This document shows, in pieces, positions 1 through 34,018 of a stretch of 34,018 nucleotides of DNA. Position 1 is the first letter of the stretch; each line of letters begins with the position of its first letter. The stretch comes from a virus. Both the position numbers and the translations under genes were made by a program. The stretch covers positions 1 through 34,018 of IMG/VR virus record IMGVR_UViG_3300031629_000034; one strand, 5' to 3'. The notes beneath the pieces were generated by a model that was not told the DNA's origin, searched no databases, and saw only the letters and a program-made list of their open reading frames with translations.

Positions 1-799
1 TAGCTGTATCTGCATTCCCAGTTGTCGACTGATTAAGAGTAGGGAACGTACAGTTAGCTAAATTACCACTAGCAGGTGTGCCTAATACAGGCGTAATAAG
101 AGTAGGTGACGTACCAAATACGGCTACTCCAGTTCCTGTCTCATCAGTTATAGCACCACGTAATTCTGTACTTGTGAATGAGTTTAATGTAGAGGCATTC
201 CCTACACTGGTAACATGCCCAGTGAGGTTTGCATTGGTTACTACTGTAGTTGCACTTGTAGCTAGTGTAGCTGTAGCAGCATTACCAGTTATATTTGTTT
301 GATCACCAGTATTAGTACCTGATGTAGCATCTATCTTTATCTTATCCGCTGCTGACATTGATCCCGCAGCAGAGGTTGTTGAAGCAGTTATGCTGATAGC
401 AGGTGTAGCACCACCACTTGATACAATAGGTGTTGCTCCTGTTACACCTTGAAGAGTGGTTAATGTTAGAGCTTCCTGCTCATCTGCACGTTCTTGTGCT
501 AAGTATAACATCTGATCAGAATTTAAATCTAAATCAGCTTCTGTTAATATAGCTGCATCTTGGAAGTCAACTAGTCGTGAAGCTATCGGTGTTACCCTTG
601 AGATAATTACTGAGTCTGCATTAGGCGGTGCTGTAACAAATTGAATCGTTGAGTTATTTAGCCACGTGTAATGTGTGGTTAAAGTTTGAGTTACTCCGCC
701 AAGTTTGACTCCTACATGGGTTTTACTAATGTATGAAAAGGTTACTGTATAATTAGTATCAGAACCATTTCCCGTATATGTTACTTCTGCTAGTGACAT
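1..799 (-). CDS. Tail fibre protein, N-terminal part (T7 gp17-like), cut by window edge
   Basis: The frame starts at ATG 799 (MSLAEVTYTGNGS) and stays open for 266 codons to base 1. A GGAG box lies upstream of the start. The first ~110 residues look like the T7 gp17 N-terminal domain that attaches the fibre to the tail: a short beta-rich opening, 'YTWLNNSTIQF', then 'PIASRLVDFQDAAILTEADLD'. After that comes low-complexity Thr/Ala/Gly/Ser repeat sequence ('GNAATAT', 'GTSPTLITPVLGTPASGNL') typical of phage fibre shafts. No receptor-binding tip is visible, so the protein is probably incomplete here. It follows the internal virion genes, as in T7. If the window ends are joined, the frame stops three codons later (see findings). 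Confidence 0.85.
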   Translation of the reverse strand, partial: MSLAEVTYTGNGSDTNYTVTFSYISKTHVGVKLGGVTQTLTTHYTWLNNSTIQFVTAPPNADSVIISRVTPIASRLVDFQDAAILTEADLDLNSDQMLYLAQERADEQEALTLTTLQGVTGATPIVSSGGATPAISITASTTSAAGSMSAADKIKIDATSGTNTGDQTNITGNAATATLATSATTVVTNANLTGHVTSVGNASTLNSFTSTELRGAITDETGTGVAVFGTSPTLITPVLGTPASGNLANCTFPTLNQSTTGNADTA

Positions 800-848
800 T
801 GATACTCCTTATTAAAATTAGTTCAGGGCCTTTCACCCTGTTGGTTTT

Positions 849-3800
849 TTATTTAGGATTGTTAGGATCTTCATCCCTTGCATCCAGAAGCCACTGTGGT
901 AGTGGTATACCTCTTAACTTAAATCTCGTGTTATATTTATCGTCAAGAGTAGCTTGCTTGAGTGAAGGAAACTCCTCCTTCAGTTGCCTTTCCGCAGCCT
1001 TCTTATACCTTGTCCTCAGTTTCCTAATTCGATTCTCTTTTAGGGAACCGTGTTTATCAGCAAAGTCTCTGTCCTCATCAAATAGTTTCTGATAACCTTT
1101 ACTCTGTATCAGTTCATCCAACGATTCTTTAAAACCTTTACCGCCTATCTTAGCATCCTTACCAATGAGCTGCTGGAACCTTCTGTACTGTTCCTTATCC
1201 AGCTTAACACCCGTGGTATGCTTGCCATTACCTATTACCCTATTAACCTTAGCAAATTGAATATCTAAGTCAGCTAGTTCCTGCTTAGTTTTATCAGTAC
1301 TTATTTCACTCTTTTTAATAGGTAGTAGCCATGCAGGTCCTAGGGTATCTTGATTCTCCCGATCTTCACCGAAGTCATCTACCTTAACCTGATCCAGCCC
1401 AAAGGTCCTTCCAGTATTAGAGGCTATAACATCTAACCAATCATACTGTTCCATCATTGCTTTATCAGTAGACCTAGTAATAGCTCTACGTGTACCAGAC
1501 AGGGGTATGAAGGTATTAGGATATTGCTTCATAACCCTCAACCACCCTTCCGTGTTACCTGATTCCACTGCAGCTGTTATCTCTAACAGTCCATTGAACC
1601 ATGCCTTATCTCCAGCAAAGGCTAACGTACCTATCATTGCATCACCAATTCTCGCCATAGCTTCCTTCTCACTAACAGACGATCCCATTTCTACAAATGA
1701 GGCTGAGATAGCTAAAGGTAGTGATAACGGATCTAGTCTATCATAGGCGTACCATGTATCACCAACCTTAACACTATATGGTTGCCAACCTGCTGCACGC
1801 TGTGACTTCTTAGTACCACCACCACCAGCACCTGAGATGTTACCTTCAGCTGCACCTAGAGTTCCCATAAGGTAAGCAACAGATGCGATGTTCATCTTAG
1901 CATTAGCAAGATCAGCTCTAGCTCCACCTGCAGCTATGTCTTCATTAACTGACTTAGCTAACCTGCGGATAACTGGTGTTCTAACTCCTGCATATTTAAG
2001 TATATTAACAGGTGTTCTAACAAATGGTATTATATATCTAGCCATTGGTATTTGATTTATAGCATTAGTAATGTTACGACCCTTCTCACCTAAAGGATTA
2101 GTGAATGTATCTTCACGTGCTCTCTTTAAGGATTGTGTCTGCATGAACTGCGGTGGATTCTTTTCAAGTGCTAAGAATCGTTCAGCAAATTCCTTAGAGC
2201 TAGGATCAACCCCATCTCTAATTAGCTTACTATATATCAACTCTGACATTTCACCTGTGTAAGCAACTGACTTGAATAGCTCATCTGCTGTTACTAATGC
2301 CCTACCTGACATTCTAGATGCTGTTCCAAGTACATTAACGACTGTACCGAGCCAACCTTTACTAGATAGCCCTGCATTCTCAGCTGTAATTGCATCCACT
2401 TCAGCAGCACCCTGTTCAGTTTTATGCTTACCTAAAGGATCAATGATGGATTCATTCTTAGCTGCTGAATGATACATGGTACCAAACTCATCTTTATTTT
2501 CTACGATGGTAGCCTTAGCACCTTTGAAATCCAGACTAGCTGCTCTAGCTAAAGCTGCTCTAGCAGCTGTACTGCCCTTAGCAGTTATACCTGCAGCTCT
2601 ACTCACACCACGAAACATACCCATAGTGCGAGATCTAAGTGCGCCAGCAGTTAGTGTTTCATTACCAGTACCTTGCATGTTATCCTTAGCAGCTAGACCA
2701 ATCTTACTCCTGCCTACTGCTACACCACGCTCGGCAATACCCATGAAACTAACTAAGAAGTTACTCAATGCATTAACCACGTGTGTCTGTGGCCCAGAGA
2801 GCATACTGTTGATCATTAGTTCAAGTGCTGCACTATTGATCTTACCTGCTACAGATTTCTTAACGAAGTTATCTAGGTCCTCATCTGATAATTCCTTACC
2901 TAACATCATTATCTTATTGAACTTATTTTGGTTAGCTGCAGTTCCACCTTGGGATTCTAATAGATCACCAAGTTTACGTGCAGCTACAGCATCCGAGTCA
3001 CCCTTAATGATACGCATGTGACTTAAACCTCTAGCTATCTGTGTCTGTGTGCCCCTAATTTCTGCCCTCAATAGTCCAAATACTTCTAGTGCTTTGTTGG
3101 CAGCTATTGTATTAGCAGCTGTAGGTTGATCAACAGCAGCTCGAACTAGGTCCAGAGCTTCCTTGTGTTGTATGACATTTAGTGAATGCTGAGCTGCAAG
3201 TCTAGCTCCTAGATCAGCTGTATCACCATGAAGGCTCTTCAGCTTCTCAGGTGACATCTCCATGCTTTTAGCTAATTTAATAACTGCAGCTTGAGTTTCA
3301 ACCTCACCCATCTTACTAGTCATTGCAGCAGTAAGGTCATCAACAGTAGCACGCAACCCTTCTACATCATCTATGTGACGAAGGTTAACACCCTCATCAG
3401 TAAAGGCTTTAGTCACAGACTCTGAATCACCAGAGATAATAGCTTTAGTCATGTTAGCTACTGATTTAGATCCTAGAGCACCTATCTTAACTATCTTACT
3501 GGTAATCTGTTCGATAGGAGCTAAGCTAGGAGTTTCACCATCAGTCATACGTTGGTTAATCTTAGGTACATTGGACTCATCATCTAAGTAATGTGTAGGT
3601 TTATTGTTTGCATCTAACTCACCAGTTTCTCTACCTGCAGGTGATACTGGTGCTTCATCAGCCTTGTCCAAAGGTATATCTCTTGCATTAGGATCTAGAT
3701 CAGTTTCTGCTTTAGCTTCTAGTTCCTTAGTTCTTGCTTTAACTTTAAGCTCTTCCATGCCAGCTTTAGTGTACTTACCCCTGAGTAGTTTAACACCCTT

Positions 3801-4562
3801 GAATACACCATCAGCCACACCACCTAGAGCTAAACCTTCTATAACATTCTTCAGTCTACCTTCAGCTTTAGAATCAGTAGGATCAGAAGCCAACCATTCC
3901 ATCATGCTCTTCTCAGCTTCAGGATCTCTGTTTTCCATTTCTACAAACAGATCAGCTATACGTTCAGCGTGAGGGTCAATTACAGTTCCATCAGCTAATG
4001 CTCCAGCTGCTGCGAATTTTACTGTTTGACCACCAGCACCATCTAATACCTTATCTGCTTTATTAGACTTGGTTAGGCCATTGCTTACTGCCCTAGCTAC
4101 CTTACCTGCTTTACCTACAACACCAATAGCTGGTATGAAACCAGTCATTAGCTGTACCATAGAGCGTGCGCCCTGACCAAAACCACTTTCATTAGCGTTG
4201 ATTTCAGGTAGAGTGAATGCGGGATCTTCTAGACCAGCTAGATCAGAGCCAGTCTCTACTAGCTCCTGTACTGCATCACGTGCACCACCAGCTAAAGCAG
4301 AACCTGCCTCAGATGCCCAGAAGCCAAAGCCTTCCTGTTCATCCTCAGGCGTTCCTTGGGCTACCTGAGCTGCTCTAGCTATAGGTTTATTAACTTCTTC
4401 TGATACCTTCTCTTCATCAGCTGCAAGCTGACCACGTGCTAACCTAGCCTTACGCTTCTGCTCCTTCTCATACCAAAAGGCCATTTCTTTTTGTTTAGCC
4501 AGCTGACTCTCATCCTGAACTGCAAGGATGTCCATGTCATTGCTACCATCTTCCTCTATCAT
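849..4562 (-). CDS. Large internal virion protein (T7 gp16-like), 1237 aa
   Basis: A very long protein placed third after gp14- and gp15-like genes and directly before the tail fibre, which is the T7 gp16 position; the length is close to T7 gp16 (about 1318 aa). In T7, gp16 is part of the ejected core that forms a conduit across the cell envelope. The sequence is rich in Ala, Lys and Glu with several amphipathic or hydrophobic stretches, for example around 'MVQLMTGFIPAIGVVGKAGK' near residue 140. The first ~120 residues are charged and I do not see the lytic transglycosylase domain found at the N-terminus of T7 gp16. Assignment rests on position and size more than on motif. A weak hairpin (CAGGG/CCCTG) follows the gene near 823-839. 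Confidence 0.8.
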   Translation of the reverse strand: MIEEDGSNDMDILAVQDESQLAKQKEMAFWYEKEQKRKARLARGQLAADEEKVSEEVNKPIARAAQVAQGTPEDEQEGFGFWASEAGSALAGGARDAVQELVETGSDLAGLEDPAFTLPEINANESGFGQGARSMVQLMTGFIPAIGVVGKAGKVARAVSNGLTKSNKADKVLDGAGGQTVKFAAAGALADGTVIDPHAERIADLFVEMENRDPEAEKSMMEWLASDPTDSKAEGRLKNVIEGLALGGVADGVFKGVKLLRGKYTKAGMEELKVKARTKELEAKAETDLDPNARDIPLDKADEAPVSPAGRETGELDANNKPTHYLDDESNVPKINQRMTDGETPSLAPIEQITSKIVKIGALGSKSVANMTKAIISGDSESVTKAFTDEGVNLRHIDDVEGLRATVDDLTAAMTSKMGEVETQAAVIKLAKSMEMSPEKLKSLHGDTADLGARLAAQHSLNVIQHKEALDLVRAAVDQPTAANTIAANKALEVFGLLRAEIRGTQTQIARGLSHMRIIKGDSDAVAARKLGDLLESQGGTAANQNKFNKIMMLGKELSDEDLDNFVKKSVAGKINSAALELMINSMLSGPQTHVVNALSNFLVSFMGIAERGVAVGRSKIGLAAKDNMQGTGNETLTAGALRSRTMGMFRGVSRAAGITAKGSTAARAALARAASLDFKGAKATIVENKDEFGTMYHSAAKNESIIDPLGKHKTEQGAAEVDAITAENAGLSSKGWLGTVVNVLGTASRMSGRALVTADELFKSVAYTGEMSELIYSKLIRDGVDPSSKEFAERFLALEKNPPQFMQTQSLKRAREDTFTNPLGEKGRNITNAINQIPMARYIIPFVRTPVNILKYAGVRTPVIRRLAKSVNEDIAAGGARADLANAKMNIASVAYLMGTLGAAEGNISGAGGGGTKKSQRAAGWQPYSVKVGDTWYAYDRLDPLSLPLAISASFVEMGSSVSEKEAMARIGDAMIGTLAFAGDKAWFNGLLEITAAVESGNTEGWLRVMKQYPNTFIPLSGTRRAITRSTDKAMMEQYDWLDVIASNTGRTFGLDQVKVDDFGEDRENQDTLGPAWLLPIKKSEISTDKTKQELADLDIQFAKVNRVIGNGKHTTGVKLDKEQYRRFQQLIGKDAKIGGKGFKESLDELIQSKGYQKLFDEDRDFADKHGSLKENRIRKLRTRYKKAAERQLKEEFPSLKQATLDDKYNTRFKLRGIPLPQWLLDARDEDPNNPK

Positions 4563-4579
4563 AAAATTACCTTATTGAA

Positions 4580-6289
4580 TTAATTTGAGTTGGCAGATAC
4601 GAAGTCAGTTGACTCGTCAAAGGTCCTTGGCTTACCTACCTGCAGCTTCTTCCGAGCAGCTTCTTTTGCTACCTCTTCTGCTGCATCATCCTCGGCAAAG
4701 TAGGCGAGGTGTATCTGATACATTTCCTTAGAGATCCACTCACCAGTCATGGCTTCCGCCAAGCCACCTTTTGTTCTATAAATGAAATTAGATCGCTTCT
4801 TTAAGTTCCAAGCTGCATCCATACCCTTCATATTCTCTTTGAACTTATCTGCCCATTTCTTCTGGATACCTGCGTGTTTAGCTGGGTCCTTTTCGTGAGC
4901 TAATTCATTACGAAGTCCTTGGTATGCTGCCTCTTTAGTCTCTTCCTGCCATACATATTCATCACTAGACTTCCAATCAGTCCTGTCCAAGCTACCTTCA
5001 GAAGCTGCAATGTTAACAGCTGCTAGTTTGATAGTAGTCTTACCATCAGCTAGAGCAGTCTTATACTCAAGACTGTTCATGTGCTTAGCTAAACCACTAG
5101 GATCATTGAGTGCTCTTACGGCTGCTGCCTTCTGTGAATCTGTCATTCCATTATCTTGATAGATTGAAAGCTCAGTAACTGAAGGGTCACCCTGTATTAT
5201 CTTTGTCATAGTTTCTGGAAATGCAGCTGCATCAAGGTTCAACAGCTTATCAGTACTAATAAGATTCTTGAGATCAGTAGTAAACATCTGCCCATCTGTA
5301 TAATTTTTAGCAATTAACTCGGCCTTGGCATCATCGAGAGTACCACCACCAGCTAATACTTTGAAAGCAGCTGTACGCATATCTTTAGTATCTTCTGTAT
5401 TTTTGAAATTAACTTTAGCCTGTGTATCAAGGTCATTTTCCTCTGACTTCTTTTCAGCTTTATGTTGAGCATTAGCTAACCTATTCTTGTAAGTTGGATG
5501 TTCTAGCAGCGAAGGTACACCATCGGCATTACCTTTAGCTAACAATTCATATAACTCTTGATCGCCATCTAGTGCAGCTACTTCAACCTGCCTTACCAAA
5601 TCTTCATTCAGCTCCTCAGCAGTTAAACCTGCCTCCTTACCAGAAGCTCGCCATATTTGTAGAGTCTTAACGCTTGCAGGTACATTAGGATCATCTAGCA
5701 TTGTAGTGAGTGCAGTGTTACTATTACTCCTGTTCTCAATTGCTATCTTCTCCATATCCGCTGCTTGTCCACCCATGTTTATCCTTAGGGTTTCAGCTTT
5801 AGTCATCTCTAGAAACTTAACGCCATACTCAGGTGAGCGATCTGCAGTATCAGCCTGTGCCTTCTCACTCCATTCAGCTATAAATGCTTCACGTGTTTGA
5901 TCTTCTGGCTTATTGAGCCATGCTTCATTCATTTCAAGCTTATGCTGGTTAGCTCCAGATATAGCTGACCGTTGATCAAATGCTCTCATGTAAGCTGGTT
6001 CAGCACCTTCTTTAGCTGGTAGCCCTTGGAGTGCTGCAAGTGATCCTTCATCAGTTTCACGCCTGTCTGTAGCTATTCTATTCTTCTGAGCTATCTGTGC
6101 TATCTTAGGGTTTAAATCCTTCAATGCCTTAACTAACCCATCTACTGCATAGTTGTTCTTCTGATCCCGACTAGTATTAATAGGGTTAGCTACAACCTTC
6201 TTTAACTCTGGGTCAGAATCTGGTGTAGCTAAGAAGCGTACTTGCCTTGATGATAGCTTCTGTATTGTAGTTTTAGATTCGCGTGGCAT
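4580..6289 (-). CDS. Internal virion protein (T7 gp15-like), 569 aa
   Basis: A 569-aa, highly charged, largely helical-looking protein rich in Ala, Lys and Glu, starting MPRESKTTIQKLSSRQVRFL at ATG 6289. It lies between a gp14-like gene (6309-6797) and the gp16-like gene (849-4562), matching the T7 order 14-15-16. T7 gp15 (747 aa) forms a tube of the internal core that is ejected into the periplasm with the DNA. The present protein is shorter. No enzymatic motif, signal peptide or membrane segment is visible. Identity is inferred from synteny, size and composition; profile comparison would settle it. Confidence 0.75.
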   Translation of the reverse strand: MPRESKTTIQKLSSRQVRFLATPDSDPELKKVVANPINTSRDQKNNYAVDGLVKALKDLNPKIAQIAQKNRIATDRRETDEGSLAALQGLPAKEGAEPAYMRAFDQRSAISGANQHKLEMNEAWLNKPEDQTREAFIAEWSEKAQADTADRSPEYGVKFLEMTKAETLRINMGGQAADMEKIAIENRSNSNTALTTMLDDPNVPASVKTLQIWRASGKEAGLTAEELNEDLVRQVEVAALDGDQELYELLAKGNADGVPSLLEHPTYKNRLANAQHKAEKKSEENDLDTQAKVNFKNTEDTKDMRTAAFKVLAGGGTLDDAKAELIAKNYTDGQMFTTDLKNLISTDKLLNLDAAAFPETMTKIIQGDPSVTELSIYQDNGMTDSQKAAAVRALNDPSGLAKHMNSLEYKTALADGKTTIKLAAVNIAASEGSLDRTDWKSSDEYVWQEETKEAAYQGLRNELAHEKDPAKHAGIQKKWADKFKENMKGMDAAWNLKKRSNFIYRTKGGLAEAMTGEWISKEMYQIHLAYFAEDDAAEEVAKEAARKKLQVGKPRTFDESTDFVSANSN

Positions 6290-6308
6290 TCTCTTGTCCT
6301 TTTATTTA

Positions 6309-6797
6309 TTAAGCTGTAGATTTACCTGCTGCATAAGCTCCTGCTCCAGCAGTTGCAACACTGATAGCTCCACCCATCCAATCTGGTTTCTTAATCTTGT
6401 TTCGTCTATTGGCAGACTGAGCAGCTAAACCTTCAGCTTCAGCACCACCTTGTTTCTGTGTAGCAGCGCGGTTAGATTCAATAGAAGCTATGTCAAAGCC
6501 TTCATTGAACTCTGCTTCCTCTAGGGCTTTATTAAATGAGTTTCCTGCTAACCCAGTCTCACCCTGAATTGTTTTGATTCTACTGCGCTCTATCATTGAT
6601 TCCTTAGCTCTAGCACTCTTCTTGTCTTGAGCTTCTTGATTCTGCTGTTCACCTCTAAGATTCTGTGCGATAGACTCTGCAATAAAACTTCTATCCTCAG
6701 ACTTCTGTGCCTTCTTAGCGGAAGCACTAGTTGTTATATTCTGTGCCAATGCAGCTGCTGCTGCTATACCCATACTAATACTAATTGGTTCACACAT
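6309..6797 (-). CDS. Internal virion protein (T7 gp14-like), 162 aa
   Basis: Starts MCEPISISMGIAAAAALAQN at ATG 6797. An Ala-rich hydrophobic N-terminus is followed by a charged helical region with many Gln, Glu and Lys, and a Gly/Ala-rich C-terminus ('GGAISVATAGAGAYAAGKS'). This layout and length resemble T7 gp14 (196 aa), the core protein thought to make the pore in the outer membrane during DNA ejection. The start overlaps the end of the upstream gp13-like gene by 8 nt, suggesting coupled translation. Marine T7-like phages often carry a protein with a similar MC-start and Ala-rich opening here. Confidence 0.75.
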   Translation of the reverse strand: MCEPISISMGIAAAAALAQNITTSASAKKAQKSEDRSFIAESIAQNLRGEQQNQEAQDKKSARAKESMIERSRIKTIQGETGLAGNSFNKALEEAEFNEGFDIASIESNRAATQKQGGAEAEGLAAQSANRRNKIKKPDWMGGAISVATAGAGAYAAGKSTA

Positions 6798-7263
6798 TTT
6801 GCTTCACCTTATAAAATTTGTAGAACGGTGCTGATGCATAGCCCCAGTTCTCATCGAGTTCACCAAGGTTATATCCAATATGCTGCAGCCATTTGATTGA
6901 CGTTTCATTCTTTGAGTACACCATGTTAACTAGAACAGGGTGTTTATTATTCCATAGTTCTGTTCGTGCCTTAGCATCCATCACTACTTGTATTGGGTAC
7001 TTATCAACCTCATCCGAGCATACCATAAATGGTACACCCAGATTCTGATTGCTTTCAACTGAACAACAGCCTAAGATAGCTATGACGTTACCCTCAGCAT
7101 CAATTGCAGACTCAGCTTCACCATGACACATCTCGATAGAATCAATTAATGCCTGACCATACTCTGGTCCTGAAGACAATAACAACTCAATCACGTCACT
7201 CTCTCTGAGCTTCGGTAGTATTTCAATTACATCTGCGATTTCTGCTTTACGGTAACTTATCAT
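6790..7263 (-). CDS. GNAT-like protein in the T7 gene 13 position
   Basis: 157 aa, starting MISYRKAEIADVIEILPKLR, which is the usual opening of a GNAT fold (beta strand, then 'A..D...I....'). The C-terminal half has 'LVNMVYSKNETSIKWLQHIG', the typical late GNAT motif in which an Asn-containing helix precedes a 'W/L..IGF' segment. It sits between the gp12- and gp14-like genes, the place of T7 gene 13. T7 gp13 is an assembly-related protein made with the internal core proteins. Whether this protein acetylates anything or serves only as an assembly factor cannot be told; the acetyl-CoA loop (R/Q-x-x-G-x-G/A) is not obvious. Confidence 0.7.
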   Translation of the reverse strand: MISYRKAEIADVIEILPKLRESDVIELLLSSGPEYGQALIDSIEMCHGEAESAIDAEGNVIAILGCCSVESNQNLGVPFMVCSDEVDKYPIQVVMDAKARTELWNNKHPVLVNMVYSKNETSIKWLQHIGYNLGELDENWGYASAPFYKFYKVKQNV

Positions 7264-7265
7264 AT

Positions 7266-9302
7266 TTATATCCTATTAGACTGTTTAACATACTCACCTA
7301 CCCATTCTGCTGCTTGAAACTTACATGGGAGATGGTTGGTGCTAACTATATCTATTATAGCCCCTTTGCTTTTGGTTCTGACAGGAAACTTAAAGGAACC
7401 TGAATCAATTCCTACCTGCCCAATAGTTGCGGTTATGTCACCTAGAGTACCACCCGTATATTTATAGGTGTACTTAGAACGACCTCGTGGTGTCACTTCT
7501 ACTTGGAAGAAGCCCGTATCAGCGTATGATACAGACATATTTCTCATTACAATATTAGCTGATTGAACTGCTACACCCTTGCCATCTCTGACATGTTGCT
7601 CTGAGAACCTATAACGCATTTCAAAGCTACGACCAATGACACATGGGTAAGCTGAATGATCACCTATAGCTTCTATGGTAGTGTCACTAATAATACGAGT
7701 TACACTGATCTTAGCCCCTTCATTAACAGGCCATGTTGAACCCTTAATAACTGAGAATGTTCCTGCATCTGTATAAGGTAAGGTCCACGTGGTTATATCA
7801 GTCACACTGTTGTACACTCCAGTGAGGGAAGTCTGCCTGTCCAGTAAAATCTGGTAAGGAAACCCCGTGCTTGTGTAGCCTTCCTGCAAATTCATAGACT
7901 CTAAGTAAATACCATCTGCCCTTTGTATGACTACATATAGTTTTGAATTAATAAAGTCTGCATGTAGTACTGTATCACCCGCATCAAACAGAAACTTACC
8001 CCATGCTGACTGTGCCTTCTCTTCAGCACTCCAGTATACCTTATAGATGTATATGGCATTACGCTCATCTGTAGTCATAGCTATCACTAAATCTTCAGTT
8101 GTACTAGCAGCTAACTTAAATAGGTTAGGCGGTACATATGAAGGGCAGTGGGCTGTCACGTCTGCTGCATCATTAGTTACAGTACTTACATCCACGAAGT
8201 ATTCTCTGATAGCAGATGATGTTTCCTTGTCTGCAGCAAAGTATACTGAATGACCTAGACTTACAGGTTCACTCAAGGATGATGATGTGAACTCAGTTAC
8301 GACTTCAGTAGTGACAGTCTTAGAGGTCAACGCATCGGTAGCTGTAAGCTGGAACTGTGTCTGATCTGAGAACATTAGTAATGTCTTATTGAAAGGTATA
8401 ACACTCTTCAATACTGACACCTTAGTGTGACTAACATTAACATCAATTGGATCATCGTCAAGTACAGCTGTAGTAGTCTTGGACCAGAAGTTAAAGTACA
8501 ACCCTGACCTAGACATTATGATTGCTTCACCAGCATACAATCCTAGTCTATCCCTGTGAAAGAATATGCCTGAAATTGCTGTGCCTATGAATGAGGGATC
8601 TGGATTAGATGTTGTACTGCCTACTTCTCTTGAACCCCATGTTTGTTTACCAAATGTAAATGCTCCCGCACCTGTACGCACTAATGTATGTGGCATAAGT
8701 AAAGGATTAATTATTGTTTGTTGTGCTGGTGCTGTTGTTTCTATCCACACTCCAGTAGCATCCCAGATCACATAGTAATCATCAAATCTCTGGAGATCAT
8801 CACCCTCTATCTTCCAAACATCACCTGTAGTACCAGTAGCTGGCAGGTCCGAGAACTTCTGCTTAGACCCTAGTGTAGCTCCACCAGAAGTAGTGGTGTC
8901 CATAAGTGGAATCTTGCTTTTATTAACTATGAATGTGAAATCAGCAACTGTTACAACACTGAATGACGTGCGTGGTGTAGTAGCACTCAGGTATGTCTTC
9001 CCATCTGGAAATGATACTGTCTGTGCTGTACCTGCTAGGTCATAGACCTCTATGTCACCATCAAGTATAACTACTATATAACGCTCAACTGCATCCCTGT
9101 TAATCAGATGTAGGTAAGCATCACTAGCAATACTACTCTTTATCTTAGCAATGTGATTAGTACAGGGTCGCTTTCGCAGCCCAGTTGCTATCGTTGGATA
9201 GCAGTTTTCCTGTAGTTCGCATTGAGATGGGTGGCGTATAGGATCAGGTTGTTGTGATACTCCATTGAATAGATTGGGTATTACCCCATTTACTAAAGCC
9301 AT
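7266..9302 (-). CDS. Tail tubular protein B (T7 gp12-like nozzle), 678 aa
   Basis: Begins MALVNGVIPNLFNGVSQQPD at ATG 9302. The opening 'IPNLFNGVSQQPDPIRHPSQ' followed by 'NCYPTIATGLRKRPCT' is characteristic of the T7 gp12 / tail tube B family. The rest is beta-rich, as expected for the tail nozzle that contacts the fibres and closes the tail channel. It is somewhat shorter than T7 gp12 (794 aa). It follows the gp11-like gene after 2 nt, as in all T7-like genomes. Confidence 0.93.
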   Translation of the reverse strand: MALVNGVIPNLFNGVSQQPDPIRHPSQCELQENCYPTIATGLRKRPCTNHIAKIKSSIASDAYLHLINRDAVERYIVVILDGDIEVYDLAGTAQTVSFPDGKTYLSATTPRTSFSVVTVADFTFIVNKSKIPLMDTTTSGGATLGSKQKFSDLPATGTTGDVWKIEGDDLQRFDDYYVIWDATGVWIETTAPAQQTIINPLLMPHTLVRTGAGAFTFGKQTWGSREVGSTTSNPDPSFIGTAISGIFFHRDRLGLYAGEAIIMSRSGLYFNFWSKTTTAVLDDDPIDVNVSHTKVSVLKSVIPFNKTLLMFSDQTQFQLTATDALTSKTVTTEVVTEFTSSSLSEPVSLGHSVYFAADKETSSAIREYFVDVSTVTNDAADVTAHCPSYVPPNLFKLAASTTEDLVIAMTTDERNAIYIYKVYWSAEEKAQSAWGKFLFDAGDTVLHADFINSKLYVVIQRADGIYLESMNLQEGYTSTGFPYQILLDRQTSLTGVYNSVTDITTWTLPYTDAGTFSVIKGSTWPVNEGAKISVTRIISDTTIEAIGDHSAYPCVIGRSFEMRYRFSEQHVRDGKGVAVQSANIVMRNMSVSYADTGFFQVEVTPRGRSKYTYKYTGGTLGDITATIGQVGIDSGSFKFPVRTKSKGAIIDIVSTNHLPCKFQAAEWVGEYVKQSNRI

Positions 9303-9304
9303 TC

Positions 9305-9898
9305 CTATCTCCCATAAAGTACGGAACTAACAGACCAATTATCTCTGAACATGTTGCCATCCGTCTTCTTGGCTTGGTGTCTTCTCAAGGCTGCATATGC
9401 TGAGCCTTCTTGTGCTTCTGAGAACTTGTGCTGAGAGTCAGAGCCTAGTGCTCTAGTCTGATATATACGTGCAGCTTTCACCATAATGTAAGTACGTGCA
9501 GCCTGAGGTAACTCGGCCCACTCTAATAATATTATGATTTCGCCTGTGATTGTTTCTGTAAATACATACGTGTGATTCTTCCTATCATATAAACGTAGTC
9601 CACGCTGTATTGTGTCGGCACTACTAGACTTTGTATTGAATTTCTCAATGTCAAAGCTGAGTGTGTTTACTGGTAAATTAATAAACCCTGAAGCATCTGG
9701 TATTAAATCCCAATCTTTCTCTTCATTAAAGGTCCACCCAATCTCTAATACAGAACGCAGTACCTGATCCAAAACGAGATGACACTCAGCCACATCAGCT
9801 AAACCAGAAGTTTCCAATGTGCTTACAGGGGATTCCCCTGCAGCATCTAGCATTGTATTTATTGCTTCCAGCTTTGTAGTAAGAACTGGTGTAGTCAT
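9305..9898 (-). CDS. Tail tubular protein A (T7 gp11-like gatekeeper), 197 aa
   Basis: The best start is ATG 9898 (MTTPVLTTKLEAINTMLDAA), preceded by an AGGGG box; an in-frame extension upstream would run into the terminator. The opening 'LEAINTMLDAAGESPVSTLE' and the later 'MVKAARIYQTRALGS' are typical of T7 gp11, and the length equals that of T7 gp11 (196 aa). The protein forms the ring below the connector to which gp12 attaches. It is the first gene after the post-capsid terminator, so in late infection it would be made from read-through transcripts, as in T7. Confidence 0.93.
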   Translation of the reverse strand: MTTPVLTTKLEAINTMLDAAGESPVSTLETSGLADVAECHLVLDQVLRSVLEIGWTFNEEKDWDLIPDASGFINLPVNTLSFDIEKFNTKSSSADTIQRGLRLYDRKNHTYVFTETITGEIIILLEWAELPQAARTYIMVKAARIYQTRALGSDSQHKFSEAQEGSAYAALRRHQAKKTDGNMFRDNWSVSSVLYGR

Positions 9899-9920
9899 TA
9901 TGTTTCCCCTATGCAATATT

Positions 9921-9955
9921 AAAAAGGGGATCAGCAGTTTAACTACCAATCCCCC
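9921..9955 (-). terminator. Intrinsic terminator after the capsid gene (T-phi position)
   Basis: On the minus strand the RNA would fold GGGGAU-UGGUAGU / ACUGCUG-AUCCCC around a UAA loop (13 pairs, some G-U), followed directly by UUUUU (plus-strand aaaaa 9921-9925). It lies between the capsid gene (ends 9971) and the gp11-like gene (start 9898), exactly where T7 has its T-phi terminator. It probably reduces, without abolishing, expression of tail genes relative to capsid. Confidence 0.85.
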
Positions 9956-9970
9956 ATGTACTAACTACTA

Positions 9971-10912
9971 TTAAGAAGTAGTTTTCAACTCAACTGCTGC
10001 CTCAGGCCGAAGTATACCATGACCAATAGCATATTTAGCTAATAGCAATGTTACTTGACGGCGCATATCCCACTGCATTTCTTGTGCGAGATCTAGAAGT
10101 TTAACAGTACCAACTGCACGTGTGGACATTAGTAGCCCAACGGTTAGTGCAAAGTTACCTTGATAGGTAGCTGGTCCAGCTGCGATATTCGTGATAGGGA
10201 AGTTGTTGGTTTTAACCAACTGTGCTCCACCAATTTGGAATACAGTACCATCTTTAAAGTTACCATTACCTGCTGCATAATCGGTATTATAAAGAGTCTT
10301 GTCTTGTGCAAGCAAGTAGAACTGAGCTGGTCGCATGAAACAGTTACGCCCGTCAGCTTCTGGATTATTCTTTTCATCCATTGCTTGAATACCATCATAG
10401 ATCCCTGCTGCTAGATCGGTAGATGATGTACGATACAGAGTACCAGCTGATGTTAGAACAGTTCCGCCGTCACCACCAGTGACAGTAGTTGAAGCGCGGG
10501 CTGCATTGACACCCACTTGTAGTACGTTTCTGTCCCACGTATTAGCCAGTTCAATACCACACTCACGTGAATAAATAGACCGATAATCATAATGGTTCAT
10601 AGCTTCATCAATTGATGGGATAGCTACTGAAGCAATCAACTGATCATCAATAGAAATGACACGCTCATTGAGGTTAGATGTTTGTCCTAAGATTTCAGCA
10701 CCCGCTGTGTGGTATGCTGCTGCTACTTTCCAAGTTGCAGGGAACTGGGCTGATTTACCATGTGAAATCTGGCGAACCGTATGCTTGTCTACTACTACTT
10801 GTGATTGTTCAAAGGCGGTTAGAATTTCACCACCGAATACTTTTAAGAATAGCGCATCTGTTGCGCCCGCGCTGTTAACTTGACCAGCGCGTAATGGTGT
10901 TGCTGCTGCCAT
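9971..10912 (-). CDS. Major capsid protein (T7 gp10-like), 313 aa
   Basis: 313 aa, starting MAAATPLRAGQVNSAGATDA at ATG 10912 with an AAGGAAAC ribosome site. Segments such as 'LFLKVFGGEILTAFEQSQVV' and 'HTVRQISHGKSAQFPATWK' match the early part of T7-like capsid proteins, and the C-terminus 'QVTLLLAKYAIGHGILRPEA' is typical of the family. It follows the scaffold gene and precedes a terminator and the gp11-like gene, the standard T7 order. No sign of a programmed frameshift extension such as T7 gp10B was found; the sequence after the stop goes into the terminator. Confidence 0.95.
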   Translation of the reverse strand: MAAATPLRAGQVNSAGATDALFLKVFGGEILTAFEQSQVVVDKHTVRQISHGKSAQFPATWKVAAAYHTAGAEILGQTSNLNERVISIDDQLIASVAIPSIDEAMNHYDYRSIYSRECGIELANTWDRNVLQVGVNAARASTTVTGGDGGTVLTSAGTLYRTSSTDLAAGIYDGIQAMDEKNNPEADGRNCFMRPAQFYLLAQDKTLYNTDYAAGNGNFKDGTVFQIGGAQLVKTNNFPITNIAAGPATYQGNFALTVGLLMSTRAVGTVKLLDLAQEMQWDMRRQVTLLLAKYAIGHGILRPEAAVELKTTS

Positions 10913-10972
10913 AATATGTTTCCTTATAAATTAAATAAAATGTATTGCCTCACTATCTATTTAATAAAACTT

Positions 10973-11013
10973 AACACAGTGGTATCCTACCTCAGTAGGG
11001 CATTGCTTGTGTT
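10973..11013 (-). promoter_or_regulatory. Two-part hairpin in the leader before the capsid gene
   Basis: The 159-bp gap between scaffold and capsid holds a nested inverted repeat. The outer arms are aacaca (10973-10978) and tgtgtt (11008-11013). The inner stem is cctac (10986-10990) and gtagg (10995-10999) around a ctca loop. No U-run follows directly, so a processing site or mRNA-stabilising structure for the capsid transcript is more likely than a terminator. No copy of the phage promoter motif is present in this gap. Confidence 0.35.
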
Positions 11014-11071
11014 TTACTTCTAGAATTAGGTTAGGGGCAGTTATAGTCGTACCCTAGTGGAGACTCAGAGA

Positions 11072-12052
11072 CTAAAAGGCAGTTGTCTTACCTACCTTAT
11101 TCTCTATTTGCTTACGATATGATGGGTCCTTAGCGTATCTAGGATCAGCCATAGCTGAAACCATCTCAGCCCTGCTACTGAATCCTTGTGTGCTTGGGTT
11201 GCCACCTGTACTGCCACCTAATAACTTAGGCTCTCTGCCGTGCTCATCCTCATACTTGGCGCGTAGGCCTGTGACCGCTAGTTTAACTGAATCAATATCT
11301 GACCCGTTAACTGCAGTATCGTATGCTTGGATTTCATCCTGCGTTAGTGCATCCTTCGCCCAGCCAACCATGTCAGCATAGGCCTGATCACCACCTGCGG
11401 TATTCTTAATCTCCGATTCCCATTGTGCCGACAAAGCTTCTTGTCCTGCGATGTATGAATTAATCGTAGCTTCAGGTATACCGTTTGCAACTAAGCCATC
11501 TATACTATCTTGAGATAGCTGACCATTAGCTGCATACTCAGACGTGAGTTCTTCAAAGTCAAAGCCTGACTTCTCAACCAACTCTTTTGCAGCATCTGCT
11601 TCACTATCAGCTTTACGAGCTGTGATAGCATTTGCTTTGGCAAGAGTAAGATCATCCTCAGCTACTGTAAGCGCATCCTTATCCGCCTGTGTAGCATCGT
11701 CAGCATCGGCTTTAGCTTTTGCTGCATCATGTCTTACCTGTGATAGGACTATAGCATCATCTGTATTAACCTTTAAAGGCTCAGCTGTTTTAGCTTTAGT
11801 CTTACCTCTACCCTTCTCCAACTCATTATAACTCTTAGTTAGAGAAGCATAATCTACTTCACCAGTTTCTTTATTATAGAACTTGGCAGGTACACCCTCA
11901 GGTTTAGCAGGTACCTCAGCTGTCTCAGCTGCTGCTACTTCTGGTTCGTCACCTTGTGCTGCATCAAACTTCGCAGCCATTGCTTCATTGTATGCATCTG
12001 TGCCAACTTCAGGCTCAACTGCAGGAGTCTCAGTGTTTTCCAGTTCTGCCAT
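11072..12052 (-). CDS. Capsid assembly scaffold protein (T7 gp9-like), 326 aa
   Basis: Very acidic N-terminal region ('ENTETPAVEPEVGTDAYNEA'), a long helical middle rich in Ala, Asp, Glu and Lys, and a short basic C-terminus ('YRKQIENKVGKTTAF'). This is the usual composition of T7-like scaffold proteins, whose C-terminal helix binds the capsid subunit. It also contains 'PAKFYNKETGEVDYASLTKS', a segment common in this family. It lies between connector and capsid, as in T7, and ends 159 bp before the capsid start. Confidence 0.9.
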   Translation of the reverse strand: MAELENTETPAVEPEVGTDAYNEAMAAKFDAAQGDEPEVAAAETAEVPAKPEGVPAKFYNKETGEVDYASLTKSYNELEKGRGKTKAKTAEPLKVNTDDAIVLSQVRHDAAKAKADADDATQADKDALTVAEDDLTLAKANAITARKADSEADAAKELVEKSGFDFEELTSEYAANGQLSQDSIDGLVANGIPEATINSYIAGQEALSAQWESEIKNTAGGDQAYADMVGWAKDALTQDEIQAYDTAVNGSDIDSVKLAVTGLRAKYEDEHGREPKLLGGSTGGNPSTQGFSSRAEMVSAMADPRYAKDPSYRKQIENKVGKTTAF

Positions 12053-12053
12053 T

Positions 12054-12179
12054 CTAGCTATCTACCCGCACTGCATCGTGAGTAGAACAGGGCTTTCCTA
12101 CTGGTTTGACTATTGGTTTAACCACTTTCTTCTTATCTTCTTCTACTTCTTTTACATGTACTGGAATCGCATTAGCCAT
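12054..12179 (-). CDS. Small basic protein between connector and scaffold, 41 aa
   Basis: ATG 12179 has a good ribosome site (AAGGAAA) and gives MANAIPVHVKEVEEDKKKVV followed by a Lys/Pro-rich stretch. A longer frame from TTG 12251 exists but overlaps the connector gene and lacks a matching ribosome site. The gene fits exactly between the connector stop (12196) and the scaffold start (12052). T7 has no gene here. I recognise no family. Its tight placement in the head operon suggests a role in head assembly, but that is inference. Confidence 0.6.
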   Translation of the reverse strand: MANAIPVHVKEVEEDKKKVVKPIVKPVGKPCSTHDAVRVDS

Positions 12180-12195
12180 CTTGTTTTCCTTATAG

Positions 12196-13809
12196 TTATA
12201 CTTCTGGTGGTGGTTCTTCTTCACCACCCTGTTGGCCCATTGAGTCAGCATTAATATCCGCCATCATCTTACCACCCTGCGTTACTGCATTAGGGCCTAG
12301 AGTCTCCATCATTGACTGCTGCTGCTGCTGCTGTTGGGCTGCTTCCTGTTCTTGCTGAAGGTCCTCGGCTGATTTAACCAACCCCTTCATATCAATACCC
12401 CGTGCTACACCTGAGCGTTTAATATAATCACCAGCTATAATGTTGCCAGCTACTACTTCAGGTCCGAGCACTGAGATGTCTTCCATCCATGCCCTAAGCT
12501 TCTCAGCATCTTGACCGCGACCAATAGCATCTACACCTGTAGTTACTTGAGGCCTGACCATACCTTTCGGTAGCACTGGTAGCTTCTTCTGTTTCTCCAT
12601 ACGAGCCATAAGTAGTGTGACTAGTGGTAATTGAAACTCTTGAGACAGTGAAGAATAAATTCCACCCAGAGCATTTTCTAGTTCATTAGCCATGAATCTT
12701 ATTTCTTCTGCTGTTACTCGTTCACCGTTGCGCTGGATAGCTGTGTTCATTAAGAACGCTAGGCCCAATGCAGCTTCTAGTCTTGTAATTGTATTGGCTG
12801 CTACTTGGAAGTCTGCAGATTTTTGGAGCTGTAGTATTGATACATCATCTGCATTGCCAATGATAATGTCACCTGATTCCGACTCAGTTATATCAACGGC
12901 TTCAGTTACAGCACTAGGCCGTAGCATGAATAGCACCTTAGCTGCTGCTGCACTTCCTTGTACAATTGCTTTCGTTAGGAACTCAAGAGACTGGATGTCA
13001 CCTTTGTATTCCTCAACGTACCCTCTTCCATAATCCTCACCTGATATACCTGTGAAGCGTAGCACTGAGAACGGTGACTTATCTTTTGGAAACACACCCT
13101 CACTCTCAGGAACTAATACCCCACCTGCTTCTTGGGATATATACCACTTGTTCTTAACTAGCTTGACACAAGTATACAATGCTATGATCTTCTCACCATT
13201 CTCAGAAGTACTTGAGCCAGCTTCTCCATTAACCTCGCCTTGAATTTCTTCGGGAAGGTCCATGATAGATACATGTTCTTCTGTGATGAGTTCCAGTAAG
13301 TCACCCATTGGGTCACGTCTGGCAACGTATCGACCCAAAGGAAAGATTTTCATACCTCCTTTCGGATTCAAGTATGTAGCTACATTACCTGCAACTAATA
13401 GGTGCTTCAGAGCTTCAAATACGGCTGGTCGTATCGCAGAAGTTTCAATCTCTGTCATCACGCTACGTTCCATACTGTTAAATGTTTCTTCTACTTCACC
13501 TCGTAATCCCTCTTGACCAGTCAATTCTTGCAGTACAAAATCATCTACTACTAGTTTAAAGAATGGTGCATTCGGTGGTAGTAATGTTATTAATAATTTG
13601 CTTGCTAAGTTATTAACCCCCCTTGCTCCCAAAGACTGGAACGGTGTTGGTAACATCGTTGAACCACCACTACCTTCTGGCGGTACCAAAGATGGTATCG
13701 TTAACACGCTACATGATCTTGCCCGTTGAAGGTATGGATCACGGAAAGTTGTGAGCTTATTATATCTGCTTCTCTTCGTGCCTACTTCTCCTACAGGCAT
13801 ATCATTCAT
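12196..13809 (-). CDS. Head-tail connector / portal protein (T7 gp8-like), 537 aa
   Basis: 537 aa, the same size as T7 gp8 (536 aa). 'SRYNKLTTFRDPYLQRARSC' near the N-terminus and 'SLGARGVNNLASKLLITLLP' around residues 60-80 are hallmarks of T7-like portal proteins. The C-terminus is a Gln-rich helix ('EQEAAQQQQQQQS') ending in an acidic Pro tail. The portal is the 12-mer at one head vertex through which DNA is packaged and ejected. It is followed by the 41-aa gene and scaffold, and preceded by two small Gly-rich genes. Confidence 0.95.
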   Translation of the reverse strand: MNDMPVGEVGTKRSRYNKLTTFRDPYLQRARSCSVLTIPSLVPPEGSGGSTMLPTPFQSLGARGVNNLASKLLITLLPPNAPFFKLVVDDFVLQELTGQEGLRGEVEETFNSMERSVMTEIETSAIRPAVFEALKHLLVAGNVATYLNPKGGMKIFPLGRYVARRDPMGDLLELITEEHVSIMDLPEEIQGEVNGEAGSSTSENGEKIIALYTCVKLVKNKWYISQEAGGVLVPESEGVFPKDKSPFSVLRFTGISGEDYGRGYVEEYKGDIQSLEFLTKAIVQGSAAAAKVLFMLRPSAVTEAVDITESESGDIIIGNADDVSILQLQKSADFQVAANTITRLEAALGLAFLMNTAIQRNGERVTAEEIRFMANELENALGGIYSSLSQEFQLPLVTLLMARMEKQKKLPVLPKGMVRPQVTTGVDAIGRGQDAEKLRAWMEDISVLGPEVVAGNIIAGDYIKRSGVARGIDMKGLVKSAEDLQQEQEAAQQQQQQQSMMETLGPNAVTQGGKMMADINADSMGQQGGEEEPPPEV

Positions 13810-13830
13810 ATTTTTCTACCCTAAAATTAT

Positions 13831-14088
13831 TTATTGTTTCTTCTTCGTAGAAGTTATGCTGAGTCCCGATGATGAAAGTTCAGTCTCATCTCCACCAATC
13901 AGCAGTGAGTCTCTCACCTTGCTACCTACCTTAGGTGAACCACTAAACTCATCATCAGCTTTAGCTGCAGCCTCACTAGCAATCTCTTCGCGCCGAGCAT
14001 TCAATCTAGCTTCTTCCTTTTCTCTAGCTATTTGGCTGGGGCTTGGGCCTGTAGGCCCACTACCACCACCACCGCCTCCCATGCACAT
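13831..14088 (-). CDS. Gly-rich small virion-type protein, twin B (85 aa)
   Basis: Starts MCMGGGGGGSGPTGPSPSQI, then a charged helix ('AREKEEARLNARREEIASE') and a C-terminus with 'SSSGLSITSTKKKQ'. It shares its N-terminal MCMGGGGG, charged middle and 'SGLSI' end with the neighbouring gene at 14100-14330, so the two are tandem paralogues. T7-like phages often carry proteins of this plan just before the connector gene, corresponding to the T7 gp6.7/gp7.3 region whose products are minor virion or tail-assembly proteins. That correspondence is inferred from position and C-terminal similarity only. Confidence 0.7.
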   Translation of the reverse strand: MCMGGGGGGSGPTGPSPSQIAREKEEARLNARREEIASEAAAKADDEFSGSPKVGSKVRDSLLIGGDETELSSSGLSITSTKKKQ

Positions 14089-14099
14089 ATCAGTATCCC

Positions 14100-14330
14100 C
14101 TATTTAATTGATAGACCAGAATTAACCTCTTCCTTTTCTAGATCTATAGTTAATCCTTTGCGCCCCTGCCTCCTTAGTGGCTTGGCATTATCTTCAAGCT
14201 GCTGGAATCTATCTTCTGGATTCACTAGTGCACCTCTACGTTCTTCTTCGCGCTCCTTAGCTAGTCTAGCATTCTCTGCTTCCTGAGCTTTAGCTGCTGC
14301 GCTAGGTCCTCCTCCGCCTCCCATACACAT
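14100..14330 (-). CDS. Gly-rich small virion-type protein, twin A (76 aa)
   Basis: Starts MCMGGGGGPSAAAKAQEAEN, then a highly charged helix ('ARLAKEREEERRGAL') and ends 'KEEVNSGLSIK'. A GGAG box precedes ATG 14330. The ATG overlaps the stop of the upstream 66-aa gene (TAATG), so translation is probably coupled. It is a paralogue of the next gene (13831-14088), most similar at both ends and different in the middle. Candidate counterpart of T7 gp6.7 or gp7.3; no enzymatic motif. Confidence 0.7.
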   Translation of the reverse strand: MCMGGGGGPSAAAKAQEAENARLAKEREEERRGALVNPEDRFQQLEDNAKPLRRQGRKGLTIDLEKEEVNSGLSIK

Positions 14331-14530
14331 TATAGTATCTCCGTTATTGTAGTTCTAGATTGTACTTCATCATATTTAGCTTGTAGTATTTCTGCTACTG
14401 TACACTGCCCTTCTCTATACCATAGCTCATTAGGCGGTGCATGTAAATTCAATGGTTCTCTAGGAAACATCTTAGCTACTGCAGTAATTATCTCTGGTGT
14501 TAGGATCTCCCCAATGTTAACTGTAGCCAT
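14330..14530 (-). CDS. Hypothetical protein, first gene of the virion block (66 aa)
   Basis: MATVNIGEILTPEIITAVAK from ATG 14530, with an AAGGAAAAC ribosome site. It is the first gene after the phage promoter at 14562-14585, with about 39 nt of leader from the predicted +1. No domain is recognised. The composition is that of a small soluble protein with one likely helix ('CTVAEILQAKYDEVQSR'). Its stop overlaps the next start as TAATG. Position suggests a virion or assembly protein, but function is unknown. Confidence 0.7.
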   Translation of the reverse strand: MATVNIGEILTPEIITAVAKMFPREPLNLHAPPNELWYREGQCTVAEILQAKYDEVQSRTTITEIL

Positions 14531-14561
14531 TAGTTTTCCTTTAGTTTATATAGTGTTACTA

Positions 14562-14585
14562 CCTTATCCTATACTGTGGGGATAG
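14562..14585 (-). promoter_or_regulatory. Phage RNA polymerase promoter for the virion block
   Basis: The minus strand reads CTAT then CCCCACAGTATAGGATAAGG. This matches T7-family promoter architecture: TATA at -4 to -1, G at +1 (14569), C at -7 and -9. The same sequence occurs at 24772-24795 and 31139-31162, and with one change at 27309-27332, always on the coding strand and in a gene gap. It lies 6 bp downstream of a terminator and about 39 nt upstream of the first virion gene. Confidence 0.9.
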
Positions 14586-14590
14586 AGCAT

Positions 14591-14624
14591 AAAAAACCCC
14601 TAACTATATGATAGCTAAGGGTTT
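14591..14624 (-). terminator. Intrinsic terminator ending the replication block
   Basis: On the minus strand the RNA forms a 14-pair stem (AAACCCUUAGCUAU / AUAGUUAGGGGUUU, two G-U pairs) with a 3-nt loop, followed by a U-run (plus-strand aaaaaa 14591-14596). Both wobble pairs would be C-A mismatches on the other strand, so it is built for minus-strand transcripts. It follows the DUF3310 gene and sits just before the virion promoter. Confidence 0.88.
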
Positions 14625-14633
14625 AGTACTATT

Positions 14634-14840
14634 TCACTTTCTCGATTCTACTTCCACTAATTTGTCTAAGTAGTGCTGCGCCTTGTAAAGGTCCACAACA
14701 CCACCCTTCTCTTTATATCTACTGATGTACTTAATAATGTTACCTTCAAGATAACCAATGTCGTTAGCTATAATGAAATCCCACGGCTGTATAGCCTTCA
14801 GGTAGTGATCGCCTCCAACCTGCTTGGAGTCGGGGGACAC
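14634..14840 (-). CDS. DUF3310 family protein (68 aa)
   Basis: 'KQVGGDHYLKAIQPWDFIIA' and 'GYLEGNIIKYISRYKEKGG' followed by 'DLYKAQHYLDKLVE' are the defining pattern of the DUF3310 family, widespread in phages. The same domain is found in T7 gp1.7, reported to have nucleotide kinase activity; this 68-aa protein is the bare domain. It is the last gene of the replication block, directly before the terminator at 14591-14624, and its ATG overlaps the stop of the upstream gene. A role in nucleotide metabolism is an inference from T7. Confidence 0.85.
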   Translation of the reverse strand: MSPDSKQVGGDHYLKAIQPWDFIIANDIGYLEGNIIKYISRYKEKGGVVDLYKAQHYLDKLVEVESRK

Positions 14841-15157
14841 TAGATACCTCCTTCTTTAAACTCTTCCGTGATTGCAAAGTCTTCTACTTCCTTGATGAAT
14901 TGTGGCACGGTAAGGAACCTACCATCAGCTAGTACTGTGAAGCACTGTGCTGTTTGCACATCCCAAATCACACGGACCTGCTCCAGTGGTACCTTGTTTT
15001 GAAACTCAACGCACTGCCTAAACTCGGTAATAGAGCTTAGTACCTGAGGCCTTTCCTTGACTACATGATCAGCGCGTACTACTTCCATCCATGTCAGGAA
15101 GATTAACATTAAGATTGTTACTGATGTTACAAATTTAATTAGCTTTTGGTTGTTCAT
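14840..15157 (-). CDS. Membrane-anchored or exported protein (105 aa)
   Basis: ATG 15157 (MNNQKLIKFVTSVTILMLIF) has a GGAG ribosome site; an upstream GTG at 15199 is in frame but lies within the exonuclease gene and lacks such a site. Residues ~7-25 form one hydrophobic segment followed by 'MEVVRADHV', so it is either an N-terminal anchor or a signal peptide cut after the Ala. The remainder is a small soluble domain with two Cys (in 'FRQCVEF' and 'TAQCFTV'), possibly a disulfide in the periplasm. It overlaps the exonuclease end by 23 nt. No family recognised; an envelope or lysis role is possible. Confidence 0.65.
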   Translation of the reverse strand: MNNQKLIKFVTSVTILMLIFLTWMEVVRADHVVKERPQVLSSITEFRQCVEFQNKVPLEQVRVIWDVQTAQCFTVLADGRFLTVPQFIKEVEDFAITEEFKEGGI

Positions 15158-15926
15158 TAGGACTCCATAGTATTGGTTGCCACAAGGGATAAGTACCACG
15201 ATCTACATGGCGTAGTATACGCGCTGCCCTTGCTTGTAGTAACGCCTCTTCTTCGGTTAAACCTGCAGCCTCATAGGTACCCACAATCATGGACCACCAG
15301 TCAACTGGTGATACACTGTCCAGTAATCTATTAGCCTTGACTTTACCAATACCTCGACACCCTTTGTAACCATCAACAGCATCACCCATCAGAGTCTGCA
15401 GCATATGGAATCTATGTGCATGTTCACCTGAGATGTACTGCTCTGCCTTATCGTGCCTTGGGTTAAACAACCAGCCCTGAATGGTTTGCATATCTTTATC
15501 TTCCGATATTATTATACGCTTACCTTCATGAGGTTCCGTTGATAATATACCCATGACATCATCAGCTTCCAAGCCATCCCATAACTCTGAATGGTATGCA
15601 TCAGCTAGATAATCCTTAACAGCTTGTAGCTGCACGGGCCTAGCTGCTGACACTCGGTTACTTTTATACGATGGCAGGAACTGTCTCCTAAAACCATCTG
15701 CTGTTTTACATGATAGACATATAATGACTTCACTCGCCTTGAACTTCTTCACCCATGAGCTAAGCTTCAACTCTGCGAGATCCGTAGCCTTACTCAAGTC
15801 ACCAACTTCAACAGCTAAACCATCTGGAGAATCATCAAACTTAAAATTCCACTGGTTAGCTGCTGCTATTTGGTACGCGAGAATGTCAGCATCAATGAGC
15901 AGTGTAGTCTTTTTCATTGTCTTCAT
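15135..15926 (-). CDS. 5'-3' exonuclease (T7 gp6-like, FEN family), 263 aa
   Basis: The N-terminus 'TTLLIDADILAYQIAAANQW' carries the first acidic pair of the FEN/5'-nuclease family. 'LEADDVMGILS' and 'IIISEDKDMQTI' supply the central metal-binding acids. 'MGDAVDGYKGCRGIGKVKAN' is the helix-hairpin-helix DNA-binding segment. T7 gp6 (300 aa) removes RNA primers, degrades host DNA and takes part in recombination. It follows DNA polymerase, as in T7. Start: ATG 15926 or ATG 15917 (MKKTTLLID); neither has a clearly better ribosome site. Confidence 0.92.
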   Translation of the reverse strand: MKTMKKTTLLIDADILAYQIAAANQWNFKFDDSPDGLAVEVGDLSKATDLAELKLSSWVKKFKASEVIICLSCKTADGFRRQFLPSYKSNRVSAARPVQLQAVKDYLADAYHSELWDGLEADDVMGILSTEPHEGKRIIISEDKDMQTIQGWLFNPRHDKAEQYISGEHAHRFHMLQTLMGDAVDGYKGCRGIGKVKANRLLDSVSPVDWWSMIVGTYEAAGLTEEEALLQARAARILRHVDRGTYPLWQPILWSPNEQPKAN

Positions 15927-16089
15927 ACTTCGTCATGAAAGGGTATATATCATACCCCGTGGACCACCAGTACCACTCCTTACTTCCATCTTTATAAGGG
16001 CAGTACTCGATGGAGCTATACGTCTCATCATTCATGGCTGCTTCAATGCCTTGTATTACTATACGTTTTAGTTCCGAATCATCAGACAT
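15892..16089 (-). CDS. Hypothetical acidic protein (65 aa)
   Basis: MSDDSELKRIVIQGIEAAMN from ATG 16089, 8 nt after the DNA polymerase stop, with an AGGAGAA ribosome site. The C-terminal half is rich in aromatic residues (Trp, Tyr, Phe) and acids: 'GSKEWYWWSTGYDIYPF'. The last 35 nt overlap the exonuclease start. No family recognised. Its placement between polymerase and exonuclease, with good translation signals, argues it is real and acts in replication or host takeover. Confidence 0.6.
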   Translation of the reverse strand: MSDDSELKRIVIQGIEAAMNDETYSSIEYCPYKDGSKEWYWWSTGYDIYPFMTKYEDNEKDYTAH

Positions 16090-16097
16090 GTTTTCTC

Positions 16098-17924
16098 CTA
16101 GTGTGTGTCAGCCCAGTTGTTACCAACCTTGTATTCACCATCAATCGGGATGCGAAAATTGAAATGCTTACCTGCTTCTTGATAGGCTTCAACCTGCATC
16201 TTGCCCACCTCATCTGCTATCTCTTCTTCACAGTCCCACTGGTGCTCATCATGATTCCAGAGTACCTGCTGTGCACGGTGGCTCCAACCTTTTGCTTCTA
16301 TCTTATCGCGCATGATAACCATAGACTTCTTGGCTAACACTGCACCTGCAGATTGCAGTAGGGTATTCAATGCAGCATGAGCATTACGGATAGGTATGCG
16401 CCGTTTATCTAAGCCAACCAAGTAACCATTCTGCAGTGACTTAGCCTTAACTGCTTCGATTAACTTCTTCAGTGCGGGTAGTCCATTCAAGAATTTCTTC
16501 TTCAACCTCCCACCTTCCTTAGCATCCTTACCTACTATGCTACCTATCTTCTCATTACCTGCACCGTAGATGAAAGCATAGAAGAATGTCTTGGCATTAT
16601 CACGAGTAGCTAAACCAGCAGCTTGCTGATTAGTTGTGTGAATGTCACCATCCAATACAACTTTACAATACTCGCCTTCATCCCAGCGTGCCATGAAGTG
16701 GGCTAAGCACCTACCCTCTACACCTGACTGATCAGCACCAACTAACTTACGACCACCAGTAGCTGTGAATAATGAGCGACACTCAGTTCCGTAGGCTGAG
16801 TACACTGCTGGTACTTGTCCCAAGTTAGGCTTCGAGTGTGTGGCTCTACCTGTCACTGCACCATTGGTAATTACTGAACCATGCATACGACCATTGGTAA
16901 CGTGGCGCAGCCATGCCTGTGGTGCATTAGCTACTGCAGCTAATCGCTTGTTGATTACCAAGTACTCACGCAGTAACTCTACTTCAGGATAGTCAAGGTC
17001 CTTCAGGATCACTTCATCCATCTTAGGTTTACCATCATCACCAATAATTTTTGGTACCCAATTGTACTTAGCCTTGAGCCAGTAGACAATATGGTTACGG
17101 TTAGATGCACTGAACTGGGTGTGTGTGACTGCTGTAATCCTAGCATCAGCCATGTACCCCATAGTTTTGTTATCCCGCTTAGGTGCCCATACCCTGCTAG
17201 GTATATAGAGATCGGTGAACGCTAGGTTTAACTCAGAGACTAACTCCAGCTTACGCTTAGTTAAGTCCGATGCTAGTTGTACTGCTGCATCCGTATTGAA
17301 TGCTACACCATACCGTTCTTGTGCTGAGATAATAAATCTTACATCATGCTCTAGGTCCAGTGCTTCTTGGGAGTAGTTCTTACCCAGCAACATCTTGTAT
17401 AGTACACGTGTAACCTCAGTATCCTGAACACAGTAGTCAACCATATCCTTATTCAATGTATCCCACTTGGTTGCCCTGCGTTCCTTCTCATCCACAATAT
17501 TAGTATCACCAGTGTACTCACCCTTGTGACAACGTAGCCTGTGACCCCACGCCTCTAGTGAATGTCGGTTAGACAAACGCTTAGGGAAATCTTGTTTGAT
17601 TACTAGCTTACTATCTGCATCCCAACGATCAGGGAAGATCAGACGTGATGCTACTAGTGTGTCAAAGCACCTGTGTTCTGGTAGTGTGAACTGTGGGTAG
17701 ATCTTAGTGAGAGCAGGTAGATCAAAGCCTATTAAGTTATGGCCCACGAACAGCGTACCTACCTTCTCACCCTCAGTCATCAAGAACTCTATGCCTGTCA
17801 GTACTTCACCTGCTTCATATGTTTTAAACTCACCACCATCCGCATCACGTACTACCATGCAGTGAATCGTGGTAAGGTCCTTCAGTAAACCATTTGTTTC
17901 TGTATCTATTATATATGTTGTCAT
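16098..17924 (-). CDS. DNA polymerase (family A, T7 gp5-like), 608 aa
   Basis: Proofreading exonuclease: 'YIIDTETNGL' (D7, E9), 'GHNLIGFD' (D68) and 'DYCVQDTE' (D168). Polymerase: motif A 'GADQSGVEGRCLAHF' (D398), motif B 'RDNAKTFFYAFIYGAG' (K445, Y449, equal to T7 K522 and Y526), motif C 'WNHDEHQ' (D559, E560). It is about 96 residues shorter than T7 gp5 (704 aa). Exo D168 to palm D398 is 230 residues, against about 301 in T7, so ~71 residues are missing where T7 has its 76-residue thioredoxin-binding insert. It probably does not use thioredoxin that way. The Tyr at the Y526 position is common in lytic phages. Good ribosome site GGGAG before ATG 17924. Confidence 0.97.
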   Translation of the reverse strand: MTTYIIDTETNGLLKDLTTIHCMVVRDADGGEFKTYEAGEVLTGIEFLMTEGEKVGTLFVGHNLIGFDLPALTKIYPQFTLPEHRCFDTLVASRLIFPDRWDADSKLVIKQDFPKRLSNRHSLEAWGHRLRCHKGEYTGDTNIVDEKERRATKWDTLNKDMVDYCVQDTEVTRVLYKMLLGKNYSQEALDLEHDVRFIISAQERYGVAFNTDAAVQLASDLTKRKLELVSELNLAFTDLYIPSRVWAPKRDNKTMGYMADARITAVTHTQFSASNRNHIVYWLKAKYNWVPKIIGDDGKPKMDEVILKDLDYPEVELLREYLVINKRLAAVANAPQAWLRHVTNGRMHGSVITNGAVTGRATHSKPNLGQVPAVYSAYGTECRSLFTATGGRKLVGADQSGVEGRCLAHFMARWDEGEYCKVVLDGDIHTTNQQAAGLATRDNAKTFFYAFIYGAGNEKIGSIVGKDAKEGGRLKKKFLNGLPALKKLIEAVKAKSLQNGYLVGLDKRRIPIRNAHAALNTLLQSAGAVLAKKSMVIMRDKIEAKGWSHRAQQVLWNHDEHQWDCEEEIADEVGKMQVEAYQEAGKHFNFRIPIDGEYKVGNNWADTH

Positions 17925-17959
17925 GCTATCTCCCTATCGAGTATATGCTATTCAATTAA

Positions 17960-18358
17960 TTACAGTGCCAGCATCTTCTTAGCTAATGCTACGTTACAAA
18001 TCTTCTGTGACATCACTAGTAATTCTTGATCTGACCACGTAGACTTCGCGCAGTTGTAAGCCCATGTAACTACCTGTGTGTTATCAAATGTATAACCACG
18101 ATCAGGTACAACTCTGTCTAAGCTGGGAGCATTAGGTTCATTCACACCCTTAACTTTTGGCTCACCTGTATAGAAGCTGACTAGTGTGCGCGGGCATGTA
18201 CCCTCACGTAGTGCATCCGCAACCCAAGCTTTAGTGATGGTGAATGATAAGCCTCTAAGCTTAGCTCTACGCCGAGCATCTAGCCACAGTTTATTAGCCC
18301 TTCCTTCTACTGTTTGAATGTAAGTTCTCCTGTACTCTGCTCTCTCTTCTTTATTCAT
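17960..18358 (-). CDS. HNH-type endonuclease-like protein (132 aa)
   Basis: The segment 'APSLDRVVPDRGYTFDNTQV' followed by 'VVTWAYNCAKSTWSDQELL' is the signature of the 'SLDRI...GY..DNV...N.AK' group of HNH nucleases common in phages. 'GTCPRTLVSFYTG' corresponds to the upstream part of the fold. Its ATG overlaps the primase-helicase stop (TAATG), and it lies between primase-helicase and DNA polymerase, a common place for mobile HNH genes in T7-like phages. It could be a homing endonuclease or a domesticated nuclease. I do not see the canonical double-Cys zinc pairs. Confidence 0.75.
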   Translation of the reverse strand: MNKEERAEYRRTYIQTVEGRANKLWLDARRRAKLRGLSFTITKAWVADALREGTCPRTLVSFYTGEPKVKGVNEPNAPSLDRVVPDRGYTFDNTQVVTWAYNCAKSTWSDQELLVMSQKICNVALAKKMLAL

Positions 18359-20007
18359 TAGAACTCTCCAGTAAATTCATCGGTATCACTAGCAAACGGA
18401 TCATCTAACTTCTCGACCAGCTTACCTGTGTCTGCTTCATAGTCTAAGTATATGCATGTACCAACAGACCTACCCGTGTACCTATCTTTAAGTATACGGA
18501 TGGTTGATACATTACGCTTAGTCTCATCCTTGTGCTGCTGGTTGCGCTCTATCCCTATAACAAAATTTGCCCACTGACCTATAGCTCTTGACCCAAAGAA
18601 ATTACTGATGGTAACTCTACCACCTTCTTCATGACTAGTACCTGTAGGTGTATTGAGGTGAGAGATAAGGAACATGCTTATGTTAAGTTCACGTGCAAGG
18701 CTGGCTAGATCAGTCATGATGTATGCCAATTGCTTACGCTCGTCAACGTCTACCGTTCCAGAAACCATTGCAGTTATGTGATCAATGAACACGTACTTAC
18801 ATTCAAGTGATACAGCCATGAACCTGATGCGCTGCTTGATCACATCGTAGTCAGTACTTCCAAAGTGATCATACAAATGATAGCGATTAGATGTCTCCAT
18901 CCCCTTAACTGTATCAATAAGTTCTTCATCAGTCCAGCTATCAGATGGTACATGGAATAACTTATCTTTAATCTTACCAGCTAAGCACCTGACTGTATGC
19001 TCTGGAGACTCTTCAAGAAACAAACCACCTACATTCTTCTTATGCTTCTCGGCTATATGCACCATCGTCTGCTTCCAAATCTCTGTCTTACCCATACCTG
19101 TACCAGCACCTAAAACATACAGTTCACCTGACCTGATACCAAACGTAGCATCAGTCAACCCCCGCCAAGGCCATGATAGTCCTACTTCCAGTGGCTTAAT
19201 CAGTCGCTCCATCAGATCACTAACACCCACGATGCCGTCAGGTTTGTAAGTCTTAGCCCGCCACAGACAGTTGATCAACTCAGCACCACGCCCAGCCTGT
19301 AACATTTCGTTAGCATCCTTCAGTGGTAGTGTGGCAACAGCACACTTCATAGGTGAGAGTAGTGGGGTGACTGCTTCAACTGCAGCACGACCAGCATCAT
19401 CCTCATCAAAGCATAAGATAACTGTATCGAATGACTCTACGAATTCCAAGTTATTCTTAATAGCTTTGGCTGCAGACGTGGAACCCAGTGGTAGTGATAC
19501 CACGGGCCACTTGTTCTCTTGTATCATGCTAACACTTAGACAATCTATCTCACCTTCAGTGATAACCAAACGCTTACCACCCTCACCCCATAGGTGCTGC
19601 CCGAATAGTTCAGTACCTTTCATAGTACCAGTGGCAGTGAACTTCTTGTTGGCACCACGTATCTTCTGTCCTATCTGCTTACCCTTAATATAGTAGGGTG
19701 CAATTTGTACGTGATGCCCATGATGTTCGCCCACTTTATAGCCAAACTTCTTACAAGTTTCAAGATCAATACCGCGAGCTTTAAGTGGGGCGTACTCACC
19801 AGCTACTAGTCCCGTGATGGCGGGTAGAAGTGCCGTCTTCTTTGTGAGGTCCGTACCCTTATCGGCTTTGGTGAGTCTACAACTGAAGCAATGAGTATGC
19901 CCGTCACTATATACGCTAAGCGCATCGCTACTACCACAGTCTTCACAGTTCTTGTGAAAAACGAAAGTGGATTCGTTGGCATTCCTTGAGTATGTTTCAT
20001 GAGCCAT
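18358..20007 (-). CDS. Primase-helicase (T7 gp4-like), 549 aa
   Basis: The N-terminal zinc ribbon C21/C24/C40/C43 has the same spacing as T7 gp4. The TOPRIM primase core shows 'VITEGEID' (E151) and 'CFDEDDAG' (D201-D204). A linker is followed by the hexameric helicase domain: Walker A 'GAGTGMGKT' (K307), Walker B 'YVFIDHITA', and 'ILKDRYTGRSVG' near the C-terminus. The acidic tail ends 'DTDEFTGEF' with a terminal Phe, like the T7 gp4 tail that binds the polymerase. Length close to T7 gp4A (566 aa). It unwinds DNA at the fork and makes RNA primers for the polymerase encoded downstream. Confidence 0.97.
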   Translation of the reverse strand: MAHETYSRNANESTFVFHKNCEDCGSSDALSVYSDGHTHCFSCRLTKADKGTDLTKKTALLPAITGLVAGEYAPLKARGIDLETCKKFGYKVGEHHGHHVQIAPYYIKGKQIGQKIRGANKKFTATGTMKGTELFGQHLWGEGGKRLVITEGEIDCLSVSMIQENKWPVVSLPLGSTSAAKAIKNNLEFVESFDTVILCFDEDDAGRAAVEAVTPLLSPMKCAVATLPLKDANEMLQAGRGAELINCLWRAKTYKPDGIVGVSDLMERLIKPLEVGLSWPWRGLTDATFGIRSGELYVLGAGTGMGKTEIWKQTMVHIAEKHKKNVGGLFLEESPEHTVRCLAGKIKDKLFHVPSDSWTDEELIDTVKGMETSNRYHLYDHFGSTDYDVIKQRIRFMAVSLECKYVFIDHITAMVSGTVDVDERKQLAYIMTDLASLARELNISMFLISHLNTPTGTSHEEGGRVTISNFFGSRAIGQWANFVIGIERNQQHKDETKRNVSTIRILKDRYTGRSVGTCIYLDYEADTGKLVEKLDDPFASDTDEFTGEF

Positions 20008-20152
20008 TTCTCCCCCTACTATTTTTAGACACCTTCACACGCTCCCTGTGCATCTGACGTTGAAGACCTTGTATGATTTTACTACCTACTTCCGTGTTGC
20101 ATTTGCTTACCTGCAGTTTCCTGAAGGCATCTAAGATAATAGTATTTTTCAT
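19997..20152 (-). CDS. Small basic protein between amidase and primase (51 aa)
   Basis: ATG 20152 lies 2 nt after the amidase stop, with an AAAGGA ribosome site, and reads MKNTIILDAFRKLQVSKCNT then a Lys/Arg-rich C-terminus ending 'SKNSRGRNGS'. Its last 11 nt overlap the primase-helicase start. It fills the only sizeable gap in this block, is strongly basic and has no membrane segment. No family is recognised; nucleic-acid binding is plausible from charge alone. Confidence 0.5.
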   Translation of the reverse strand: MKNTIILDAFRKLQVSKCNTEVGSKIIQGLQRQMHRERVKVSKNSRGRNGS

Positions 20153-20154
20153 GT

Positions 20155-20619
20155 CTATCCTTTAAAGTTTAAGTGGGCCAACCCTTCCCGCATTAAGAAT
20201 TCGTGCACTGAGAAGTGAGGGCAGTCAGTTGTTTCATCTAAGCGACTGTGGCCTACAACAGATATATTACTGAAGCTTGCTTGCATATTACTTAGTAACC
20301 ACGCAAGGTTCTTGAACTGTGCATCAGTGTAATTGTCTTCGCCTTTGCCCCCCTTACCCTTGGCTCTACCACCTATCATACATATGCCCAGTGCTTCACT
20401 ATCATAATCATCTAAGTGAGCACCTGCATTATTCATCGGCCTACCATACTCGATGATGCCATCACGATTGATGACAGCATGATACCCAATAGATAGTTTG
20501 AATTGACTACGGTGTATCCTATCCATCTCCTTCAATCCTATGAACTCATTGGCTTTGGTGAAGCTGCTATGTATAACAATGTACTTCCAAGCCCAAGGTT
20601 CAATATGTTTCATTGCCAT
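20155..20619 (-). CDS. N-acetylmuramoyl-L-alanine amidase (T7 lysozyme, gp3.5-like)
   Basis: 154 aa, T7 lysozyme fold. H17 ('VIHSSFT'), Y46 ('GYHAVINRDG'), H124 ('VVGHSR') and C133 ('DCPHF') match T7 His17, Tyr46, His122 and Cys130. The three zinc ligands and the catalytic Tyr are therefore present. The T7 catalytic Lys128, two residues before the Cys, is replaced by Thr131, and two residues are inserted in that loop. In T7 the protein cuts the peptidoglycan amide bond and also binds and inhibits the phage RNA polymerase, timing the switch to late genes. It lies between endonuclease I and primase, as in T7. Confidence 0.94.
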   Translation of the reverse strand: MAMKHIEPWAWKYIVIHSSFTKANEFIGLKEMDRIHRSQFKLSIGYHAVINRDGIIEYGRPMNNAGAHLDDYDSEALGICMIGGRAKGKGGKGEDNYTDAQFKNLAWLLSNMQASFSNISVVGHSRLDETTDCPHFSVHEFLMREGLAHLNFKG

Positions 20620-20620
20620 A

Positions 20621-21019
20621 TTACTTCCTTCGCAGCCATGCTATTGGTATCAGTCGGTCAGCAAACTCAAAGCCAAACTTAGTACACCATGAGGCATAGG
20701 TAGTCTTGCTACCCTTACTTAGTTTAGCCTTACTGCTGCTGAATACGAACCTGATGTCCAACTCTGGGTGCTGCTGTTGTATTAATAAATGTTTCTTACG
20801 ATCAGCTAACATGAACCTGCCCTTAGTCTCAATGATGATACCGTTGGGTAGCTCAAAGTCAGGGGTATACTTATGTGTAGTCTCAGGCCTGAAGTAACTT
20901 ATCTTCATCTCCTCATACTTCACTGGTACCCCTGCTTCTATCAGCTGATTAGAAACCTTGTCCTCTAGTCCACTCCTAAAACCGTGAAGTAAATCAGTGG
21001 CTCTATCCTTACGTTTCAT
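20621..21019 (-). CDS. Endonuclease I, Holliday-junction resolvase (T7 gp3-like), 132 aa
   Basis: The active-site residues of T7 endonuclease I are all present, one position earlier: E19 ('RSGLEDKV'), D54 ('YTPDFELPNG'), E64 and K66 ('IIETKGRF'). In T7 these are E20, D55, E65 and K67. Length is near that of T7 gp3 (149 aa). The enzyme resolves branched DNA before packaging and helps degrade host DNA. The ATG at 21019 overlaps the SSB stop, and the gene is followed after 1 nt by the amidase, the T7 order 2.5-3-3.5. Confidence 0.94.
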   Translation of the reverse strand: MKRKDRATDLLHGFRSGLEDKVSNQLIEAGVPVKYEEMKISYFRPETTHKYTPDFELPNGIIIETKGRFMLADRKKHLLIQQQHPELDIRFVFSSSKAKLSKGSKTTYASWCTKFGFEFADRLIPIAWLRRK

Positions 21020-21711
21020 TAGAACTCAGTAGGCTCATCAAGTATAGACTCTACTTCAGCTGATGGTTTGACTTCAGGCACTACACCATCACTCTCATAG
21101 CCACCTTCTTCACCCCCAAAACCAAAGGTAGAACCTGCTCCACCACTACCTTGTACTAACTCTATCACCTGTACTGCATTCATTCGTAGTGATACACCTA
21201 GTCCTATTGATGGTGTGAAGAATGGGTTGAACTCACCTGCTACCTTGACTACACTGCCACCCCAAATAGGAGTACCGTATGGTATAACCTTTGGTGGTTT
21301 GCTTGCATCAAATAGTTTAGGGTACAGTAAGATAGTCTCCTGCTTAGCGCGAGTAACAATCTTATGACTCATCTTAATATTGAATTCAAACTCGCCAGTC
21401 TCATTACCCTCATCATCAACAACAGCTTTGCTTGGTAGTCCTGCACGCTTGATGTTCTTAGCTGCAGCAATTGACTTACCTTTCGTAGCTGGGTTAGTGT
21501 CAGATGTTAGACGTTCAACTGTCTCTGCTTCAAATGCATCAGCAACAGCCTGTAGCTTGAGGTTAAATACTTCTGAGTCTTCAGCACTCAGTCTCACCTT
21601 GCATGAGAACTCACCGTTTGCTTTGTACTTTGTATCTGGCTCCGACAACCTCGGATAAACTGCTACCCCTTTCGGTGTTACAAATTTTTCTAGTTTTTTA
21701 TATGCCATCAT
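21019..21711 (-). CDS. Single-stranded DNA-binding protein (T7 gp2.5-like), 230 aa
   Basis: 230 aa (T7 gp2.5: 232 aa). The OB-fold start 'YKKLEKFVTPKGVAVYPRLS' followed by 'EPDTKYKANGEFSCKVRL' is the usual family pattern. 'FFTPSIGLGVSLRMNAVQVI' lies in the later core. The C-terminus is acidic and ends in an aromatic residue ('SILDEPTEF'), as in T7 gp2.5, where this tail contacts polymerase and primase-helicase. ATG 21711 has a GGAG ribosome site; it could also start at the second Met. Confidence 0.93.
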   Translation of the reverse strand: MMAYKKLEKFVTPKGVAVYPRLSEPDTKYKANGEFSCKVRLSAEDSEVFNLKLQAVADAFEAETVERLTSDTNPATKGKSIAAAKNIKRAGLPSKAVVDDEGNETGEFEFNIKMSHKIVTRAKQETILLYPKLFDASKPPKVIPYGTPIWGGSVVKVAGEFNPFFTPSIGLGVSLRMNAVQVIELVQGSGGAGSTFGFGGEEGGYESDGVVPEVKPSAEVESILDEPTEF

Positions 21712-21871
21712 TTACTCCTTGTTTTGTTTCAGTTAGATACTGCTCATGTGCTTCATTAACTATGATGCCTTGCAGAGCTAACTGTTCATGTAAATCTAAG
21801 GGTAGCTCAGCCCCTATTCTCCAGTAGGCACGTGCTTGGTCCATGAAACTTGCATTGAAATCATCCGTCAT
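21698..21871 (-). CDS. Hypothetical protein upstream of SSB (57 aa)
   Basis: MTDDFNASFMDQARAYWRIG from ATG 21871, chosen because GGAGAAG sits at the right distance. An in-frame ATG at 21892 would add MTYMEKS but has no clear ribosome site. The protein is small, soluble-looking and Ala/Leu/Glu rich, with a segment 'ELPLDLHEQLALQGIIVNEA'. Its last 14 nt overlap the SSB start. No family recognised; coupling to SSB suggests a replication-phase role. Confidence 0.6.
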   Translation of the reverse strand: MTDDFNASFMDQARAYWRIGAELPLDLHEQLALQGIIVNEAHEQYLTETKQGVNDGI

Positions 21872-21953
21872 GCTCTTCTCCATATATGTCATAGATTAAC
21901 CCCAATAATAGTACCCCGAATACTACTATGACTACTGTGACTACCGCATCCAT
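21861..21953 (-). CDS. Membrane microprotein (30 aa)
   Basis: ATG 21953 has a near-perfect ribosome site (AGGAGGT) and gives MDAVVTVVIVVFGVLLLGLI followed by a short acidic tail ending 'YGEEHDG'. It is essentially a single transmembrane segment. It begins 8 nt after the preceding gene and overlaps the start of the next by 11 nt. Function unknown. The strong ribosome site in a packed operon is the main support. Confidence 0.55.
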   Translation of the reverse strand: MDAVVTVVIVVFGVLLLGLIYDIYGEEHDG

Positions 21954-21961
21954 GCTACCTC

Positions 21962-22174
21962 CTAATAGTTGTGTGCTTTACGTTCTGCTTCTGCTCTATC
22001 GCGTTGGTACTCTGCCTCACGTTGTGCTGCTTCCGCTTCACGTTGTGATTCCTTGAGTTTCCTTTCTAGTTTGATCATCTCTTCATAATAGTAATCATCG
22101 TCACTGGCGAATGTATGCTCAGCAAATATGAAACACCCCATTACCGTGAGTACTACTGCTATGATCTTCTTCAT
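21962..22174 (-). CDS. Exported or inner-membrane coiled-coil protein (70 aa)
   Basis: MKKIIAVVLTVMGCFIFAEH then 'TFASDDDYYYEEM': a classical signal peptide with an A-x-A-like cut before SDDD, or an uncleaved signal anchor. Residues ~33-68 form a charged coiled coil with a repeating pattern ('REAEAAQREAEYQRDRAEAE'). A short N-terminal membrane segment plus periplasmic coiled coil is the plan of Rz-type inner-membrane spanins, and no other spanin is evident in the genome, but the position in the replication block is unusual for one. The spanin idea is therefore only a possibility. The start overlaps the previous stop (ATGA). Confidence 0.65.
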   Translation of the reverse strand: MKKIIAVVLTVMGCFIFAEHTFASDDDYYYEEMIKLERKLKESQREAEAAQREAEYQRDRAEAERKAHNY

Positions 22175-22434
22175 TTCTTTAGCTCCTCTTTGACATACAT
22201 TTGTAGAGCGCGGGCCTTACTATCCCATCGTACATCAGCATCAACATTAATCCTACTGCTATATTGCATCAGCTCGGAGACAGATAGTCCACTAGATTCA
22301 GACACCTCACGAAATAACAAAGCTATCCCTGCTACCTGCATCTCCGCTGGGAATGATTGCAGTGCACTGATGCCTTGATATGCTGCATCATACGCTCTTA
22401 TTGGGTGTGCTGAGTACAGCTTGTCGTTGTTCAT
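22171..22434 (-). CDS. Hypothetical protein (87 aa)
   Basis: MNNDKLYSAHPIRAYDAAYQ from ATG 22434 with a GAGGAAG ribosome site. Soluble, mostly helical in appearance, with 'GIALLFREVSESSGLSVSEL' and 'SRINVDADVRWDSKARALQM'. No family recognised. Its stop overlaps the start of the coiled-coil protein by 4 nt, and its start lies inside the 3' end of the four-Cys protein gene. It belongs to the chain of small genes between ribonucleotide reductase and SSB. Confidence 0.65.
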   Translation of the reverse strand: MNNDKLYSAHPIRAYDAAYQGISALQSFPAEMQVAGIALLFREVSESSGLSVSELMQYSSRINVDADVRWDSKARALQMYVKEELKK

Positions 22435-22549
22435 TCGCTTCCTCTTTTTGTTTTAATCCTTCCGTTTTAATCTCCTCAAGTGTACGACCACAACTAATGC
22501 ACTCATCTTTGTCATCATTCAAGAGACATTCGAGAATGCATTTAGTCAT
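22388..22549 (-). CDS. DUF1289-like four-cysteine microprotein (53 aa)
   Basis: ATG 22549 overlaps the stop of the upstream small gene (ATGA). The N-terminal half reads 'TKCILECLLNDDKDECISCG' then 'RTLEEIKTEG'. This C-x3-C-x8-C-x2-C pattern followed by 'GRT..EI' is the pattern of DUF1289 proteins (short, presumed metal-binding). The rest is a charged tail. It overlaps the next gene by 47 nt in another frame, but the conserved Cys pattern supports it as a coding gene. Function is unknown; zinc or iron binding is inferred. Confidence 0.55.
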   Translation of the reverse strand: MTKCILECLLNDDKDECISCGRTLEEIKTEGLKQKEEANEQRQAVLSTPNKSV

Positions 22550-22722
22550 GACCCTACCACCTTCGCCGACTGTGCTTTCCAGAGTAACTTCCTATCCCAC
22601 CCTTCAGCTTCCACCTCAGCTTTGCTTATCGCATCACTCAGGTAGTAAGCCTCAACGTGGACTACTGGATTCCAAGCACCATCAATGAACTTGATAGGCT
22701 CAAGTACTACTCTATATTTCAC
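22546..22722 (-). CDS. Small protein coupled to ribonucleotide reductase, GTG start (58 aa)
   Basis: GTG 22722 lies inside the last codons of the reductase gene (overlap 11 nt) and gives MKYRVVLEPIKFIDGAWNPV then 'HVEAYYLSDAISKAEVEAEG' and a basic end. The beta-then-helix pattern suggests a small folded domain. The ribosome site is weak (AGGT), so expression may depend on coupling. The following gene starts at ATGA. No family recognised. Confidence 0.5.
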   Translation of the reverse strand: MKYRVVLEPIKFIDGAWNPVVHVEAYYLSDAISKAEVEAEGWDRKLLWKAQSAKVVGS

Positions 22723-24715
22723 ACTGACCTGCAGTGCACGCCAGAGTCTGGGCAGCTACAGTATTGTCCTTATCTTCTATCATCTTCAGCCAGTCAATTC
22801 CTTCTGGCATTTTAGATAGCAGTGCAAGGTACTGTTCTTCCGTGATGTCTTCATAAGGTGCTTGAACATATACGTGGTCCGAGTGTGGCAAGAAACTTAT
22901 ACCCGATATTCTATCGAAGTTCTTCCATACCCAAGCACCTACCTCTACCCATTCATCCTTCTTAACATACACAGTACAGCTTGGCTTGTGCTCACACCAG
23001 TGGTCCTGATATATGAGCCACAGTTCCATCTGTTCCAACGCAGTCATGCCATCCCTAAATATTGCCCCTATTGGAGCCTTCATTGGGAAGGAAGCTACCA
23101 TAGTGGTATCCTTCTTTGCCTCATAGTCTACAAGGGGAAACCCATTGTCTAATAGGAATTGACACACAGGGTCCTTCTTGTCTAACTGAATCCGCCGAAT
23201 ATAATAGTCACCAAACCTAGCGTGAATCCCACTAGCAGAGTCAACGAGCTGAGATACAGTACCAGAAGGCTTGACGCAAGTAATAGCAGTAGACACAGGG
23301 ACATTAAATTTTTCAGCCCAGATAACATTCGTCTTCCGAGCATGATCTCTTAGCTCCTCTAATATTTTAGGTAATCCGCGAGTAAGCTCACGGTGCTGCA
23401 GCATTGCATCCTTCGTGTTGTTCAGTAGTGAACTGTCCATGATACCAGTAAGGCTCACACCAAGTAGTCTCTCTTCATCTGTGTTCTTCTTCCATTCATC
23501 TGAAAGGAACTTGAAGTCTGTGAGTGTTGACTGGTATGTACCGAGTATCGTAGCTAGTTCTATTTTTTTCTTGAGGGTTGAAACTGTATCCGTGGATCTG
23601 ACAACAACTTCCGTAAGGTTACAGAATTGTTTATCTCTGAGTATAATTTCGGAACACGGGTTGCATCCATAATCTCTATCCTTATCTCTGCGCCCCCATC
23701 TAGCTGCTTGATTCTGTGCAGCCACTCTGTTAAAAATCCCTCGCTCACCTGACCCTGACTTAACCAGACTGAGCCACTCTTCCATATAACTTTCAACATC
23801 TGGTTTCTCCGTGTAACATACTGAATTGTTAGCTAACATACGGTGTGGGTTGCCACCTTCTTCTGCAGGTAAATACCACTGCCCCATTTTTGCTTCTCTC
23901 ATTCTATTATCAGTTAGGTTAGACAAGCCTATCAGAGCACTTCTTCGTACCCCACCTACGACCACAATATCCCCTATCATGCAGACAATATCATGTACCT
24001 CTAGACTGTTTAACTTCCTACCTTGTGCTGCCTTGAATGTGTTAGTCACGAACACGAACAGATTCCTTAACGGCAAAGGTCCAGATGCTCGACCACCAAA
24101 TGTCTTGAGTCGTGCACCTGCAGGTCGTATCTTAGTATAGTCTATTGTAGGTATGTCACCTTCCCACATAGAACCCATTAGCTTACGAAATGCTACAGCC
24201 CACCCCTTCTTAGAATCTGCTACGACTATCACATCGTCTGAGATTTCTAGCTTAGGTATAGTGGGTAACTTGCTAATAACATCACGCTCGTTGCTGAACC
24301 CTACGCCTGTACCATTCATCAGTATGTATAGAGCTTCACTGAATGAACGCTTAGTACTCATGGCTACATAGGCACAATTAAATGCTGAGATATTATCACG
24401 TTCACAGGCTTCACCTGATGTCATAAGCAAACGCATTGAGGGCATAACCTCTAGCTTAGCTATTGCATTGTGAAGGTCCTGATAATTTTTGGTACTCAAA
24501 GGCACTTTAGTTGCCATGTAATCCATGTATCTTGTTACTGTTTCTTCCCACGATTCCCTTCTCTTTTTATCTTCCAAGTACCTTGCATATTTTGTAACAT
24601 GGATAATATCTTGATAGGTTGTAGGTAATTTCTTTGCTGTCATAGTTGGTGCGTTCCATAAGTTGATAGCAGGTAGTGACAAGTCAGGCCACTCTACTAT
24701 AGTTCTGTTAGCCAT
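22712..24715 (-). CDS. nrdJ: Adenosylcobalamin-dependent (class II) ribonucleotide reductase, 667 aa
   Basis: Reduces ribonucleotides to deoxyribonucleotides using a B12 cofactor. Matches to the monomeric triphosphate reductase of Lactobacillus leichmannii: C354 and E356 in 'GCNPCSEI' (C408/E410, thiyl radical and acid), redox pair C114 and C365 (C119/C419; spacing C354-C365 is identical), and the C-terminal shuttle pair C660/C665 in 'ACTAGQCEI' (C731/C736, same spacing). 'CVKPSGTVSQLVDSASGIHA' is the conserved phosphate-binding loop region. Slightly shorter than the bacterial enzyme (739 aa). First gene after the polymerase terminator and under its own phage promoter. T7 itself has no reductase; marine phages often do. 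Confidence 0.95.
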   Translation of the reverse strand: MANRTIVEWPDLSLPAINLWNAPTMTAKKLPTTYQDIIHVTKYARYLEDKKRRESWEETVTRYMDYMATKVPLSTKNYQDLHNAIAKLEVMPSMRLLMTSGEACERDNISAFNCAYVAMSTKRSFSEALYILMNGTGVGFSNERDVISKLPTIPKLEISDDVIVVADSKKGWAVAFRKLMGSMWEGDIPTIDYTKIRPAGARLKTFGGRASGPLPLRNLFVFVTNTFKAAQGRKLNSLEVHDIVCMIGDIVVVGGVRRSALIGLSNLTDNRMREAKMGQWYLPAEEGGNPHRMLANNSVCYTEKPDVESYMEEWLSLVKSGSGERGIFNRVAAQNQAARWGRRDKDRDYGCNPCSEIILRDKQFCNLTEVVVRSTDTVSTLKKKIELATILGTYQSTLTDFKFLSDEWKKNTDEERLLGVSLTGIMDSSLLNNTKDAMLQHRELTRGLPKILEELRDHARKTNVIWAEKFNVPVSTAITCVKPSGTVSQLVDSASGIHARFGDYYIRRIQLDKKDPVCQFLLDNGFPLVDYEAKKDTTMVASFPMKAPIGAIFRDGMTALEQMELWLIYQDHWCEHKPSCTVYVKKDEWVEVGAWVWKNFDRISGISFLPHSDHVYVQAPYEDITEEQYLALLSKMPEGIDWLKMIEDKDNTVAAQTLACTAGQCEI

Positions 24716-24771
24716 ACTTGTCTCCTACTTTTAGTTGATTAAATTTTCCTTGAAAGTTTGAAAAGTTGATA

Positions 24772-24795
24772 CCTTATCCTATACTGTGGGGATAG
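24772..24795 (-). promoter_or_regulatory. Phage RNA polymerase promoter for the reductase/replication block
   Basis: The minus strand reads CTAT then CCCCACAGTATAGGATAAGG, identical to the copies at 14562-14585 and 31139-31162. Predicted +1 is G at 24779, leaving about 64 nt of leader before the ribonucleotide reductase ATG. It lies about 15 bp downstream of the terminator that ends the polymerase gene, so the replication block can be driven independently of host transcription. Confidence 0.9.
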
Positions 24796-24809
24796 AACCC
24801 CAGACGTAC

Positions 24810-24832
24810 AAAAGCCACCCGAAGGTGGCCCC
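24810..24832 (-). terminator. UUCG-loop intrinsic terminator after the RNA polymerase gene
   Basis: On the minus strand: GCCACC (24829-24824), UUCG tetraloop, GGUGGC, then UUUUG. The stem is strong and extends by G-rich bases on the 5' side. It follows the polymerase stop by about 25 bp and probably stops host RNA polymerase at the end of the early region, like the T7 early terminator. Confidence 0.88.
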
Positions 24833-24857
24833 AGTACACGCTAAAGGTCCATCTGAT

Positions 24858-27269
24858 CTAGCTAAACATATACTCAGATTCCAGTATTTCATCAACTTTC
24901 AAATCCCCCATTACAGGCACCTCAGGCAGTACTGTACCCTCAGGAAGTTGGGATAAAACATCATCCCTGAAGTTCTGCATTACTGGTTGCTTATAGATGT
25001 CCACGAAGGCCCTCCTGAGTTCATACTGTAACTGGTCAGCACATCCTGCATGGGTACCGTAGCTATCATGAATCATTGCGAAGCTATCCACACCCACTTC
25101 AGAACAGTAGTTGACCGTCAGCATCAAGGCTGCAGCATCTAGACTATGTACAAAGTTGGGAGAAATGCCCCGTCTCTGCTTCATCTTGTCTACTTTGCCA
25201 TTCTCATATTGCATTACCACCGTAATCCGTCTACCCAGCATCATCCAGTCAGGGCGGTCAGCTGTGGTCCCCTGCTTAAACTGCAGCACGGGCAAACCTG
25301 CTGGACTAGTCCATTTAATAGGCAGCCCAGTACTGGAGGCTACATTAGCCACATCCTTGAGCCACTCCATGGCACCCTCAGAGGCTGCAACCACTGTAGC
25401 TATGGCCTTATGGTTCATTTTAGCGATATAGTCACTATCAGCGTAGTTATAGGTCACACCATCGGCTAATAACTTCTCCCGCATACCATCTAAAACGGTC
25501 ATGACTTGGTTAGACTTCCCGTTATCCCCTACGCCATAGGGCGTGGTCATGGCGTTCTGCTTAACCATCTTTCTGTCGATGTAGTTTATCCACTTCTCCG
25601 CCATCGGGTCAGTATCACTAGCCATCAAGCCAACCACCTGCTCAGCTACTAGCGTATAAACGTCTGGAGGGGTGCCCTCAGCGTTATTTAATAAACCCAC
25701 TGCTCTACTACCCCCTTCATCCCTAAGCATCGCTGCGAAGTGCTGAAGGCCATTACAGGTGCCATCAAATGCAACGGGTAGATGTGAGATATACTCTGAC
25801 CTACTACTTGCCATCAGCATACGTGACCACTCAAAGCAAAAAGCTAGGAACTGATAAGGCTTGTCTGCTTGTTGCCAGAACTCGCAGTCCAGCGGGTTTA
25901 GTGTAGATTCTAGTATGCCATCAGTAAATTTTTCTACCCAGTCAACCCTTTGATCAAATGTACCTTTCTCACCGTACACATTTGCACCGTGTACCGCTAA
26001 CCAATACGCGCCATTATCACCTAGAGCTTTACCCCTAGCAAATGTGAGCAGTGCCTTGGATACATCATCACCCTGAGGATTTAAACCATTAGGTATGGGA
26101 TATATACGGCCCCTGAAGTCTAGAGTGTATGGAAAATAAAACTGCTCCTCACCTTTAAACTGCTCCGCTAGGCTTAGCTTCATGCTCAGCTGTAGCCGTA
26201 TTGAATCGTTACGGTTTAGAGCCTTATAATATATAGTCATTTCCTTTTTATACTTAATTAGCTGTTCAGGGCTCAGGTTCTGTGATGGTTTAACTGGCGG
26301 GGTGTCAGCATCTGCAGCTGGTAAGCCTCCTATCAGGCCACCTTGTGCCCATGCCTTGTCCAGTACCGTATACACGGGCTTATTAACTTTCCACGCGGTG
26401 TCCTGCATCTTATTGACTGCATTGTATACTAGTGGGATGCTGTGGTTGGCTAGTTCCTTCATGTAACGGTGGTTGGATGTTTTGATGAACTTGTAACTTT
26501 GACTAGATGTCAAATATCCCCCATTTGTTGGGGTGCTCCAGTCTAAGGGCTTACAGATCATAGGCTTTCTGGATGGTGCCTGTAGTTCACACCTGCCATG
26601 CGCTGACTTTAGGTGTTCCCTTAGGGCATCAGTCATGGTGACAAGGCTGCAGCTGGACCGCTTAGTACCCGCCTTTATCGTTACTAGCTTCAGGTAGCCT
26701 GTGGTTTGTCTCATAAGTTCAACTAGGAATATACCTAAGCGAAGTCTGGTGCTTCTATCCCACTGGATCTGCTCCACTTTTCCCCATTCCATCTGGCGTT
26801 TAACTATTACCCATAGGCGGTCAGTGCCCAGAGTAGGGAACTTTTTTATCTTGTGGTTGTACTGGTCAAATGCTGGTTTATTCTCAGCCCGCAACTTCTC
26901 ATAGTTAAGCATACTATTGAGCCGTTCACTTATCTTTAAAGCTGTATGAGCTAGAGACTTATTTTTGACCATAACTTCTAGTACTGTCTTCATGGTTATG
27001 TATGCCACTTGATCAGGATCAAACTGGGAGATATACTTTAAATGAGAGCTACCCTTGCAACCATACCCAGACAAGCCTTTATTAACTTGGGTAGTAATGA
27101 CAGTAGAGAAGGTATCCAGAGTATCATTCATTAAGCGATTACCAACTACACTTTCGCTGATGCCCCGACTATCTACATTATCTCTATATTGTTTAATGCC
27201 CTCCTGCAGACAATCGCCCTCAATAGCCCTTTGTCTGTCCTGTAATTGCTGTTCTGTTTCAGTGCTCAT
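24858..27269 (-). CDS. Single-subunit DNA-directed RNA polymerase (T7 gp1-like), 803 aa
   Basis: Motif A 'AFDGTCNGLQHFAAMLRDEG' (D502, T7 D537). Motif B 'DRKMVKQNAMTTPYGVGD' (R566, K570, Y578, with the same spacing as T7 R627, K631, Y639). Motif C 'MIHDSYGTHA' (D735, T7 D812). 'GISPNFVHSLDA' has the conserved His (H708). The C-terminus 'SEYMFS' resembles the T7 'foot' (…FAFA). About 80 residues shorter than T7 RNAP (883 aa). It would transcribe from the four matching promoters in this window. The gene is downstream of the early operon, and one promoter copy lies in front of the gene itself. Start ATG 27269 with AGGAG upstream. Confidence 0.97.
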   Translation of the reverse strand: MSTETEQQLQDRQRAIEGDCLQEGIKQYRDNVDSRGISESVVGNRLMNDTLDTFSTVITTQVNKGLSGYGCKGSSHLKYISQFDPDQVAYITMKTVLEVMVKNKSLAHTALKISERLNSMLNYEKLRAENKPAFDQYNHKIKKFPTLGTDRLWVIVKRQMEWGKVEQIQWDRSTRLRLGIFLVELMRQTTGYLKLVTIKAGTKRSSCSLVTMTDALREHLKSAHGRCELQAPSRKPMICKPLDWSTPTNGGYLTSSQSYKFIKTSNHRYMKELANHSIPLVYNAVNKMQDTAWKVNKPVYTVLDKAWAQGGLIGGLPAADADTPPVKPSQNLSPEQLIKYKKEMTIYYKALNRNDSIRLQLSMKLSLAEQFKGEEQFYFPYTLDFRGRIYPIPNGLNPQGDDVSKALLTFARGKALGDNGAYWLAVHGANVYGEKGTFDQRVDWVEKFTDGILESTLNPLDCEFWQQADKPYQFLAFCFEWSRMLMASSRSEYISHLPVAFDGTCNGLQHFAAMLRDEGGSRAVGLLNNAEGTPPDVYTLVAEQVVGLMASDTDPMAEKWINYIDRKMVKQNAMTTPYGVGDNGKSNQVMTVLDGMREKLLADGVTYNYADSDYIAKMNHKAIATVVAASEGAMEWLKDVANVASSTGLPIKWTSPAGLPVLQFKQGTTADRPDWMMLGRRITVVMQYENGKVDKMKQRRGISPNFVHSLDAAALMLTVNYCSEVGVDSFAMIHDSYGTHAGCADQLQYELRRAFVDIYKQPVMQNFRDDVLSQLPEGTVLPEVPVMGDLKVDEILESEYMFS

Positions 27270-27308
27270 TAAGCTTAATCTCCTATGTATTAATACTAGT
27301 AGTATTCG

Positions 27309-27332
27309 CCTTATCCTATACTGTGGGAATAG
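27309..27332 (-). promoter_or_regulatory. Variant phage promoter in front of the RNA polymerase gene
   Basis: The minus strand reads CTATTCCC then ACAGTATAGGATAAGG. It is identical to the other three copies except C to T at about -12. Predicted +1 is G at 27316, 47 nt upstream of the polymerase ATG. This suggests that the polymerase amplifies its own expression, perhaps from a weaker site. Confidence 0.85.
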
Positions 27333-27334
27333 AA

Positions 27335-27535
27335 CTATACTAGGTTAGCATTAAATAAATTATGATAGCCACTCATTCTGTATGTGGTATTGACTAGATA
27401 TAAATCTTTACCTATTTCACGCACAAAGTCGTGCTCCAGTGCCTTCTGTAACAATTCATCCTCACCATATTCAAAATTTAAGGATGGTGCCTGATTAATC
27501 CAAAGTTCTGCTTTGCTCATAGTTACTTCGCTCAT
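27335..27535 (-). CDS. Hypothetical early protein (66 aa)
   Basis: MSEVTMSKAELWINQAPSLN from ATG 27535 with an AGGGG ribosome site. Small soluble protein with an acidic middle ('FEYGEDELLQKALEHDFVRE') and a Tyr-rich C-terminus. Last gene before the polymerase, at the end of the early operon fed by the promoter at 29182-29210. No family recognised. Its stop codon lies 3 bp from the phage promoter. Confidence 0.65.
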   Translation of the reverse strand: MSEVTMSKAELWINQAPSLNFEYGEDELLQKALEHDFVREIGKDLYLVNTTYRMSGYHNLFNANLV

Positions 27536-27560
27536 ATTACCTGCCCCTCTAATTGATTAA

Positions 27561-27749
27561 TTAAAAAAATGAGACTCCACGGCTAATGAAAAAAGCTACC
27601 CCAGTTATTACAGCTGAAGACATTAGCATAATGCTGGCCCATACGAATACTAAACCTAGGGTGCCTCCTGCTATCTTAGGTATATCTTTTACCGTAGGCT
27701 GCCCGAATCTCATGTTTACTTTGTAATGCTCTATAGCCTTTTTTTTCAA
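27561..27749 (-). CDS. Membrane protein, TTG start (62 aa)
   Basis: No ATG is available; TTG 27749 follows a strong AAGGGGG ribosome site. The protein reads MKKKAIEHYKVNMRFGQPTV in a cytoplasmic-looking basic N-terminus, then a hydrophobic stretch ('GLVFVWASIMLMSSAVITGV') and a short tail. One or two membrane passes are possible. No family recognised. Early timing suggests an envelope-directed takeover function such as superinfection exclusion, but this is a guess from class only. Confidence 0.6.
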   Translation of the reverse strand: MKKKAIEHYKVNMRFGQPTVKDIPKIAGGTLGLVFVWASIMLMSSAVITGVAFFISRGVSFF

Positions 27750-27759
27750 TGGTTCCCCC

Positions 27760-28098
27760 TTAAAATTGTTGGATTAGGTATCTAATTTCTATTAAGCCCG
27801 AATCGCTGCTAGTCTCTTTTACCCTGTATATCTGTGTACGATCCTGCACCCAGTCTATCCCCTCGCGCATTGTCATGCCTTGTAATTCGGTGTAATTTGA
27901 CTGTAGTTCGGCCCAAGTATCATACTCCATCCACTCGCAACAGATACCAATTACATCTAATTCTATTGGATCACTGTACGTTTCACATTCTTCATAATGC
28001 TTAAACAATACACTCAATGCTTCATATGAGAACTGGTCACCCCTTCCCATATTACAGAACGCATCTCTAAATTCAAACTCATTTATAGTTGTATACAT
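27760..28098 (-). CDS. Conserved phage hypothetical protein (112 aa)
   Basis: MYTTINEFEFRDAFCNMGRG then 'DQFSYEALSVLFKHYEE' and 'PIELDVIGICCEWMEYDTWA'. The pattern 'F.Y..L..LF.Y.EE...ELDVI.ICC...EY' recurs in small proteins of many lytic phages, without a known function. Acidic, soluble, Cys pair in 'ICCEW'. ATG 28098 is preceded by AAAAGGGG. It lies in the middle of the early operon. Confidence 0.75.
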   Translation of the reverse strand: MYTTINEFEFRDAFCNMGRGDQFSYEALSVLFKHYEECETYSDPIELDVIGICCEWMEYDTWAELQSNYTELQGMTMREGIDWVQDRTQIYRVKETSSDSGLIEIRYLIQQF

Positions 28099-28100
28099 GA

Positions 28101-28352
28101 TTAGCTACCCCTTTTAACTACATTATTAAATTTAGTTGTGACTGACACCCATTGGGAGCTGTAAACTCTGGCCTTTTCTCTTTGCATACCATACTTAGCA
28201 CTAATAATCAACCTGCCAACATAGTTTACAACAAAAAATAGCCCAGTTTTCGCCTCCTTATAAACATCTGAACTCACATTACTACCGAATTGTGAATTTT
28301 CTTCTACCCAGCTTTTACTGTCTAGCTTGTACTTCAATTCGTATGTTTTCAT
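28101..28352 (-). CDS. Hypothetical early protein (83 aa)
   Basis: MKTYELKYKLDSKSWVEENS from ATG 28352, which overlaps the stop of the preceding gene by 4 nt. A basic, beta-rich looking protein with 'KTGLFFVVNYVGRLIISAKY' and a Lys/Arg-rich second half. No family recognised. Part of a chain of overlapping small early genes, and only 2 nt before the next start. Confidence 0.65.
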   Translation of the reverse strand: MKTYELKYKLDSKSWVEENSQFGSNVSSDVYKEAKTGLFFVVNYVGRLIISAKYGMQREKARVYSSQWVSVTTKFNNVVKRGS

Positions 28353-28558
28353 ATTTGTTCCCCTCGATTATAATCATCAGTCCAATTTGCAAATACAGTA
28401 GATAATTTAGGTACAGGCTTCACCCATATTCTGTCATTGTCACCGTCTACGACCTCGCCCATCTCTGCTATTGCTATTTCGTACTCTTCCCGCCTTATCT
28501 CTGATTCTTCTGTGAGCTTGGCGTTGTCGTAGTCTTCCTTCTCTTCATAGTAGCTCAT
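28349..28558 (-). CDS. Strongly acidic hypothetical early protein (69 aa)
   Basis: MSYYEEKEDYDNAKLTEESE from ATG 28558 (TAATG overlap with the upstream stop). About 19 Asp/Glu against about 8 Lys/Arg, with acids concentrated in the first 45 residues; the C-terminal part is 'PVPKLSTVFANWTDDY'. Small, acidic early phage proteins include DNA mimics such as T7 Ocr, but the similarity here is only in charge. No family recognised. Confidence 0.65.
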   Translation of the reverse strand: MSYYEEKEDYDNAKLTEESEIRREEYEIAIAEMGEVVDGDNDRIWVKPVPKLSTVFANWTDDYNRGEQI

Positions 28559-28785
28559 TACTTAACCCCCTTTTTATGTAGTTGCTCTAGTAGTACATCA
28601 CGGGCTAGGCCCAGTGCCTTGACTTCCTCACCAACCATGTAGATATATGTGGTCATAGTACCTTTAGCTAGTCGGAAATGTAAAGTGCGCTCCAGTTCTT
28701 TCCGTTCTCGCATCATATTCAGTAATGTCAAGTACTGCTTAACCTCACTAACTGATAAATTACTATCTGTAATTACTTGGCTCAT
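28558..28785 (-). CDS. Hypothetical early protein (75 aa)
   Basis: MSQVITDSNLSVSEVKQYLT followed by a helical, basic/acidic alternating sequence ('LLNMMRERKELERTLHFRLA') and 'YIYMVGEEVKALGLARDVLL'. It looks like an all-helical small protein. ATG 28785 overlaps the stop of the 35-aa membrane protein (TAATG) and its own stop overlaps the next start. No family recognised. Confidence 0.65.
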   Translation of the reverse strand: MSQVITDSNLSVSEVKQYLTLLNMMRERKELERTLHFRLAKGTMTTYIYMVGEEVKALGLARDVLLEQLHKKGVK

Positions 28786-28892
28786 TATAGTTTAGCTCCT
28801 CGTTCTAAATATGCTGTTATAAGGATTACTGGAGTGCCTACAGCCACCGCCACGACCATGTAAAAGAAAATCACGTCTAGACTATTCATCAT
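28785..28892 (-). CDS. Membrane microprotein (35 aa)
   Basis: MMNSLDVIFFYMVVAVAVGT then 'PVILITAYLERGAKL': one transmembrane segment of about 22 residues with a short basic cytoplasmic-type tail. ATG 28892 (or 28889) is preceded by GAGGAGGAA, which also codes the end of the previous gene; the two overlap by 11 nt. The stop overlaps the next ATG. Function unknown; evidence is the strong ribosome site and the unbroken chain of overlaps. Confidence 0.55.
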   Translation of the reverse strand: MMNSLDVIFFYMVVAVAVGTPVILITAYLERGAKL

Positions 28893-29007
28893 TGTCTTCC
28901 TCCTCTCGTAGAGCTTCTCCAAGTTCTGTTATAAAGTGCTGCGCGTTGCCTTGTGCTCCTAGTGCTTCTGTTAGTGCTTCCATGTTTAACTGATATGTGA
29001 TAATCAT
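28882..29007 (-). CDS. Small acidic protein (41 aa)
   Basis: MIITYQLNMEALTEALGAQG then 'NAQHFITELGEALREEEDND'. It starts at TAATG directly overlapping the stop of the 40-aa membrane protein, and its 3' end carries the ribosome site of the next gene. Helical and acidic. No family recognised. An inner Met (MEALTEA) could also be the start. Confidence 0.5.
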   Translation of the reverse strand: MIITYQLNMEALTEALGAQGNAQHFITELGEALREEEDNDE

Positions 29008-29129
29008 TATTTGATGTCCTGTATCATGGTGCGGTTAAAAATCAAATACATCCATATTGCGTAGACTATCATGTGTAACCCAAATATTACTAGTCCTGTG
29101 GTGGTTGCTGGTTCGATAACGTGTTCCAT
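29007..29129 (-). CDS. Membrane microprotein, first gene after early promoter 3 (40 aa)
   Basis: ATG 29129 lies right after the conserved early leader (AGGAGACTTACAAA), the same leader that precedes the proteins starting at 29890 and 29574. The product is MEHVIEPATTTGLVIFGLHM then 'IVYAIWMYLIFNRTMIQDIK': one transmembrane segment (about residues 11-33) with a charged tail. The shared leader and promoter are strong evidence that this short frame is translated. Function unknown; early membrane proteins in T7-like phages are often takeover or exclusion factors. Confidence 0.65.
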   Translation of the reverse strand: MEHVIEPATTTGLVIFGLHMIVYAIWMYLIFNRTMIQDIK

Positions 29130-29181
29130 TTTGTAAGTCTCCTGTGTTGCTGTTAAGGGTTTGTTGCTACCCGATGACTGA

Positions 29182-29210
29182 AGTATGCCTGAGAGTTAAA
29201 CCTGTGTCAA
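29182..29210 (-). promoter_or_regulatory. Early sigma70-type promoter 3
   Basis: Minus strand: TTGACA (29210-29205), 17-bp spacer, CATACT (29187-29182). The start of transcription is expected near 29175, giving about a 46-nt leader ending AGGAGACTTACAAAATG. The -35 box is perfect and the -10 matches 4 of 6. It is the third of three repeated cassettes and feeds the operon of small genes that leads into the RNA polymerase gene. Confidence 0.85.
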
Positions 29211-29229
29211 CCCCTCAGGCCAAATTAAT

Positions 29230-29574
29230 TTATTTATCTTGAAGTACGGCAATTTCTTCGCTAAGTGCTAACCATTCATCATGCCAGTAACTAGCACTTT
29301 CTTTGCTAGCTGCTAGTTTATCTATTTCAATATTTCTTTTGTTGTACATGGACTCGTAATCCTGCTCAAGTTCTGCATACTTATCTGCTGCGTCAACTAA
29401 CTTGAATTCTCTATTCTGTATGGTTTGTTTATAATTTTCTATTTCATTCTTGTGATCTTTCTTAATCCCTTTTATATAGAGCTTCATGTTTTCTTTGTTT
29501 TCTTCTAAGTGTCTGTTATCCGTAGCTATACTTTTAATTAATTTCTTTAGTTCTGGTTTAGTAAATGTTTTCAT
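29230..29574 (-). CDS. Coiled-coil early protein (114 aa)
   Basis: ATG 29574 (MKTFTKPELKKLIKSIATDN) is preceded by GGAGACTTACAAA, the same leader end as in the early cassettes; an in-frame upstream start at 29595 would spoil that match. The protein is Lys/Glu-rich and predicted almost fully coiled coil ('ELEQDYESMYNKRNIEIDKL'). No catalytic motif. It is the second gene of the unit driven by promoter 2 and shares its leader and general plan with the preceding 91-aa gene, perhaps as a distant duplicate. Confidence 0.65.
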   Translation of the reverse strand: MKTFTKPELKKLIKSIATDNRHLEENKENMKLYIKGIKKDHKNEIENYKQTIQNREFKLVDAADKYAELEQDYESMYNKRNIEIDKLAASKESASYWHDEWLALSEEIAVLQDK

Positions 29575-29591
29575 TTTGTAAGTCTCCAGTT

Positions 29592-29607
29592 GCACCCCAA
29601 AGGGTGC
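29592..29607 (-). promoter_or_regulatory. Short hairpin between two early genes
   Basis: On the minus strand GCACCC, loop UUUG, GGGUGC sits between the stop at 29615 and the ribosome site before ATG 29574. No U-run follows, so it is more likely an RNase processing or stability element than a terminator. T7 early mRNAs are cut by RNase III at comparable places, but this stem is short. Confidence 0.4.
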
Positions 29608-29614
29608 GGTTAAT

Positions 29615-29890
29615 TTAGTCTTCTTCTTCCATTCTTATACATTGGTTGGCTCTTGCTAGTTCTTCTTTAATTCCCTCGTATGCTTCTTGCAATTCTTCCC
29701 GTTCTGCATTAAGTTTTTCCATATCTTCTTTAATCCATTTTACCTGAAAATAGTGGTCTTCCCGTATTTCCCGTACAACCGCTTTGGTGTGCAGTAGTTC
29801 TTCTTTAAGTTCTTTTCGTTCTTGATTATATTTTCCTGTAAGCTCGCACTGTGCAAGATACATACTTTCTACCATTAGTAATGTCTTCAT
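29615..29890 (-). CDS. Coiled-coil early protein (91 aa)
   Basis: Start ATG 29890 (MKTLLMVESMYLAQCELTGK) lies directly after the conserved leader of promoter 2; a longer frame to 30046 reads through the promoter and is rejected. The product is highly charged and helical ('REELQEAYEGIKEELARANQ'), ending in 'RMEEED'. It shares the MKT start and charged coiled-coil plan with the next gene. No known family. Confidence 0.7.
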   Translation of the reverse strand: MKTLLMVESMYLAQCELTGKYNQERKELKEELLHTKAVVREIREDHYFQVKWIKEDMEKLNAEREELQEAYEGIKEELARANQCIRMEEED

Positions 29891-29942
29891 TTTGTAAGTC
29901 TCCTGTGTTGCTGTTAAGGGCTTGTTGCCACCCGATGTCTGA

Positions 29943-29971
29943 AGTATGCCTGAAGGTTTATGTACTGTCAA
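29943..29971 (-). promoter_or_regulatory. Early sigma70-type promoter 2
   Basis: Minus strand: TTGACA (29971-29966), 17-bp spacer, CATACT (29948-29943), then a leader almost identical to that of promoter 3. Upstream, a TAAATAAATTAATTTGGCC block beginning at the stop of the previous gene is shared with promoter 3. GCCTGA and TCAGGC form an inverted repeat flanking the -35 box and spacer, possibly an operator. Confidence 0.85.
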
Positions 29972-29990
29972 CCCCTCAGGCCAAATTAAT

Positions 29991-30482
29991 TTATTTAGAG
30001 ATTTTAACCAGTGTCCTGTAATGTAATCTCTGGATGTTATAACCACCTGCTAAGATTGTCTCAATGTTGATTTCCTTGCTACCGTCATTTGTTTCTACCA
30101 TGTAGCAACCATGGAATCCATCAGCACTATACTCGAGGTTTGACTTGATGATTCTAGTAATACCAACAGCCTCTAGCTTCTTTGCTATTCTAAAGTTCCT
30201 TTTCTTGATAATAAAGTTGGATGCTTTCACTGCCAACTCTGTAACTGTTTTGATATTCTTGGCATACTTGAAATCATTATACATTCCAGCACCACCACAT
30301 ATACTCTCAAACTTAGCTATTTTTGCATAGTATTCTTCACGATTAAAACGTGGGTTAAATACAACACTATCTCTGTACTCAATGTATGCGCTGTATCGCT
30401 CAGTATAGTAGGCAACCTGCTTCTCTGTATATATAGCATCGAATCTTTTAAATGCTACCTCTAGATCTGTGGTTATAGTCAT
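29991..30482 (-). CDS. First early gene, unknown protein (163 aa)
   Basis: MTITTDLEVAFKRFDAIYTE from ATG 30482, preceded by AGGAGACTTACCGA and promoter 1. Basic overall, Tyr-rich and mostly helical in the first two thirds ('YYTERYSAYIEYRDSVVF', 'KKRNFRIAKKLEAVGITRII'), ending with a beta-like part 'GYNIQRLHYRTLVKISK'. I recognise no family. It would be the first gene to enter and be read in a new cell, the place of T7 gene 0.3 (Ocr, anti-restriction), so an anti-defence or host-control role is plausible from position only. Unlike Ocr it is not acidic. Confidence 0.8.
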   Translation of the reverse strand: MTITTDLEVAFKRFDAIYTEKQVAYYTERYSAYIEYRDSVVFNPRFNREEYYAKIAKFESICGGAGMYNDFKYAKNIKTVTELAVKASNFIIKKRNFRIAKKLEAVGITRIIKSNLEYSADGFHGCYMVETNDGSKEINIETILAGGYNIQRLHYRTLVKISK

Positions 30483-30538
30483 TCGGTAAGTCTCCTAAGT
30501 GTTGCAGTTAAGGGCTAGTGCTGCTACCCAATGACTGT

Positions 30539-30567
30539 AGTATGCCTGAAGGTTTACCCTGTGTCAA
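30539..30567 (-). promoter_or_regulatory. Early sigma70-type promoter 1
   Basis: Minus strand: TTGACA (30567-30562), 17-bp spacer, CATACT (30544-30539), followed by a leader similar to those of promoters 2 and 3 and ending AGGAGACTTACCGAATG. Just upstream of the -35 box is an inverted repeat (gatgta-tatc-tacatc, about 30570-30586) not present at the other two promoters, possibly a regulator site or UP-like element. Confidence 0.85.
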
Positions 30568-30615
30568 GTAGATGTATATCTACATCACACCTATTTAGTA
30601 GATGTAGTATTCTCT

Positions 30616-30703
30616 TGGTTATCTGTTGGTTGTCTACTGGTTGTCTACTGGTTGTCTACTGGTTGTCTGTTGGTTGTCTACTGGTTGTCTGTTGGTTGTC
30701 TAC
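30616..30703. repeat. Eight tandem 11-bp repeats near the genome end
   Basis: Unit TGGTTGTCTAC (plus strand), with TGGTTGTCTGT and one TGGTTATCTGT variant, repeated eight times without gaps and followed by a partial unit. No coding frame uses it. T7 has arrays of short repeats just inside both terminal repeats, and this array has the same relation to the first early promoter as the left-end array of T7. Confidence 0.95.
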
Positions 30704-31055
30704 TGGTTTAACTACCAGATAAAAAAACAGTAGGGGCCCCATGAACACCTAAAGCTAAACCATCAGTCACACCAGCAGCCACACCACCACCACAGTACCC
30801 ATCGTTCACCCCTTGTTTAACTGCTGGTTGTGCTCAATGTTAAACCTGTAGCGCACCATCAGCTAAACCTGCAGCTCACCAGCTGTATATACATGGAGGC
30901 TGGCCTGAGGCTGGCAGCTAGGGCCTTGTTGTTGTTTGACTGCTGGTTTTCTACAGGTTTGACCAGAGGTCGAGGGGGGAGAAGGTCCATGGCGGTATAT
31001 AAGGTACCCTCTCATATTTTAGTAACAAATAGTACTCCGAGATATATACATGTTT

Positions 31056-31097
31056 GATATTGAACATAGGTAATAGGATATTGAACATAAGTAATAG
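31056..31097. repeat. 21-bp tandem duplication
   Basis: GATATTGAACATAGGTAATAG at 31056-31076 is followed directly by a second copy at 31077-31097 with one G to A change. It lies between the end-proximal phage promoter and the presumed genome terminus. Possible protein-binding site for terminase or a replication protein; not seen elsewhere in the window. Confidence 0.85.
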
Positions 31098-31138
31098 GCC
31101 AAACCATCAGCCAAACTACTAGTACACTATTAGTATCC

Positions 31139-31162
31139 CCTTATCCTATACTGTGGGGATAG
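31139..31162 (-). promoter_or_regulatory. Phage RNA polymerase promoter after the terminase gene (phiOR position)
   Basis: The minus strand reads CTAT then CCCCACAGTATAGGATAAGG, identical to the copies at 24772 and 14562. Predicted +1 is 31146. It follows the terminase stop by about 42 bp and drives transcription into the non-coding end region, where no gene benefits directly. In T7 the corresponding end promoter phiOR is linked to replication and packaging. Confidence 0.9.
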
Positions 31163-31204
31163 AGGCTAGATATTCTGTAACCTCTTGTTTAACTACAGGA
31201 TACA

Positions 31205-32923
31205 CTATTCCCACCCCTTAGTCCAACCCTTAGCCTGTTTAGATCCTCCTAGTACGAGGCGTTTAAAGTCTCGGAGGTCCTGATCTTGTAACCTGCCTCT
31301 ATGCTCAGCTTCAGCCTTATCAGTATCCCTATCCATCTGTTCAGCCCATCTAGCTATAGCCATAGATAGAGCATCTAACCTATCATCATGCTTTAAGGAC
31401 TTCCTATCTCTAGTTATCCTACTTAGTTGGTATAGTAGTTGGTACTGGTGAGCTGAGTCTTCAGGGTAGTGATTATAGTTTACTTGGTCAGCTTTAACTA
31501 ACTCTTCTGATATAATTACCTTGTGTCCCTGTAGTACAGGCTCCAGTGTATCAATGATTCTTAGTTCCTTTTGTTTGTTACTATTCATCTCCTCTATATG
31601 ACACGGGTATGTTCTATTAACGAATGGTGCTAGTAGCTTATTAAACATACCATCACCGAATGTCTTCTCAACATATATCTCAGTAGCCTTATAGTGTTTA
31701 GCTGCATCAGCTATCTTCTGTAGGTTCTCATCTGAGTAGCCACCCTGTAGTCCTGTACAAGCTCTAACATATAGGAAGCCATTCATCATAGATACTACAG
31801 CAAAGGCTAGTTCATCACTACCTCTACCTGCAGGATCAACTGATAGTACAGTCCCTTGGTATTCCTTGAAGTCAGTAGATACGAAGATAGGTCGTAGGAG
31901 CTTATCACCCTCTAACCCTACACATTCAATATCATTTATTATCTCACTGGCTCCTGATCCCCACGCTACCTGTACTGGTGCTACATGACCACCATCAATA
32001 CCCATGACCATGAAGTCACTAATCTTGAGTGGGTGCCTGTCAGCATCTGATAGAGCTGTTATCAATTGGAACTGTAAGTTATACCCTGATCTACCATAGG
32101 ACATCTCTCGTTCTAATAGATCTGCATCATCGAACCTAGTTGGTTCTACTGCAGCTCCCCTACCGTGACAATCAGTTGAGAGAGAAGGTTCACTCTCCAT
32201 ATGATCCCTGATGAATGGTGCTAGTCTAGATGAGTACAACTCTGACTTCATAGCTTCAGCTGTTGGATACCTACTAGCCCAGATCCTTATCTCGTAGCCA
32301 CGTTTAGGTAACGTATTATACAATGACATCTCAGTCTGTGGTGTACCTAGATAACTAATGCTACCCTCAGGTATAAGAACAGCATCACACTCTTTAACTG
32401 AGTTAGATAACTGATCTCTCATACTTTGGGTTAAACTATTACGAGGTACTTCCACATCATCAAGAATAATATGGGATGCACGACCACCTGTCATCTGGCC
32501 CGTTATACCAACAGATCTAACTGATGGAGCCTGATGTGCCCTAGATGGCCCAACGTCAAAGCTAATAGCACTATCACGTTGTTCCTTTCTAGGTAGTAGG
32601 TGGTGGAGAAGGTCCATCTCCCCAATAAGTCTACGAGTGAAGATTGTAAATGCACGTGCTCTATCGGATGAAGCTGAGATCACAAGTATACGCTCATTAG
32701 GGTCACGATAAAGTAACCATAAGCAGTATATAGCTGTGATCCAGCTTTTACCAACCCCTCGGAAAGCCTGAATGACTTTACGCCGAGGTCCATGTTGTAA
32801 ATAGGAAGCTATGTCGTATTGTACTGGTGTTGGCTCAGGTAATCCTAGGTGTTTCCACGCTAGGTACAGAAGGTTTCTAAAGTCTTCCTTGATAGGGTCG
32901 ACTACTTCTTTATTCCCTGCCAA
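31205..32923 (-). CDS. Large terminase subunit (T7 gp19-like), 572 aa
   Basis: ATPase: Walker A 'QAFRGVGKSWITA' (K59) and Walker B 'ASHIILDDVEVP' (D155, D156). Nuclease: 'SVDPAGRGSDELAF' (D363, D370), 'IYVEKTFGDGMF' (E420) and 'DDRLDALSMAIARW' near the C-terminus. Size close to T7 gp19 (586 aa). It packages concatemeric DNA into the prohead through the connector and cuts at the genome ends. Its start overlaps the small subunit gene by 14 nt, and the gene ends at the putative genome terminus. Confidence 0.96.
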   Translation of the reverse strand: MAGNKEVVDPIKEDFRNLLYLAWKHLGLPEPTPVQYDIASYLQHGPRRKVIQAFRGVGKSWITAIYCLWLLYRDPNERILVISASSDRARAFTIFTRRLIGEMDLLHHLLPRKEQRDSAISFDVGPSRAHQAPSVRSVGITGQMTGGRASHIILDDVEVPRNSLTQSMRDQLSNSVKECDAVLIPEGSISYLGTPQTEMSLYNTLPKRGYEIRIWASRYPTAEAMKSELYSSRLAPFIRDHMESEPSLSTDCHGRGAAVEPTRFDDADLLEREMSYGRSGYNLQFQLITALSDADRHPLKISDFMVMGIDGGHVAPVQVAWGSGASEIINDIECVGLEGDKLLRPIFVSTDFKEYQGTVLSVDPAGRGSDELAFAVVSMMNGFLYVRACTGLQGGYSDENLQKIADAAKHYKATEIYVEKTFGDGMFNKLLAPFVNRTYPCHIEEMNSNKQKELRIIDTLEPVLQGHKVIISEELVKADQVNYNHYPEDSAHQYQLLYQLSRITRDRKSLKHDDRLDALSMAIARWAEQMDRDTDKAEAEHRGRLQDQDLRDFKRLVLGGSKQAKGWTKGWE

Positions 32924-33137
32924 CAGCTTTCAATCCAGCGAATGGTAGTGACTCAACTAGATTGCCTAGTTCAGTGCCATCTACTATTTCAGCTTCTATG
33001 TTATTATCTTTTAGAAACTGGCGTGCTACGTTTAGCGTACTAGCAGTAGGATCTTCTTTAATCATAGTAGCTAGTGTCTTAGCCATCAGGCTGTGTAGCT
33101 GTTCTAACTCCTGAGGTGTAGCTGTATCCTTACTCAT
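32910..33137 (-). CDS. Small terminase subunit (T7 gp18-like), 75 aa
   Basis: MSKDTATPQELEQLHSLMAK then 'ASTLNVARQFLKDNNIEAEI': two short helical segments as in T7-like DNA maturase A. Located directly before the large subunit with overlapping ends. T7 gp18 is 89 aa. It would recognise the concatemer junction and regulate the large subunit. The assignment is strong by position and moderate by sequence. Confidence 0.85.
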   Translation of the reverse strand: MSKDTATPQELEQLHSLMAKTLATMIKEDPTASTLNVARQFLKDNNIEAEIVDGTELGNLVESLPFAGLKAVGRE

Positions 33138-33373
33138 TTGTTTCTGGGGGTAATAGAGAAGATTTGTTCAAGCAGATCCTTCCCTAAGAACCAGAATACG
33201 CTGCAGGTAACAGCTATTGTTGATAATATTTTCACCATCTTAACCATACCATCTGCAGTTGTCCAAGCATCCAGTAATGCCTCTACTGAAGTGTCTAATT
33301 TATCTAGCTTAACGTGTAGTGCTTTTACTTCTACCTTCATTAATTCAAATTCAACCTTATCCTGCTCTGTCAT
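33134..33373 (-). CDS. Holin-like membrane protein (79 aa)
   Basis: MTEQDKVEFELMKVEVKALH: a charged, coiled-coil N-terminal half ('VKLDKLDTSVEALLDAW'), then one transmembrane segment 'VKILSTIAVTCSVFWFLG' and a basic end 'FSITPRNK'. It lies immediately before the small terminase gene, where T7 has its holin gene 17.5 (67 aa, one membrane segment). Starts and stops overlap both neighbours as ATGA. Holin function is inferred from position and topology; an XhlA-like lysis accessory protein is an alternative. Confidence 0.65.
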   Translation of the reverse strand: MTEQDKVEFELMKVEVKALHVKLDKLDTSVEALLDAWTTADGMVKMVKILSTIAVTCSVFWFLGKDLLEQIFSITPRNK

Positions 33374-33807
33374 TTCTTTTTCCCTTTGTGTAATAGCTGT
33401 GTTTGTATTGGTAGACTGCTAAAAACATCTAGCTGCGCTGCCACTCGTATTGCTTGTTCAGGTGTTTTACCGAGGTGCATAGCAGTCTGAGCAACCATCG
33501 CTCCACTACCAATACACATACTCTTCCCTATCACCTTATCTGGTCCGAATGTGCTACACCAGAAGAACAAACCATTAGCATTAAGTGTCAATGCTGCAAA
33601 GTCCTCTGTTTCATCATACTCTGGTGTATTATCTTCATCTGGATCGTTATACCACGCTAGGAACTTCTCAATGGCTACACAATCTCCTGCACATCCAATG
33701 ATTGTTCTGTCTATAATAATTATCTTCTCAGCTAAATAAGGTAAAGCTCCTGTTGTAACTTGTGAATCACTGTAAATCCCCTTGCGAGTTCCTATAATAG
33801 TAGTCAT
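33370..33807 (-). CDS. HslV/proteasome-like Ntn hydrolase (145 aa)
   Basis: MTTIIGTRKGIYSDSQVTTG: Met followed by Thr-Thr, as in the HslV peptidase, whose catalytic N-terminal Thr is exposed by Met removal. Further HslV-like features in order: 'SDSQVTTG' (HslV 'GDGQATLG'), a Lys about 14 residues later (K28), 'TIIGCAGD' (HslV 'VIAGFAGG'), and 'IGSGAMVAQTAMHLG' then 'TPEQAIRVAAQLD' (HslV 'IGSGGPYAQAAARA'). It is shorter than HslV (about 175 aa) and ends in a Lys-rich tail 'HKGKKK'. No HslU-type ATPase is encoded nearby. Substrate unknown: it could process a virion protein, degrade host proteins or work with host HslU. Confidence 0.75.
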   Translation of the reverse strand: MTTIIGTRKGIYSDSQVTTGALPYLAEKIIIIDRTIIGCAGDCVAIEKFLAWYNDPDEDNTPEYDETEDFAALTLNANGLFFWCSTFGPDKVIGKSMCIGSGAMVAQTAMHLGKTPEQAIRVAAQLDVFSSLPIQTQLLHKGKKK

Positions 33808-33810
33808 ATA

Positions 33811-34014
33811 TTACCTCTGAACTCTATTTTTCCACTTATAAATAGTATCGAGGGCAGTTTCTGCCTTCATCAGTCTTCGTTGTAGTTCACTTCGGGAAAG
33901 CTGCTCAAGGGGTCTGGACAAATCGCGGGTGCTAGGAGAGTCTGACACCCCGTCAGAGTCAATAGTATTAATAGTATTTGTAAATTCCGCATCTAGTTCC
34001 TCTTTGAGTTTCAT
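33811..34014 (-). CDS. Hypothetical protein at the window edge (67 aa)
   Basis: MKLKEELDAEFTNTINTIDS then a Ser/Asp-rich linker and a helical basic C-terminus ('LSRSELQRRLMKAETALDTI'). ATG 34014 is only 4 bases from the window edge, so a ribosome site or a longer N-terminus cannot be seen. Three nucleotides separate it from the Ntn hydrolase gene. It occupies the place after the tail fibre in T7 order. No family recognised. Confidence 0.6.
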   Translation of the reverse strand: MKLKEELDAEFTNTINTIDSDGVSDSPSTRDLSRPLEQLSRSELQRRLMKAETALDTIYKWKNRVQR

Positions 34015-34018
34015 ATTG

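Follow-up and report, generated by a model that had tools for sequence, protein, structure and literature searches.

A putative autoregulatory promoter in front of the RNA polymerase gene of an uncultivated T7-like phage

The window analysed here, which is the whole 34,018-base stretch of the viral record IMGVR_UViG_3300031629_000034, carries on its minus strand a gene for a single-subunit T7-type RNA polymerase (RNAP) of 803 aa (24858..27269; phrog_414, E 1.9e-218; Pfam RNA_pol, E 3.6e-104). The residues that align with T7 D537, K631, Y639, H811 and D812 are all identical, and the 40 RNAP matches listed share 32-36% identity with the window polymerase. A search of the minus-strand ORFs also identified ribonucleotide reductase, a single-stranded DNA-binding protein (with a Pfam score slightly below the cut-off), endonuclease I, an amidase, a primase-helicase, DNA polymerase, an exonuclease, the head-tail adaptor, scaffold, capsid and tail genes; upstream of the RNAP come the terminase and the small early genes. 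A T7-type RNAP, a DNA polymerase, a primase-helicase and structural genes resembling those of T7 all lie on one strand, which places the window in the Autographiviridae as a T7-like podovirus; the ten best named phages show 49-58% identity in the head-tail adaptor and 50-52% in the terminase. The ribonucleotide reductase gene (22712-24715, minus strand; phrog_367) follows directly after the RNAP gene with its own phage promoter and has a Pfam match to the insertion domain of the B12-dependent type. Near the terminase genes an ORF (33370-33807, minus strand) matches phrog_1040, annotated as peptidase HslV family (E 5e-28), with no Pfam match, and noncoding 11-bp tandem repeats are present at approximately 30600-30720 between the terminase and early genes, possibly near the genome ends.

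A 25-nt element, TCTATCCCCACAGTATAGGATAAGG, has four matches in the window when up to three mismatches are allowed, all on the minus strand, compared with a mean and a maximum of 0 in 100 dinucleotide shuffles. The first copy (31139..31163) is upstream of the early region, in a place comparable to that of T7 phiOL; the second (27309..27333) precedes the RNAP gene; the third (24772..24796) follows the RNAP gene and its terminator-like hairpin, precedes the ribonucleotide reductase gene and has A+T-rich DNA downstream; and the fourth (14562..14586) comes directly after a terminator hairpin, ahead of the head-tail adaptor gene and the structural genes. All four are located between ORFs of the minus strand, in the orientation of the identified genes, and all contain GTATAGG, that is a TATA initiation segment followed by G at +1. 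Three of the copies are identical. The copy at 27333-27309 departs from them once, with T instead of C as its sixth base; counted from the first G of TATAGG as +1 (27316), this is position -12. This copy fits between the stop of a 66-aa ORF (ending at 27335) and the RNAP start, and the predicted +1 is 47 nt from the A of the RNAP ATG at 27269, with AGGAG in the leader ahead of the ATG. A preliminary description had placed a variant phage promoter at 27309-27332, differing from three other copies only at about -12 and lying 47 nt upstream of the RNAP start. The search for the four copies and the distance from 27316 to 27269 bear out both statements and the element itself is real, but the direction of reading is that of the minus strand, and the block that is repeated extends as far as 27333. 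The locus thus has a phage promoter within approximately 150 nt upstream of the RNAP gene and on its strand, as is characteristic of the autoregulated arrangement exemplified by phi1 of LUZ100 and phi1 of gh-1.

Three copies of a sigma-70-like host promoter, TTGACA-17-CATACT, are found on the minus strand at 30539..30567, 29943..29971 and 29182..29210. The window has no others, and all three run in the direction of the genes inside repeated blocks, the second and third being within a 110-nt block that is repeated at 90% identity. The related contig L002 (84-91% identical in DNA) has two near-copies of this promoter, of the form TTGACA-17-CATAAT. The three window copies appear to be near-copies of one promoter cassette with its leader, apparently multiplied by duplication. 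A general sigma-70 scan returned 42 sites where 28.4 were expected, a modest excess, and a general terminator scan returned 7 where 7.0 were expected, which is chance level; single scan sites therefore mean little and it is the repetition that carries weight. Directly after the RNAP gene there is a terminator-like hairpin (24814..24829, minus strand; GCCACC TTCG GGTGGC, then TTTTG), which was the only one found in a stricter minus-strand hairpin scan of 31200-24700. The fold z of 0.27 for this hairpin was obtained with a stretch that lacked the final base of the stem as well as the T run and says nothing; the support for this terminator comes from the hairpin scans. A strong hairpin with a T run (14590..14624, minus strand) precedes the 14586 promoter, with a folding energy of -16.3 kcal/mol that was reached by 0 of 200 shuffles. 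The hairpin before the 31163 promoter gave a z of -1.63, with 14 of 200 shuffles equally stable, and a hairpin in the RNAP leader had no stable fold (z -0.67).

The presence of such elements in other phages was assessed by a repeat test, in which a 20-mer within the 250 nt before the RNAP gene was scored for recurrence elsewhere on the same strand against 40 random windows per genome. A result was counted as clear, by a criterion set after the scores had been seen, when a fraction of at most 0.05 of the random windows did as well and there were at least three copies. Eight of the 19 genomes gave a clear result (the window, LUZ100, gh-1, RHEph01, CRP-171, BB8, TRX32-1 and YIMV22061), a proportion that gives no family-wide frequency because the 19 were picked as relatives and landmarks. 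CRP-118 (0.07), P-SSP7 (0.17) and S2B (0.38) fell short of the criterion, and no such copy was found in the test of T7, SP6, ICP3, HTVC119P, Syn5, jiawei, ProddE or CRP-403. The RNAPs of jiawei and S2B are no more distant from that of the window than the LUZ100 enzyme is (35.5-36.0% identity), yet jiawei showed no such copy and S2B was not clear. Of the eight phages that passed, three have a private base in the RNAP copy (the window, RHEph01 and YIMV22061, one each) and five have none; the idea that RNAP copies are weaker as a general rule was rejected on this count. Wider searches added little: promoter patterns in the viral collection revealed no additional lineage with the full element and a pattern scan of the genome collection gave 0 matches. 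A sequence three mismatches from the window element, GCAATCCGCACAGTATAGGATAAGG, was noted in L031 at approximately 4890-4915 (minus strand). Of 17 distant RNAP loci 12 were tested; the other five were three contigs of the same kind as the window and two that have hardly any sequence upstream. L095 has a repeated promoter-like motif upstream of its RNAP with a score of 9, which was also the largest score of 25 random windows, and L099 scored 4, with a palindromic motif, against a largest random score of 3; the scores of the other ten did not exceed those of their random windows. As these loci are nearly all fragments, a missing motif says little. Repeated CACTAATGTAT-type sequences upstream of the RNAP genes of L093 and L099 are possibly operator sites.

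It was possible to read both the promoter motif and the specificity loop of the polymerase in seven phages, which are related and hence not independent, the comparison being uncorrected for kinship and the +1 of gh-1, CRP-171 and BB8 having been placed by eye. In T7, according to PMC5937735, residue 748 contacts -10 and -11, residue 756 contacts -9 and residue 758 contacts -8. Across the seven phages a C at -11 occurs with Asp at T7 position 748 (4/4) and a G with Asn or Lys (3/3), a C at -9 occurs with Arg at 756 (5/5) and a T with Leu (2/2), and the base at -8 and residue 758 change together. The base at -10 does not track residue 748 strictly, and -7 and residue 746 are invariant. The co-variation of the loop-facing bases -11, -9 and -8 with loop residues, together with the positions of the four copies and the gapless match to the LUZ100 promoter motif, makes it very likely that the element is the cognate promoter of the window polymerase. 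The matched set of promoter bases and specificity-loop residues may also be used to predict new polymerase-promoter pairs.

A cognate promoter before the RNAP gene would give rise to positive feedback. Host RNA polymerase would transcribe the early region, including the RNAP gene, from the three sigma-70-like promoters, whose repetition upstream means that it could supply the first RNAP mRNA, and it would halt at the hairpin directly after the gene. Newly made phage polymerase would then re-read the RNAP gene, starting at the phage promoter whose +1 is 47 nt from the ATG, and would also read toward it from the 31163 copy. With the phage polymerase reading its own gene from the 27316 and 31163 sides, its synthesis would be self-amplifying. 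The sequence itself shows the element, where it lies, its agreement with the specificity loop, the host-type promoters and the hairpin; that each site is transcribed, and that feedback follows in this order, is what we infer. The phage promoter before the RNAP gene would thus probably act as a self-amplifying switch, of which other phages have already provided examples, and the reading as a whole, namely an autoregulatory promoter with a first round by the host, subsequent self-amplification and a tolerated T at -12, is one to which we would assign a probability of about 0.85. The positive feedback that the preliminary description had proposed is supported as a likely consequence of the arrangement, and in the LUZ100 paper the same arrangement is reported and feedback proposed (PMC10134795).

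Two other functions of the element may be considered. It is repeated, and the promoter role has been read from the sequence, so that it might instead be the binding site of another regulator. The TATAGG start, the constant orientation of the copies, the match to the LUZ100 promoter motif and the agreement with the specificity-loop residues all speak against this, and we regard it as extremely improbable. Alternatively, the RNAP-side copy might mainly prime replication or serve DNA entry, rather than feedback on the RNAP. There is a precedent in T7, where the promoters phi1.1A/B, which adjoin gene 1, prime the primary replication origin. In the window, however, it is the 24796 copy that fits such a role better, being located just after the RNAP gene with A+T-rich DNA downstream, while the 27309 copy is followed by the 47-nt leader with AGGAG before the ATG that would be expected of an mRNA start. 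Priming as the main function of this copy is accordingly considered very unlikely.

The deviating base at -12 raises the question of whether the promoter has been adaptively weakened, which would prevent runaway of an autocatalytic loop. The position is not a free one in general, since C is found there in 16 of 17 T7 promoters and also in the LUZ100 and RHEph01 motifs, and for the same reason the T is probably derived. A review gives -12 to -8 as the recognition region and lists -12 among the T3/T7 specificity determinants (PMC11617373), and the specificity-loop contacts have been given as -11 to -7 (PMC5937735). The earlier placement of -12 in the recognition part is therefore correct, albeit at its edge, and the naming of -12 as a determinant together with its constancy in T7 makes an effect of the base possible. 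Weakening could also draw on the single private bases in the RNAP copies of RHEph01 and YIMV22061, but the five of eight phages without one argue in the opposite direction. The closest relatives are also at odds with it. The near-identical contigs L001 and L003/L011 (the latter being one contig) share the T, but L002 has C at -12 before its RNAP gene, and in L010 (from the same metagenome as L002, 95% identical) the base at -12 of the capsid-side promoter, which is not the RNAP one, is A. Across seven distinct sites both substitutions are at -12 and none are at the other 24 positions, a coincidence for which the chance expectation is 1 in 25, although the evidence for tolerance comes from two substitutions, both in contigs from a single other metagenome. 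Of the 100 bases upstream of the RNAP copy 19 differ between L002 and the window, against 1 of 25 within the copy, and the 35 bases that follow are as conserved as the element (1/35 differ). The flanks are equally conserved at the early copy (2/100 upstream bases and 0/25 in the element differ) and at the capsid-side copy (4/100 and 1/25).

Two further features weigh against weakening. The canonical 31163 copy also reads toward the RNAP, with no strong hairpin terminator found between, and a brake on the loop may exist elsewhere: T7 lysozyme inhibits T7 RNAP, and the T7-lysozyme-like amidase of the window (20155..20619, minus strand) is by analogy a candidate for the same role. The suggestion of the preliminary description that the site is tuned down is thus not supported by the bases at -12 in L002 and L010 or by the five phages with no private base; deliberate weakening is currently disfavoured and we think it unlikely. 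Most likely the T at -12 is a tolerated substitution at what appears to be the least constrained position of the element. A different form of damping could involve an 8-bp palindrome, TACTAGTA, which has only two occurrences in the window (31124 and 27301, minus strand), at distances of 22 and 15 nt downstream of +1 in the 31139 and 27309 promoters, both of which read toward the RNAP, and which is also present at both corresponding promoters in L002. Inverted repeats of the size of AATACTACTAGTATT, a palindrome that follows the promoter, are not commoner in the window (8) than in three mononucleotide shuffles (7, 18 and 11). That TACTAGTA is an operator through which an unrecognised early protein restrains the loop, the -12 base being another point at which evolution could adjust it, is a highly doubtful proposition.

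The reading of the element as an autoregulatory promoter can be set against what is known of other phages. T7 (NC_001604) resembles the window in the order of its genes, in the host promoters A1-A3 that precede gene 1, in having phiOL further upstream and a phage promoter after gene 1, and in its lysozyme, and differs in having no phage promoter directly before gene 1. The contrast drawn earlier between the window and T7, in which the polymerase gene was said to be read mainly by the host enzyme, is softened by the presence of phiOL upstream of gene 1 and by the phage-promoter motifs that other T7-like phages have directly before their RNAP genes. A promoter-like repeat starts 44-118 nt before the RNAP gene in Rhizobium phages RHEph01 and TRX32-1, Roseobacter phage CRP-171, Bordetella phage BB8 and Limnohabitans phage YIMV22061, with motifs that are unlike that of the window and are known here from the repeat test; RHEph01, CRP-171 and BB8 have an annotated integrase upstream of the RNAP.

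The top-listed RNAP relative is LUZ100 (OP329100; 34.7% identity). The publication on this phage reports eight phage-specific promoters, of which five come from transcriptome data and the remaining three were added by motif and by hand, and phi1, directly before the RNAP, is linked by the authors to a lysis/lysogeny switch as well as to positive feedback (PMC10134795). LUZ100 phi1 is located at 4051-4100, directly before its RNAP, and the LUZ100 motif aligns with the window element without gaps, 13 of 20 positions being equal when read by eye; both phages also have three sigma-70-like early promoters. They differ in that genes for a MarR-like regulator and an integrase precede the RNAP gene of LUZ100, the two marks of the LUZ100-type MarR-controlled lysogeny switch. 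In the window neither was recognised with Pfam or PHROGs among nine minus-strand ORFs of at least 60 aa in 27335-30482, most of which have no match of any kind, in a record that may be incomplete. In this respect the window resembles gh-1 (NC_004665), which has the arrangement with no annotated integrase: its putative phage promoter phi1 is annotated at 939-961, approximately 100 nt before the RNAP (1058), although its motif is another one (AAAACCCTCACTATGG) and phi1 is separated from the RNAP by an annotated host promoter, A4. The window would thus represent an uncultivated phage with a cognate promoter before its RNAP and no recognised integrase in that region. This points to an arrangement that is independent of lysogeny. 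The placing of a phage promoter before the RNAP gene is already known from LUZ100 and gh-1, and to these the window adds a member.
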